From positions 186,001-250,000 of the forward strand of contig NZ_CP045644.1 of the NCBI RefSeq assembly GCF_009498455.1: DNA of 64,000 nucleotides, written 5' to 3'. The notes under the pieces were generated by a model. That model searched no databases. It was not told where the DNA came from and worked only from the letters and a program-made list of their open reading frames with translations. Both the position numbers and the translations under genes were made by a program. Each line of letters starts with the position of its first letter. Positions within the stretch are counted from its first letter, which is position 1. Positions 1-64,000 of the stretch are shown piece by piece. This stretch comes from Variovorax paradoxus (GTDB lineage: Bacteria; Pseudomonadota; Gammaproteobacteria; Burkholderiales; Burkholderiaceae_C).

Positions 1-71
1 ACATGTCGCTCCCTAGCTAAGCGAGTGCGAAGCTGGTCATAGACCGATTGATTGGTATTAGGTTGGCCCAT
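1..71 (-). CDS. partial NAD-dependent epimerase, probably UDP-GlcNAc 4-epimerase (WbpP/TviC type)
   Basis: An ATG on the minus strand at 69-71 opens a frame without stops that leaves the window. The 23 visible residues begin MGQPNTNQSVYDQL and continue TRLARER, which resembles the short helix before the Rossmann fold in WbpP/TviC-type epimerases. The start lies 14 bp after the stop of the UDP-sugar dehydrogenase, so the two are probably cotranscribed. The TviB-TviC or WbpO-WbpP dehydrogenase-epimerase pair is a known arrangement for making UDP-GalNAcA. The catalytic domain is outside the window, so the family call is inferred from context and from a very short N-terminus. Confidence 0.5.
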   Translation of the reverse strand, partial: MGQPNTNQSVYDQLRTRLARERH

Positions 72-85
72 AGGATCTACCCCGC

Positions 86-1369
86 TCACAGCCGACCGTC
101 TGCAGCACCCAAAGGCAGCAGACTCTTCACATCGAACAGCACGGCGTTAGGTAGGCCCAACGCTTTAATACCGGCTTCTCCCAAGCTTACGAACTGATGA
201 TGACCCACGGCCAGAACGATTGCCGCGTACTGTCCAGCCGCAGGCAGCTCGGCTAAGCATCGCAAACCGTACTCATGCTCGGCCTCGGCAACATCGATCC
301 ACGGGTCGAACACGTCGACATGCGTGTTGTAGCTCTTCAAAGTGCGGACGATATCCACGACCTTGGTGTTGCGCACGTCGGGACAGTTTTCCTTGAAGGT
401 CAGGCCGAGCACCAGCACCTTGCTGCCCAATACCGGCACGTTCTTGCGCAGCATCAGCTTGATGACTTCGTCTGCGACATGATGGGCCATGTTGTCATTG
501 ATGCGGCGGCCAGCCAAAATCACCTCGGGGTGATAACCAACCTCCACCGCTTTATGGGTCAGATAGTACGGATCGACGCCGATGCAGTGCCCACCTACCA
601 ACCCCGGACGGAACGGCAGGAAATTCCATTTCGTCCCGGCTGCTTGCAGCACTTCAAGCGTGTCGATGCCAAGTCGATGAAAAATTAGGCTGAGTTCGTT
701 CATTAGGGCAATGTTCACATCGCGCTGCGTGTTCTCAATCACCTTTGCGGCTTCAGCCACTTTGATGCTGCTGGCTTTATGAGTACCCGCGACAATGATC
801 TCGCGATACATCTGGTCCACAATCTCAGCAACTTCCGGCGTGCTACCGCTGGTCACCTTCTTGATATTGGGGAGGCGATGCTCCTTATCGCCGGGGTTGA
901 TCCGCTCCGGGCTGTAGCCGCAGAAGAAATCGACATTGAATTTCTTGCCGCTGAATTTCTCCAGCACGGGCACGCACACTTCTTCTGTCGCACCGGGATA
1001 GACCGTCGATTCGAAGATGACTATCGCCCCCTTCGACATAACCTTGCCGACGGTTTCGCTGGCCTTGACCAGCGGTGTCAGGTCGGGCCGATTCGCGTTG
1101 TCGATCGGCGTAGGCACGGTCACGACAAAGACAGCGCAGTCACGCAAATCGTCCGCATGTGAGGTGAACGCCAGTTGCGTTGCCGCCTTCAACTCTTCGC
1201 TGGTGGTCTCGAGCGTTTGATCGTGTCCCTCTTGCAGCTCTGCAATGCGTTTGACATTGATGTCGAATCCGACGACTCGACGTTTTTTGCCAAATTCCAC
1301 GGCAAGAGGAAGGCCCACGTAGCCGAGACCGATGATCGCGATAGGTTGAGTTGATTGAATGACTTGCAT
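86..1369 (-). CDS. tviB: UDP-N-acetylglucosamine/galactosamine 6-dehydrogenase (TviB/WbpO family)
   Basis: This enzyme oxidises the C6 hydroxyl of a UDP-N-acetylhexosamine to a uronate with two NAD+, supplying an acidic sugar for surface polysaccharide. About 427 residues fits the UDP-glucose/GDP-mannose dehydrogenase family. The N-terminal NAD motif [10 protein letters not shown], the central dimer domain and the catalytic loop [12 protein letters not shown] with its cysteine are all present, followed by a C-terminal domain containing [13 protein letters not shown]. An upstream TTG at 1406-1408 could add 13 residues, but the ATG at 1367-1369 sits just before the first beta strand; neither has a strong Shine-Dalgarno sequence. 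It lies downstream of the Wza-like gene in the same direction. The exact substrate (GlcNAc or GalNAc) cannot be told by eye. Confidence 0.88.
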
Positions 1370-1509
1370 GTTGAAAACACTGGGACGAAAAATTGGCGAC
1401 AGACTCAATCAAGAGCCATGCCGCCACACCGCATTCGCGGCCTGTTGACTTCAAAAGCAGTCAGACCCGTGCCGCGAACCTCAAGAACTCGGCCCGGGTC
1501 CAGACTCGA

Positions 1510-2664
1510 TTAGCGGTGCCTGACGTAAACCTCGCTGGCGTTATTCACCACCTGTGCTGATGGCAGGATCAGGCTAACCACGCGGTTCCACTTCACCAAC
1601 GGCACCGGGTCGACGTACACGACGTCATGCGACTGCAACCGGAACTGGCTTGCCAGCGCCAACGTCGCCGGATTCTTGGCATTCAGATGGAAAATGGCCG
1701 GTGCGCCGGTCGCGCCTTGGCGAATCACGTAGATCTGGCCGGCGTTGGAGGTGGTCGTCATCGGACCACCCGCCTCGCCCAAAGCCTCGCTCAAGCTCAA
1801 GCGGCCGTTGCTGCGCATGGACAGAGCGACAGGCGCCATGATTTCGCCCATGACGAAGACCTTGGAGTCCTCTCGATGCGCCACGCGAACCGTGTCACCG
1901 TTCTTCAGAGGGATGTTGTTCCCGTCATATCCAGCCTCGCGCAAACGGGTCATGTCGATCGGGATCGAGCGTCCGTCGCGAACGAGCGTGACCGCTGAAC
2001 GGTTGGCACTGGCCGTCATGCCACCAGCGCGGTTGATCGCTTCGTTCAGCGTCATGGGCACGTCGGTGAAGATTTGCGACCCTGGAACGCGCACCTCGCC
2101 CTCTAGGTAAGCGCGGCGGCTTCGGAAGGACTGAATACGGACCGTCACCTGCGGGTCACGAACGTGCGGCCGCAGCAGCTTGCCGATCAAGTCAGAGGCG
2201 TCGCCTTCGCTCAGACCCGCCACGCGCACACGGCCGATATATGGAAAGGCGATCTCGCCGTCGGCGTCAACGATAAAGCCTGGTGCTACCTGCACGCCGG
2301 TGGGGTCAGCCGCCTGCGAAATGACAGCCCCCACGTTCGGCAGCAGTTCAGGGTGGTCATACACGATCACTCCCACGACATCGCCCGGCCCAATCGTGTA
2401 GCGCGCCCCCTTGCCAAACAGCGCCTGCACATCAGGCGGCACGCCCTTCGGCGACACCTCCGCCAACGTACGCACCAGCGCCAGCGAGATGGGGGTGATT
2501 TCGCCTTCAGGCGCTTCGTCGGGAAGGTAGCGGAACTGGGACGGCAACTCGCCGCCTGCTTCGTAAGGCTCCACCGACCCCATGCCGGGCACCACGGCAC
2601 AGCCCTGGAGCAACATCGCGCTGGCAAGCGCTACCCACGCGAGGGCTTTCGCATCTCTTCTCAA
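1510..2664 (-). CDS. polysaccharide export outer-membrane lipoprotein, Wza/BexD type
   Basis: Wza-family proteins form the outer-membrane channel for capsule or exopolysaccharide. The 384-residue product has an N-terminal signal with lipobox LLQGC (Cys22), a polysaccharide export domain beginning around residue 88 (YTIGPGDVVGV) and SLBB-like beta-grasp repeats after about residue 185 and around residue 265. The start is a TTG at 2662-2664; an AAGGGA Shine-Dalgarno sequence 6 nt upstream supports it, and the nearby ATG at 2652-2654 is out of frame. It is the first gene of a leftward polysaccharide locus, 140 bp before the dehydrogenase. The inner-membrane copolymerase and glycosyltransferases are presumably beyond the left edge. 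Confidence 0.88.
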   Translation of the reverse strand: MRRDAKALAWVALASAMLLQGCAVVPGMGSVEPYEAGGELPSQFRYLPDEAPEGEITPISLALVRTLAEVSPKGVPPDVQALFGKGARYTIGPGDVVGVIVYDHPELLPNVGAVISQAADPTGVQVAPGFIVDADGEIAFPYIGRVRVAGLSEGDASDLIGKLLRPHVRDPQVTVRIQSFRSRRAYLEGEVRVPGSQIFTDVPMTLNEAINRAGGMTASANRSAVTLVRDGRSIPIDMTRLREAGYDGNNIPLKNGDTVRVAHREDSKVFVMGEIMAPVALSMRSNGRLSLSEALGEAGGPMTTTSNAGQIYVIRQGATGAPAIFHLNAKNPATLALASQFRLQSHDVVYVDPVPLVKWNRVVSLILPSAQVVNNASEVYVRHR

Positions 2665-3334
2665 TTCAGGTCCCTTGAAAGTCAGTCAGTCGTATCAATA
2701 ACAACGAAGCGGCGAAAGAACAATTCCCGGAGGCATGCGAGGCTCGCACATCCGTTCTGTTGTATCGCGCTTCTTTTTCAAACACATGTGATCGCCACCA
2801 CTACGCGGCATCATTTATGTAAAAACTTGAACAGCTAAAGTCGCGCTGAAACTGGCAAATTCAGGCAACGAAGGTGCAGAATTCATCGCGGGGTCACGCA
2901 AGAACCTGATACACCCGGGACGAATGCGCGCTGACAAACAGAAGTCTTAAAGGTCGATTGCGCGCGGCCGCTCCCCACTGCTCCCCTCTCATCGTACCAG
3001 TGCAGTGCACTGTCAATGGGGTTGCGCCTGCGTTCCAGGATGCTTCCGAACGGGCTGTCCGGCGCCCTCTGGCCTTCTTTCCGAGCGTAAAACGCGATGA
3101 CGCGTCTGGCTCTACCCATCCCTCAAATTTGGAAACAAGACGTTCCAAAGCGTAGTCGGCAAATAGTCAGCTACGGGAACTGGGTACCCTTCAACCGTTC
3201 CAGGCAGAGGCACGGGCGGCTGTTCCTCAGTTGCGGTCCAGCGTCAACCCAGCGCGCCCCCATCTTGGCGGCCTGCTTCCGCAGGCATACTGGCACCCCT
3301 TTCAACAGCCGGTCTTCAGCACCCTTTCTGAATC
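2665..3334. other. 670-bp noncoding region between the polysaccharide locus and mscL
   Basis: No convincing gene is seen on either strand; the short open frames lack recognisable composition or motifs. The part next to the Wza gene (2690-2860) is visibly more AT-rich than the rest of the window and should hold the promoter of the leftward polysaccharide operon, though I cannot fix a good -35/-10 pair. A perfect 10-bp palindrome CAGTGCACTG lies at 3003-3012, and a hairpin-capable dyad lies at 3128-3149. The region probably marks the boundary between the accessory polysaccharide locus and core genes. Confidence 0.5.
3128..3149. repeat. 7-bp perfect dyad upstream of mscL
   Basis: TTTGGAA at 3128-3134 is matched by its reverse complement TTCCAAA at 3143-3149 with an 8-nt spacer. 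It could be an operator or a weak stem-loop. It lies about 190 bp upstream of mscL and 460 bp upstream of the Wza gene, so its target is unclear. Confidence 0.35.
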
Positions 3335-3769
3335 ATGAGCATCCTCAGCGAATTCAAGGAGTTTGCCGTCAAGGGCAACGTCGTCGACCTCGCCGTCGGC
3401 GTGATCATCGGGGCGGCGTTCGGCAAGATCGTCGACTCGCTCGTGGCCGACATCATCATGCCGCTCGTGGGCCTGGTGTTCGGGAAGCTCGACTTCTCGA
3501 ACCTCTACGTGACCTTGGGCACGGTGCCGCCGGGCGTGACGAACACGCTGGCGGAGCTGAAGAAGGCCGGCGTGCCGGTGCTGGCGTATGGCAACTTCAT
3601 CACGATCGCTGTCAACTTCGTGATCCTTGCCTTCATCATCTTCATCATGGTCAAGCAGATCAACAAGCTGCGCAAAACCGAAGAAGCCGCGCCCGCAGCG
3701 CCGGCCGCCACGCCTGAAGACATCACGCTGCTGCGCGAAATCCGCGACAGCCTGAAGCAGCGCCCCTGA
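3335..3769 (+). CDS. mscL: large-conductance mechanosensitive channel MscL
   Basis: MscL is a homopentameric inner-membrane channel that opens under membrane tension to release solutes during hypo-osmotic shock. The 144-residue protein has the family hallmarks: an amphipathic N-terminus ([20 protein letters not shown]) leading into pore helix TM1, a periplasmic loop (residues 48-80) and TM2 ([19 protein letters not shown]), then a charged C-terminal bundle. The length is normal. It appears monocistronic and is convergent with pdxA, with only 18 bp between stop codons and no obvious terminator in that gap. Confidence 0.97.
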
Positions 3770-3787
3770 GCCTTTCTGGCCGCGCGC

Positions 3788-4828
3788 TCAGGCGCCGGCC
3801 AGCGTTCGCGCCATGCGCAGCGCCTCGACGAGGCTCGACGCGTCGGCCACGCCCTGGCCCGCAATGTCGAACGCGGTGCCGTGATCGGGGCTGGTCCGCA
3901 CCAGCGGCAGCCCGAGCGTCACGTTCACGCCCTTCTCCACCCCGAGGTACTTGACCGGGATCAGGCCCTGGTCGTGGTACATCGCGATCACCACGTCGAA
4001 CTCGCCGCTGGACGGCACGCCGGCCTTGGCGCGCGCGCGCATGAAGACGGTGTCGGGCGCATGGGGCCCGTGGGCGTCGATGCCCTCGGCGCGCGCGGCC
4101 TCGATGGCCGGCGCGATGACGGTACGCTCTTCCGAACCGAACAGGCCGCCCTCGCCCGCATGCGGGTTGAGCCCGGCCACGCCGATACGCGGCGGCCGGC
4201 CGAGCGCGTGGGTCAGCGCGCGATGGGTGATGCGCAGCGTATCGAGCACGCCGTCGAAGCGCACGGCCTCGATGGCATCGCGCAGCGACATGTGGATGCT
4301 CACGAGCACGGTGCGCAGTTCGTCGTTGGCCAACATCATTCGCACGGGCACGTCGGCCACGGTGCGGCCCAGGTGGGCGGCGGCCTCGGCCTGCAGCAGT
4401 TCGGTGTGGCCGGGGTACGGAAAGCCGGCCGCGGCCAGCGCTTCCTTGTGCAGCGGCGCGGTGACGAGGGCCGAGATCTCGCCGCGCAATGCGGCGCGCG
4501 CGGCCCACACGACGCAGTCGCCGGCCGCGCGACCGGCTTCGGCGCTGATGCGCCCTTGTTCGATGCCCTGTGGCGGCGCAATCACCTGCAGCACAGGGAT
4601 ACAACCCGGCGGCACGGTGGCCGCTTCGGCGACGCTGGAAATCTCCACGACAGGCCACGCCAGCCGCCCCGGCGCCGCGAGCGCCTGCGAGGCTTTTCGC
4701 AACGTGCCGACGTCACCGGCCACGAACGCACCGCGCACGGCATTGGGCGCGTCGCGGAAGGCCTTGGCAATGATCTCGGGGCCGATGCCGGCCGGGTCGC
4801 CGAGCGTGATCGCGATCGGCGCCTTCAT
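3788..4828 (-). CDS. pdxA: 4-hydroxythreonine-4-phosphate dehydrogenase PdxA
   Basis: PdxA oxidises 4-phosphohydroxy-L-threonine in the DXP-dependent pyridoxal phosphate pathway. The 346-residue protein has the N-terminal TLGDPAGIGPE motif, substrate-binding GHTELL (His141) and three metal-binding histidine motifs SIHMSL (His179), NPHAGEGG (His223) and MYHDQG (His285), so it looks catalytically complete. The ATG at 4826-4828 overlaps the stop of the upstream Nif3-family gene by 4 bp, indicating translational coupling. It is the last gene of a three-gene leftward unit (MFS, Nif3, pdxA) and converges on mscL. Confidence 0.96.
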   Translation of the reverse strand: MKAPIAITLGDPAGIGPEIIAKAFRDAPNAVRGAFVAGDVGTLRKASQALAAPGRLAWPVVEISSVAEAATVPPGCIPVLQVIAPPQGIEQGRISAEAGRAAGDCVVWAARAALRGEISALVTAPLHKEALAAAGFPYPGHTELLQAEAAAHLGRTVADVPVRMMLANDELRTVLVSIHMSLRDAIEAVRFDGVLDTLRITHRALTHALGRPPRIGVAGLNPHAGEGGLFGSEERTVIAPAIEAARAEGIDAHGPHAPDTVFMRARAKAGVPSSGEFDVVIAMYHDQGLIPVKYLGVEKGVNVTLGLPLVRTSPDHGTAFDIAGQGVADASSLVEALRMARTLAGA

Positions 4829-5598
4829 GCCGGGTTGTCGATGTCGATGAATTCGTGCTTCAGCCCGAGCTGGGCCGCCACATGGGCCGCCACGGCCTGC
4901 GCGCCGTAACGCTCGGTGGCGTGGTGGCCGCAGGCCAGGAAGGCCACGCCCAGTTCGCGGGCGTAATGCGCCTGCGGCTCGGAAATCTCGCCGGTGATGA
5001 AGGCGTCGGCGCCGGCCGCAATGGCGGCCTCGAAGTAGCCCTGGGCGCCGCCCGTGCACCATGCGATGTTCTTGATCGGGCGATGGGCCGTGTCGACCAG
5101 CGTGACGGGCCGTTTCAGCACCTTCTCGGCATGGGTCGCCAGGGCCTTCGCGCTGGCAAAGTTCTCGCCGTTCTCGCGCGCGCCCAGGAAGCCCAATTCC
5201 TGCTCGCCGAAGCGGCCGGCCGATCCCGGATGCGCCACGAGCCCCAGCTGCAGGCCGAGCTGCGCGTTGTTGCCCAGTTCGGGGTGCGCGTCGAGCGGCA
5301 GGTGGTATGCAAAGAGGTTGACGTCGTCGCCCAGCAGCAGGCCCAGGCGCTGCTTCATCCAGCCGGTGATGCAGCCGTCCTGACCGCGCCAGAACAGGCC
5401 ATGGTGGACGAAGATGGCATCGGCCTCGGCGTGGATCGCGGCCTCGATCAGCGCGCGGCTGGCGGTCACGCCCGAGACGATCTTGCGGACCACGGCGCGC
5501 CCCTCGACCTGCAGGCCGTTGGGTCCATAGTCCTTGAAGCGCCCGGGGGCCAGCAGCAGGTCGAATGCGAGAAGCAGTTCGTGGCGTGTGGTGCTCAT
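4825..5598 (-). CDS. Nif3-like dinuclear metal centre protein (YbgI/DUF34)
   Basis: This is a Nif3/YbgI family protein, a widespread cytosolic toroidal hexamer with a two-metal site. Its biochemical role is not firmly established; GTP cyclohydrolase I-like and metal-insertion roles have been suggested for relatives. The 257-residue length is typical. Likely metal ligands are visible in FVHHGLFW (His65/66), AYHLPLDAH and CGHHATERYG. It overlaps pdxA by 4 bp at its 3' end and the MFS gene by 4 bp at its 5' end. Confidence 0.9.
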   Translation of the reverse strand: MSTTRHELLLAFDLLLAPGRFKDYGPNGLQVEGRAVVRKIVSGVTASRALIEAAIHAEADAIFVHHGLFWRGQDGCITGWMKQRLGLLLGDDVNLFAYHLPLDAHPELGNNAQLGLQLGLVAHPGSAGRFGEQELGFLGARENGENFASAKALATHAEKVLKRPVTLVDTAHRPIKNIAWCTGGAQGYFEAAIAAGADAFITGEISEPQAHYARELGVAFLACGHHATERYGAQAVAAHVAAQLGLKHEFIDIDNPA

Positions 5599-6956
5599 CG
5601 CGACATTGTCGCGCTCCCTGCGGTCGGCGCGCCATCACGCATCGGGTGGCCGCGCGCGGCCAGGGGCCACAGCGCCAGCAGGAAGCCCAGCGCCGCCAGC
5701 GCGGCAACGTAGTGCGCCGGCGCCATGGGGTCGTGCTGCAGCCAGAGCGTGAGGATCACCGGCGTCAGCCCGCCAAAAATCGCATAGGACATGTTGTAGG
5801 CGAAGGAAAGTCCCGTGAAGCGCACCGGCGCCGGAAACGCGCGCACGCCGGCGATCGGCACCGTGGCGATGGTGCCCACGAACAGGCCGACCAGCCCGTA
5901 GTGCCAGAACAGCGTGGTCGGCGTACCGGGCAGGCCGGTGTAGAACAGGTAGGCCGTGGCAAAGAGGCCGCCCCAGCCGACCAACATCACGGCGCGCGTG
6001 CCGATGCGGTCGCTGGCCCAGCCGACGATCACGCAGCCGATGGTCAGGGTCAGCGTGGCGAGCGCGTTGGCTTCGAGCGCCAACGCGGCCGGAATGTGGT
6101 GCACCTTCTGCAGGTACGTGGGCGTGTACAGCACCACCACCACGATGGCCGCAGAGAGCACCCAGGTCTGCAGTCCCACGTACACGCTGGCGAGGCGGTG
6201 CTCGCGCAGCACGGTGCGCAGCGGCAGCTCGCGGGCGACGGTCTTGCGGCCGGCCAGTTCCTTGAAGACCGGCGTCTCGTGCAGAAAGCGCCGCAGGTAG
6301 ACCGAGAACAGCCCGAACACGCCGCCCAGGATAAAGGGAATGCGCCAGGCGAAGTCGTTCACCTGCTCGGGCCCGTAGTAGCGGTTGATGGCCACGGCCA
6401 CCAGCGATCCCAGCAGGATGCCGCCGGTGATGCCCGAGGTCAGCGTGCCGATGCCGAAGCCGTAGCGCTTGGCCGGCACGTGCTCGCCGACGAACACCCA
6501 GGCGCCGGGCATTTCGCCGCCGATGGCCGCGCCCTGCAGCACGCGCATCGCCAGCAGCAGAAGGGGCGCCGCGACGCCGATGCTCGCGTAGGTGGGCAGG
6601 AGGCCGATCACCAAGGTGGGCGCCGCCATCAGGAAGATCGACAGCGTGAACATGCGCTTGCGCCCCAGCAGGTCGCCGAAGTGCGCAATGACGATGCCGC
6701 CCACGGGCCGCGCGAGGTAGCCTGCGGCGAAGATGCCGAAGGTCTGCAGTTGGCGCAACCAGTCGGGCATGTCGGCGGGGAAGAACAGTGCGCCCAGCAC
6801 GGTCGCGAAGAAGACGTAGATGACGAAGTCGTAGAACTCGAGCGTGCCGCCGAGGGCGGACAGGGCCAGGGTCTTGTAGTCGCGCGCATCGAGCGTGCGC
6901 GCCGGAGCAGGCGTGGCGGCGTTCGCGCCGTCCGTGTAGGTAGCTTCTGGGGTCAT
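5595..6956 (-). CDS. MFS transporter, metabolite:H+ symporter family
   Basis: A 453-residue inner-membrane permease with about 12 transmembrane segments. The first segments read GGTLEFYDFVIYVFF and the loop between TM2 and TM3 has the family motif FGDLLGRKRMF, both typical of the metabolite:H+ symporter branch (ProP, ShiA, KgtP relatives). The substrate cannot be read from sequence. The ATG at 6954-6956 is followed downstream by a 4-bp overlap with the Nif3-family gene, so it leads an MFS-Nif3-pdxA operon. An organic acid or osmolyte is a reasonable guess only. Confidence 0.87.
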   Translation of the reverse strand: MTPEATYTDGANAATPAPARTLDARDYKTLALSALGGTLEFYDFVIYVFFATVLGALFFPADMPDWLRQLQTFGIFAAGYLARPVGGIVIAHFGDLLGRKRMFTLSIFLMAAPTLVIGLLPTYASIGVAAPLLLLAMRVLQGAAIGGEMPGAWVFVGEHVPAKRYGFGIGTLTSGITGGILLGSLVAVAINRYYGPEQVNDFAWRIPFILGGVFGLFSVYLRRFLHETPVFKELAGRKTVARELPLRTVLREHRLASVYVGLQTWVLSAAIVVVVLYTPTYLQKVHHIPAALALEANALATLTLTIGCVIVGWASDRIGTRAVMLVGWGGLFATAYLFYTGLPGTPTTLFWHYGLVGLFVGTIATVPIAGVRAFPAPVRFTGLSFAYNMSYAIFGGLTPVILTLWLQHDPMAPAHYVAALAALGFLLALWPLAARGHPMRDGAPTAGSATMSR

Positions 6957-7107
6957 GGCAGGAAGGACATCGTGGCCGCTCGCCTGCCTTGGAACCGGAT
7001 AGGGGCAGAGCGTGGCGCGCCGACGAAAGAATCGCCTGGCCGCATCCGCCGGGTGGGCAGCGCGGGAGGCCTGAGGAGGTGATCCGGGTCGGATCAGCCG
7101 TCGATAC

Positions 7108-7123
7108 TAAGGGTTACCCCTTA
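7108..7123. repeat. perfect dyad between the MFS gene and the HtrA-family protease
   Basis: TAAGGG (7108-7113) and CCCTTA (7118-7123) form a perfect inverted repeat around TTAC, within the 291-bp divergent intergenic region. The size and symmetry fit a dimeric repressor or activator site. The dyad is 140 bp upstream of the protease start and 150 bp upstream of the MFS start, so either could be the target. Confidence 0.35.
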
Positions 7124-7247
7124 TTCACGTCCCCGGTGTTGCCCAATCTCGACCCTGCCGCGCGGTCTATGGCGCCGGCGGGTTGAGGGACAATTGCAAC
7201 CGGCGCCGTCTTTCGGCGCTTTTCCAACGCTCTTCCTTCAAGCTTTC

Positions 7248-8408
<1,161 letters not shown>

Positions 8409-8450
8409 CGAAAAACGCGGAAAGCGGCTCCGGCCGCAGACCCCACACCA

Positions 8451-8482
8451 AAACAAAAGCGGCCCTCAGGCCGCTTTTGTTT
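8451..8482. terminator. bidirectional rho-independent terminator between the protease gene and tatC
   Basis: AAACAAAAGCGGCC at 8451-8464 pairs perfectly with GGCCGCTTTTGTTT at 8469-8482 around a 4-nt loop CTCA. The stem is GC-rich at the tip and T-rich on the 3' side on both strands. It lies between the convergent protease and tatC genes and should serve both. Confidence 0.88.
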
Positions 8483-8533
8483 CGGTGGCACGCCGCTGCG
8501 AAAGCGAGGCCGACCGATTCGGAGGTCCGGAGA

Positions 8534-9352
8534 TCAGGAGCTGCCGGAAGACTCCGATCCCGCGCCCTCTTCTTCACCCGCGGGCGCCTTGCCCTTCCCC
8601 GCGAAATAGCGCGCCCCGATGATGCCCACCTCGTACAGCAGGCACATCGGCACCGCGAGCGCGAGCTGCGAGACCACGTCGGGCGGCGTGAGCACCGCGG
8701 CCACCACGAAGGCGATCACGATGAAGTAGCCGCGGAACGAGCGCAGCTTCTCGATGGTGACCATCTCGAAGCGCACCAGCAGCATCACCACGATCGGCAC
8801 CTGGAAGGCCACGCCGAAGGCGATGTACAGCGACAGGATGGCCTCGACGTAGGACGAGATGTCGGGCGTGGCAGCCACCGCGTCGGGCGTGAACTTCTGG
8901 ATGAAGCCGAACATCTTGTCCAGCACGAACAGCTGCACGAAGGCGATGCCGCCGTAGGCCAGCATGCTGCCGAAGAAGATCAGCGGCAATGCGAAGCGCT
9001 TCTCGTGGCTGTACAGGCCCGGCGCGACGAACATCCAGGCTTGGTACATGAGCCAGGGCAATGCCAGCAGCACGGCCGCCATCATCAGCACCTTGAGCGG
9101 CACGAAGAACGGCGAGAACACGCCGATGGCGATCAGCTTGGCGTCCGGCGGCATGTGCGCGCGGATCGGCATGGCGATGATGTCCATGAGCCCGCTGGGG
9201 CCGGGCCAGATCGCCAGCAGAATGCCCGCGACCGCGAGGCCGTAGACGCAGTACAGCAGCCGGTCGCGTAGCTCGACCAGGTGCTGCACGAACGGCTGCT
9301 CGGTACCCGCCAGCTCGTCTTCTTCTTTGTTCTTGTTGTCGGAATCGGCCAT
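8534..9352 (-). CDS. tatC: Sec-independent translocase subunit TatC
   Basis: TatC is the polytopic receptor that binds twin-arginine signal peptides with TatB. From the ATG at 9350-9352 the protein is 272 residues with six predicted transmembrane segments. The conserved N-terminal region FVQHLVELRDRLLY and the first-periplasmic-loop FSPFFVPLKV are visible. A GTG at 9377-9379 would add nine residues (SPTLSPFP) of no obvious value, so the ATG is preferred. It follows tatB by 73 bp and ends the his-tat transcription unit; the bidirectional terminator lies 52 bp further on. Confidence 0.96.
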   Translation of the reverse strand: MADSDNKNKEEDELAGTEQPFVQHLVELRDRLLYCVYGLAVAGILLAIWPGPSGLMDIIAMPIRAHMPPDAKLIAIGVFSPFFVPLKVLMMAAVLLALPWLMYQAWMFVAPGLYSHEKRFALPLIFFGSMLAYGGIAFVQLFVLDKMFGFIQKFTPDAVAATPDISSYVEAILSLYIAFGVAFQVPIVVMLLVRFEMVTIEKLRSFRGYFIVIAFVVAAVLTPPDVVSQLALAVPMCLLYEVGIIGARYFAGKGKAPAGEEEGAGSESSGSS

Positions 9353-9425
9353 GGGGAAAGGAGAAAGCGTGGGAGACACAGGCGCACGGGGCGCCCGGGA
9401 ACGCCGCGGGGCGTGCGTGTGGGCG

Positions 9426-9887
9426 TCAGTTGATCTTGTGGGGGCGGAAGCGGGCGACCCGCGCCGCGCCCGACAGCGCCTTGGTACGCACGCCGTTGCG
9501 CGCCTTGTACCAATTCGGCGTGGCGCCCTGTTTCAGGCGCCAGTTCTTGCGGGGGTGCCTGTATTCGGGCACCGCCTGTTCGGGCTCGGCCAGCGCCGAC
9601 AAGGTGTCGCCGGACGCGCCGGCAAACTGCTTCTCGAACTCGCTGGCGCCGGTGTGGATGCTGTGCTCCACGTCGCGCGCCGCGTCCTCGACCGTGGTCT
9701 TCATCTTGCGGAGCTCGTCGAGCTCCATCGAACGGTTGACTTCGGCCTTGACGTCGTTCACGTAGCGCTGTGCCTTGCCGAGCAGGGCGCCCACCGTGCG
9801 TGCAACGCGCGGCAGCTTCTCCGGCCCGATCACGATCAGCGCCACGACGCCGATGAGCGCCAGCTTCTCAATGCCGAGGTCGATCAC
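9426..9887 (-). CDS. tatB: Sec-independent translocase subunit TatB
   Basis: TatB forms the signal-peptide receptor complex with TatC. The 153-residue protein has an N-terminal membrane helix beginning [19 protein letters not shown], the GPEKLP hinge motif and an amphipathic helix, then a long polar tail. The opening MIDLG and the charged residue near the N-terminus distinguish TatB from TatA. It sits 19 bp after tatA and 73 bp before tatC. Confidence 0.95.
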
Positions 9888-9906
9888 GGATGTGTGCCTG
9901 CGGTGC

Positions 9907-10155
9907 TCAGGACTTCTGGCGCGCTTCGACGTCGATCGTCGACTTGTCGCTGTTGGCCGGCTGGCCGGTCACTTGCTGCGTGGGGGCCGGTGCAGCGGAG
10001 GCGTCGGTGGAGGCCGAGCCGTCCTTCATGCCGTCCTTGAAGCCCTTGACGGCGCCACCGAGATCCGAACCCATGTTCCGCAGCTTCTTGGTGCCGAAGA
10101 TCATGACCACGACGAGCAGCACGATCAGCCAGTGCCAGATGGAAAAAGAACCCAT
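9907..10155 (-). CDS. tatA: Sec-independent translocase subunit TatA
   Basis: TatA oligomerises to form the protein-conducting assembly of the Tat system. The 82-residue protein has the expected short N-terminal membrane helix ([17 protein letters not shown]), the hinge [20 protein letters not shown] and an Ala/Ser-rich tail. The start ATG at 10153-10155 has a TAGGAG Shine-Dalgarno sequence about 8 nt upstream. It begins the tatABC group, 65 bp after the HIT protein gene. Confidence 0.96.
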
Positions 10156-10220
10156 GGAGAACTCCTAAGAATGTGTCCGATTTTAGTCGGGGGGAATGTG
10201 ACAGTTTGGCTTAACCCTGA

Positions 10221-10580
10221 TCAGCCGCGAAGCCAGGGCCGGGGGCCGCCCATGACGTGCACATGGAGATGGTGAACCTCCTGCCCGCCTTCGGCGCCGG
10301 TGTTCACGACGACACGGTAGCCGCCGTCCGGATAGGGCCTGCAGCCCTGCTCCAGCGCCAGCTGGGGAGCCAGCGTCATGATCTTGCCCATGAGCGCCGC
10401 ATCCTCGGGCGTGAGCTGCGCCATCGAGGCGATGTGTTTCTTGGGCACCAGCATGAAATGCACCGGCGCCCAGGGCGAGATGTCGTGAAAGCCGAACAGG
10501 TCGTCGTCTTCGTAGACCTTGCGCGAGGGGATCTTGCCTTCGATGATTTTGCAGAAGACGCAGTTCGGATCAGATGACAT
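10221..10580 (-). CDS. HIT family protein (HinT-like nucleotide hydrolase)
   Basis: Histidine-triad proteins of the HinT branch hydrolyse nucleoside phosphoramidates and aminoacyl-adenylates. The 119-residue protein has the C-terminal triad HHLHVHV (His104, His106, His108), with His106 the expected nucleophile, the N-terminal CVFC pair and the FHDISPWAPVHFM segment common in the family. Its 5' end overlaps the upstream DUF4870-like gene by 11 bp. Its place between hisE and tatA is common in Burkholderiales. The physiological substrate is unknown. Confidence 0.94.
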   Translation of the reverse strand: MSSDPNCVFCKIIEGKIPSRKVYEDDDLFGFHDISPWAPVHFMLVPKKHIASMAQLTPEDAALMGKIMTLAPQLALEQGCRPYPDGGYRVVVNTGAEGGQEVHHLHVHVMGGPRPWLRG

Positions 10581-10959
10581 CTTTGGGTTCCATGGGGCGG
10601 CTGTCGTTCATGCGGATCATGCCTTTCACGATCCGGTAGAGGAACCACAGCGAAATCAGGCTCCAGGCGATCCAGCCCGGCACGAACAGCAGCAGCCAGA
10701 GCCACGAGGTGACGATGTACAGCAGGCCGGCCCACAGCACCGAGCGGATGCGCCAGCTGAAGTGCGAGGCCTGCCAGGTGCCGGCCGCATCGTCGCGCTT
10801 CACGAAGTCGATCAGCAAGGCGATGAGCAGCAGCAGCACGGAGGCCTGCGCGCCCGGCACGACCGCGCCGATGGCCACGATCAGGTGCAGCACGTAGCTG
10901 ACCCAGCCCCAGGTCTTGAGGGAATCGTCGGGTTCCACGTTCACGATGTCATTGGCCAT
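10570..10959 (-). CDS. small DUF4870-like integral membrane protein
   Basis: A 129-residue protein with about three to four hydrophobic segments (YVLHLIVAIGAVV, ASVLLLLIALLIDFV, SVLWAGLLYIVTSWLWLLLF and a following stretch). The pattern of a short polar N-terminus, a WGWVSYVLHL opening and FVKRDDAAGT before SHFSWRIR resembles the DUF4870 membrane family. No catalytic residues are apparent and its function is not known. It is positioned 25 bp after hisE and overlaps the HIT gene by 11 bp, so it is part of the his-tat transcript. Confidence 0.8.
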   Translation of the reverse strand: MANDIVNVEPDDSLKTWGWVSYVLHLIVAIGAVVPGAQASVLLLLIALLIDFVKRDDAAGTWQASHFSWRIRSVLWAGLLYIVTSWLWLLLFVPGWIAWSLISLWFLYRIVKGMIRMNDSRPMEPKDVI

Positions 10960-10984
10960 GGTCGGTGCCCTTTCAAACGATCAT

Positions 10985-11374
10985 TCAGTCGTTGGAAGCT
11001 TCGCGGGCCTGCACCTTGCGCAGGGCTTTTTCCTCGATGCCGCTGGTGCCTTCGCGGCGCTCGAGCTCCGCGACGACGTCGGCTGGCGAGAAACCGTAGT
11101 GGGCCAGCGCCACCATGGTGTGGAACCACAGGTCGGCCACTTCGTTCACTATTTTCGAGCGGTCGCCGCCGTGGTCGGCATCCTTGGCGGCCATCACGAC
11201 CTCGGTGGCTTCCTCGCCGATCTTCTTGAGGAAGGCGTCAGGGCCCTTGTGCAGCAGCCGGGCGACGTAGCTCTTCTCGGGGTCGCCGCCGTTCGCGGGC
11301 AGGCGGCTCTCGAGCACCGCGGCCAGGCGGGCGAGTGCGTCGGAGGTGTTCGAATCGTTCACTGTGGCGGTCAT
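10985..11374 (-). CDS. hisE: phosphoribosyl-ATP pyrophosphatase HisE
   Basis: HisE hydrolyses PR-ATP to PR-AMP and pyrophosphate, the second step of histidine synthesis. The 129-residue protein has the all-alpha MazG-like core with [14 protein letters not shown] (metal-binding glutamates) and [10 protein letters not shown]. The ATG at 11372-11374 overlaps the stop of hisI by 4 bp, indicating coupling. HisE and HisI are separate polypeptides here, unlike the fused HisIE of enterobacteria. Confidence 0.96.
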
Positions 11375-11760
11375 TTGTAGATCGACTCCGGGTCTTTCAA
11401 GACCGGTTCGACCACGGTCCACTGGCCCTTCTCGTACTTGCTGAAGAAGCAGCTGTGGCGGCCGGTGTGGCAGGCAATGCCGGGCTCGTGGCCGAGCTGG
11501 GTCACGTTGAGCAGCACCACGTCGTTGTCGCAGTCAAGGCGGATCTCGTGCACGGTCTGCACGTGGCCCGATTCCTCGCCCTTGAACCACAGTTTGTTGC
11601 GCGAGCGGCTGAAATACACCGCGCGGCCCAGCTCGGCGGTCTTTTCGAGCGCCTCGCGGTTCATCCACGCGAACATGAGCACGTCGTTCGTGCCTTGTTC
11701 CTGGGCGATCACGGGCACCAACCCGTTCGCATCCCACTTCACTTCATCGAGCCAATTCAT
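11371..11760 (-). CDS. hisI: phosphoribosyl-AMP cyclohydrolase HisI
   Basis: HisI opens the adenine ring of PR-AMP, the third step of histidine synthesis, using zinc. The 129-residue protein shows the zinc-site cysteines Cys77 (LDCDND), Cys97 (ACHTG) and Cys104 (RHSCF), plus AWMNREAL near the N-terminus. An upstream in-frame start would add 14 residues, but the ATG at 11758-11760 gives the usual [10 protein letters not shown]-terminus. It follows hisF by 42 bp and overlaps hisE by 4 bp. Confidence 0.96.
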
Positions 11761-11802
11761 GGGGATATTGTCGAGGATAGGAAAAGACCCTTTCGGTCCC
11801 AC

Positions 11803-12588
11803 TCAGGCGTCGATGCGCACGGGAATCCCGCGCTCGGCCATGCGGGCCTTGGCCTCGCCCACGGTGTGCTCGCCGTAGTGGAAGATGCTCGCGGCCAGCA
11901 CCGCGTCGGCGCCGCCCTTCTGGATGCCGTCGGCGAGGTCGTCGAGGCTGCCGACGCCGCCCGAGGCGATCACCGGCACGTTGACGGCGTCGCTCACGGC
12001 GCGCGTCAGTGCAAGGTCGAAGCCGCTCTTGGTGCCGTCTCGGTCCATGCTCGTGAGCAGGATCTCGCCCGCGCCGCGGCGCGCCATCTCGGTCGCCCAC
12101 TGCACGACGTCCAGGCCGGTGTTCTTTCGCCCGCCGTGGCTGTAGACGTCCCAGCCCGCGCCGCGCGTGGCGGCGTCTTCGGGGCTGCGGCGCTTGGCGT
12201 CGATGGCGACCACGATGCACTGCGAGCCGTACTTCTGGGCCGCGTCGCTGATCACCTGCGGATCGGCGATGGCGGCCGAGTTGAAGCTGGTCTTGTCAGC
12301 GCCCGCATTGAGCAGCCGGCGCACGTCGGCCACGGTGCGCACGCCGCCGCCCACGGTCAGCGGAATGAACACCTGCGAGGCCACCGCTTCGATGATCGGC
12401 AGGATGAGGTCGCGGCCGTCGCTGGTGGCCGTGATGTCCAAAAAGGTCAGTTCGTCGGCGCCCTGCGCGTTGTAGCGCGCCGCGATCTCGACCGGGTCGC
12501 CGGCATCGCGCAGCTCGAGGAAGTTGACGCCCTTGACGACACGGCCGCCGGTGACGTCGAGGCAGGGAATGATGCGTTTGGCAAGCAT
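11803..12588 (-). CDS. hisF: imidazole glycerol phosphate synthase cyclase subunit HisF
   Basis: HisF is the (beta/alpha)8 cyclase half of IGP synthase; it uses ammonia from HisH to convert PRFAR to IGP and AICAR. The 261-residue protein starts [12 protein letters not shown] (Asp11) and has VAIDAKR (Asp130), the two acidic residues needed for catalysis, with phosphate-binding GGGVR and ASGGVG. Its partner hisH is about 6.4 kb away because five unrelated genes lie between hisA and hisF. The ATG at 12586-12588 is standard for the family. Confidence 0.97.
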
Positions 12589-12610
12589 GGGAAATTGAAC
12601 CGGAAGGAAA

Positions 12611-13444
12611 TCAGAGAACGCGGAGCTGTTGCCAGCCCTGCCATTGGGCGCCGGGGGCCAGCACGACGGGTTCGTCGATGCGGGCCGCTTCGACGCAGAG
12701 CATGTGGCGGAAGCCCTCTGCGGGCATGTCCGCGAGTGTCGCACCGAGCGCGGCGCCAGGGTTCCAGACCACGGTTTCGGTGCAGGTGTCGCTCTGGGTA
12801 ATTTCGAGCGTTCCGCCGGGCTGCACCAGCCGCAGCGGCTGCGCCGGGGCGGTGTAGACGCTGTCGAACTCGGCGTCGAACTGCAGCGCGGCGGCCGTTT
12901 CGGTCTGGCGCACATCGCGCACGGCGTCCCAGCGCGGCGCGCCCTGCAGGCCTTCGAGGCGCACGGCGGCGATGTCGTCCACGCGCAGGTAGGTGTGCAG
13001 CGCGGCCGAGAACGGCCAGGGCGCGTCGCCGGTGTTGGTCAGGGTGAGCGCGGTGCGCAGCTGGCCGGCCGCGAGCGTGGCGTCCAGCCGCGCCTCGAAG
13101 GCATGCGGCCAGAGCCGGCGGGTGGCTTCGTTGTCGCGCAGCACGAGCCGCAGCGTGTCGGACGCGCCCGATTCCTCGCGAATCCAAGGCAGATTGCGCA
13201 TGAAGCCATGCTTGGGGAGCATGCCGCGCTGGTTGAACTGGGGGCAGCACAGGGGAATGCCGCCGCGGATGGCTGTTTGGCCGTCAAAAACGGCTTTCGG
13301 ACTCAGATACAGTCGCTCCCCACCGCGGGCCGGGGCCCAGGAAAGCACCTGGGCGCCATGCAACGCGACCGTCAGGGTGCTGCCATCGGCCGCCTCGGCG
13401 TGCAACGCCGGCTGGCCTCGAAACTCGATCGAGCGGATGTCCAT
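12611..13444 (-). CDS. D-hexose-6-phosphate mutarotase (YeaD/aldose 1-epimerase family)
   Basis: This family interconverts alpha and beta anomers of glucose-6-phosphate and related sugars. The 277-residue protein shows the beta-sandwich motifs [20 protein letters not shown] (His), AALHTYLRV (catalytic His) and [15 protein letters not shown] (acid region). The ATG at 13442-13444 gives the normal family start. It is 22 bp upstream of hisF on the same strand, so it may drive or share transcription with hisFIE, although it has no role in histidine synthesis. Confidence 0.9.
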
Positions 13445-13577
13445 GTGAGGAATTGTAGGCAGCCGCCGCATCCTGACAGCGGGCCATTGCGTGCCTGCGC
13501 CTTTCTTGGATACCCTGTGCCGGGTCGGTCCCGTGCACTCGAAAAGAACCACTCTCACACGACTCAAGGGGATACGC

Positions 13578-14885
13578 ATGAAGAAAAAGCTGCCGATGGC
13601 CGCCTGGATCCTGATGGCCATGGTGCTCGGCATCATCGTTGGCTACATGATCTTCACGAGCTTTCCGGACAAGAAGGCCGCCAAGGAGGTCGCCGACTAC
13701 GTCTCCATCATCTCCGACGTCTTCCTGCGCCTCATCAAGATGCTGATCGGCCCGCTGGTGTTCTCCACGCTGGTGGTAGGCATCGCACACATGGGCGACG
13801 CCAAGTCGGTCGGCCGCGTGTTCGGCAAGGCGATCGGCTGGTTCCTCACCGCGTCGCTGATCTCGCTGGTGATCGGCCTGGTCATGGCCAACGTGCTCAA
13901 GCCCGGCGAGAACCTGGGCCTGCCGCTGCCCGACATCGGCGCCTCGGCCAACCTGGCGACCAACAAGTTCACCTTCAAGGACTTCGTGAGTCACACGGTG
14001 CCCAAGTCGTTCGCGGAGGCGATGGCCAACAACGAGATCCTGCAGATCGTGGTGTTCTCGATGTTCTTCGGCGTGGCGTTGGCCTCGCTCGGCGACAAGG
14101 CCAAGACGCTGGTGGCCGCCATCGAGGAGCTGTCGCACGCGATGCTCAAGATCACGGGCTACGTCATGAAGCTCGCGCCGCTGGCGGTGCTGGCCGCCAT
14201 GGCCGCCACCGTGGCCGTGAATGGCCTGGGCATTCTCATCAAGTTCGCCGTGTTCATGCGCGACTTCTACCTGGGCCTGTTCGTGCTGTGGGGCGTGCTC
14301 ATCATGGCCGGCCTGCTGTTCCTGGGGCCGCGCGTGTTCAAGCTGCTGGTGCTCATCAAGGAAGCGTTTTTGCTCTCGTTCGCCACCGCAAGCTCCGAGG
14401 CCGCGTACCCGAAGATCCTGCAGGCGCTCGACCGTTTCGGCGTGAAGCGCAAGATCTCCAGCTTCGTGATGCCGATGGGCTACTCGTTCAACCTCGACGG
14501 CTCGATGATGTACTGCACCTTCGCCGTGCTGTTCATCGCGCAGGCCTACGACATCCACATGCCGATCAGCACGCAGATCACGATGCTGCTGATCCTGATG
14601 CTCACCTCCAAGGGCATGGCCGGCGTGCCGCGCGCCTCGCTGGTGGTGATTGCCGCCACGCTGAACCACTTCGACATTCCCGAGGCCGGCCTGCTGCTGA
14701 TTTTGGGCGTCGACACCTTCCTGGACATGGGCCGCTCGGCCACCAACGCGGTGGGCAATTCCATCGCCACGGCCGTGGTCGCGAAGTGGGAGGGCGAGCT
14801 GCTGTCCGAGAGCGACGCCGAGGTCAACGCCAAGGCGCTCGACGAGGAGGCTGCGGCCACCCTCGCCCACCCGGCGCACGCGTGA
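13578..14885 (+). CDS. dicarboxylate/amino acid:cation symporter (GltP/DctA family)
   Basis: DAACS-family permeases take up glutamate, aspartate or C4-dicarboxylates with H+ or Na+. The 435-residue protein begins MKKKLPMAAWILMAMVLGI and has the hallmark re-entrant loop serines (FATASSEAAYPKIL), the FVMPMGYSFNLDGSMMY motif and the late DTFLDMGRSATNAVGN motif with the substrate-binding Asp/Arg region. An AAGGGG Shine-Dalgarno sequence precedes the ATG at 13578. The gene for a periplasmic glutamate-type binding protein follows after 11 bp, an unusual pairing. The precise substrate is not certain; glutamate/aspartate is favoured by the neighbour. Confidence 0.92.
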   Translation: MKKKLPMAAWILMAMVLGIIVGYMIFTSFPDKKAAKEVADYVSIISDVFLRLIKMLIGPLVFSTLVVGIAHMGDAKSVGRVFGKAIGWFLTASLISLVIGLVMANVLKPGENLGLPLPDIGASANLATNKFTFKDFVSHTVPKSFAEAMANNEILQIVVFSMFFGVALASLGDKAKTLVAAIEELSHAMLKITGYVMKLAPLAVLAAMAATVAVNGLGILIKFAVFMRDFYLGLFVLWGVLIMAGLLFLGPRVFKLLVLIKEAFLLSFATASSEAAYPKILQALDRFGVKRKISSFVMPMGYSFNLDGSMMYCTFAVLFIAQAYDIHMPISTQITMLLILMLTSKGMAGVPRASLVVIAATLNHFDIPEAGLLLILGVDTFLDMGRSATNAVGNSIATAVVAKWEGELLSESDAEVNAKALDEEAAATLAHPAHA

Positions 14886-14896
14886 GGCACGCGGCC

Positions 14897-15799
14897 ATGC
14901 AACGCCCTGCCCGCCTGCTCGCCGCCTGGGCCCTGTCGCTGCTGGCCACGGCAGCGCTGGCCCAGGAGCAGGCGCCCACCGTGCTCAGCGGCACGCTGGC
15001 CAAGGTGCGCGAGAGCGGCATGATCGCCATCGGTTACCGCGAGGCTTCGGTGCCTTTCTCGTACCTGAATGCGCGCAAGGAGCCAATCGGCTATTCCATC
15101 GAGCTGTGCCGCGCGCTGGTCACCGCCATCGAAGACACGGTCAACAAGAGCCTCGCGATCCAGTGGGTGCCCGTCACCTCCGACTCGCGTATCGACGCGG
15201 TCGTGAACGGCCAGGTCGACCTCGAGTGCGGCTCCACCACGAGCAACCTCGAGCGCCAGAAGCGCGTGGCTTTCTCGCCGACGATGTTCGTCTCGGGCAC
15301 CAAGGTGCTGGTGAAGAAGGGCGCGCCGATCCGGTCGTTCCGCGATTTGGCCGGCAAGAAGGTGGCCGTGACGGCCGGCACCACCAACGAGAAGACGCTG
15401 CGCGACCTGTCGCAGAAGTTCAAGCTCAACATCGACCTGAAGGTGGCGCGCGACCATGCTGAGTCGTTCGCGCTCGTGAAGGACGGCCAGGCCGACGCCT
15501 TCGCCACCGACGACGTGCTGCTCTACGGCCTGATCGCCCGCGACGCCGCCAAGGCGCAGTACGAGGTGGTGGGCGACTTTCTCTCCTACGACCCCTACGC
15601 CGTCATGTACCGCAAGGGCGATGCGCAGCTGAACAAGGTGGTGATCGACACCTTCCAGGTGCTGGCGGAAGACGGCGAGATCCACCGGCAGTACAAGCGC
15701 TGGTTCATGCGCAAGCTGCCCTCGGGCGAAAGCATGAACCTGCCGATGAGCGCGCAGCTGGAAACGATCATCCAGACGATGGCGGTGAAGGCCGAGTAG
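14897..15799 (+). CDS. periplasmic amino acid-binding protein, GltI/glutamate-aspartate type
   Basis: A 300-residue family 3 extracellular solute-binding protein. A Sec signal peptide (residues 1-22, ending ALAQ) precedes the two-lobe fold: IAIGYREASVPFSYL, IGYSIELCRALV, VDLECGSTTSNLERQKRVAFS and GTTNEKTLRDL are characteristic of glutamate/aspartate-binding GltI relatives. It would bind substrate for an ABC importer, yet no ABC permease or ATPase lies next to it; instead it follows the GltP-type symporter by 11 bp. It is convergent with the LysR gene. Whether it serves a distant ABC system or acts with the symporter cannot be told here. Confidence 0.9.
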   Translation: MQRPARLLAAWALSLLATAALAQEQAPTVLSGTLAKVRESGMIAIGYREASVPFSYLNARKEPIGYSIELCRALVTAIEDTVNKSLAIQWVPVTSDSRIDAVVNGQVDLECGSTTSNLERQKRVAFSPTMFVSGTKVLVKKGAPIRSFRDLAGKKVAVTAGTTNEKTLRDLSQKFKLNIDLKVARDHAESFALVKDGQADAFATDDVLLYGLIARDAAKAQYEVVGDFLSYDPYAVMYRKGDAQLNKVVIDTFQVLAEDGEIHRQYKRWFMRKLPSGESMNLPMSAQLETIIQTMAVKAE

Positions 15800-15837
15800 G
15801 TCGACCGCTACCGCAGGGCCGCCAGCGCTCAACTCGT

Positions 15838-16776
15838 TCAGGCCGCTCCCGCCTCCCAGGCCCGGCCCATCGGGTCGGCCAATGCAAGCCGCATCGTCTC
15901 GATGAAACGGCGCAGGCGCGCGGGCTGGAAGCGCGCATGCGGATAGACCAGGTACACGGGCAGCGGCGCCACCTGCCATTGCGGCACGAGCTGCACCAGC
16001 CGTCCCGAATCGATGTCGGCCTTCAGCAGCCAGGTCGAACCGAGGCAGGCGCCCAGGCCCAGGCGGGCCGCGCTTTGCAGCGCATAGAGGCTGTCGGTGC
16101 TCATGCGCGGGCGGATCGGCACGTGCGCGGTTTCGCCGGTCGGCCGATGCGTGAGCAGCACCTCGTTGCGATAGAAGGTGCGCAGCGCAAGCCACGGCAG
16201 CGCGGCGAGTTCGGCCGCGTGCGTGGGCGGCGTGCGGCCTTCGAGCACCGACGGCGCGGCCACCACGAGGCGCGGCACCTCCGAGAGCTTGACCGCCACG
16301 GCCATGGGGTCGGTCACCTCGCCCACCTGGATCGCGCAGTCGACGCCTTCGGCGATGAAATCGGGCCGCCGGTCGTGCAGCAGCCATTCGACCGACACGC
16401 GCGGGTAGGCGCGCAGGTAGCCGGCCAGCGGACCGACCAGCAGCGCCTGGCCCAGCGCATGCGGCGCCACCACGCGCAGCGTGCCCTCGGGCTCGTCGCC
16501 CACGCCGCGCAGGTCGGCCTCGAAGGCGTGCCAGTCGGCAATCAGCTCCTTGGCGCGCTCGTAGCAGCGCTCGCCGTCCTCCGTGAGCTTCATGGCGTGC
16601 GTGGAGCGGCGCAGCAGCCGCACGCCCAGCGAGCGCTCCAGCGCCTGCAAGCGGCGGCTCACGGTGGGCTGGGTCGCGCCCATCTGGAGCGCGGCCGCCG
16701 ACAGGCTGCCGGCCTCGACGATGTGGACAAAGGTCTGCATCAGTTCGATGCGATCGACGGCGGGTGAAACGGGCAT
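15838..16776 (-). CDS. LysR-family transcriptional regulator
   Basis: A 312-residue LysR regulator with an N-terminal winged helix-turn-helix (about residues 8-67; SLSAAALQMGATQPTVSRRLQALE) and a periplasmic-binding-protein-like effector domain (about 93-300). It is transcribed divergently from the MFS gene with 112 bp between starts, the usual arrangement for a LysR regulator and its target. The effector is unknown. The intergenic region contains inverted repeats that may be its binding site. Confidence 0.93.
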   Translation of the reverse strand: MPVSPAVDRIELMQTFVHIVEAGSLSAAALQMGATQPTVSRRLQALERSLGVRLLRRSTHAMKLTEDGERCYERAKELIADWHAFEADLRGVGDEPEGTLRVVAPHALGQALLVGPLAGYLRAYPRVSVEWLLHDRRPDFIAEGVDCAIQVGEVTDPMAVAVKLSEVPRLVVAAPSVLEGRTPPTHAAELAALPWLALRTFYRNEVLLTHRPTGETAHVPIRPRMSTDSLYALQSAARLGLGACLGSTWLLKADIDSGRLVQLVPQWQVAPLPVYLVYPHARFQPARLRRFIETMRLALADPMGRAWEAGAA

Positions 16777-16777
16777 G

Positions 16778-16838
16778 GCTTTGCTTTATGCATTCAGCGT
16801 ATAGACATTGTGCGGTCGCCGGGACTACCAAGCAAAGC
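16778..16838. promoter_or_regulatory. candidate LysR operator region between the regulator and MFS genes
   Basis: GCTTTGCTT at 16778-16786 recurs as its exact reverse complement AAGCAAAGC at 16830-16838, 43 bp apart. Between them, ATGC...GTAT at 16788-16802 forms a 15-bp interrupted near-dyad of the T-N11-A kind recognised by LysR proteins. The location between divergent starts fits autoregulation plus control of the transporter. Binding is inferred, not shown. Confidence 0.45.
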
Positions 16839-16888
16839 TCTCAAAGGGCACATTTCATCCCTTGCTTCGATATTCAAGGGTTAACGCC

Positions 16889-18106
16889 ATGTCTTCCATT
16901 CAAAGTGCGCATGCATCGGTCGCAGCGCAGGGCCGCGACCTGCCGGCCTCGCTGGTGCTGCTGCTGGCCACCGGCGCGGGGCTGTCGGTGGCGTCGCTCT
17001 ACTACGTGCAGCCGATGCTCGGCGTGCTGGGCGCCGACATCGGCGCGTCCACCCGCGCCGTGGGCTTCATTCCCACGCTCACGCTGCTGGGCTATGCGCT
17101 GGGCATCCTGCTGCTGGCGCCGCTGGGCGACCGCTTCGACCGGCGCCGCATCGTGCTGATCAAGGCGGCCGCGCTGTGCGCCGCGCTGCTGGTGGCCGGC
17201 GCCGCGCCGTCGATCGGCGTGCTGCTCGCGGCCAGCCTGGCGATCGGGCTGGCGGCCACCATGGCGCAGGACATCGTGCCCGCCGCCGCCACGCTGGCGC
17301 CCGACGCCACGCGCGGCAAGACGGTCGGCACGGTGATGACCGGGCTGCTGCTGGGCATCCTGCTGTCGCGCGTGGTGAGCGGCTTCGTGGCCGAGCACTT
17401 CGGCTGGCGCGCGATGTTCATCGCGGCGGCGGCCAGCATCGCACTCATCGGCGCCGCCGCTTGGCGCGGGCTGCCGCGCTTCCGGCCGACCACGCATCTG
17501 GCCTACGCCGCGCTGCTCGGTTCGCTGGGCACCCTGTGGTCGCGCCACGGCACGCTGCGCCGCGCGGCGCTGGCCCAGGGGCTGCTGGCGGTGGGGTTCA
17601 GCGCGTTCTGGTCGACGCTCGCGGTGATGCTGCACGGCGCGCCCTTCCACCTGGGCAGCGCGGCGGCCGGCGCCTTTGGCTTGGCCGGCGCAGCGGGCGC
17701 GCTGGCAGCACCGCTGGCCGGGAGGCTCGCCGACCGGCGCGGACCGGAGCTGGTGACGCGCCTGGGCGCCGGACTTGCAGTGGTGTCATTCGCAGCCATG
17801 GGACTGGCGCCGCTGATGGCACCGCATGCACAGCTCTGGCTGCTGGCGCTGGCCGCAATCGGCTTCGATCTGGGCATGCAGGCGACGCTGATCGCGCACC
17901 AAACCATCGTCTACGGCATTGAGCCCGGTGCGCGCAGCCGACTGAATGCGGTGCTGTTCACCAGCATGTTCATCGGCATGGCGGCGGGGTCAGCGCTGGG
18001 TGCGCTGGCGCTTTCCGAATGGGGCTGGGCTGGCGTGACTGCGCTGGCGACCGCTACGGCTGCCGCCGCGCTGGCGGTTCGCCTCTGGCCGCGCAAGGCG
18101 GCGTAG
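16889..18106 (+). CDS. MFS transporter, probable 12-TM efflux permease
   Basis: A 405-residue inner-membrane permease of the major facilitator superfamily. It has about 12 hydrophobic helices, an N-terminal ASLYYVQPMLGVLG segment, the loop 2-3 motif LGDRFDRRRIVL and a corresponding AGRLADRRGPELV in the second half, resembling YnfM/DHA1-type exporters. The ATG at 16889 has CAAGGG upstream. It is divergent from a LysR gene that probably regulates it and convergent with hisA. The substrate is unknown. Confidence 0.88.
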   Translation: MSSIQSAHASVAAQGRDLPASLVLLLATGAGLSVASLYYVQPMLGVLGADIGASTRAVGFIPTLTLLGYALGILLLAPLGDRFDRRRIVLIKAAALCAALLVAGAAPSIGVLLAASLAIGLAATMAQDIVPAAATLAPDATRGKTVGTVMTGLLLGILLSRVVSGFVAEHFGWRAMFIAAAASIALIGAAAWRGLPRFRPTTHLAYAALLGSLGTLWSRHGTLRRAALAQGLLAVGFSAFWSTLAVMLHGAPFHLGSAAAGAFGLAGAAGALAAPLAGRLADRRGPELVTRLGAGLAVVSFAAMGLAPLMAPHAQLWLLALAAIGFDLGMQATLIAHQTIVYGIEPGARSRLNAVLFTSMFIGMAAGSALGALALSEWGWAGVTALATATAAAALAVRLWPRKAA

Positions 18107-18134
18107 TCTCAAGAATCGAAGGCAATTCACCCCT

Positions 18135-18161
18135 CGCCAGTCCGGTGCATCCGGGCTGGCG
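18135..18161. terminator. stem-loop between the convergent MFS gene and hisA
   Basis: CGCCAG-T-CCGG at 18135-18145 pairs with CCGG-G-CTGGCG at 18151-18161 around TGCAT, giving an 11-bp stem with one T-G pair. It lies between the stop codons of the convergent MFS gene and hisA. There is no T-run after it on either strand, so it may be a weak or rho-assisted terminator. Confidence 0.42.
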
Positions 18162-18177
18162 CAGAGGCAGAAAGGCG

Positions 18178-18921
18178 TCAGGCGCCGGCCAACACGTCCG
18201 CGCGCGCCTGGGCGGCGGCGAAGTCGAGGTCGCCCGAGTAGATGGCGCGACCGCAGATCACGCCCTCGACGCCCTCGGATTCGACCGCGCAGAGCTGGTC
18301 GATGTCGGCCATGTTCGACAGGCCGCCCGAGGCGATGACCGGGATGGTCAGCGCCTGCGCGAGCTTGACGGTGGCGTCGATGTTGATGCCCGAGAGCATG
18401 CCGTCGCGGCCGATGTCGGTGTAGATGATCGATTCGACGCCGTAGTCCTCGAACTTCTTGCCCAGGTCCGCGACTTCGTGGCCCGTGAGCTTGCTCCAGC
18501 CGTCGGTGGCGACCTTGCCGTCCTTGGCATCCAGGCCCACGATGATGTGGCCGCCGAAGGCCACGCAGGCGTCCTTCAGAAAGCCGGGGTTCTTGACCGC
18601 GGCGGTGCCGATGATCACGTAGCGCAGGCCGTCGTCGATGTAGCGCTCGATGGTGTCCAGGTCGCGGATGCCGCCGCCGAGCTGCACGGGGATGTCGTCG
18701 CCGACTTCCTTCAGGATCGCCTTGATGGCCGCGTGGTTCTGCGGCTTGCCGGCGAAAGCGCCATTCAGGTCGACCAGGTGCAGCCGGCGCGCGCCGGCCT
18801 GGACCCATTTGCGGGCCATGGCGGCGGGGTCTTCGCTGAAGACCGTGGATTGGTCCATGTCGCCCTGCTTGAGGCGAACACAGTGGCCGTCTTTGAGATC
18901 AATGGCGGGAATGAGGAGCAT
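18178..18921 (-). CDS. hisA: ProFAR isomerase HisA
   Basis: HisA converts ProFAR to PRFAR, the fourth step of histidine synthesis. The 247-residue (beta/alpha)8 barrel starts [12 protein letters not shown] (catalytic Asp8), and has GLDAKDG (Asp131), phosphate-binding LGGGIR and the second-half SGGLSN. It follows hisH by 63 bp and is the last gene of the hisG-hisA group; the next histidine gene, hisF, is separated by five genes. Confidence 0.97.
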
Positions 18922-18984
18922 GGAAGTGGCGCGAGTGTGCGAAAGCCGGGCTGTGGAGGGTTCGGCCCGGTCGGGAAAAAAGGT

Positions 18985-19644
18985 TCAGGGATTCCAGTGG
19001 AGGAAGTTGCGATACAGCTGCAGCCCATGGTCCGCACTCTTCTCCGGGTGGAACTGGGTGGCAAAAATGTTATCGCGTGCGATGGCTGCGGTAAAGCATG
19101 CCCCGTAATCCGCCTCGCCCACGCTGTGCCGGGCATCGGCCGGGCGCGCGTAGAAGCTGTGCACGAAATAGAAGTAGCTCTGGTCCGGAATGCCCGCCCA
19201 CACCGCGTGCGGCTGGGCCTGGCGCACCTGGTTCCAGCCCATCTGCGGCACCTTGAAACGGCTGCCGTCGGGCTGCAGGCGACCGGCCAGGTCGAACTTG
19301 ATGACCTCGCCGGGAATGAGCCCCAGGCCGTCGGTCGGGCCTTCGTCGCTGCGCGACAGCAGCATCTGCATGCCCACGCACACACCGAAAAGCGGCTTGT
19401 TGGCGGCGGCTTCGAGCACCGACTCCTGCAAGCCCGAGTCGCGCAGCTCGCGCATGCAGTCGGGCATGGCGCCCTGCCCCGGCAGCACCACGCGCGTGGC
19501 CTTGCGGACCACGTCGGGGTCGGAGGTGACGAACACCTCCACGCCCACCTGGTCGGCCGCATGGCGCACGGCCTGCGACACGGAGTGCAGGTTGCCCATG
19601 CCGTAGTCGACGACGGCGACGGAATTGGCTGCTACTGATTTCAT
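18985..19644 (-). CDS. hisH: imidazole glycerol phosphate synthase glutaminase subunit HisH
   Basis: HisH hydrolyses glutamine and channels ammonia to HisF. The 219-residue class I glutamine amidotransferase has the catalytic triad: Cys89 in GVCVGMQML, and His199 and Glu201 in FHPEKS; the oxyanion region PGQGAM is also present. The ATG at 19642-19644 gives a typical N-terminus ([14 protein letters not shown]). The gene is 19 bp downstream of hisB and 63 bp upstream of hisA. Confidence 0.96.
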
Positions 19645-19663
19645 AGCTGTTCGCGACCGGAGG

Positions 19664-20281
19664 TCAGAGCGAGCCCTTGGTCGAGGGGATGACGCCGACG
19701 GAGCGAGGATCGAGCTCCAGCGCGCCGCGCATGGCACGGGCGAAGGCCTTGAACACGGTTTCGCACTGGTGGTGCGCGTTCACGCCCTTCAGGTTGTCGA
19801 TGTGCAACGTGACGAAGGCGTGGTTCACGAAGCCCTGGAAGAACTCGTAGGTGAGCTGGCTGTCGAAGGTGCCGATCATGCCGCTGGTGAAGGGCACGTG
19901 CATCACGAGGCCCGGGCGGCCCGAGAAGTCGATGACGACGCGGCTCAGCGCTTCGTCCAGCGGCACATACGCATGGCCGTAGCGGCGGATGCCCTTCTTG
20001 TCGCCGATGGCCTGGGCCACGGCCTGGCCGAGCGTGATGCCCACGTCTTCCACCGTGTGGTGGCCGTCGATGTGCAGGTCGCCCTCGCAGTGGATGTCCA
20101 GGTCGATCAGCCCGTGGCGGGCGATCTGGTCGAGCATGTGATCGAAAAAGCCGATGCCCGTGGAGAGCTTGGCCTTGCCGGTGCCGTCGAGGTTGACGCT
20201 GACCGTGATCTTCGTCTCGGCGGTGTTGCGGGAGACCGTCGCAATGCGATCGGTGCTGCCCGGGGTCGTGGGGGTGGTCAT
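19664..20281 (-). CDS. hisB: imidazoleglycerol-phosphate dehydratase HisB
   Basis: HisB dehydrates IGP to imidazole acetol phosphate. The 205-residue monofunctional form lacks the histidinol-phosphatase domain of the enteric fusion. Manganese-binding histidine clusters are visible in [19 protein letters not shown] and [14 protein letters not shown]. Its start overlaps the hisC stop by 4 bp, so the two are translationally coupled. Confidence 0.97.
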
Positions 20282-21381
20282 AGTGAGGCTTCGAGCGCCG
20301 CCAGCATCTGCGCGTTCTCGTCGGCCGTTCCGACGGTGAGGCGCAGGCAGTTGGCGAGCAGTTCATGCATTTTAGAAACGTTCTTCACCAGCACCCCGCT
20401 GGCCTTCATGCCCTCGAAGGTACGGGTGGCATCGGGCACGCGCAGCAGGATCATGTTGGCGTCGCTGGGCCAGGTCTTCACGCCCGGCAGACGGGCCAGC
20501 GCGGCCATCAGCTGGTCGCGCCCTTCGCGGATCTGGCGCGCCTGTGCCTCGAACACCGCGGCGTGCTCCAGCGCGAACAGCGCGGCCTCGCAGTTGAGCA
20601 CGCTGATGTTGTACGGCGGGCGCACCTTGTCGATCTCGGCGACCAGCGCGGCGGGGCCCATGAGGTAGCCCAGGCGGATGCCGGCCAGGCCGAACTTGCT
20701 CAGCGTGCGCATCAGCAGCACGTGGCGGTGCTTCGCGAGCCGGTCGATGTAGCTGCGGGCGGCGAAGGGCTGGTAGGCCTCGTCGATCACCACCAGGCCG
20801 CCCTGCGCGCCCTGGGCCTGCACGATCTTCTCGATGACGGCGTCGTCCCAGAGGTTGGCGGTCGGGTTGTTCGGGTAGGCGAGGTAGACGATGGCCGGCT
20901 TCTCGCGCGCGATGGCGGCCAGCATGGCGGCCTCGTCGAGTTCGAAATCGGCCGTGAGCGGCACGCCGACGAAGCGCAGGCCCTGCAGCTGGGCGCTCAG
21001 GGCGTACATGACGAAGCCGGGCACGGGCGCAAGCACGGCGGCGCCGGGCTGGTCGCAGGCGATGCCGAGCAGCGAGATGAGTTCGTCCGAGCCGTTGCCT
21101 AGCATCAGCCCGAAGCCTTCGGGCAGGCCCGCGTGCGCGGCCAGCGCGCGCTGCAGGTCGGCGCCGCGGTCGCCGGGGTAGCGGTTGAGCGCCAGCGCGC
21201 CCAGGCGCGCGCCCAGTTCGGCCTGCAGCGCGGGCGGCAGGCCGTAGGGGTTCTCCATCGCATCGAGCTTGAGGAAGCCGCGCGCGTCCTGCACCGCGTA
21301 GGCGTGCATGGCGCGCACGTCGGCGCGGATGCGGTCGAGCGGCAGACGGTTGTCGGAAGCGGAAGAGTCGGAAACGGTCAT
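20278..21381 (-). CDS. hisC: histidinol-phosphate aminotransferase HisC
   Basis: HisC transfers the amino group of glutamate to imidazole acetol phosphate. The 367-residue fold-type I PLP enzyme has [11 protein letters not shown] near the N-terminus, [21 protein letters not shown] and the PLP-binding lysine in [15 protein letters not shown]. It overlaps hisB by 4 bp at the 3' end and the upstream small exported-protein gene by 4 bp at the 5' end, which ties that unknown gene tightly into the his operon. Confidence 0.96.
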
Positions 21382-21758
21382 CGGGTGCAGCGGTAGCTGT
21401 TGCGGAGGGCGCCGGCCATGACCAGTTGCACGGGCATGTCGGCTTCGTAGCTGTCGGCGTGGCGGCTCAGCTCGGTCTGGTAGAGCGAGCGGGCCATCGC
21501 GGGTTCGAGGCGGCGGCCCTCGACGCAGAACGTCGGCAGCTGGCCGTTGCGCTGTGACGATTCGACGCCTTCGCGCAGGCCTTCGAGCACGCCGACGAGG
21601 TAGTAGCTGGCGTAGGCCTTGCCGTCTTTTTCACCGGCTTCGAGCGTGCGCAGCTCGCGGATGCTCATGGCCTGCGCACCGACGCCGATCACGCCGGCCG
21701 CCAGTGCGAGCAGCAGCGCCGGCAGGCGCGGCAACAGCAGGACGGCGGCGCGTTGCAT
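21378..21758 (-). CDS. small exported protein, Rap1a/Tai-like pattern, function unknown
   Basis: A 126-residue protein with an N-terminal hydrophobic signal (residues 7-30, ending VGAQA), followed by a small helical domain: IRELRTLEAGEKDGKAYASYYLVGVLEG, then a cysteine (PTFCVEG) and a C-terminal AGALRNSYRC with a second cysteine. The G-x-YLVGVLEG, C and AL...Y-C pattern resembles Rap1a/Tai-type proteins, some of which are type VI immunity proteins, but resemblance in such a small helical domain is weak. No effector gene is next to it. Its stop overlaps the hisC start by 4 bp. I cannot assign a function. Confidence 0.68.
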   Translation of the reverse strand: MQRAAVLLLPRLPALLLALAAGVIGVGAQAMSIRELRTLEAGEKDGKAYASYYLVGVLEGLREGVESSQRNGQLPTFCVEGRRLEPAMARSLYQTELSRHADSYEADMPVQLVMAGALRNSYRCTR

Positions 21759-21769
21759 GGCCTCGCTGC

Positions 21770-22588
21770 TTACTTGCGGTAGCGCGGCGCCGGGGCGTAC
21801 GCGCCGTCGGCCGGGAAGGCGCTGGGCTGCGACGGCGAGGCATCACGGCGCGTGCGGCGCGGCACATTCGGCTCCTCGAGCTCGAACAGCGCGGCGCCGA
21901 TGACGCCGATGTTGCGCACGTCACCGGCCTCGGTGTTGGCGGCGTAGGCACGGCCCGGCGTGGCGAAACGGAAGGCGGCCACTTCGCTCTGGCTCTTGCG
22001 GAAGCCCTCGATGTTCAGGGTCTGCTGCGGGCGCAGCACGTAGCCGCCGTTGCGCAGGCTACCGGGCTTGCCGTTGAGCACGTCCAGGCCGTCGACGGTG
22101 GCGATCACTTCGTAGCTGCGGTCGCTGAGGTTGCGAAAGCGCAGCGTGTAGCGCGCGCCTTCGACGCCGGCGAGGCGGAACATGTCATTGCCGCTGCGGC
22201 GTGCGCGCTGCAACGGCAGCGGGCGGTCGTTCTCGTCGAGCACCGACCATTCGATGTCGCCCTGGGCCAGCTGCAGGTTGAGCCGGCGCTCGGGGTTGCT
22301 GCCCACGTCGCGGCGCACGGCGGACGCTTCGTTGTAGCCCACCGAAGCCACGTCGTCGGGCTGGTCGGACAGGCGCTTGGCAGCCACCGTGCGGGTCTTC
22401 GATTCGATGCCTTCGCCCCATTGCGTGCCCAGTTGTGCGGGCGCGGGGGCGGCGCTGGGGGTTGCCGACATCGCGGCCGTCTGGGTGCGCGTCTGCGGCA
22501 TCTGGGTGCAGGCGGCCAGCAAGGCGGCACCTGCAACGAGGCCGGTGGCGAACCGGAAAAATCGCGAACGATAGAGGCGTTGAATCAT
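21770..22588 (-). CDS. predicted lipoprotein of unknown function within the his operon
   Basis: A 272-residue protein with a basic N-terminus, a hydrophobic stretch and lipobox LLAAC (Cys27), so it is predicted to be lipid-anchored in the envelope. After a low-complexity Ala/Pro/Thr linker (residues 28-55) comes a domain of alternating hydrophobic residues from about 95 to 240 (for example RYTLRFRNLSDRSYEVIATVDGL), suggesting a beta-sandwich, then a polar tail. I do not recognise the family. It sits 37 bp after hisD and 11 bp before the small exported-protein gene, all on one strand, so it should be cotranscribed with histidine genes. Confidence 0.78.
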   Translation of the reverse strand: MIQRLYRSRFFRFATGLVAGAALLAACTQMPQTRTQTAAMSATPSAAPAPAQLGTQWGEGIESKTRTVAAKRLSDQPDDVASVGYNEASAVRRDVGSNPERRLNLQLAQGDIEWSVLDENDRPLPLQRARRSGNDMFRLAGVEGARYTLRFRNLSDRSYEVIATVDGLDVLNGKPGSLRNGGYVLRPQQTLNIEGFRKSQSEVAAFRFATPGRAYAANTEAGDVRNIGVIGAALFELEEPNVPRRTRRDASPSQPSAFPADGAYAPAPRYRK

Positions 22589-22625
22589 CTGGCGTGCTCC
22601 TCCCTGAAGCGGGGTTGTTGGAGCC

Positions 22626-23948
22626 TCAGATCTTACGCAGGCGCATGCGCGCGGCTTCGGCGTGCGCCTGCAGGCCTTCGCCTTCGGCCAGCGTGACGGC
22701 GATCGGGCCCAGCACCTGGGCGCCGGCCTCGCTCACCTCGATGAGGCTGGAGCGCTTCTGGAAGTCGTACACGCCCAGCGGGCTCGAGAAGCGCGCAGTG
22801 CCGCTGGTCGGCAGCACGTGGTTCGGGCCGGCGCAGTAGTCGCCCAGGCTCTCGCTGGTGAAGGCGCCCAGGAAGATCGCACCGGCGTGGCGCAGCAGCG
22901 GCTCCCAACGGCCCGGTTCGCTGCTGCTCACTTCGAGGTGTTCGGGCGCGATGCGGTTGCTGATCTCGCAGGCCTCTTCCATGCTCTTCGTGTGGATCAG
23001 CGCGCCGCGGCCGTTGAGCGAGGCAGCGATGATCTCGGCGCGCGGCATGGTCGGCAGCAGGCGGTCGATCTCGGCCTGCACGCGGTCGATGTAGGCGGCG
23101 TCGGGGCACAGCAGGATGCTCTGGGCCAGTTCGTCGTGCTCGGCCTGGCTGAACAGGTCCATGGCCACCCAGTCGGGCGGCGTGGAACCGTCGGCCAGCA
23201 CCAAAATTTCGCTCGGGCCCGCGATCATGTCGATGCCCACGGTGCCGAACACGCGGCGCTTGGCAGCGGCCACGTAGGCGTTGCCGGGGCCGGTGATCTT
23301 GTCGACGGCCGGGATGGTGGCCGTGCCGTAGGCCAGCGCGGCCACGGCCTGCGCGCCGCCGATGGTGAAAGCGCGGGTGACGCCTGCCACGTAGGCGGCG
23401 GCCAGCACCAACTGGTTCTTCTCGCCGTTCGGCGTGGGCACGACCATGATGATCTCGCCCACACCCGCGACGTGCGCGGGAATGGCGTTCATCAGCACGC
23501 TCGACGGGTACGCGGCCTTGCCGCCCGGCACGTAGATGCCCACACGGTCGAGCGGCGTGACCTTCTGGCCGAGCAGCGTTCCGTCGGCGTCGCGGTAGCT
23601 CCAGCTTTCGCCAGAGGCCTTCTTCTGCGCCTCGTGGTAGCTGCGCACGCGGCGCGCAGCGGCTTCGAGCGCGTCGCGCTGCACGGCGGGCAGCGCTTCG
23701 AAGGCGGCCTTCAGCTCGGCCTGCGTCAGCTCCAGCGCGGGCAGCGTCTTCGCGTCGAGCTTGTCGAAGCGGTTCGTGTACTCGAGCACCGCGTCGTCGC
23801 CACGCTTGCGCACATCGGCGAGGATGTCGGCCACCACCTTCTCGATCGCAGCGTCCGCGTCTGCGGACCAATGCAGCCGCGCCTTGAATTCAGCGTCAAA
23901 GCTGGCTGAGTTCGTGGACAGTCGGGCGGGGGCTGCTTGCAGAGTCAT
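22626..23948 (-). CDS. hisD: histidinol dehydrogenase HisD
   Basis: HisD performs the last two oxidations, histidinol to histidine, using NAD+ and zinc. The 440-residue length is standard. Motifs seen include [57 protein letters not shown] (zinc/catalytic region), RIAPEHLEV (catalytic Glu-His) and [14 protein letters not shown]. It follows hisG by 11 bp. Between it and hisC lie two genes for exported proteins of unknown role. Confidence 0.97.
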
Positions 23949-23959
23949 GGGCGTGAGGT

Positions 23960-24597
23960 TCAGGCGGAAGGAATGGCTGACGCGAAGGCGTCGATGATGC
24001 GGCGGATGGGTTCGCGCTTGAGCTTGAGCGCGGCCTGGTTGACGACCAGCCGGGCGCTGATGTCCATGATGCGCTCCACCTCGACGAGGTGGTTGGCCTT
24101 GAGCGTGTTGCCGGTCGAAACCAGGTCGACGATGGCGTCGGCCAGGCCCGTGAGCGGCGCCAGCTCCATGCTGCCGTAGAGCTTGATCAGGTCGACGTGC
24201 ACGCCCTTGCTGGCGAAGAAGTCGCGCGACAGGCCCACGTACTTGGTGGCCACACGCAGGCGCGAGCCCTGCTTCACGGCCGAGGCGTAGTCGTAGTCGT
24301 TGCGCACGGCCACGCTGAGGCGGCAGGCCGCGATGCGCAGGTCCAGCGGCTGGTACATGCCCTGGTTGCCGTTCTCGAGCAGCACGTCGAGGCCGGTCAC
24401 GCCCAGGTCGGCGCCGCCGTACTGCACGTAGGTGGGCACGTCGGAGGCGCGCACCAGCACCACGCGCACGTCGGGGCGGGTGGTTTCGAGGATGAGCTTG
24501 CGCGACTTCTCGGGGTCTTCGGTGACCTCGATGCCGGCAGCGGCCAGCAGGGGCATCGTCTCTTCGAAGATGCGGCCTTTGGAAAGAGCCAAAGTGA

Positions 24598-24601
<4 letters not shown>
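23960..24601 (-). CDS. hisG: ATP phosphoribosyltransferase catalytic subunit HisG (short form)
   Basis: HisG condenses ATP and PRPP in the first, feedback-controlled step of histidine synthesis. At 213 residues it is the short form, without the C-terminal histidine-binding domain, which in known systems needs the HisZ regulatory subunit; hisZ is not in this window. The N-terminus [18 protein letters not shown] and the PRPP loop region [16 protein letters not shown] are clear. Its ATG overlaps the murA stop by 4 bp. Confidence 0.96.
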
Positions 24602-25887
<1,286 letters not shown>

Positions 25888-25929
25888 GAAGGATCCAGCG
25901 AAATCAGGAGGCCCGCAGGGGCAGGAAAG

Positions 25930-26172
25930 TCATTTGCCCACTGCCGCCCATTCGGCCGGCGTGTAGGTCTTCATCGAGAGCGCGTGCACCTCGTCGGTGT
26001 GCATTTTCGCACCGAGGGTGGCGTAGACCCGCTGGTGGCGCTGGATGGCGCGCTTGCCCTCGAACTCGGCCGAGACGATGGTCGCGTACCAATGTCGGCC
26101 GTCGCCCTCGAGCGTGATGTGCTCGCACGGCAGATGGGCAGCGATGATGGTCTGGAGTTCGTCAGCGGTCAT
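25930..26172 (-). CDS. BolA/IbaG family protein
   Basis: BolA-type proteins bind monothiol glutaredoxin-coordinated [2Fe-2S] clusters and act in iron-sulfur handling or regulation. The ATG at 26170-26172 gives 80 residues, a normal length for the short IbaG (YrbA) branch; IbaG is likewise adjacent to murA in E. coli. Motifs EGDGRHWYATIVSAEFEGKRAIQRHQRVYATLG and MHTDEVHALSMKTYTPAEW contain the conserved histidines. A longer start upstream would add 21 residues without support. Confidence 0.92.
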   Translation of the reverse strand: MTADELQTIIAAHLPCEHITLEGDGRHWYATIVSAEFEGKRAIQRHQRVYATLGAKMHTDEVHALSMKTYTPAEWAAVGK

Positions 26173-26191
26173 GGGGTCTTGGACGTCGCGG

Positions 26192-26956
26192 TCAACCGCG
26201 GATTTTGTAGCCGATGCGCAGGAGGTGAACGGCAATCGCGCTCACCACCAGCCAGGCGGAACCGACGATGCCGAAGCTCAGCCAGGGCGAGGCATCGCTC
26301 ACCCCGAAGAAGCCGTAGCGGAAGCCGTCGATCATGTAGAAGAAGGGGTTCAAATGGCTCACGCTCTGCCAGAACGGCGGCAGCGAACCGATCGAATAGA
26401 ACACGCCCGACAGGAAGGTCATGGGCATGATCAGGAAGTTCTGGAACACGGCCATCTGGTCGAACTTCTCGGCCCAGAGCCCGGCGATGAGGCCGAGCGT
26501 GCCCAGCATGGCCGAGCCCAGCAGCGCGAAGACCAGGATCCAGACCGGCGCCACGAAGCTCGGCACGGCGAAGAAGATGGTCACGGCGAACACGCCCACG
26601 CCCACCGCCAGGCCGCGGATCACCGAGGAGCCCACGTAGGCGAAGAACCAGCCCCAGTGCGACAGCGGCGTGAGCAGCACGAACACGAGGTTACCCATGA
26701 TCTTGCTCTGGATGATCGAGGACGAGCTGTTCGCGAACGCGTTCTGCAACACGCTCATCATCACGAGGCCGGGGATCAGGAACGCCGTGTAGCCCACGGT
26801 GCCGTAGACCGTCACGCGGCCTTCGAGCACATGGCCGAACACCATGAGGTACAGCAGCGCGGTGAGCACCGGCGCACCGACAGTCTGGAAGCCGACCTTC
26901 CAGAAGCGCAGCGTTTCCTTGTAGAGCAGCGCGCGCCACCCGGTGACGGCCATCAT
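26192..26956 (-). CDS. ABC-2 type exporter permease (YadH-like)
   Basis: A 254-residue ABC-2 family permease with six transmembrane helices, beginning TGWRALLYKETLRFWKVG and containing LVFVLLTPLSHWGWFF and PMTFLSGVFYSIGSLPPFW, typical of YadH-like proteins. It would form a transporter with the ATPase encoded upstream. Tandem ATGs at 26954-26956 and 26951-26953 are preceded by AAGGGGG; the first is used here. The location between mlaB and bolA/murA is common in this order. The substrate is unknown. Confidence 0.9.
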   Translation of the reverse strand: MMAVTGWRALLYKETLRFWKVGFQTVGAPVLTALLYLMVFGHVLEGRVTVYGTVGYTAFLIPGLVMMSVLQNAFANSSSSIIQSKIMGNLVFVLLTPLSHWGWFFAYVGSSVIRGLAVGVGVFAVTIFFAVPSFVAPVWILVFALLGSAMLGTLGLIAGLWAEKFDQMAVFQNFLIMPMTFLSGVFYSIGSLPPFWQSVSHLNPFFYMIDGFRYGFFGVSDASPWLSFGIVGSAWLVVSAIAVHLLRIGYKIRG

Positions 26957-26990
26957 GAGACCCCCTTGCACGGCACTGCGTGTCCGTGCT

Positions 26991-27032
26991 TCCCCCCGAG
27001 GGGGAGCTTCGCTTGCTTGGGGCGGCCCGGCG
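26991..27032. repeat. GC-rich hairpin repeat between the ABC permease and ATPase genes
   Basis: TCCCCC (26991-26996) pairs with GGGGGA (27000-27005), followed by AGCTTCGCTTGCTTGGGGCGG. This arrangement resembles a dispersed intergenic repeat that I recall from Comamonadaceae genomes, but its copy number cannot be judged from one window. It fills most of the 82-bp gap in an otherwise tight operon. Confidence 0.42.
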
Positions 27033-27038
27033 CGGCGC

Positions 27039-27986
27039 TCATCGCGACACCTCCAGCGGCGTCTGCTCGCCCGCCATCAGGTCGATGAACACGTCTTCCA
27101 GGTCGGCCTTGCGCATTTCCACGTCTTCCACCGCGACGCCGGCTTCGCGGATCGCGGCCAGCAGTTGTTCGACTTCATGCGCGTTCTGCGCCGGCAGCTG
27201 CACGATCCGCCCGGTGATGCGCGCGTGCTGGGCGATGGCCCAGGGCAGCATCGCGTCGGTCTTGAAGCGCAGCACGTTGCTCGCGGCCGACTTCAGCAGC
27301 TCGCTGGTGCGGTCCAGCGCGATCACCTTGCCGAGCTTGAGCATCGCGATGCGGCTGCACAGCGCCTCGGCTTCTTCGAGGTAATGGGTGGTCAGCAGCA
27401 CCGTGCTGCCCTGCTTGTTGAGCCGGGCGACGAACTGCCAGAGCGTCTGGCGCAGCTCGACGTCGACACCGGCCGTGGGCTCGTCGAGCACGATGACGGG
27501 CGGCTTGTGCACCAGCGCCTGCGCCACCAGCACGCGGCGCTTCATGCCGCCCGAGAGCTGGCGCATGTTGGCGGTGGCCTTGTCGGCCAGGCCCAGGCTT
27601 TGCAGCAGCTCGTCGATCCAGGCTTCGTTGTTCTTGATGCCGAAGTAGCCCGACTGGATGCGCAGCGACTCGCGCACGTTGAAGAAGGGGTCGAACACCA
27701 GCTCCTGCGGCACGATGCCGAGCTGGCGCCGGGCTTCGGCGTAGTCGCGCTGCACGTCGAAACCGTGCACGCTGATCGCGCCCGCCGTGGGCCGCGACAG
27801 GCCCGCGAGCATGCTGATGAGGGTGGTCTTGCCCGCGCCGTTGGGGCCGAGCAGGCCGAAGAACTCGCCCGGCTCGATCTGGAAGGAAACCTCGTCGACC
27901 GCACGCAGCCCTTGCTTGCCTTGGGCGCGTTGCTGACGGGAGGGAGGGTAGGTCTTGGAGACCGACTGGAATGAGATCGCGGGCAT
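27039..27986 (-). CDS. ABC transporter ATP-binding protein (YadG-like)
   Basis: A 315-residue ABC ATPase with Walker A GPNGAGKTT (around residues 47-55), Q-loop IVPQELVFDP, signature LSGGMKRRV and Walker B VIVLDEPTAGVD, followed by the switch histidine in LLTTHYLEEAE. The C-terminal extension (about 230-315) is typical of YadG-type exporters. It pairs with the ABC-2 permease gene downstream. Substrate unknown; polysaccharide or drug export are the usual suggestions for this family. Confidence 0.92.
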   Translation of the reverse strand: MPAISFQSVSKTYPPSRQQRAQGKQGLRAVDEVSFQIEPGEFFGLLGPNGAGKTTLISMLAGLSRPTAGAISVHGFDVQRDYAEARRQLGIVPQELVFDPFFNVRESLRIQSGYFGIKNNEAWIDELLQSLGLADKATANMRQLSGGMKRRVLVAQALVHKPPVIVLDEPTAGVDVELRQTLWQFVARLNKQGSTVLLTTHYLEEAEALCSRIAMLKLGKVIALDRTSELLKSAASNVLRFKTDAMLPWAIAQHARITGRIVQLPAQNAHEVEQLLAAIREAGVAVEDVEMRKADLEDVFIDLMAGEQTPLEVSR

Positions 27987-28019
27987 GGGAGCCCGCGATT
28001 TTACGGGGCCGTTACTTTT

Positions 28020-28295
28020 TCAGGGCGCAGCGGGCAAAAGGCCCGCGATGCCGTACAGGGCAGCCAACTCGCGCAGGCGGGGAGAAAGGCCCTTGACGGA
28101 AAAGCTGCGACCCAGCGCGCTCGATTCGCGCCGGCACTCGAGCAGCACTGCCAGTGCGGAGGAATCGAACTGGGCCAATGGCGTGGCATCGACCACGGTG
28201 GACGTCGAGTCGGTCTGGCCCTTGAGCCCCTGCTGCAGCATGCGCATGCAGGCAGGAGCCTCGTCGTGGGTGAGTCGGGAGGGAAGGACCAGCAT
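28020..28295 (-). CDS. mlaB: STAS-domain protein MlaB
   Basis: MlaB is the small cytosolic STAS subunit that binds MlaF and stabilises the MlaFEDB phospholipid transport complex. The 91-residue protein has a hydrophobic strand STVVDATPLAQFDSSALAVLLECRR with the conserved DSS serine motif of STAS domains. It lies 12 bp downstream of mlaC in the same direction, completing the mla set. Confidence 0.86.
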   Translation of the reverse strand: MLVLPSRLTHDEAPACMRMLQQGLKGQTDSTSTVVDATPLAQFDSSALAVLLECRRESSALGRSFSVKGLSPRLRELAALYGIAGLLPAAP

Positions 28296-28307
28296 GGCGT
28301 GCGCCCG

Positions 28308-28970
28308 TCAGCCCTTGCCGTTGCCCTTGTTGCGCGCGGCCAGCGCGGCAATCAGGCCATCGATGCCGTTCTTGTTGATTTCTTGCGCGAACTGGGTGCG
28401 GTAGGTATCGACCAGCCAGACGCCCAGCACATTCAGGTTGTAGACCTTCCAGCCGGCGCCCTGCCCCGGCGTCTTTTCGAGGCGGTAGTCGAGCTGCACC
28501 GGATCGCCGCGGCCCTTGACCTCGGTGCGCACGAGCACGTCGGTGTCGGTGGCCGCGCCGCGGAACGGGCGGATGGTGACGGTCTGGTCGCTCACCTGGT
28601 CGAGCGCGCCGGCGTAGGTGCGCACCAGCAGGGTCTTGAACTCGTCCTGCAGGCGCTTTTGCTGCTCGGGCGTGGCCTGGCGCCAGGCCGGGCCGACGGC
28701 CGAGGCGGTCATGCGCTGGAAGTTGACGTTGGGCATGATCTTGCTGTCGACCAACAGCATGATCTTGTTGATGTCGCCGGCCTTGATCGACGAATCGGCC
28801 TTGATGGTCTCGAGCACGTCGGTCGACAGGCGCTTGACGAGCGCGTCGGGAGCCTCGTCGGCCGCGAATGCGGGCTGGTGCACGAAGGCGGCGGCGGCGC
28901 CGAACAGCAGCGCGCCGGCCAATGCCAGGCGGCCCATGTCGCGTCGTTGCAGCAAGATCTTGTTGTTCAT
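28308..28970 (-). CDS. mlaC: periplasmic phospholipid carrier MlaC
   Basis: MlaC shuttles phospholipid between outer-membrane MlaA and inner-membrane MlaFEDB. The ATG at 28968-28970 gives 220 residues with a signal peptide (about residues 1-35, ending AFAADEAP). The mature region has the Ttg2D/MlaC pattern: IMPNVNFQRMTASAVGPAWRQATPEQQKRL and WKVYNLNVLGVWLVDTYRTQF. It is placed between mlaA and mlaB. Confidence 0.94.
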   Translation of the reverse strand: MNNKILLQRRDMGRLALAGALLFGAAAAFVHQPAFAADEAPDALVKRLSTDVLETIKADSSIKAGDINKIMLLVDSKIMPNVNFQRMTASAVGPAWRQATPEQQKRLQDEFKTLLVRTYAGALDQVSDQTVTIRPFRGAATDTDVLVRTEVKGRGDPVQLDYRLEKTPGQGAGWKVYNLNVLGVWLVDTYRTQFAQEINKNGIDGLIAALAARNKGNGKG

Positions 28971-29131
28971 GGTGAGTCCCTCAGGTTGATTGTCTTCCCT
29001 GCACGGTGCAGCCAATGGCCCCGTGCTGAGACAGGAACGGTTTCGACAGGCCTCAGGCCGACCGGGTTCCTGAAGCGGAGGTGAAGCCTTGCAACCGGAT
29101 GCAAGCAGGCTTCCCATCCGCCACGCCGCCA

Positions 29132-29881
29132 TCACTTGCCGGCGTTGTCGTCGTCCGGCGGATTGCCGTCGTAGACCTGGTTGCGGCGGCGCTGCAGGAA
29201 CGCATCGCGCGTGAACGAATACTTGTCGAGCGCGGCTTCGCCGAGCAGGCGGGTCGCGCCCAGGTAACGCGAACGGGTGTCCACGACACGCAGGCCCGAC
29301 AGCGAATTGCGCCAGGCGATGTCGTGGATGTGGCCCTGCGCGTCACCGTACATGTCGACCGGCCGGGCGATCGTGTCCCGCAGCGTGGAGGGGCCGAACA
29401 GCGGCAGCACCACGTACGGACCGGCGCCCACGCCCCAGTAGCCCAGCGTCTGGCCGAAGTCTTCCTCGTGGCGCGGCAGGCGCGCCTCGGAGGCGACGTC
29501 GAGCAGGCCGCCCAGGCCGAAGAAGGTGTTGACGTTCAGCCGCATGAAGGTTTCGGCGCTGTTCTGCAGCTTGAGCTGGGCCACGTTGTTGGCCAGGCTC
29601 CAGACGTCGCCGAGGTTGCTGAAGAAGTTGGTCACGCCCTGGCGCACCAGCGAAGGCACCACGTTCTGATACGCAGTGGCCACGGGCTCCAGCACGGCTT
29701 CGTCGACGGTGTCGTTGAAGCGCGTCATGCCGCGGTTGTACGGCTCGAAGGGGTCGGTCGGGCTCGCGCCAGATCCGGTGGCGCATCCGGCGACGAATGC
29801 GAAGCCCAGGGTTGCAGCGGCCCAACGGGCGGAATTAGCTACACTTTTGATAGCAGTCGACGAAAAAAGTCGTGTGGTCAT
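29132..29881 (-). CDS. mlaA: outer-membrane lipid asymmetry lipoprotein MlaA (VacJ)
   Basis: MlaA removes phospholipids from the outer leaflet of the outer membrane and passes them to MlaC. The 249-residue protein has a signal with lipobox VAGC (Cys33) and the family motifs DPFEPYNRGMTRFND, RQGVTNFFSNLGDV, GFGL-like FFGLGGLLDVA and GPYVVLPLFGPSTLRD. Its start overlaps the mlaD stop by 4 bp. A 161-bp gap separates it from mlaC. Confidence 0.95.
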   Translation of the reverse strand: MTTRLFSSTAIKSVANSARWAAATLGFAFVAGCATGSGASPTDPFEPYNRGMTRFNDTVDEAVLEPVATAYQNVVPSLVRQGVTNFFSNLGDVWSLANNVAQLKLQNSAETFMRLNVNTFFGLGGLLDVASEARLPRHEEDFGQTLGYWGVGAGPYVVLPLFGPSTLRDTIARPVDMYGDAQGHIHDIAWRNSLSGLRVVDTRSRYLGATRLLGEAALDKYSFTRDAFLQRRRNQVYDGNPPDDDNAGK

Positions 29882-30366
29882 TTCTTATTGGCTGTTCCTG
29901 GCCCCGTACTCCCGTCGGCGGCCTTGCTGTACAGGAACTGGCTGATCAGGTTCTCCAGCACCACGGCCGATTGGGTCGCAGTGATGGTGTCGCCGGCTTG
30001 CAGGTTCTTTTCCTCGGCGCCCGCCTCGATGCCGATGTACTGCTCGCCGAGCAGGCCACTGGTCAGGATCTTGAGCGAGCTGTCCTTGGGAAAACTGTAA
30101 CGGTTTTGCAGCGCCAGCGTCACATCGGCCTGAAAGGCCTTGTCGTTGAACGCGATGGATTCCACACGACCGACCACCACACCAGCGCTCTTGACCGCCG
30201 TCTGGGGCTTGAGCCCGCCGATGTTGTCGAAGCGCGCGGTGACCGTGTAGGTCTTCTGGAAGTTCAGGCTCAGCAGGTTGGCCGACTGCAGCGCCAGGAA
30301 CAGCAAGGCGGCGCCGCCGATCAGCACGAACAGGCCGACCCAGATGTCGTTGGTGGAACGTTGCAT
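29878..30366 (-). CDS. mlaD: MCE-domain lipid transport protein MlaD
   Basis: MlaD forms the hexameric periplasmic ring of the Mla inner-membrane complex. The 162-residue protein has one N-terminal membrane helix (IWVGLFVLIGGAALLFLAL) and an MCE domain (YTVTARFDNIGGLKPQTAVKSAGVVVGRV ... SGLLGEQYIGIE). The ATG at 30364-30366 is chosen over a GTG at 30373-30375 because the GAGAG Shine-Dalgarno sequence is correctly spaced only for the ATG. It overlaps mlaA by 4 bp. Confidence 0.94.
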   Translation of the reverse strand: MQRSTNDIWVGLFVLIGGAALLFLALQSANLLSLNFQKTYTVTARFDNIGGLKPQTAVKSAGVVVGRVESIAFNDKAFQADVTLALQNRYSFPKDSSLKILTSGLLGEQYIGIEAGAEEKNLQAGDTITATQSAVVLENLISQFLYSKAADGSTGPGTANKK

Positions 30367-30407
30367 GGTTTGCACTCTCTGTCTAGAACGATGGGGCCGG
30401 GGCCCCT

Positions 30408-31190
30408 TTAGATACTGAACATCATGGCGGTGAGCAAGAAATCGAGCCCCAAGACCGCCAGCGACGCCATGACCACGGTCCGCGTGGTCGCGCGCGACAC
30501 GCCTTCGGGCGTCGGTTGGGCCTCGAAGCCCTGCAGCAGCGCGACGAAGGTCACGGTGAAGCCGAACACGATGCTCTTGATGACGCCGTTGCCGACGTCA
30601 CGCCAGACATCGACACCGCCTTGCATCTGGCCCCAGAACGCGCCCGGGTCGACGCCCAGCATGATCACGCCCACGACGTAGCCGCCCATGATGCCGACCG
30701 CGCTGAACACGGCCGCCAGCAGCGGCATGGTGATGACGCCGGCCCAGAAGCGCGGCGCGAGGATGCGCTGCACCGGGTCGACCGCCATCATCTCCATGGC
30801 GCTCAACTGCTCGTTGGCTTTCATCAGACCGATTTCGGCCGTCAACGAAGTCCCGGCCCGGCCGGTGAACAGCAACGCTGCCACCACGGGCCCGAGTTCG
30901 CGCACGAGACTCAGCGCGACCAGCAGGCCGAGCGCTTCAGAGGAGCCGTAGCGCTGCAGCGCGTAATACATCTGCAGCCCGAGCACGAAGCCCACGAACA
31001 GCCCCGACACGCCGATGATCGCGAGCGAGTAGTTGCCGAGGAAATGGATCTGGTCACGCACCAGCCCGAAGCGGCGCATGATCTGCGCGCCCGGACCGAG
31101 CAGGCGCAGGAAGAGCTTGGCGCCGTGGCCCATGCCAGCCAATTGACTGCGCACGGCAAAGCCGACATCGGCGGGCTTCCACCAGCTCAT
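30408..31190 (-). CDS. mlaE: Mla ABC transporter permease MlaE
   Basis: MlaE is the inner-membrane permease of the phospholipid transporter. The 260-residue protein has the MlaE/DUF140 pattern, including LVRELGPVVAALLFTGRAGTSLTAEIGLMKANEQLSAMEMM and an N-terminal amphipathic helix. It overlaps the mlaF stop by 4 bp and precedes mlaD by 41 bp. Confidence 0.95.
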   Translation of the reverse strand: MSWWKPADVGFAVRSQLAGMGHGAKLFLRLLGPGAQIMRRFGLVRDQIHFLGNYSLAIIGVSGLFVGFVLGLQMYYALQRYGSSEALGLLVALSLVRELGPVVAALLFTGRAGTSLTAEIGLMKANEQLSAMEMMAVDPVQRILAPRFWAGVITMPLLAAVFSAVGIMGGYVVGVIMLGVDPGAFWGQMQGGVDVWRDVGNGVIKSIVFGFTVTFVALLQGFEAQPTPEGVSRATTRTVVMASLAVLGLDFLLTAMMFSI

Positions 31191-32017
31191 GACCGCCCTC
31201 CTTCGCCGTTGCCGAAATCGTCTTCAATGCTGACGCCCGGGTAGTGGAAGCGCACCGGCCCATCGGGCAGTGCGTTGACGAACTGGTGCACCAGCGGATC
31301 GGCGCTTTCGCGCACCTCCTCGGGCCGCCCCTGCGCGGCGATGCCGCCGTTGGCCAGCACGATCACGTGGTCGGCGATTCGGAAGGTTTCTTCGAGGTCG
31401 TGCGACACGATGATGCTGGTGAGGCCGAGCGCATCGTTGAGCTGGCGGATCAACCGCGCGGCCGTACCAAGCGAGATCGGGTCGAGCCCCGCAAAGGGCT
31501 CGTCGTACATGACGAGGTCGGGGTCGAGCGCGATCGCACGGGCCAGCGCCACGCGCCGCGCCATGCCGCCTGAGATCTCGCTGGGCATCAGGTCGCGCGC
31601 GCCGCGCAGGCCGACGGCATCGAGCTTCATGAGCACGATGTCGCGCACCAGTGCTTCCGACAATTGCGTGTGCTCGCGCAGCGGAAAGGCCACGTTGTCG
31701 AACACGCTGATGTCGGTAAACAGCGCGCCGAACTGGAACAGCATGCCCATGCGGCGCCGCGCCGCATACAGCGTCGCGACATCGAAGCGGCCGACGTCTT
31801 TGCCATCGAACAGCACTTCACCGCGCTGTGCGCGTTGCTGGCCGCCGATCAGGCGCAGCACGGTGGTCTTGCCGCCCCCCGACGCCCCCATCAGTGCCGT
31901 CACCTTGCCTCGCGGCACGGAGAACGACACGCCGTCGAGGATCGCGCGCGCGCCGTAGCCGAACGAGACATCGCGGAATTCGACGAAGGAGGAAGACGGT
32001 GGTGTGGCTGGGTCCAT
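31187..32017 (-). CDS. mlaF: Mla ABC transporter ATP-binding protein MlaF
   Basis: MlaF is the ATPase of the Mla phospholipid transporter. From the ATG at 32015-32017 it has 276 residues with Walker A GASGGGKTT (Lys50), signature SEISGGMARRV, Walker B LVMYDEPFAGLD and switch SHDLEE. Upstream in-frame codons lack family character. It is the first mla gene, 98 bp after gltD, and starts the mlaFEDACB order. Confidence 0.95.
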   Translation of the reverse strand: MDPATPPSSSFVEFRDVSFGYGARAILDGVSFSVPRGKVTALMGASGGGKTTVLRLIGGQQRAQRGEVLFDGKDVGRFDVATLYAARRRMGMLFQFGALFTDISVFDNVAFPLREHTQLSEALVRDIVLMKLDAVGLRGARDLMPSEISGGMARRVALARAIALDPDLVMYDEPFAGLDPISLGTAARLIRQLNDALGLTSIIVSHDLEETFRIADHVIVLANGGIAAQGRPEEVRESADPLVHQFVNALPDGPVRFHYPGVSIEDDFGNGEGGRS

Positions 32018-32115
32018 CACAATAAAAAAGCCGGGCGCCCTGAGAGGCATCCCGGCATGCGGTTTCCGCGGATGATAACGGGGCCGCGAACGGCGCCGCT
32101 TCACTGAAACAAAAA

Positions 32116-33594
<1,479 letters not shown>

Positions 33595-33629
33595 CGTGCT
33601 GTCCTCTGTTCTTCGTATCTATGGCGCGC

Positions 33630-38375
<4,746 letters not shown>

Positions 38376-38407
38376 GGCGCGCTCCTTCAGTTTTCGCAGG
38401 GAAAGGG

Positions 38408-38436
38408 AGCATATTGCGATGCACAAAGAATGCCAA
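38408..38436 (-). promoter_or_regulatory. sigma-70-like promoter of gltB
   Basis: On the minus strand TTGGCA (38431-38436) and TATGCT (38408-38413) are separated by exactly 17 bp, placing a transcription start near 38400 about 25 bp before the gltB ATG. It matches 5 of 6 and 4 of 6 consensus bases. The RAYT-associated repeats begin 5 bp upstream of the -35 hexamer. Confidence 0.6.
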
Positions 38437-38440
38437 ACAC

Positions 38441-38499
38441 TTTAATGGGGGTCAGATTCCTATTAAATGTTGAGTTTTCTGGTCAGAATTTAATTGGGG
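38441..38499. repeat. RAYT-associated repeat pair upstream of gltB
   Basis: TTTAATGGGGGTCAGATTCC followed by TATTAAA (38441-38467) is an imperfect dyad whose outer arms TTTAATGGG and CCTATTAAA match at 8 of 9 bases. A second element GGTCAGAATTTAATTGGGG follows at 38481-38499. GGTCAGA next to a TTAAT/ATTAA core occurs in both, and GGGGTCAGA-type words are commonly found beside RAYT transposase genes. The segment is strikingly AT-rich against its surroundings. Confidence 0.6.
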
Positions 38500-38553
38500 A
38501 CATATCAAAAATAGAAGCACGAATCCCAACACGTATGCGGCATCTCGCCGTTT

Positions 38554-39255
38554 TCAGACTTGATCTTTGGGGGATGCAGGCGGCCGCCCGGCCTTGGCCT
38601 TGATGACGCGGCGCTCGGTGGACTTCTGCAACGTGTCCAAAAAGCCACCATCGCCGGCCGCCCAGCCGCGCAGGGTGGCGTCGGTCAGGGCCTGCTGATC
38701 GGCTGCGCGGACGCCGCCACGCACCAGTTCGGCATACGCCGCCTCCCGCGCGAAGGGCGTGTTGCCGAGTTCCCAGTACAGCGGATGCGGGGTCAGCAGC
38801 CGGTCCTGCCGCAGCCCGGCGTAGTGGCCGTGGCTGGACCAGGGGAAGTCGCGCGCCTCGGCGACCATGCCGGCGCGCACCGGGTTCAGGTCGATGTAGG
38901 CCATGCAGGTCAGCAGGTAGCGCTCGGTCTGGATCAGGGTCGATCTGTAGCGCCCTTCCCACAAAGTGCCGCTGCGGCCGTGGCGGTCGTTGAAGTAGCG
39001 CACGTAGCTGCGCCCGACCGCCTGCATGAACTGCGGCAGGCCCGTGGTGCTGTCGGGCGTGGCCAGCAGGTGGAAGTGGTTGTCCATCAGCACGTAGGCG
39101 TGCAGCGCAATGCCGAAGCGCGCGGCGTTCTCGGCCAGCAGGCCGAGCAGCTTCTCGTGGTCGGCACGGTCGACAAAGATCGGCTGGCGGTTGTTGCCGC
39201 GCTGGATCACGTGGTGCGGCATGCCGGCCAGCGTGAGACGGGGGAGACGGGCCAT
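38554..39255 (-). CDS. REP-associated tyrosine transposase (RAYT, Y1_Tnp family)
   Basis: RAYTs are domesticated IS200/IS605-type Y1 HUH nucleases that cut single-stranded REP-like repeats. The 233-residue protein has the early strand GMPHHVIQRGNNRQPIF, the HUH motif HFHLL (His60, His62) after VLMDN, and a catalytic-tyrosine helix GRSYVRYFNDRHGRSGTLWEGRY (Tyr84 or Tyr87), then TCMAYIDLNPVRAGMV. All key residues are present, so it looks intact. It is inserted between gltB and the methyltransferase gene; the repeat pair at 38441-38499 lies just past its 3' end. No paired terminal repeats or target duplication are evident at its 5' side. Confidence 0.92.
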   Translation of the reverse strand: MARLPRLTLAGMPHHVIQRGNNRQPIFVDRADHEKLLGLLAENAARFGIALHAYVLMDNHFHLLATPDSTTGLPQFMQAVGRSYVRYFNDRHGRSGTLWEGRYRSTLIQTERYLLTCMAYIDLNPVRAGMVAEARDFPWSSHGHYAGLRQDRLLTPHPLYWELGNTPFAREAAYAELVRGGVRAADQQALTDATLRGWAAGDGGFLDTLQKSTERRVIKAKAGRPPASPKDQV

Positions 39256-39284
39256 GGTGACGGTGGACGACGCCGTCGGAATAC

Positions 39285-40184
39285 TCAGTCGGCGAGGCGG
39301 AAGCGCGTGTCGCCCAGCGTGTCGAGCCCGAACTGCGCCAGCAGCTCGCGCAGCCGCGTCGCCGCGCTCGCCTTGCGCTGGCCGGTGTAGCGCACCAGGA
39401 TCAGCTCGTTCTTCATGCTGTGCTCCCAGCCGACGAGCTCGGTGACGGTGACGCTGTAGCCGTTGGCTTCCAGGTACAGGCAGCGCAGCACGTTGGTGAG
39501 CTGGCTGCCGATCTCGCGCGTGTGCAGCGGATGGCGCCAGAGTTCGGCCAGCGGCGTGCGCGACAGCGCCAGCGCCTTGGTCTCGCGCAGACAGGCCGCC
39601 ACTTCGGCCTGGCAGCAGGGCACGAGCACCATGCAGCGCGCTTTCTTGGCGAGGCCGAAGGCGATGGCGTCGTCGGTGGCGGTGTCGCAGGCGTGCAGCG
39701 CGGTGACCACGTCGATCTGCGCCGGCAGCTCGCTCGCCTGCGCCGACTCGGCCACGGTGAGGTTCAGGAACGACATGCGCCCGAAGCCCAGCTGCTGCGC
39801 CAGTGCGCGGGAGCGCTCGACCAGTTCGCTGCGCGTCTCGATGCCGTAGACATGACCGCCCTGCCGCGCGCGAAAAAACAGGTCGTAGATGATGAAACCG
39901 AGGTACGACTTGCCGGCCCCGTGATCGGCCAGCGTGGCCTCGGCGCCCTCGCCCGGCAACTCACGCAGCAGTTGCTCGATGAACTGGAACAGGTGGTAGA
40001 CCTGCTTGAGCTTGCGCCGCGAATCCTGGTTGAGCCGGCCTTCGCGCGTGAGGATGTGCAGCTCCTTGAGGAGCTCGACGGACTGGCCCGGCCGCAGGAC
40101 TTCGGCCAGCTCGGCCTCGGCCTTGGCAGCCTTGTGTGTGGGGTGCGCTTTCGCGGGACGGGGCATGGTGTTCTTGGTGTTCAT
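39285..40184 (-). CDS. SAM-dependent methyltransferase (Methyltransf_32-like)
   Basis: A 299-residue predicted class I methyltransferase. The central region has LADHGAGKSYLGFIIYDLFF (SAM-binding glycine loop), VYGIETRSELVERS (acidic end of strand 2), VVTALHACDTATDDAIAFG and MVLVPCCQAEV. The HACDTATD and PCC motifs match the Methyltransf_32 group. A Lys/Ala-rich N-terminus (about 30 residues) suggests nucleic acid contact, but that is a guess; the substrate is unknown. Its start overlaps the DUF1415 stop by 4 bp, ending the long leftward pil-aro-dgt chain. Confidence 0.83.
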   Translation of the reverse strand: MNTKNTMPRPAKAHPTHKAAKAEAELAEVLRPGQSVELLKELHILTREGRLNQDSRRKLKQVYHLFQFIEQLLRELPGEGAEATLADHGAGKSYLGFIIYDLFFRARQGGHVYGIETRSELVERSRALAQQLGFGRMSFLNLTVAESAQASELPAQIDVVTALHACDTATDDAIAFGLAKKARCMVLVPCCQAEVAACLRETKALALSRTPLAELWRHPLHTREIGSQLTNVLRCLYLEANGYSVTVTELVGWEHSMKNELILVRYTGQRKASAATRLRELLAQFGLDTLGDTRFRLAD

Positions 40185-40756
40185 GGCGTGGCGCTTCCCG
40201 GGCCGACATCGAGCGCAGCCCAGCCGACTGGGCCCAAGGCTTCGAGCGTCTCGATGTTGCGCTCGAAGATGGCGTCGGCCTCCGGAAAGGCTTCGACCGC
40301 GCGGTCCATGCTGTCCTCGCGCAGCAGGTGCAGCGTGGGGTATGGCGCGCGGTTGGTGGCGTTGCTGATGTCGTCGGGCTCAGTGCCGCCGAACTGGAAG
40401 TGCGGATGGAAACTGGCGAGTTGCAGCACGCCATCGAAGCCCGCGCGAGCAAGCTTGCGCTCGGCGCGCTCCGTGAAATCGTTGAAGTCGAGAAAGTCCG
40501 CCAGCGCATGGGGGACGATCAGCAAGGTGGTGTCGCGCACCTCGGCGTCGAGCGCCACGAGTGCGCGGGCTTCGGCCAGCAGCGCATCGATCAAGCGGCC
40601 TTCGTGGGTGTCGAGGTAGGTGACGTAATGGATCTGGCCCTTCACGTGCACCGCCTTGGCGAAGGGGCACAGGTTGAGCCCGATCACTGCGCGTTCGAGC
40701 CAGCGACGGGTGTCGGCTTCGGCTTGTGCGGCTTCCACGGGGGTTGGGTCGCTCAT
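40181..40756 (-). CDS. DUF1415 family protein
   Basis: A 191-residue protein of the DUF1415 family, recognised by WLERAVIGLNLCPFAK near the N-terminus, LLIVPHALADFLDFNDF in the middle, and FHPHFQFGG followed by NATNRAPYPTLHLLRE near the end. The biochemical function is unknown; conserved Cys, His and Asp residues are consistent with a metal- or cofactor-binding enzyme, but this is not established. It overlaps the methyltransferase gene and the MFS gene by 4 bp each. Confidence 0.9.
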   Translation of the reverse strand: MSDPTPVEAAQAEADTRRWLERAVIGLNLCPFAKAVHVKGQIHYVTYLDTHEGRLIDALLAEARALVALDAEVRDTTLLIVPHALADFLDFNDFTERAERKLARAGFDGVLQLASFHPHFQFGGTEPDDISNATNRAPYPTLHLLREDSMDRAVEAFPEADAIFERNIETLEALGPVGWAALDVGPGSATP

Positions 40757-42033
40757 GGCGTGGCCTCCGCTGCGTGCCGAATGCGCCCGAGGCGCGTTGC
40801 GACCGCCATGCCGGCAAGCGAGCAAGCCAGCGTCGCGGTCCAGGTCCAATGCCAGCCTCCGACGCGGTGCGCCAGCCAGGCCACCGCGGGCGGCGCCAGG
40901 AACTGGCCAAGCGACGACGCCTGCTGCATCAGGCCGACGGTGGTCGACACGGTGCTCGGCCCCGGTGCCAGCCGCACGCCCAGCAGGAACAGCGTCGCCG
41001 GGATCATGCCGCCGCCGAGCGAAAAGGCGCAGATCGCGGCATAGCGCAGCGCGGGTGGCAGGCCCAGCGCCTCGGCGCCCTGCCCCACCTGCGCGAAGGC
41101 GGCGACACCGCCCAGCGCCATCGTCAGGAAGCCCCATTGCAGCAGCCGCTCGGGCGCCACGCCGCGCTGCAGCCAACGGCCGCCCATGAGGTTGCCGACG
41201 ATGTTCATCGCCGCGGCCAACGCGGTCAACACCGCGCTCCAGGCGGCCGGCACCTTCGCATCGGCGTAGATGGCGGGAAGAAAACCGATCACGGCCATCC
41301 ACTGGGACGAGTAGACGGCGAAGGTCAGCGCGATCAGCCACGGCGCGCGCGCCCCGACCGTCTCGCGCAGCCGCGAGGCCCAGCCGGACGATGCGGGCTG
41401 CAGGCTCGCACCGACGACGCGGGGCCGGTCACGCGGCACCGCCAGCCACACCCAGAGTGCCGCACCGGCCGACACCAGTGACAGCGTCCACCACCAGTCG
41501 GCCCATCCGCCCCAGGCGATGAGAGCCGGCCCGATCAGCAGAGCCAGTGCCACGCCGAGCGGCATGTAGGCGCCCCACAGGCCCAGCGCGGCCTTGTCGG
41601 CGCCCGCAGGCGTCAGCGCGCGGATGAGCCCCGGGCCGGGCATCACCGCCATCAGGAAGCCGATGCCTTCGGCTGCGCGCAGCACGAACAGCCACAGCAC
41701 GGCATGCGACTCGCCCAGCAGGCCGGCGCCGACGGCACCACCCAGCAGGCTGGCCGTCGTCAGCACCGCCAGCCCGACGAGCATGCTGCGACGCAGGCCG
41801 ATCGAATCGGCCGCAAGCCCGGCCAGCAGGCCCAGCGTCATGCTCGCGACCTGGACCAGCGAGAGCAGGAAGCCCGCCTCGACCAGGTCAATGCCGAGCG
41901 ACGCCTGCAGCGCCGGCACGGCGGGCGGCAGCTTGCCCAGGTGCAGCGCGGCGCTGACGCCACCCAGCACGACGGCGAAGGCCGCGGCGGGCACGCGGGC
42001 CGACGCGCTGTTCGAGCGCACGGCCGCCGTCAT
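40753..42033 (-). CDS. MFS transporter (CynX/NimT-like)
   Basis: A 426-residue inner-membrane permease with about 12 hydrophobic helices. The opening GGVSAALHLGKLPPAVPALQ, loop motif LAADSIGLRRSMLVG and RAAEGIGFLMAVMPGPGLI place it among MFS carriers; the overall look is nearest CynX/NimT-type permeases. Substrate unknown. It is coupled by 4-bp overlaps to dgt upstream and to DUF1415 downstream. Confidence 0.85.
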   Translation of the reverse strand: MTAAVRSNSASARVPAAAFAVVLGGVSAALHLGKLPPAVPALQASLGIDLVEAGFLLSLVQVASMTLGLLAGLAADSIGLRRSMLVGLAVLTTASLLGGAVGAGLLGESHAVLWLFVLRAAEGIGFLMAVMPGPGLIRALTPAGADKAALGLWGAYMPLGVALALLIGPALIAWGGWADWWWTLSLVSAGAALWVWLAVPRDRPRVVGASLQPASSGWASRLRETVGARAPWLIALTFAVYSSQWMAVIGFLPAIYADAKVPAAWSAVLTALAAAMNIVGNLMGGRWLQRGVAPERLLQWGFLTMALGGVAAFAQVGQGAEALGLPPALRYAAICAFSLGGGMIPATLFLLGVRLAPGPSTVSTTVGLMQQASSLGQFLAPPAVAWLAHRVGGWHWTWTATLACSLAGMAVATRLGRIRHAAEATP

Positions 42034-43166
42034 GCGATGCCCCGGCGGCCGGTCAGCCGCTCGTGTTCGCGCATGGCGAAGCGGTCGGTCATGCCGGCGA
42101 TGTAGTCGGCCACGGCGCGGTGCCGGTCGCGGCGCTCGGCATACGACGCGGGCATCTCGGTGCCGCGCGCGAGGTAGGCATCGAACAGCTCGCGCACGAC
42201 CTCGCTCGCCTGGTCGGTGGTCTGCGTGACCTGCGGGTGGCGATAAAGATTGCGAAACAGGAACTGCTTGAGCGCCTCCGACTGCGCCTGCATGGCGCCG
42301 CTGAAGGCCACCAGCGGCGGCGCCTGGCGCACGGCGTCGGCATCGACCGGCCCCAGCGCTTCAATGGCCGCGCGCGTCGTGTCGATCACGTCGTAGACCT
42401 GCGCGCTGAGCATGCGGCGGATGGTTTCATAGAGCACGCGCCGGCCCTGGCCCGGCAGCTGCGGATGCTCGGCCAGCGCCTCTCGGCGGTAGCGTTCGAA
42501 CAGTTCCACGTCGGCCAGTTGCTCGACGCTGATGAGACCCGAGCGCACGCCGTCGTCGATGTCGTGTGCGTTGTAGGCGATGGCGTCGGCCAGGTTGCAC
42601 AGCTGTGCCTCCAGCCCCGGCTGCGTGCGGTCGAGAAAGCGGCGCGCCACGCCCTGCGGCTCGGCAGTCTCGATGCGTTCGGCGTTGGCGCGCGAGCAGT
42701 GCTTGAGGATGCCTTCGCGCGTTTCGAAGCTGAGGTTCAGGCCGTCGTACTGCGGATAGCGGTGCTCCAGCGCGTCGACCACGCGCAGGCTTTGCAGGTT
42801 GTGCTCAAAGCCGCCGTGTTCGGCCATGCAGGCATTGAGCGCGTCCTGCCCGGCGTGGCCGAAGGGCGTGTGGCCAAGGTCGTGAGCCAGCGCGATGGCC
42901 TCGACCAGGTCTTCGTTGAGTCGCAGCGCGCGTGCGATGGAACGGCCCAGCTGCGCGACTTCCAGCGAATGCGTGAGCCGCGTGCGGAACAGGTCGCCCT
43001 CGTGGTTCAGGAAGACCTGGGTCTTGTAGACCAGCCGGCGGAAGGCCGTGGAATGAACGATGCGGTCGCGATCGCGCTGGAAGGCATCGCGCGTGGGCGC
43101 GGGCGGTTCCGCGTGGCGCCGTCCGCGCGAGCGCGCGGGATGGCAGGCGTACGCCGCAAGGCTCAT
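42030..43166 (-). CDS. dgt: deoxyguanosinetriphosphate triphosphohydrolase-like protein Dgt
   Basis: Dgt-type enzymes hydrolyse dNTPs to deoxynucleoside and triphosphate. The 378-residue protein has the HD-domain metal ligands: His66 in [12 protein letters not shown] and His95-Asp96 in [14 protein letters not shown], with a later Asp in [16 protein letters not shown]. The N-terminal [22 protein letters not shown] segment is typical of the dGTPase-like branch. Its ATG at 43164-43166 overlaps the aroB stop by 4 bp. Confidence 0.94.
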
Positions 43167-44287
43167 GCCGCGCAGCACTGCGCGAGCACGTCGCGCACCA
43201 TCGCGTCGGGTGCGCTGCGCACGACGGCGGAGCCGGGTCGGTCGATCACCACGAAGCGGATCTCGCCGGCTTCCGATTTCTTGTCGACGCGCATCAGTTC
43301 GAGGTAGCGCTCGGCGCCCAGCGCCGGACCCACGGTGGGCAGGCCGGCACGTTCGATCAGGCGCGTGAGTCGCGCGACGAAAGCCGCGTCGACACCACCC
43401 AGCCGCTGCGACAGCTGCGCCGCCATGACCATGCCGCAACCGACGGCCTCTCCGTGCAGCCACTCGCCGTAGCCCAGGCCCGACTCGATGGCATGGCCGA
43501 AGGTGTGACCGAAATTGAGGATGGCGCGCAGGCCGGTCTCGCGCTCGTCCTGACCGACCACCAGCGCCTTGATCTCGCAGCTGCGCTTGACGGCATGGGC
43601 CAGCGCGGCCGGATCGCGCGCCACCAGCGCTTCGATGTTCGACTCGATCCAGTCGAAGAAGGCCATGTCGTAGATCGGGCCGTACTTGATGACTTCGGCC
43701 AGGCCGGCGCTCAGTTCGCGCGGGGGCAGCGTCTGCAGCGTGTCCAGGTCGCACAGCACGAGCTGCGGCTGGTAGAACGCGCCGATCATGTTCTTGCCCA
43801 ACGGGTGGTTGATGGCCGTCTTGCCGCCCACCGACGAATCGACCTGCGCCAGCAGCGTGGTCGGCACCTGGACGAAGGGCACGCCGCGCATGTAGCTGGC
43901 AGCGGCGAAGCCGGTCATGTCGCCCACCACCCCGCCGCCGAGCGCGAACAGCACCGTCTTGCGGTCGCTGCCGTGGCCCAGGAGGGCGTCGAAGATCAGG
44001 TTGAGCGTTTCGAGGTTCTTGTGCACCTCGCCGTCGGGCAGTTCGAGCAGGTGAACCGTGCGGAAACGGCCGGCCAGCACGGTGCGCAGCCCCTGGGCGT
44101 AGAGCGGCGCCACCGTGGTGTTGCTGACGATCAATGCACTCGCGGCCGCCGGAACGACGTCGAAGTTGGTGGCGTCTTGCAGCAGCCCTGCACCGATGAG
44201 GATCGGGTAGCTGCGCTCGCCGAGTTGGATCTCGACGCGTTCGGGCTGTGGTGATGCGGAAAGTGCGGGCGAAACGGACAGGGACAT
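43163..44287 (-). CDS. aroB: 3-dehydroquinate synthase AroB
   Basis: AroB cyclises DAHP to 3-dehydroquinate, the second step of the shikimate pathway, with NAD+ and a divalent metal. The 374-residue protein has [42 protein letters not shown], the metal-site region [16 protein letters not shown] and [10 protein letters not shown]. It follows aroK by 33 bp and overlaps dgt by 4 bp. Confidence 0.97.
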
Positions 44288-44320
44288 GGCCGCGAGTTTA
44301 GGCGCTCGGGCCTGCCGGGG

Positions 44321-44869
44321 TCAGTCGGAGGGCTCTTCCGGATGGGCACCGGGCTCGACCACGCCGGCCAGCTCGAGCTGCATCACGATGAGGTTGACGA
44401 GCACCGCGATCGACGGGCGGCCGGTGTCGACCACGTCATGGGCCGTTTCCCGGTAGAACGGGTCGCGCGCATCGTGCAGCTCGCGCAGCCGGCCCAGTGG
44501 GTCGGCCACCTGCAACAACGGGCGCTTGACGTCATGGCGCAGGCGCCGGAACAGGTCTTCGGGCGAAGAGCGCAGGTAAATGACGTGGAAATGATCGCGC
44601 AGCTGCTGGCGATTGGCCTCGCGCAGCACGGCGCCACCGCCGGTCGCCAGCACACCGTGCGGGCTCGCGGCCAAATCGGCAATGACCGCCTGCTCGATGT
44701 CGCGGAAGGCGATTTCGCCCTCGCGATCGAAAAAATCACGGATCGTGCAGCCGATGCGCTGCTCGATCACGTGATCTGTGTCGATGAACGGAGTGTTCAG
44801 CCGAGCGCCCAGGCGCCGGCCCACTGCGGACTTTCCGGCGCCGGGCAACCCGACAAGTGCGACCGCCAC
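44321..44869 (-). CDS. aroK: shikimate kinase AroK
   Basis: AroK phosphorylates shikimate at the 3-hydroxyl. The 182-residue P-loop kinase has Walker A GLPGAGKS (residues 7-14), the shikimate-binding DTDHVIE, FRDIEQ and GGGAVLRE motifs, and the lid-region KRPLLQV. The start is a GTG at 44867-44869, 23 bp after the pilQ stop; no better in-frame start lies between. The pilQ-aroK-aroB order is widespread in proteobacteria. Confidence 0.95.
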   Translation of the reverse strand: MAVALVGLPGAGKSAVGRRLGARLNTPFIDTDHVIEQRIGCTIRDFFDREGEIAFRDIEQAVIADLAASPHGVLATGGGAVLREANRQQLRDHFHVIYLRSSPEDLFRRLRHDVKRPLLQVADPLGRLRELHDARDPFYRETAHDVVDTGRPSIAVLVNLIVMQLELAGVVEPGAHPEEPSD

Positions 44870-44892
44870 GCGGTGGCTGCTACGCCCGCGCG

Positions 44893-47034
44893 TCAGCGCG
44901 CGGCGTTGCGGTCGGTAATCATCTTCGGGGTGATAAAGACGAGCATTTCAGTCTTGTTGGCAACGCGTTCGCGCTTGCGGAACAATGCCCCCATGTAGGG
45001 GATTTCACCCAGCACCGGCACGCGCGATTCGTCATTGGTTTCGGTGAGTTCGAAGATACCACCGATGACGACCGTGCCGCCGTTCTCGACGAGCACCTCG
45101 GTCTGCACGTGCTTGGTGTTGATGGCCGGGCCCGCCGAGGTGTTTGCGCCGCGGGCGTCCTTGCTCACGTCCAGCGTCAGGATGATGTTGCCCTCGGGCG
45201 TGATCTGCGGCGTGACTTCGAGCTTGAGCACCGCCTTGCGGAACGAGATCGAGGTGGCACCGCTGGACGTGGCCTGCTGGTAGGGAATTTCTTCGCCCTG
45301 CTCGATCAGCGCCTTGGTCTGGTCGGCCGTGATGACGCGGGGGCTGGACACCAGCTTGCCCTTGCCGTCGGCCTCGAGCGCCGAGATTTCGAGGTTCAGC
45401 ATGCGCGACAAGCTCGAATTGAACAGCGAGATCGCGAAGGTACCGGCCGCATTGCCGGTGCCGCCGGCATCGCCTGCGGGCAGGTTGATGAAGTTGGAGT
45501 TGGTCCAAGTGGCTGCTGCGGCGCCGACGCCACCGGTGGTGGTGGCAGGCATGACGCCGAAGGTGCCGTATGCCGGATTGCCGTTGGCCGACGCGACGCG
45601 TTCGCGGGAGATACCGCCGCCCATCCGCACGCCGAGCGACTTGCCGAAGGTGTCGGAGGCTTCCACGATGCGCGCTTCGATCAGCACCTGCCGAACCGGG
45701 ATGTCGAGCTTCTGGATCAGGTCGGCCACTTGCGCCAGGCGCGAGGGAATGTCCGACACGAACAGCTGGTTGGTGCGCGACTCCGCGATCACGCTGCCAC
45801 GAGGGCTCAGGATGCGCGAAGTCGTCCCACCGCCGCCGCCGCCACCCGCCGATGCACCGGTACCCGTCAGGCCCTGCGCAATGGCAATCGCCTTCGTGTA
45901 GTTCAGCTGGAACGATTGCGTGCGCAGCGGCTCCAGGTTCTCGATCGCCGCCTTGGCTTCGAATTCGAGCTTTTCCTTGGCGTTGATCTCATCCTTGGGC
46001 GCGATCCACAGCACGCTGCCATTCTTGCGCATGCCCAGGTTCTTCGCCTGCATGATGATGTCCAGCGCCTGGTCCCAGGGCACGTCCTTCAGTCGCAGCG
46101 TCAGTGCGCCGCTGACCGAGTCGGAGGTCACGATGTTGAAGTTCGTGAAGTCGGCAATCACCTGCAGCAGCGAACGGATCTCGATGTTCTGGAAGTTCAG
46201 CGACAGCTTCTCGCCGTTGTAGCCCACACCCTGCGTGAGCTTGCTCGGGTCGACCTTGCGGGCGCGGACTTCCACCACGAACTGGTTCTCGCTCTGGTAG
46301 GCGCTGTGCTCCCAGTCGCCCTTGGCATCGATCGTCATGCGCACGCGGTCACCCGATTGCTGCGACGTGATGAGTTGCACGGGCGTACCGAAGTCGGCCA
46401 CGTCCAGGCGGCGGCGCAGGCCTTCGGGCAGCGTCGACTTGGTGAATTCCACGACGAGGCTCTTGCCTTGCTGCTTCACGTCGACGCCGACTTGGTTGTT
46501 CGGCAAGTCGACGAGCACACGACCGGTGCTGTCGGCACCCAGACGGAAATCGACGTCGCGCAGCGGCAGGGTGTCACGGTTGCGGTTCTCGGCGAAAGTG
46601 GTCGCAGCGGAAGCCACCAGCGCTGTTCCAGCCACCGGCTCAAGCACCACCAGCAGCGACTTGCCCTGGATTTCGGCTTTGTAAGCAGTCGCCTGCTTCA
46701 GGTTCAGCACGACCCGGCTGCGATCACCGGCCTGCACCACGTTGACCGAGCGCAGGTTGCCCTGGTTCACCTCGATGGCCGAACGCCCGATGGCGTTGGT
46801 CACGCCCGGGAAGTCCAGCGCGATGCGCGCCGGCGTCTGCACGGAGAACCCGGCAGGCACCGCGGTGAGCGGCTGGGCCAGGTCGATGCGGATCACTTCC
46901 GCGCCCGACTGGGTCGAGCTCGTCACCGATTCGATCGCGTTTTGCGCATGGGCGACGGCCAGGGCACCGAAAGCCAGCAGACCCAGCCCGGCGGCGCGCA
47001 GCCACTGTGCCATCGTTGATTTTTTTTGGTTCAT
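44893..47034 (-). CDS. pilQ: type IV pilus secretin PilQ
   Basis: PilQ forms the outer-membrane channel through which the type IV pilus passes. The 713-residue protein has a signal peptide (1-30), two AMIN domains (about 33-132 and 157-256) for peptidoglycan binding, an STN/N0 domain (293-345), an N1 domain with a glycine-rich insert (around 392-405) and the secretin core (about 455-705) ending in VPVLGEIPYMGALF and MLVFITPKMI. The ATG at 47032-47034 overlaps pilP by 4 bp; a start 15 codons upstream is rejected because it would displace the signal peptide. Confidence 0.96.
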   Translation of the reverse strand: MNQKKSTMAQWLRAAGLGLLAFGALAVAHAQNAIESVTSSTQSGAEVIRIDLAQPLTAVPAGFSVQTPARIALDFPGVTNAIGRSAIEVNQGNLRSVNVVQAGDRSRVVLNLKQATAYKAEIQGKSLLVVLEPVAGTALVASAATTFAENRNRDTLPLRDVDFRLGADSTGRVLVDLPNNQVGVDVKQQGKSLVVEFTKSTLPEGLRRRLDVADFGTPVQLITSQQSGDRVRMTIDAKGDWEHSAYQSENQFVVEVRARKVDPSKLTQGVGYNGEKLSLNFQNIEIRSLLQVIADFTNFNIVTSDSVSGALTLRLKDVPWDQALDIIMQAKNLGMRKNGSVLWIAPKDEINAKEKLEFEAKAAIENLEPLRTQSFQLNYTKAIAIAQGLTGTGASAGGGGGGGTTSRILSPRGSVIAESRTNQLFVSDIPSRLAQVADLIQKLDIPVRQVLIEARIVEASDTFGKSLGVRMGGGISRERVASANGNPAYGTFGVMPATTTGGVGAAAATWTNSNFINLPAGDAGGTGNAAGTFAISLFNSSLSRMLNLEISALEADGKGKLVSSPRVITADQTKALIEQGEEIPYQQATSSGATSISFRKAVLKLEVTPQITPEGNIILTLDVSKDARGANTSAGPAINTKHVQTEVLVENGGTVVIGGIFELTETNDESRVPVLGEIPYMGALFRKRERVANKTEMLVFITPKMITDRNAAR

Positions 47035-47573
47035 TTCGCACTCTCTTGCAACTGCAGCGTGGCTACGCGTTCGATCCATTCGCCCGCAGCGTCCTGCACG
47101 ATCTCGCGCAGGGCGACTTCGGTTTCGTTGATACGGGTGATGCGCCCGTAGTTGAGCCCCAGGTACTCGCCGACGCGCACCTTGTAGAGCAGCTTGTCCA
47201 CCCGCACGAGCGCCACCGGCTGGCCGTTACGGTTCATGCTGCCGACCATTGCCATCGTGTCGAGCGGGAACGCCTCGAGCGCTTCCTTGCGGCGCGCCAG
47301 TTCCGGCGCGATCAGCTCGGAGGTACTCGGCTGGTTCGACTCCCGGCGCAGCGCCTGGGTCAGCTTCAGCATGTTGAAAGGCTCGAACGACGACGCCTCG
47401 GTGTAGGCCTGCGGCGTGAACTTCTTGGGTTCGGAAATCGGCGGCACCGACGGCTTGACCTGGGCGCGCTCTTCGACCATCCAGCGCTGCAGGTCTTCCT
47501 GGTCGGAATCTCCGCAGGCGCTCAGGCCCAGCGTGGCCAATGCCAGCCACAGAACTTTCGCGACCGGCTTCAT
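47031..47573 (-). CDS. pilP: type IV pilus alignment lipoprotein PilP
   Basis: PilP links the inner-membrane PilNO complex to PilQ. The 180-residue protein has a signal with lipobox LSAC (Cys20), a flexible Pro-rich region (residues 38-55) and the beta-domain with VGSMNRNGQPVALVRVDKLLYKVRVGEYLG and GRITRINETEVALREIV. The ATG at 47571-47573 overlaps the pilO stop by 4 bp and the 3' end overlaps pilQ by 4 bp. Confidence 0.95.
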   Translation of the reverse strand: MKPVAKVLWLALATLGLSACGDSDQEDLQRWMVEERAQVKPSVPPISEPKKFTPQAYTEASSFEPFNMLKLTQALRRESNQPSTSELIAPELARRKEALEAFPLDTMAMVGSMNRNGQPVALVRVDKLLYKVRVGEYLGLNYGRITRINETEVALREIVQDAAGEWIERVATLQLQESAK

Positions 47574-48250
47574 TTCTTCGCCTTCGGCGCCGTGGCGCGT
47601 TTCTGGGCGGCCCGCTCGTCTTCGTCGAGGTAGCGGTAAGTGCGCGCGGTGGCGTCCATCGTCAGCACGTCCTTGTCCTTCTGCGGTGTGACGGTCACGT
47701 TGTTGAGCGTCACGATGCGCGACAGGCTGGCCACGTCGGCCGCGAACGCGCCCATGTCGTGGTACCGGCCCGTGACGCGCACGGCGATCGGCAGCTCGGC
47801 GTAGTAGTCCTTGACCGAGACCTGGCCCGGGCGGAACAGCTCGAACTGCAGGCTGCGGCCGAGGCCGGCCTGGTTGATGTCCGAGAGCAGTGCGTCCATT
47901 TCCGCCTTGCTGGGCAGTTGCTTCTCGAGAAGGATCACGTACTGCTGCACCTGCTCCCGCTGTTTCTTCAACAGATCGAGGTTGGCGGCCTGCGCCACCT
48001 TCTTCTTGTAGTCGGCCCGGAGCGTGACTTCCTTGGCGCGCTCTGCCTCGAGCTCGTCGTTGGAGTTCGTGAGCCAGACAAACCACAGGCCCGCCAGCGC
48101 CAGCGCGGACACAGCCAGGCACAGCGCGTAGCGCGGCACGGCCGGCCACATCGAAGGGTCGTTCGGATTCAGTCCGCGGAACTGGTCGCCGAAGTTCCGC
48201 AGTGCGGTGGCGACGTCGACTTTGGGGAGGGATCGGTTGCTGATGGCCAT
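47570..48250 (-). CDS. pilO: type IV pilus inner-membrane protein PilO
   Basis: PilO dimerises with PilN to align the pilus machinery. The 226-residue protein has a short cytosolic N-terminus, one membrane helix (YALCLAVSALALAGLWFVWL), a coiled-coil (about residues 65-110) and a ferredoxin-like periplasmic domain with LPIAVRVTGRYHDMGAFAADVASLSRIVTL. It is 6 bp downstream of pilN. Confidence 0.94.
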   Translation of the reverse strand: MAISNRSLPKVDVATALRNFGDQFRGLNPNDPSMWPAVPRYALCLAVSALALAGLWFVWLTNSNDELEAERAKEVTLRADYKKKVAQAANLDLLKKQREQVQQYVILLEKQLPSKAEMDALLSDINQAGLGRSLQFELFRPGQVSVKDYYAELPIAVRVTGRYHDMGAFAADVASLSRIVTLNNVTVTPQKDKDVLTMDATARTYRYLDEDERAAQKRATAPKAKK

Positions 48251-48256
48251 GATCGG

Positions 48257-48877
48257 TTACCCCTTCGCCTGTGCCTTGGCGGCCAGGGCCTTTTCGGCCT
48301 CGGCCTTCTGGGCATCCGTGGGCCGCTTGAGGCCGATGCGCATCGTGAAGTTGGCCACACGGCGCTGGTCGCGCTGGCTCAGGTTCACGTTGGCCGAGGT
48401 GATTTCGACCAGCTCTGGCTTCACCAGCCAGGGGCTGTTGTTGCCGAGGTTGCGCAGCAGCTCCGACACACGTTCGTTCGATTGCGCCATGCCTTGCAGC
48501 GTGACGGTCTGGTTCTCCTGCTTCATGCTGGTCAGATAGACGCCGTCGGGCAGTTGCCGGACAAGTTCGTTGAGCAGGTGCACCGGCAGGTTGCGGTCGC
48601 CTTGCAGGTCTTCCACGGCCAGTTGGCGCGCGCGCAAGGCAGCGATTTCGTCCTGCAGCGTCGAGATTTCCTTGATCTCGACTTCGAGCTTCTTGATTTC
48701 GGCCTGAAGGAAGCCGTTCTTCGATTGCTGAGCCGCAATCTGGGCTTCGAACCAGAGATAGCCAAGGCCGGCGATCAGAACGCCGAGCAACGCGGCGCCG
48801 CCCAGAGTGCCGTAGAAAGCCTCGCGACGGCGCTTGCGCGCGGCTTCGCGGTGCGGGAGCAGATTGATCAGGATCAC
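48257..48877 (-). CDS. pilN: type IV pilus inner-membrane protein PilN
   Basis: PilN contacts PilM through its conserved cytosolic N-terminus and dimerises with PilO in the periplasm. The 206-residue protein starts MILINLLPHREAARKRRR, the PilM-binding INLLP motif, followed by one membrane helix (residues 23-45), a coiled-coil and a small periplasmic domain. It overlaps pilM by 4 bp. Confidence 0.95.
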   Translation of the reverse strand: MILINLLPHREAARKRRREAFYGTLGGAALLGVLIAGLGYLWFEAQIAAQQSKNGFLQAEIKKLEVEIKEISTLQDEIAALRARQLAVEDLQGDRNLPVHLLNELVRQLPDGVYLTSMKQENQTVTLQGMAQSNERVSELLRNLGNNSPWLVKPELVEITSANVNLSQRDQRRVANFTMRIGLKRPTDAQKAEAEKALAAKAQAKG

Positions 48878-49953
48878 TGCAGAAACCTCCGCATGGCCAG
48901 GCCGCAGGAGGTCAGATAGGAAGGCGCTTCGCGGCGGACCTTCTTCTCGCGGATGCTGGGGCCGAAGTCCATGCCGTCGAACGGATTCACGAGCGAGCAG
49001 GCGAACGAGGTCTGGCGGGTGACGGCATTGGTCAGCCCCGGCAGCGACGACGAGCCGCCGGCCAGCAGCACGTAGTCCACGCGGTTGTGCGGCGTGCTCG
49101 TGAAGAAGAACTGCAGTGCGCGCGCGATTTCCTGCGCGATGCTTTCGACGAAGGGCTTGAGCACGCCCGAGCCGTAGTCGTCGGGCAGGTCGCCGCTGCG
49201 CTTCTTTGCTTCGGCTTCCTCGGCGGAAAAACCGTACTGGCGCACGATGAGCTGGGTGAGCTGCGCGCCGCCGAAAGCCTGGTCGCGGTCGTACAGCACT
49301 TCCTGGTTGCGCAGCACCTGCATGCTGGTCGTGAAGGCGCCCACTTCGAACAACGCCACGATGGCATCCACGCCCTTGCCGGGGAGCTGCTCGATCAGGC
49401 GCGCCGTGGCCAGTCGGGAGGCATACGACTCGACATCGAGAATCACCGCCTTGAGGCCCGCGGCTTCCGCCAGGCCTTCGCGGTCCTGCACCTTCTCTTT
49501 GCGGGAAGCGGCAATCAGCACTTCCACGTCGCCGACGGACGTCGTGCTCGGCCCCGTCACGCAGAAGTCGAGGCTCACTTCGTCGAGCGAAAACGGGATG
49601 TACTGGTTGGCTTCGGACTCGACCTGGATCTCGAGCTCCTGCTCGCTCATGCCGCCCGGAAGAATGATCTTCTTGGTGATGACCGCCGAGGGCGGCAGCG
49701 CCAGCGCCACGTTGCGGGTCTTGGTGCCGCTCTTGCGCACGACACGGCGCACGGCTTCGGCGACTTCGTCGAATTTTTCGACGTTGCCGTCGGTGATCCA
49801 GCCGCGTTCGAGCGGCTCGATGGCGCAGCGCTCCAGAACCAGCTTGCCGCTGGCCTCACGGCCGAGCTCCACCAGCTTCACGCTGGACGAACTGACGTCC
49901 AGTCCCAGCAGGGGGGCGTTCTGACGACGAAACAATGATCCAAGAGCAGCCAA
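48874..49953 (-). CDS. pilM: type IV pilus assembly actin-like ATPase PilM
   Basis: PilM is a cytosolic actin-like protein that docks onto PilN. The 359-residue protein has the actin-fold phosphate loops LGLDVSSSSVKLVEL and VIVALFEVGAFTTSMQVL and adenosine-site VLLAGGSSSLPGL. The start is a TTG at 49951-49953 with AGGGA about 8 nt upstream. It begins pilMNOPQ and is divergent from mrcA, the standard arrangement in proteobacteria. Confidence 0.94.
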   Translation of the reverse strand: MAALGSLFRRQNAPLLGLDVSSSSVKLVELGREASGKLVLERCAIEPLERGWITDGNVEKFDEVAEAVRRVVRKSGTKTRNVALALPPSAVITKKIILPGGMSEQELEIQVESEANQYIPFSLDEVSLDFCVTGPSTTSVGDVEVLIAASRKEKVQDREGLAEAAGLKAVILDVESYASRLATARLIEQLPGKGVDAIVALFEVGAFTTSMQVLRNQEVLYDRDQAFGGAQLTQLIVRQYGFSAEEAEAKKRSGDLPDDYGSGVLKPFVESIAQEIARALQFFFTSTPHNRVDYVLLAGGSSSLPGLTNAVTRQTSFACSLVNPFDGMDFGPSIREKKVRREAPSYLTSCGLAMRRFLQ

Positions 49954-50060
49954 GTTAGGTCCCTCTCCCCCTGTTATTTGTAACCAATGGAAAAATATGC
50001 GTTCGGTTGCATGCTAGCAGCAGGCACACCGCCCACCAAGCGTGCAGAAAGCCCGGAATC

Positions 50061-50087
50061 GACAACCGTTGTCAAAACGTGACGTCA
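50061..50087. promoter_or_regulatory. two adjacent palindromes between pilM and mrcA
   Basis: GACAAC-C-GTTGTC (50061-50073) is a perfect 13-base palindrome around a central C, and TGACGTCA (50080-50087) is a perfect 8-base palindrome seven bases further on. Both sit in the 251-bp divergent region between pilM and mrcA, about 107 bp from the pilM start and about 120 bp from the mrcA start, well placed to be operators. No factor is assigned. Confidence 0.45.
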
Positions 50088-50175
50088 AAGCCGCATTCTG
50101 TAACTTTCTGCTTAGCCCCGGGCGAGGGAATGCGCGAGGTAACAAAGATCCCGGGGCGCCGAGGGGGCGGCTTTT

Positions 50176-50181
50176 TATAAT
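50176..50181 (+). promoter_or_regulatory. -10 box of mrcA
   Basis: A perfect TATAAT lies 23 bp upstream of the mrcA ATG at 50205. The expected -35 position (around 50153-50158) is GC-rich and has no match to TTGACA, so an activator or extended contacts may be needed. A start site near 50188 would exclude the GTG at 50187 as the start codon. Confidence 0.55.
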
Positions 50182-50204
50182 GTCCGGTGACTCTCCGGGC
50201 CCCC

Positions 50205-52616
50205 ATGCAAGAAACTTCCAGCCCCAAGGGGCGCGCCAAGACCCCTCCACCCGAACGCCCCTTCTGGCTGAAATGGCTGTTGCGTTTCGTGTTGTGGGGC
50301 GCAGGCATCGCTGCGGCGGGCCTGCTTTCCATCCTGTGCGTGGTGGCCGTGGCCCTGGCAGTGGCCTATCCCAACCTGCCGGACATCTCGGAACTCTCCG
50401 ATTACCGCCCCAAGCTGCCGCTGCGCGTGTTTTCCGCCGAGGGCACGCAGATCGGCGAATTCGGGGAAGAGCGACGCAACCTCACCCCCATCGCCGCGAT
50501 TCCCAAGGTCGTGAAGGACGCGGTCCTGGCCGCCGAAGACGCCCGCTTCTATGACCACGGAGGGGTCGACTACAAGGGCCTGGTCCGCGCCGGCATCGCC
50601 AACCTCAACCGCGTGAAGAGCCAGGGCGCGTCAACCATCACCATGCAGGTGGCGCGCAACGTCTACCTGAGCTCCGAGAAGACGCTGACCCGCAAGATCT
50701 ACGAAGTGCTGCTGACCTTCAAGCTGGAGCACATGCTCAGCAAGGACCAGATCTTCGAGATCTACCTGAACCAGATCTACCTGGGCAACCGCGCCTACGG
50801 TTTCGCCGCCGCCTCCGAGGCCTATTTCGGCAAGCCGCTGTCCGAGATGTCGATCGCCCAGGCCGCCATGCTCGCCGGCCTGCCGAAGGCGCCCGGCGCG
50901 AACAACCCGGTCAACAACCCGCAGCGCGCACGCGGGCGCCAGTTCTACGTGATCGACCGCATGCAGGAAGCCGGCTTCATCACCGCCGAGCAGGCGGCCG
51001 AGGCCAAGAAGGAGCAGCTGCACCTGCGCGATGCCGCCGACCCGAGCCGCCTGCACGCCGAGTACGTCGCCGAAACCGTGCGTCAGCTGATGTACGCCCA
51101 GTACGGCGACAGCACCTACACGCGCGGCCTCAAGGTCTACACCTCGCTGGTCGCGGCCGACCAGGCGGCTGCCTACAAGGCCCTGCGCAAGGGCATCATG
51201 GATTACGAGCGCCGTCAGGTGTACCGCGGCCCCGAGAAGTTCATCGACCTGCCGAACGACCCCAAGGAGCTCGACGAAGCCGTGGACGACGTGCTCAACG
51301 ACCACCCCGACAACGGCGACGTGATGGCGGCCGTGGTGCTCAAGGCGACGCCCAAGGAAATCCAGGCCATCCGCGCCAACGGCGACGCTGTGCAGATCAC
51401 CGGCGACGGCCTCAAGCCGGCACAGTCTGGCCTGTCGGACAAGGCACCGCCCAACATCAAGATCCGCCGCGGCGCCGTGATCCGCGTCGCCAAGACGCCC
51501 AAGAACACCTGGGAAATCACCCAACTGCCCGAGGTCGAGGGCGCGTTCGTCGCCATGGACCCGCGCGACGGCGCCATCAAGGCGCTGGTCGGCGGCTTCG
51601 ACTTCGGCAAGAACAAGTTCAACCACGTCACGCAGGCCTGGCGCCAGCCGGGCTCGAGCTTCAAGCCGTTCATCTATTCGGCGGCGCTCGAAAAGGGCTT
51701 CACCCCCGCCACCGTCATCAACGACGGCCCGCTGTTCTTCGACGCCGGCACCACCGGCGGCCAGCCCTGGGAGCCCAAGAACTACGGCGGCGGCTTCGAC
51801 GGTCCGATGTCGATGCGCACCGCGCTGATGAAGTCGCGCAACCTCGTGTCGATCCGCATCCTGCAGTCCATCGGCACGCGCTACGCGCAAGACTGGATCA
51901 CCAACTTCGGCTTCGACAAGGACAAGCATCCCGCCTACCTCCCGATGGCGCTCGGCGCCGGCGCCGTCACGCCGATGCAGATGGCGGTGGGCTACTCGGT
52001 GTTTGCCAATGGCGGCTACCGCGTGAATCCGTACCTCGTGACCCGCGTCACCGACCACAAGGACCGCGTGCTGGTCGACGTCCAGCCGCCGCTGCTCAAT
52101 GAAGCCTCGCGCGCCATCCCGCAGCGCAACGCCTTCATCATGGACACGCTGCTGCAGTCCATCACCCGCGCCGGCACGGCCGCGAAGGCACAGGCGATGC
52201 TCAAGCGCCCCGACCTGTACGGCAAGACCGGCACCACCAACGACTCGCTCGACGCCTGGTTCGCGGGCTTCCAGCCCACCATGACGGCGATCTCGTGGAT
52301 CGGCTACGACACGCCGCGCAACCTGGGCGACCGCGAAACCGGCGGCGGCCTGAGCCTGCCGATCTGGATCAACTACATGGAAACCGCCCTCAAGGGCGTG
52401 CCGGTGACCGACCTGTCGACCACGCCGCCCTCGGGCATCGTGAGCGTCGGCGGCGAGTGGTATTACGACGACTACGCACCGGGCCGCGGCGTGTCGAGCC
52501 TGGGCGTGGAATCTTCTGCGCCGGTGGCACCGGCGGAGGCCCTGAGCGGTCCGGCGATCAGCGCACCGGCGCCGCCCGAAGAGCGAAACCGCATCCTCGA
52601 CCTGTTCAGGAACTGA
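50205..52616 (+). CDS. mrcA: penicillin-binding protein 1A
   Basis: PBP1A is a bifunctional transglycosylase/transpeptidase that builds peptidoglycan. The 803-residue protein has an N-terminal membrane anchor (about residues 25-50), a GT51 domain with AEDARFYDHGGVD (catalytic Glu), GASTITMQVARN and EIYLNQIYLGN, and a transpeptidase domain with SxxK in QPGSSFKPF, then KTGTTND near the end, followed by a Pro/Ala-rich tail. The ATG at 50205 is used because the -10 box lies 24 bp upstream. Divergent from pilM. Confidence 0.96.
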   Translation: MQETSSPKGRAKTPPPERPFWLKWLLRFVLWGAGIAAAGLLSILCVVAVALAVAYPNLPDISELSDYRPKLPLRVFSAEGTQIGEFGEERRNLTPIAAIPKVVKDAVLAAEDARFYDHGGVDYKGLVRAGIANLNRVKSQGASTITMQVARNVYLSSEKTLTRKIYEVLLTFKLEHMLSKDQIFEIYLNQIYLGNRAYGFAAASEAYFGKPLSEMSIAQAAMLAGLPKAPGANNPVNNPQRARGRQFYVIDRMQEAGFITAEQAAEAKKEQLHLRDAADPSRLHAEYVAETVRQLMYAQYGDSTYTRGLKVYTSLVAADQAAAYKALRKGIMDYERRQVYRGPEKFIDLPNDPKELDEAVDDVLNDHPDNGDVMAAVVLKATPKEIQAIRANGDAVQITGDGLKPAQSGLSDKAPPNIKIRRGAVIRVAKTPKNTWEITQLPEVEGAFVAMDPRDGAIKALVGGFDFGKNKFNHVTQAWRQPGSSFKPFIYSAALEKGFTPATVINDGPLFFDAGTTGGQPWEPKNYGGGFDGPMSMRTALMKSRNLVSIRILQSIGTRYAQDWITNFGFDKDKHPAYLPMALGAGAVTPMQMAVGYSVFANGGYRVNPYLVTRVTDHKDRVLVDVQPPLLNEASRAIPQRNAFIMDTLLQSITRAGTAAKAQAMLKRPDLYGKTGTTNDSLDAWFAGFQPTMTAISWIGYDTPRNLGDRETGGGLSLPIWINYMETALKGVPVTDLSTTPPSGIVSVGGEWYYDDYAPGRGVSSLGVESSAPVAPAEALSGPAISAPAPPEERNRILDLFRN

Positions 52617-52632
52617 TCAAGAAAGACAGGGA

Positions 52633-52652
52633 GCGGCGGCTCAGGCCGCCGC
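52633..52652. terminator. stem-loop between convergent mrcA and cyaY
   Basis: GCGGCGGC (52633-52640) pairs perfectly with GCCGCCGC (52645-52652) around TCAG, which contains the cyaY stop codon. Its position 16 bp after the mrcA stop fits a terminator, but there is no T-tract on either side, and the right arm is in the cyaY 3' coding end (an Ala-rich tail), so it may be partly a coding coincidence. Confidence 0.4.
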
Positions 52653-52973
52653 GAACACCAGCGGCAGCCCCGCCTGCAGCGTCGCCTCGCGCGAGAGATT
52701 GCTGAAAAACTCTTCGCCGGTCTTGGTGTCCACCCACACCCGGCCGTCGTGCCGGTAGTGGTAGCCGCCGGAGCGTGCCGCCAGCCAGATTTCGTGCAGC
52801 GGCTTCTGCAGGTTCACGATCAGCTGGCTGCCGTTCTGGAACGACATCGTGATCATCCCGCCGACCCGCTGGTTGTCGATGTCGGCGTCGGTCGCGTCGT
52901 TGATGCGGTCGCAGGCCTGCTCGATGGCGGCAAGCGCCGCCTCGGCGCGGTCCATGTACTCGGTGTCGGTCAT
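52641..52973 (-). CDS. cyaY: iron donor protein CyaY (frataxin)
   Basis: CyaY binds iron and modulates iron-sulfur cluster assembly with IscS. The 110-residue length is normal. The acidic first helix ([27 protein letters not shown]) with [28 protein letters not shown] and the W-containing [29 protein letters not shown] are diagnostic. The ATG at 52971-52973 is only 12 bp from the divergent lptM-like start, so each gene's control region must extend into the other's coding sequence. Confidence 0.95.
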
Positions 52974-52979
52974 TACAAT
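52974..52979 (+). promoter_or_regulatory. -10 box of the lptM-lysA frame, probable leaderless start
   Basis: TACAAT (5 of 6 consensus) lies 6 bp upstream of the ATG at 52986, within the 12-bp gap to cyaY. A start site 6-8 bp after the box would fall on the ATG itself, giving a leaderless or nearly leaderless mRNA; no Shine-Dalgarno sequence fits in the gap. The -35 match is poor. Confidence 0.45.
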
Positions 52980-52985
52980 TTCAGC

Positions 52986-53235
52986 ATGTTGAATGTTCGC
53001 CAAATTCTAGTGAGCGCTCGCGCCCGCACCGCGCTCATGGTCTGCCTTGCCGCCGGCGCGGCCGGTCTTGCGGCGTGCGGACAGCGCGGCGCGCTCTACC
53101 TGCCGACCGATCCGGCGGCCGACCAGCGCGCCACCTTGCCCCAATTGCTCACGCCCGGCGGCTCCTCCAAAGCCTCCGACAACGAAGCGGCCCCCAAGCC
53201 CGCCGCAGCGAGCAGCGCCCCACCTCTCCCCAGAA
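52986..53235 (+). other. lptM: LptM-like small lipoprotein segment (5' part of the lysA frame)
   Basis: LptM (YifL) is a short lipoprotein that helps the LptD translocon mature. The first 40 residues have a signal and lipobox LAAC (Cys31) followed by GQRGALYLP, which matches the diagnostic C-G-Q-K/R-G-x-LYLP start of mature LptM. An Ala/Pro/Ser-rich tail follows. Normally a stop codon would separate it from lysA, but none exists in this frame, so its 3' end here is arbitrary. A TGA overlapping the ATG at 53236 is in a different frame from the LptM start. Confidence 0.72.
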
Positions 53236-54512
53236 ATGACGACGAACACCCCCTGCCCGGCCATCCCCACATCGCCCAACGCGACGGTGCCCTGCACGTC
53301 GAGGGCGTCGCGCTCGACGCGCTGGCGCGCGCGCACGGCACGCCGCTGTTCGTCTATTCGAAGCAGTGGATGCTCGACGCCCTGGCCGCCTACCAGCGCG
53401 GCTTCGAGGGCCGCGAGGCGCTGATCTGCTACGCGATGAAGGCCAATTCGTCGCTCGGCGTGCTGCGCGTGTTCGCCGAGGCCGGCTGCGGTTTCGACAT
53501 CGTCTCGGGCGGCGAGCTGTCGCGCGTGCTCGCCGTCGGCGCCGATCCCCGGAAAATCATCTTCTCGGGCGTCGGCAAGACCCGCGCCGAGATGCGCCAG
53601 GCGCTGGCGGCCGGCATCGCCTGCTTCAACGTCGAGAGCGAGGCCGAGCTCGACGTGCTCAACGAGGTCGCGCTGGCCGAGAACACGCGCGCGCCGATCA
53701 GCATCCGCATCAATCCGAACGTCGATCCGAAGACGCACCCGTACATTTCCACCGGCCTCAAGGGCAACAAGTTCGGCATCGCGCACGACCGCGCGGTGCA
53801 GGCCTACCAGCACGCCGCCCGCCTGCCGGGCCTCGAGGTGGTCGGCATCGACTGCCACATCGGCTCGCAGATCACCGAAGCCTCGCCCTACCTGGACGCC
53901 TGCGACCGCGTGCTCGACCTGGTGGAAGCCATCGAGGCGGCCGGCGTGCCGATCCATCACCTGGACTTCGGCGGCGGCCTGGGCATCGACTACAACGGCG
54001 AGGTGCCGCCCAAGGCCGATGCGCTGTGGCAGCAGCTGCTCGCCAAGCTCGACGCGCGCGGCTTCGGCCAGCGCAAACTGGTCATCGAACCCGGCCGTTC
54101 GCTGGTCGGCAATGCCGGCGTGTGCGTGACCGAGGTGCTCTACACCAAGCCCGGCGAAGACAAGAACTTCTGCATCGTCGACGCGGCCATGAACGACCTG
54201 CCGCGCCCCGCGATGTACCAGGCCTTCCAGAAGATCGTGTCGCTGCGCGAACGCGCCGGCGACGCGCCGACCTACGACGTGGTGGGCCCGGTCTGCGAAA
54301 GCGGCGACTGGATCGGCCGCGACCGCGCGCTCAACGTGGTGGCCGGCGATCTGCTGGCCGTGCTGTCGGCGGGTGCGTACTGCATGAGCATGGCCAGCAA
54401 CTACAACACGCGCGGCCGTGCGGCCGAGGTTCTGGTGAGCGGCGCCACAGCGAAGCTGATCCGCCGTCGCGAGACGATGGAAGACCAGCTGCGCGCCGAA
54501 ATCGACGGTTGA
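52986..54512 (+). CDS. lysA: diaminopimelate decarboxylase LysA, in frame with an N-terminal LptM-like lipoprotein segment
   Basis: LysA decarboxylates meso-diaminopimelate to lysine. The LysA part (from about residue 90 to 508) is complete: [14 protein letters not shown]-lysine in [37 protein letters not shown], and [11 protein letters not shown] with [13 protein letters not shown]. The open frame, however, begins 88 codons earlier with an LptM/YifL-like lipoprotein start (lipobox LAAC, then GQRGALYLP). A lipoprotein signal would export LysA and is not expected. An ATG at 53236 in another frame would give MTTNTP then LPGHPH, a typical LysA N-terminus, if the C-run at 53249-53253 had one more C. 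So this is a frameshift, a sequencing error or a true fusion; a separate lysA start is most likely. Confidence 0.85.
53236..53258 (+). other. probable frameshift or slippage site before lysA
   Basis: The ATG at 53236-53238 (within ATGA) is followed by ACGACGAACACC and a run of five C (53249-53253). The frame from this ATG is not the LysA frame. One extra C would join MTTNTP to [12 protein letters not shown] and the whole LysA body. Candidates are a sequencing miscall in the C-run, a real one-base deletion, or -1 slippage. Confidence 0.6.
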
Positions 54513-54519
54513 TCCGGCC

Positions 54520-55176
54520 TCAGCCGGTGCGCACCGGCTTCTCGCTGCTGCGCGCGGCCACTGCGGGTTGGGCCTGGCGCTTGCGCGCGAAATTCCAGAC
54601 ACGCCACGCCAGCAGCACCCCGATGATCGCGGCGTAGACGAACACTTCGGCGAAGTTGTTCTTGCCCGCGCGCATCCAGAAGAAGTGCAGCAGCCCAAGC
54701 CCCGCGATCACATAGACCAGCCTGTGCAGCAGCTGCCAGCGCTTGGCGCCCATCGCCTTGATCGCACGGTTGAATGACGTGGCCGCCAGCGGCGTCAGCA
54801 GCACGAAGGCCGAGAACCCCACGAGGATGAACGGCCGCTTGGCGATGTCCTTGGCGATCTCGCCCCACTCGAAGCCCTGGTCGAACCAGCTGTAGCACAG
54901 CAGGTGCAGCACCACGTAGAAGTACGCGAACAGGCCCAGCATGCGGCGAAAGCGCGCCAGCGCGTTGAGCTTGGTGATCACGCGCAGCGGCGTCACGGCC
55001 AGCACGATGCAGAGGAAGCGCAAGGTCCAGTCGCCGGTCGCGCGGATCAGGAACTCGGCCGGGTTCGCACCCAGCCCGTCGGTGAACGCGCCGTAGGCCA
55101 GCCGCGCGAACGGCAACAGGCACAGCAGGAAGACGACCGGCTTGGTCGCCGGGTGCATGAGCAGCTTGTTCAGCAT
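54520..55176 (-). CDS. msrQ: heme-binding membrane subunit MsrQ
   Basis: MsrQ (YedZ) passes electrons from the respiratory chain or flavin reductase to periplasmic MsrP. The 218-residue protein has about six membrane helices with histidines in AYFYVVLHLLCYSWF and AKRWQLLHRLVYVIAGLGLLHFFWM that are the likely heme ligands. It is 28 bp downstream of msrP and is convergent with lysA, with 7 bp between stops. Confidence 0.94.
   Translation of the reverse strand: MLNKLLMHPATKPVVFLLCLLPFARLAYGAFTDGLGANPAEFLIRATGDWTLRFLCIVLAVTPLRVITKLNALARFRRMLGLFAYFYVVLHLLCYSWFDQGFEWGEIAKDIAKRPFILVGFSAFVLLTPLAATSFNRAIKAMGAKRWQLLHRLVYVIAGLGLLHFFWMRAGKNNFAEVFVYAAIIGVLLAWRVWNFARKRQAQPAVAARSSEKPVRTG
54523..54540. repeat. 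18-bp perfect palindrome at the lysA-msrQ junction
   Basis: AGCCGGTGCGCACCGGCT is its own reverse complement. It starts 10 bp after the lysA stop and lies in the last codons of msrQ. It could fold into a terminator-like hairpin at the end of lysA mRNA, though no T-run follows. Confidence 0.45.
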
Positions 55177-55204
55177 GGCGCGAGGACCGGGCGAGCGCGC
55201 CCGC

Positions 55205-56218
55205 TCAGAAGTTCTTCTTCAGGTCCATGCCGGCGTAGAGCTGGCCGACCTGCGCCTCGTAGCCGTTGAACATCTCGGTCTTGCGCCGCTTCGCGAACAG
55301 GCCACCGCCATCGCCGATGCGGCGCTCGGTCGCCTGGCTCCAGCGCGGGTGGTCGACGGCCGGGTTCACGTTCGAATAGAAGCCGTACTCCTGCGCCGCC
55401 GCCTTGTTCCAGGCGGTGCTCGGCTCCTTCTCGACGAAGCGGATCTTGACGATCGACTTGGCCGATTTGAAGCCGTACTTCCACGGCACCACGAGCCGCA
55501 CCGGCGCGCCGTTCTGGTTGGGCAGCACCTCGCCGTACATGCCGAAGGCCAGCAGCGTGAGCGGGTGCATCGCCTCGTCCATGCGCAGGCCTTCGGTGTA
55601 GGGCCAGTCGAGCACGCGCGAGCCGACGAAGGGCATGGTCTTCGGGTCGGCCAGCGTCACGAACTCGACGAACTTGGCGTTGCCCTGCGGCTCGACCTTC
55701 TTGATGAGCTCGGCCAGCGAATAGCCGACCCACGGGATCACCATCGACCAGCCTTCGACGCAGCGCAGGCGGTAGATGCGTTCTTCCTGCGCACTGAGCT
55801 TGAGCAGGTCTTCGATGCCGTACTTGCCCGGCTTCTTGACCAGCCCCTCGACCTCCACGGTCCAGGGCCGCGTCTTCAGGGTGCCGGCGTTCTTCACCGG
55901 ATCGCCCTTGTCGACGCCGAACTCGTAGTAGTTGTTGTAGCTGCTCGCGTCCTTGTAGTCGGTGAGCTTTTCCATGGTCTGCGCGCCCGGCACGGCCGAC
56001 TTGGCGCCCGGCAGCAGAGCCAGCTTGTGCGGGCCGGTGGCCTGGGCGAAGGCCTCGCGCCCGGCGAAGGTGGCGAGCGCCGCGCCCGCGGCGCCGCCGG
56101 CCATCAGCTTGAGCAGGTCGCGTCGGCCTTCGTAGGCCGCACGCGGCGTGATCTCGCTCGACAGCGGGTGGACAAAACCGGCGCCGTTGCTGCGGCGTGG
56201 GCGGGAAGGAAGCGACAT
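55205..56218 (-). CDS. msrP: protein-methionine-sulfoxide reductase catalytic subunit MsrP
   Basis: MsrP (YedY) is a periplasmic molybdopterin enzyme that repairs oxidised methionines in envelope proteins. The 337-residue protein has a twin-arginine signal with GRRDLLKL (Arg32-Arg33) and a hydrophobic stretch ending about residue 60, a sulfite-oxidase-like fold and the Moco-ligating cysteine Cys153 in [11 protein letters not shown]. It would be exported by the Tat system, whose tatABC genes are in this window. Followed by msrQ after 28 bp. Confidence 0.96.
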
Positions 56219-56334
56219 GACAGGCCTTTCGCATGAATCGGTTGGCTCAGGGTAGTTCGTGACATGCCCTGCTTCGGTTACGCGCCATGGCGGCGCGCGG
56301 TTTCAATTCTTCGCGAAAGGCGCAAAACCTGCGC

Positions 56335-57651
56335 TCAGAGCGTGCCGTAGCTGTGCAGGCCGCTCAGGAACATGTTCACGCCGAGGAACGCGAAGGTGGT
56401 CACGGCCAGGCCGGCCAGCGCCCACCAGGCCGCCACGGTGCCGCGCAGGCCCTTCACGAGGCGCATATGCAGCCAGGCCGCGTAGTTGAGCCAGACGATC
56501 AGTGCCCAGGTTTCCTTCGGGTCCCAGCTCCAGTAGCCGCCCCAGGCGTCGGCCGCCCACAGGGCGCCGAGCACGGTCGCGATGGTGAAGAAGGCAAAGC
56601 CGACGGTGATCGACTTGTACATGACGTCGTCGAGCACCTCGTTGGCCGGCAGGCGTGCCGCGATGCGCTTGCGCCCCAGCAGGATGCCCGCGGCGATCAA
56701 CGCCGAGATGCCCGCGTAGATCACCCAGTAGCTGCCGCCGGCTTCCTGCACGCGCTGGCGGAACGCCACGGGCACGAAGCACAGCGCCACGCCCAGCAGC
56801 CAGATCGGCGTGAGCTTGTACCAGCGGGTCTCGGTCGCCTGTTCCTTGATGAGGTAGGCGAATGCGACCATGGCCGCGAGCGCGAAGGTGCCGTAGCCGA
56901 TGAAGTTGGCGGGCACGTGCAGCTTCATCCACCAGCTCTGCAGCGCGGGCACCAGCGGCTGGATCTCATGCGCCTCGCGCACGATCGTGTACCAGAGCAG
57001 AAAGCCGACCGCGGCGCTGACCACCAGCATCACGAAGGCGCCGAGCGCGCGCGTGTTGTAGCGCTCTTCAAAGTACAGATAGAACGCGGCCGTCAGCCAG
57101 CAGAACAGCACGAACACCTCGTACAGGTTGCTCACCGGGATGTGGCCGATGTCCGGGCCGAGCTGGTGGCTTTCGTACCAGCGCACCATGGTGCCGATCA
57201 GCGCCATGGTCACGGCCGCCCAGGCCAGGCGGGAGCCGATCAGGTCGAACGTGTCGGCCTGCTTGCCGGCGACAAAACCGATCCAGTAGAACAGCGTGCT
57301 CATGAAGAACAGCACGCTCATCCAGAGGATGGCCGACTGGCTCGACAGGAAGTACTTGAGCCAGAACACCGAGTCGGCGCGCGCCAGGTCGCCCTGGTAG
57401 GAACTGATGGCCAGCAGCGACGCCGCGGCCACCACCAGCGCCAGCACCCGCAGTGGGCGCCAGAACCAGCAGATGCCGATGACCGAGACCAGCGCGGCCA
57501 CGAGGATCGGCTTTTCGTAGCTGTCCATCGAGCCGGCGTGGCGCATGAAGGCGAACGCGCCGCCGGCCAGCACCAGCGCCGCGAACACCCAGTCGAACAG
57601 GTTGCGGCGCGAGAGCCAGCTTTCGTGGAGCGTGAGGGTCGTGGTGTTCAT
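56335..57651 (-). CDS. ccsA: cytochrome c biogenesis protein CcsA/CcsB (ResC)
   Basis: CcsA and ResB together form the System II heme lyase that delivers heme across the membrane and attaches it to apocytochromes c. The 438-residue protein has multiple membrane helices and the tryptophan-rich heme-binding motif WGGYWSWDPKETWALIVW, with flanking conserved histidines (LHVPANFIGY and AWLHMRL). The ATG at 57649-57651 overlaps the resB stop by 4 bp. A 116-bp gap separates it from msrP. Confidence 0.94.
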   Translation of the reverse strand: MNTTTLTLHESWLSRRNLFDWVFAALVLAGGAFAFMRHAGSMDSYEKPILVAALVSVIGICWFWRPLRVLALVVAAASLLAISSYQGDLARADSVFWLKYFLSSQSAILWMSVLFFMSTLFYWIGFVAGKQADTFDLIGSRLAWAAVTMALIGTMVRWYESHQLGPDIGHIPVSNLYEVFVLFCWLTAAFYLYFEERYNTRALGAFVMLVVSAAVGFLLWYTIVREAHEIQPLVPALQSWWMKLHVPANFIGYGTFALAAMVAFAYLIKEQATETRWYKLTPIWLLGVALCFVPVAFRQRVQEAGGSYWVIYAGISALIAAGILLGRKRIAARLPANEVLDDVMYKSITVGFAFFTIATVLGALWAADAWGGYWSWDPKETWALIVWLNYAAWLHMRLVKGLRGTVAAWWALAGLAVTTFAFLGVNMFLSGLHSYGTL

Positions 57652-59837
57652 GGTGACGCCGGTTCTTCTTTCTTCAGGGCGAGCAGCCTGTGCTTCAGAT
57701 GCTCGAATTCGCGATCGCTGTCCAGGGTCTTGCGGTTGACCGAGAACGCCATCGTGGCGACGGTTTCGCTGGTGTCGCGGCCGCCGTTGTCTCCAGAGGC
57801 GCCGCCGCCGGGTGTCAGCCACACCCACAAACGGCGCTCGCGCACGTACAGCATGGCAAAAATACCGACGATCAGCAACAGACACCCCAGATAGACGATG
57901 TTCTTGCCAGGGGCGCGCGCCACCTGGAACACGCTGGCCTGCACCTGGGTGAAGTCGGTCATCATCATCGCGACCGGCGCCGGATAGAAGTGCGCGTCGC
58001 TCAGGGCCAGCACGGCCTGCGTCAGGTAGCCCTGGGTTTTCTCGTCGTTCGGCAGCGCGGCCAGGCCGGCGCCTTCGCGGCTCAGGTTGAGCACCTCGAA
58101 CAGCACGTCGTTGAGGATGCGCACCAGCACCGTGCCGGCGCGCTCGCGCTCGGCCTCGGGCACGTTGGCTTCCATGAACTCGGCAATCGCCTGCCAGCCG
58201 CCCTGCGACGCGGCGTCGGGCTTGGCGCGCTCGGCCCCCGAGAACAGCGCCAGCGCACGGGCAGCCGACACGCGCAGCTGCTCGGCCATTTCAGGGCGCT
58301 TGGGGTCGGTCGCCTTGGCGATGTAGCGCTCGATGGCGCGCTCGCGCGTGGCGGGGTCGCCCAGCGCGGTGCGCATGCGCACGAAACCGTCCATCGAGCC
58401 CTGCTCGTCGGAGGGCACGCGCAGGTAGCGGAACGGCTCCTCGGGCTTCTCGCGCATGCCCAGCAGGAACACCGGCTGGCCGTCGCCGGCATCGACCGGC
58501 ACCATGTAGTTCTGGTATTCCCGCGCCTGGCCCGACGCGTCGCGCAGCTTGTAGCCGATGCTCGGGCCGATGTTGCGCAGCACCTTGGGCTTGTTGGTCT
58601 TGTTGGCGGCGCCCAGACGCGACTCGAGGCCGTGGCGCAGGTCGACCTTGCGCACGTCGGCGCCGCTGCCCATGGCGCCGCCGTCGGCGAAGTTCTCGAC
58701 GTTGATCACGCGCAGCGCGGCGTACTCGAGCGTGAGCTTGTCGGTGCCGTTGGTGATCTCGGTGCTCGGGCCGCCGATGATGCCTTCGACCTCGAAGGGC
58801 TTGGCCGCGGCCGCCATCGGCACCGCCTTGAGCTTCACCGTGGAGCCGCCGTCGTCGAAGCTCGACTGGTAGATCTCCACGCCCTTGTAGCTGGCCGGGT
58901 GGTTCACCTCGATGCGGGCCGGCACCTGCTCGCCGCTCTCGCGGTCGTGCAGCACCACCTCGCTGGCGAACAGCTTGGGCATGCCGGTCGAGTAGTAGTC
59001 GACGATGAACTTCTTCAGCTCGATGGTGAACGGCAGCTCCTGCAGCAGCACGCCGTCGGCCTGGTTCAGGATGGCCACGTTGCCCCGCCCGCCCTCGGGC
59101 ACGAGGATGTTCCCGCGGAAGGTCGGGTTGGCGGCCGACAGGCGGTGCTCGGGCGCCACGTCGGCGATCATGCCGCCGCCCGTGAACACGCTCTTGCCGT
59201 TGAACCAGGTCTGGGCGCGCACGACGAGGTCGCCGTCGAGCAGGCCGCCGATGCACACCAGCACGATGGCGCTGTGGGCCGCGATGTAGCCCAGCTTGTG
59301 GGCGCCGCCGGCACGCGCCGCGACCATCCAGCCCGCCGCGGCCTTGCCGTCCGCGCTGGCGTTGCGCTGTTGCAGTTTGACCTTCCAGCCGCCGCTGACC
59401 AGCAGCTGGCCGATGCGGTTGGCCGCCATGTCGGGCGTTTCCGCCAGGCGGTTCTCGGCGCGCTGGCCGAAGGCCTTGAGGCTCTGCGCGCGGATGTCTT
59501 CCTTGAACGTGCGCAGGTCGATCAGGATGCGCGGCGTGTTGCGCGCCACGCACAGCGACGTGCTGACCACCAGGAACAGCAGGATCAGCATGAACCACCA
59601 GGCGCTGTAGACCGAATCGAGCCGGGCCGCGCGGAACAGCTCGGCCCAGAAGGGGCCGAACTGGTTGATGTAGTTGTTGATCGGTTCGTGCTGCTTGAGC
59701 ACGGTGCCGATGATCGAGGCGATGCAGATGACCGTCAGCAGCGCGATCGCGAAGCGCATCGACGACAGCAGTTCCACCGCGGCGCGAAGCAGCTGCGGGC
59801 CGCGATGCACGCGAAGGCCATGGGTGGAAACGGTCAT
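57648..59837 (-). CDS. resB: cytochrome c biogenesis protein ResB
   Basis: ResB (Ccs1) is the apocytochrome-handling partner of CcsA in System II maturation. The 729-residue protein has three N-terminal membrane helices (SSMRFAIALLTVICIASIIGT and later), a large periplasmic domain with SSFDDGGSTVKLKAVPM and a final membrane helix (IVYLGCLLLIVGIFAMLYV) before RERRLWVWLTP. The ATG is at 59835-59837; a longer start lacks support. It is translationally coupled to ccsA. Confidence 0.94.
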   Translation of the reverse strand: MTVSTHGLRVHRGPQLLRAAVELLSSMRFAIALLTVICIASIIGTVLKQHEPINNYINQFGPFWAELFRAARLDSVYSAWWFMLILLFLVVSTSLCVARNTPRILIDLRTFKEDIRAQSLKAFGQRAENRLAETPDMAANRIGQLLVSGGWKVKLQQRNASADGKAAAGWMVAARAGGAHKLGYIAAHSAIVLVCIGGLLDGDLVVRAQTWFNGKSVFTGGGMIADVAPEHRLSAANPTFRGNILVPEGGRGNVAILNQADGVLLQELPFTIELKKFIVDYYSTGMPKLFASEVVLHDRESGEQVPARIEVNHPASYKGVEIYQSSFDDGGSTVKLKAVPMAAAAKPFEVEGIIGGPSTEITNGTDKLTLEYAALRVINVENFADGGAMGSGADVRKVDLRHGLESRLGAANKTNKPKVLRNIGPSIGYKLRDASGQAREYQNYMVPVDAGDGQPVFLLGMREKPEEPFRYLRVPSDEQGSMDGFVRMRTALGDPATRERAIERYIAKATDPKRPEMAEQLRVSAARALALFSGAERAKPDAASQGGWQAIAEFMEANVPEAERERAGTVLVRILNDVLFEVLNLSREGAGLAALPNDEKTQGYLTQAVLALSDAHFYPAPVAMMMTDFTQVQASVFQVARAPGKNIVYLGCLLLIVGIFAMLYVRERRLWVWLTPGGGASGDNGGRDTSETVATMAFSVNRKTLDSDREFEHLKHRLLALKKEEPASP

Positions 59838-59860
59838 CGGGAGGGAACCAGGAAAGGGGA

Positions 59861-59908
59861 AAAAACAAAAGGGCGGGCCATCCTGCTGGATCGGCCCGCC
59901 CTTTGTTT
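59861..59908 (-). terminator. rho-independent terminator after the cytochrome c4 gene
   Basis: On the minus strand AAACAAAGGGCGGGCC pairs with GGCCCGCCCTTTTGTTT, and the inner ATCC/GGAT extends the stem around TGCT with one bulge; a run of T residues follows. It lies between the cytochrome c4 stop and the resB start, so c4 transcription should largely end before resB. Confidence 0.85.
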
Positions 59909-59957
59909 GGGATTTTTATCGGCGGTTAGTTCACGCTGGACAGCGCGACAGCGGAAA

Positions 59958-60629
59958 TCAGCGCAGGCCGGCGATGTAGTCGGCGACGGCCTTGATTTCG
60001 CGGTCGTTGAGCTTGGCGGCCACGCCGTTCATCGGCGAGCTGTTCAGGCGGACGTTGTCGCGGAAGGCCACGAGCTGGGTCACGGTGTAGTCGGCGTGCT
60101 GGCCGCCCAGGCGCGGGTACTGGGCCGGGAGGCCGGCACCGTTCGGGCTGTGGCAGCCGGCGCAGGCGGGGATCTGGCGATCGCCGATGCCGCCGCGGTA
60201 GATTTTTTCGCCGAGGGCGACCGTGTCCTTCTCTTTCGAGAAGCCCGGCTTGATCTTCTTGGAGCCGACGAACCAGGCGATGTTGCGCATGTCTTCTTCG
60301 GACAGCGCCGACGCCAGCGGCTTCATGATCGCGCTCTTGCGCTTGCCGGACTTGAAGTCCTGCAGCTGCTTGAGGATGTATTCGGGGTGTTGTTGCGCCA
60401 GCTTCGGGTTGGCTGCGATGGCCGAGTTGCCGTCGGCGTTGTGGCACGAAGCACAGCTTTGGCTGTTGGCCGGCGTCGCGTTGAAGAGCGTGTCGCCCTT
60501 GGCGGGATCGGGCTTGGCCGGCTTGGCGGCTGCCGCTGCGGGGGCAGCGGCAGGCTCATCGGCTGCAAAACTCGCGCTGGCTGTGACGCCCATGAGGGCT
60601 GCAAGCAGAATATTGGCAAACAACTTCAT
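59958..60629 (-). CDS. diheme cytochrome c4
   Basis: Cytochrome c4 is a periplasmic diheme electron carrier that donates to terminal oxidases. The 223-residue protein has a signal peptide (1-23, ending FAADEP), an Ala/Pro linker, and two CxxCH heme sites, CASCH (Cys59-His63) and CAGCH (Cys156-His160), each in a homologous half with candidate axial methionines (MKPLAS and SPMNGVA). Its heme would be attached by the ResB/CcsA system encoded downstream. Divergent from engB by 70 bp. Confidence 0.95.
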   Translation of the reverse strand: MKLFANILLAALMGVTASASFAADEPAAAPAAAAAKPAKPDPAKGDTLFNATPANSQSCASCHNADGNSAIAANPKLAQQHPEYILKQLQDFKSGKRKSAIMKPLASALSEEDMRNIAWFVGSKKIKPGFSKEKDTVALGEKIYRGGIGDRQIPACAGCHSPNGAGLPAQYPRLGGQHADYTVTQLVAFRDNVRLNSSPMNGVAAKLNDREIKAVADYIAGLR

Positions 60630-60668
60630 ATCGGGGGCTTAGATTTATGGCGCAAAACCCCGCGATTC

Positions 60669-60674
60669 TACAAT
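60669..60674 (+). promoter_or_regulatory. -10 box of engB
   Basis: TACAAT lies 25 bp upstream of the ATG at 60700 and overlaps the other candidate ATG at 60673. Transcription would start near 60681, so the upstream ATG would not be in the mRNA, favouring the start at 60700. The region is shared with the divergent c4 promoter. Confidence 0.5.
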
Positions 60675-60699
60675 GGCGCCCCGTTCCGAAAGCCCATTG

Positions 60700-61458
60700 A
60701 TGACCTCCCCGCGCGCCAAGTCCGCCGCTTATCCTCCCCGCGCGGCCCCTGCCGTGGACCCGCAGGTCGCTGAACGCGAGCGCGTGGCCCTGGGTTGGCT
60801 GCACACCGCCCACTTCCTGACCAGCGCTCCGCAGCTGGAACACCTGCCTCCGGTCGACCTGCCCGAGATCGCTTTTGTCGGCCGTTCCAACGCCGGCAAA
60901 TCGACCGCCATCAACACGCTGACGCAGCAGACCCGCCTGGCTTTTGCCTCGAAGACGCCCGGCCGCACGCAGCACATCAACCTGTTCGGCATCGGCAAGC
61001 AGAAGGTCGACGACGCCGTGCTGGCCGACCTGCCCGGCTACGGCTACGCGGCCGTGCCGAAGGAAGCCAAGCTGCGCTGGCAGCGCGTGATGGGCAACTA
61101 CCTCATGACGCGCGAAAGCCTGCGCGGGGTTGTCCTGATGTGCGATCCGCGCCACGGTCTGACCGAGCTCGACGAGATCCTGCTCGACGTGATCCGTCCG
61201 CGCGTGCAGCAAGGCCTCAAGTTCCTGATCCTGCTGACCAAGTCCGACAAGCTCACGCGCAGCGAAGCCGCCAAGGTGCTGTCGATTACGCGACTGAACG
61301 CCGGCGGCGGCGAGGTCAAACTGTTCTCGGCCCTGAAGAAGCAAGGAGTCGGCGAGGCGGCCGAGCTGCTGTGGCGCTGGGTGCATCCCGACGACGCTGC
61401 CGCGGCACCGGCGACACCGGTGGCACCCGAGCCGCCACCGGCAGAAGACGACGCCTGA
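60700..61458 (+). CDS. engB: ribosome biogenesis GTP-binding protein EngB (YihA/YsxC)
   Basis: EngB is an essential GTPase in 50S ribosomal subunit assembly. The 252-residue protein has G1 GRSNAGKS (residues 61-68), G2 region SKTPGRTQ, G3 DLPGYGYA and G4 TKSD, with an Ala/Pro-rich tail after residue 230. Two starts are possible, 60673 and 60700; the second is chosen because a -10 box overlaps the first. It is divergent from cytochrome c4. Confidence 0.95.
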   Translation: MTSPRAKSAAYPPRAAPAVDPQVAERERVALGWLHTAHFLTSAPQLEHLPPVDLPEIAFVGRSNAGKSTAINTLTQQTRLAFASKTPGRTQHINLFGIGKQKVDDAVLADLPGYGYAAVPKEAKLRWQRVMGNYLMTRESLRGVVLMCDPRHGLTELDEILLDVIRPRVQQGLKFLILLTKSDKLTRSEAAKVLSITRLNAGGGEVKLFSALKKQGVGEAAELLWRWVHPDDAAAAPATPVAPEPPPAEDDA

Positions 61459-61548
61459 TGCACTAGAGGAACCGGCTGCATCGAGCGCCTCGCCTGCGAA
61501 GTTCACTATCAAAACAATAGCGACAGTCAACCCAAGGAGACACGAAGC

Positions 61549-62463
61549 ATGATCGAGACCTTCCAACGCAGCCTGCCCAACGGCACCACCCTGAGCTGCC
61601 GCGCCGCCGGCAAGCCGGGCCAGCCGCTGATGGTGTTCCTGCACGGCTTTCCCGAGGCCGCGTTCATCTGGGACGAGCTGCTCGCCTACTTCTCGGACCC
61701 GGCCCACGGCGGCTACCGCTGCGTGGCGCCCAACCTGCGCGGCTTCGAGAAGTCCAGCGCGCCCACGGAAGTGGCCGACTACAAGGCCCACCTGCTGATC
61801 CAGGACATCCAGCAGCTCGTCGCCACCGAGAGCGCCGACGGCACGATGGCCGTGCTGGTCGCCCACGACTGGGGCGGCGCCTTCGCCTGGGGCTACGCCA
61901 ACGCCTTCCCCCAGCAGGTCGGCAAGCTCGTCATCATCAATTCGCCGCACCCGGGCACGTTCACGCGCGAGCTGCGCAACAACCCGGCGCAGCAGCAGGC
62001 CAGCGCGTACATGCACTTCCTGGCGCGCCCCGATGCCGAAGCCCTGCTCGCGGCCGACGATTTCAAGCGCATGTGGCCCTTCTTCCTGCTGATGAAGGCC
62101 GGCCCCGATGGTTTCGGCTGGCTCACCGAAGAAGTGAGGCAGCAGTACCGTGAGGTCTGGAGCGCGGGCCTCACGGGCGCTTGCAACCTGTACCGCGTGA
62201 CGCCGATGAAGCCGCCGCTGCCAGGCCAGACCGTCGACAGCATTCCGGTGCTGCCGCGCGAACGCCTCACGGTGACCATGCCGACCTTCGTGTTCTGGGC
62301 GCTCGACGACGCGGCGCTGCTGCCGGGCCTGCTCGAAGGGCTGGAAGCGTACGTGCCGAAGCTCGAGGTCAAGAAGGTGCCGAACGCCACCCACTGGATC
62401 GTGCACGAGCAGCCGCAGCTGGTCGCGCGCGAGATCGAGGGCTTCCTGGCCCGCAATCAGTAA
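61549..62463 (+). CDS. alpha/beta hydrolase, epoxide hydrolase/dehalogenase-like
   Basis: A 304-residue alpha/beta-hydrolase with HGFPE (oxyanion region, residues 32-36), nucleophile Asp107 in AHDWGG, an acid in the strand FVFWALDD and the catalytic His282 in NATHW. An aspartate nucleophile with HGFPE and HDWGG puts it among epoxide hydrolases and haloalkane/fluoroacetate dehalogenases; these cannot be separated by eye. The ATG at 61549 has AAGGAG about 10 nt upstream. Its last 7 bp overlap the 3' end of the convergent acyltransferase gene. Confidence 0.9.
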   Translation: MIETFQRSLPNGTTLSCRAAGKPGQPLMVFLHGFPEAAFIWDELLAYFSDPAHGGYRCVAPNLRGFEKSSAPTEVADYKAHLLIQDIQQLVATESADGTMAVLVAHDWGGAFAWGYANAFPQQVGKLVIINSPHPGTFTRELRNNPAQQQASAYMHFLARPDAEALLAADDFKRMWPFFLLMKAGPDGFGWLTEEVRQQYREVWSAGLTGACNLYRVTPMKPPLPGQTVDSIPVLPRERLTVTMPTFVFWALDDAALLPGLLEGLEAYVPKLEVKKVPNATHWIVHEQPQLVAREIEGFLARNQ

Positions 62464-63341
62464 ATGGGTGGCTCGCCCTCAGGGCGGGTCTTGAAGCGCC
62501 GATGCACCCAGTAGTACTGGGACGGCATCGTGTCGATGTAGCCCTGCAGGCGCTCGTTCATGAGCGCCGTGTCGGCCTCGACGTCGTCGGTGGGGAAGTT
62601 CTGCCACGCCGACAGCACCTGGATCTCGTAGCCGCCGGGCGTGAGCTTCGCCACCACCGGCACCACCTTGGCCTTGCCCAGCCGCGCGAAGCGCGAGAGT
62701 GACGGCACGGTGGCCGCCTGCACGCCGTAGAAGGGCACGAAGATGGTCTGGTCGCGCCCGAAGTCCATGTCGGGCAGCAGGTACAACAGGCCGCCCTTGC
62801 GCAGCCCCGAGAGGATGGGCTTGATGCCGTCGACCCGGTTGAGCGCCGCCACGTCGCCGAAGCGCGTGCGGCCTTCGCGAATCCACGCATCGACCATCGG
62901 ATCGCGCTGGGTCGTGTAGATCGTGGCCGACGGGCGCGCCGTGTGCATGGTGAGCGCGGTGGCCGCGGCATCGAGTCCGTAGAAGTGCGGCGCGAACAGG
63001 ATCATCGGCGCGTCGCCCTCGGCGATCTCGCGGATCTCCGAGGCAGAACCGACGATCTTCAGCCGGCTTTTCACCACCTGTTCAGGCGCATGCCAGAGCC
63101 AGCTGCGGTCCAGCCACGACTGCGCGACGAAGACGAAGGTCTCGCGCGCGATGGCCCGGCGCTCGGCCTCCGATTTTTCGGGGAAGCACAGGGCCAGGTT
63201 CCGGTCGACCACACGCCGCCGCGGCACGGCGATGGTGTGCAGCAATCGGCCGAGCACCTTGCTGAAGCCGCGCACCAGCGGCAGAGGCATCGGTGCCAGC
63301 ACCCGCATGAAGCCGATACCGAGTCGGGAGCTGAGACTCAT
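62457..63341 (-). CDS. lipid A biosynthesis acyltransferase (LpxL/HtrB family), copy 1
   Basis: LpxL/LpxM-type enzymes add secondary acyl chains to lipid A at the inner membrane. The 294-residue protein has an N-terminal hydrophobic helix, the catalytic HX4D motif in APHFYGLD, GGLLYLLPDMDFGRDQTIFVPFYG and a C-terminal YYWVHRRFKTRP typical of the family. The ATG at 63339-63341 overlaps the upstream paralogue by 4 bp. The acyl specificity cannot be assigned. Confidence 0.92.
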   Translation of the reverse strand: MSLSSRLGIGFMRVLAPMPLPLVRGFSKVLGRLLHTIAVPRRRVVDRNLALCFPEKSEAERRAIARETFVFVAQSWLDRSWLWHAPEQVVKSRLKIVGSASEIREIAEGDAPMILFAPHFYGLDAAATALTMHTARPSATIYTTQRDPMVDAWIREGRTRFGDVAALNRVDGIKPILSGLRKGGLLYLLPDMDFGRDQTIFVPFYGVQAATVPSLSRFARLGKAKVVPVVAKLTPGGYEIQVLSAWQNFPTDDVEADTALMNERLQGYIDTMPSQYYWVHRRFKTRPEGEPPIY

Positions 63342-64000
63342 GGCGCAGCCCCTCCGGCAGCGTTGGCCACCACGGCCGGTTCGCCGCGCGGCTCCTTGTA
63401 GCGCGCGTAGTCCCAGACGTACTGGCCGGGCAGGCTGTGGATCAGGCGGCCGATGCCGTCGTTCATGGCGGCAGCGGCGTCTTCGATCGAGGCCTTGGGG
63501 TCGGTGAGCGCGGTGCCGACGATCGGCTCGAAGCGGATCACATAGCCCGCGCCGCGCGGCAACCGCTCGCACACGCTGAGGAAGCAGGCGGCGCCGGTCT
63601 GTTGGGCCAAACGGGGAAGCAGGGTCATGGTGTACGCGGGACGGCCGAGAAAAGGCGCCCACACGCCCTGCCCCAGCGGCGGCACCTGGTCGGGCAGGAT
63701 GCCGGTGTAGCCACCGCTGCGCAGCGTGCGGATCAGGCCGCGCACGCCGGTGTTGTTGGTCGGCAGGGTCTGCAGGCCGGGCCGGTCGCGCGAACCCGCG
63801 GCGATCAGGTCGGCCATCCATTTTTTGCGCGCCGGACGGAACAGCGCGGTGATCGGGCCGAAGTCTGCGAGGAAGCGCTCGCCGATGGCCTGGCCGCACA
63901 TCTCCCAGCTGCCCAGGTGCGGCGCCACGAGGATCACACCCTTCTTGGCGCGCATCGCGGCCTCGAAGGCCTCGACGCCTTCCCAGCGCACCACGCGCGT
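63338..64000 (-). CDS. lipid A biosynthesis acyltransferase (LpxL/HtrB family), copy 2, partial
   Basis: The C-terminal about 220 residues of a second LpxL/HtrB-type acyltransferase; the frame is open to the window edge so the N-terminus lies beyond 64000. The catalytic motif here is APHLGSWE (HX4E), and the middle and end match the family (GGYTGILPDQVPPLG, GQYVWDYARYK). It overlaps the first copy by 4 bp, so the two are coupled and probably add different acyl chains. Confidence 0.9.
   Translation of the reverse strand, partial: TRVVRWEGVEAFEAAMRAKKGVILVAPHLGSWEMCGQAIGERFLADFGPITALFRPARKKWMADLIAAGSRDRPGLQTLPTNNTGVRGLIRTLRSGGYTGILPDQVPPLGQGVWAPFLGRPAYTMTLLPRLAQQTGAACFLSVCERLPRGAGYVIRFEPIVGTALTDPKASIEDAAAAMNDGIGRLIHSLPGQYVWDYARYKEPRGEPAVVANAAGGAAP

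Follow-up and report, generated by a model that had tools for sequence, protein, structure and literature searches.

The lptM-lysA fusion found in the assembled genome of a strain of the soil bacterium Variovorax paradoxus is probably the product of consensus errors in C-rich stretches, as judged by comparison of its sequence with those of related genomes. The window, a stretch of 64,000 nucleotides, spans 186001-250000 in genome G000, on a single contig of 7,288,087 bases. Compared base by base with the closest genome included in the analysis (G032; about 94% DNA identity over the region), the lptM-lysA locus of the window shows exactly two such losses, each of one base at a C run and separated by about 30 bases, which bring together, in the assembly, the frames of what appears to be an ordinary Variovorax lptM-lysA pair.

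A single open frame joins lptM and lysA

The assembled sequence contains a stop-free frame of 508 codons (52986-54512, plus strand), the translation of which runs from the start of an LptM lipoprotein into a complete LysA ending at the TGA at 54510-54512. The first-pass annotation had described such a frame from the letters alone, and translation together with profile matches confirmed it; the lipobox and GQRGALYLP motif at its start, the ATG at 53236 within ATGA, and the five-C run at 53249-53253 were likewise found where that annotation had placed them. Beyond the start of lptM, the same frame stays open as far as a GTG at 52749 (587 aa), across the opposite-strand frataxin/CyaY gene (52641-52973, minus strand; PF01491, 95.9 bits), which is divergent from lptM. 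No promoter or terminator match was found at 52900-53300. The frame relation of lptM and lysA is the sole unusual feature of the locus, the absence of a stop being unremarkable by comparison with 115 relatives.

The proximal part of the frame corresponds to lptM (formerly yifL; 52986-53235, plus strand), encoding a small outer-membrane lipoprotein with a signal peptide and a lipobox (LAAC, followed by G) whose cysteine, Cys31, is encoded at 53076-53078, and with the conserved LptM motif directly after it. The product scores above the cut-off of the LptM model NF047847 (31.6 versus 27.7 bits) and below that of the Pfam LptM_cons model PF13627 (23.3 versus 27.3 bits). A stop of its own after a short tail, present in all 111 readable relatives, is missing from the window, where the final lptM codons are read in a different frame. 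Four close LptM proteins that were opened comprise 67, 82, 83, and 89 residues, and three of the four end in SSAPTSPQK or SSAPGSPQK, the remaining one ending otherwise. According to an excerpt of a published study, the LptM sequence that follows the PF13627 region usually has fewer than 70 residues and, outside Enterobacteriaceae, shows poor conservation (PMC10567701).

The distal part is the body of lysA, encoding diaminopimelate decarboxylase (53250-54512, plus strand), which is otherwise intact, without additional frame disruption, and under purifying selection. It carries full-length domains of a PLP-dependent decarboxylase (PF02784 and PF00278, both above cut-off), matches the LysA model TIGR01048 with 512 bits over residues 98-505 of the fused frame, and is the only PF02784 protein of the genome. 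What the assembled gene lacks is its own start for a cytosolic protein, as the ATG at 53236 is out of frame with the body. Pairwise, the window and G032 differ in lysA by 49 synonymous and 6 replacement codon changes; when polarised by nine other loci, the changes amount to 21 synonymous and 1 replacement on the window branch, and 26 and 1, respectively, on the G032 branch. The 21:1 ratio on the window branch indicates that LysA was working until very recently or still is, a history that fits an error or a very young mutation and not an old pseudogene.

Two single-base losses at C runs

The first lesion lies in a C run of the lptM tail (53218-53221, plus strand), which is one base shorter than the aligned sequence of G032, where a T is found; the second affects the five-C run just past the lysA ATG (53249-53253, plus strand), which has six C in G032. 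The expected overlap of the lysA start with the lptM stop, ATGA (53236-53239, plus strand), now has both signals out of frame with their own genes. In G032, lptM comprises 82 codons and its TGA overlaps the lysA ATG as ATGA, and the two earlier differences between the window and G032 in lptM are of three bases each. Both suspicions of the first-pass annotation, namely that the lysA start was one C short and that the LptM tail might carry a second change, are thus borne out by this genome.

The frame of lysA is normally two bases out of step with that of lptM, and the two losses align the frames, with the GC-rich DNA supplying no stop. Under the reading that we prefer, consensus error, lptM would in the cell end at the ATGA where lysA begins, and LysA would be a separate cytosolic enzyme. 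The position of the five-C run, 10 bases past the ATG, might also suggest programmed or transcriptional slippage that would give a normal LysA from the ATG at 53236. We consider this extremely improbable and rejected programmed slippage, because the relatives, inspected by eye, have no common C run at the lysA start; moreover, those with an in-frame lysA start need no slip, and the relatives give no hint of regulation at this spot. The origins that had been proposed at first were a miscall, a real indel, or slippage: similar losses in the assembly favour the miscall without proving it, and slippage finds no support.

No such fusion among the readable relatives and listed proteins

Among 116 loci examined, four had no lptM match, and in 111 of the 112 readable lptM-lysA loci a stop lies ahead of the LysA body, the window alone being fused; some genomes are present twice, so the 111 do not represent 111 independent species. 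An in-frame arrangement shared by close relatives, which the first-pass annotation had named, together with reads supporting five C, as what would speak against a miscall, was found in none of the 111. A four-base NTGA overlap of lptM and lysA occurs in 90 of the 111 unfused loci. Most loci (96) have a frame offset of 2 between the two genes; in 10, the window among them, the offset is 0, and in six it is 1. A stop nonetheless separates lptM from lysA in each of the nine relatives whose offset is 0. In one genome (G021, locus L018), the two genes share a frame and a TAA stands directly before the lysA ATG. A split lysA in another genome (L199, G015:C344:89300-91300) proved to be a masked run of N and not a frameshift.

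Given the prevailing offset of 2, losing one base at any two places in this stretch would merge the lptM and lysA frames, and the open frame is for that reason no sign of selection. The idea that it might be one was also rejected on the evidence of the relatives, in most of which the lysA frame also lacks a stop over a long distance: in the 115 relatives, the median length of the open frame ahead of the corresponding point is 91 codons, with at least 20 codons open in 91 and at least 80 in 62 of them.

No LptM-LysA fusion was present among the 120 protein matches listed (the best 120 of 7,999 scored), all of which have 423-431 residues. Recurrence in independent genomes or proteins, as would be expected of a natural fusion, was accordingly found in 0 of 111 relatives and 0 of 120 listed proteins, and a record-level literature search for LptM with lysA, or lppL with lysA and dapF, returned no such fusion. 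These results bear on the possibility of a functional LptM-LysA fusion that has been retained, with the precursor remaining partly cytosolic or with LysA initiated at an internal TTG. LysA is intact and constrained, and two in-frame TTG codons (53136 and 53145) lie upstream of its body; they are the only candidates, as the 40 codons ahead of the body contain neither ATG nor GTG in frame. Intact, too, are the signal peptide and the lipobox, so export would be expected, which, together with the absence of the fusion from relatives and listed proteins, makes a functional fusion highly unlikely. The more specific proposal that the strain's only LysA is the C-terminal domain of an LptM precursor created by the two losses, with a cytosolic share or an internal TTG start sustaining lysine prototrophy, is if anything more doubtful. 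If the losses were real, they would offer a clean example from nature of how an enzyme of biosynthesis can survive within an exported precursor.

Similar lesions elsewhere in the assembly

In all, four cases of genes broken or merged in the assembly were identified (lptM-lysA, yaaA, rluC-HAD, and a SPOR-domain gene); this number is a minimum, since events close to the start of a gene escape the scans. The yaaA gene (PF03883; G000:C1:2925120-2925900, L207:15120-15900) has lost a single C at each of two positions 54 bases apart, in very C-rich DNA; 18 of the 21 genomes searched have a match to it, which extends over two frames in G000 alone and is a single match in each of the other 17. A pseudouridine synthase gene, which we take to be rluC, runs in frame into the next gene, encoding a HAD hydrolase (G000:C1:3039220-3040995, L213:9220-10995). 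The two are joined by a one-base loss (A in G032) in a C-rich stretch, and the downstream ATG stays in frame, unlike that of lysA; in 22 same-genus relatives searched, the listed synthase and HAD matches occupy different frames or are divided by a stop. Finally, a SPOR-domain gene, presumably dedD, is frameshifted in a KPEP repeat, which leaves its SPOR domain in another frame (G000:C1:3235554-3236027, L191:5554-6027). It lies between a Mur-ligase-type gene (presumably folC) and a cvpA-type gene, and G032 is open through it. Ranked by C or G content in 80-base windows, the positions of which were chosen by the analyst so as to contain the lesions, lptM-lysA falls within the top 0.42%, yaaA 0.24%, rluC-HAD 1.3%, and the SPOR gene an unremarkable 11%. 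Lesions in a similar, C-rich context thus recur in yaaA and rluC-HAD, and the SPOR-gene lesion has no such context.

The comparison of G000 with G032 covered 519,229 aligned columns (about 520 kb of 7.29 Mb). In stretches with a C (or G) count of at least 37 per 80 bases, G000 has 5 losses and 0 gains among C/G indels of 1-2 bases, compared with 24 losses and 30 gains below this threshold; the 5-to-0 count is weak, as three of the five are the lysA and yaaA lesions and the bin was picked after the data had been seen. The other two losses in C-rich DNA (2962287 and 3139846) cause no clear gene break. By hand count, C/G runs that differ by a single base from those of G032 are almost equally often shorter (8) and longer (7), and undercalling of homopolymers across the whole assembly was rejected as unsupported outside C-rich stretches. 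The C/G runs of G032 are equal in G000 in 95 of 109 five-base and 12 of 16 six-base cases; the remaining runs are shorter in 16 cases and longer in two, many through substitution within the run.

Two stricter tests were applied to the aligned columns, both of them missing yaaA, which surfaced in the survey of upstream open frames. The first reported 25 frame-changing indels out of 444, of which two rows were opened and most others taken as compensated pairs. The second reported 11 clusters out of 147, all of which were viewed: three are the lptM-lysA, rluC-HAD, and SPOR lesions, and the other eight are, by eye, intergenic or in frame. Two less strict frame scans listed many split ORFs. Most were dismissed unopened, on the grounds that one part had no third-position bias or, in one of the two scans, that protein identity was lower than DNA identity, and the three that were opened are shadow ORFs across intergenic gaps. 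A further, noisy scan led to nine sites being opened, all of which looked natural.

That the isolate has undergone real, recent mutations is unlikely, albeit worth weighing against these data. The C loss would have broken the lysA start, and the loss in lptM, before or after it, would have put LysA in the LptM frame; the cell would then produce LysA solely as the C-terminal part of a lipoprotein precursor, with reduced or no function and perhaps a lysine requirement. Two losses that sum to an open LysA frame do resemble a suppressor, no further frame disruption is seen within lysA, and few other genes are broken across the 520 kb compared. On the other hand, with the offset of 2 that most loci have, two losses of one base anywhere in this stretch suffice and no selection is implied, the same paired-loss signature in yaaA merely breaks the gene, and no readable relative shares the change.

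Discussion

Taking together the two observed base differences, their absence from the relatives examined, and the similar lesions in the assembly, we infer that the two losses are most likely errors rather than mutations. With a uniform error rate, one would rarely expect two independent losses within 30 bases of each other. The coincidence ceases to be a rare one if reliability drops locally in C-rich stretches, as the case of yaaA suggests. Several observations count against this reading. C runs also mutate faster in nature, G032 has T and A, respectively, where a base is missing from the lptM tail and from rluC, so that these two sites do not show a plain undercall of C, the assembly looks clean outside very C-rich stretches, and the C content around the SPOR-gene frameshift is ordinary. 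An annotation that followed the assembled letters would describe a lipid-anchored LysA or a broken lysine pathway, both of which are probably wrong. As the assembly seems to drop single bases in very C-rich stretches, its other fusions and broken genes are equally suspect.

In comparison with known systems, the window product resembles LptM (YifL), a lipoprotein of LPS translocon maturation, in its lipobox cysteine and motif and in its score above the NF047847 cut-off, and differs from it in a tail without a stop that continues into LysA. LysA proteins of relatives start at an ATG or GTG a few codons ahead of the enzyme body, whereas the window has no such in-frame start nearby. Frame-disrupting indel errors in long-read assemblies are described in excerpts of the reports on Kastor (PMC12007338) and Homopolish (PMC8011154). 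As far as these excerpts go, the present case is alike in that small indels disrupt genes or join them although the assembly is good in other respects, and differs in that most, but not all, of the lesions lie in C-rich stretches.
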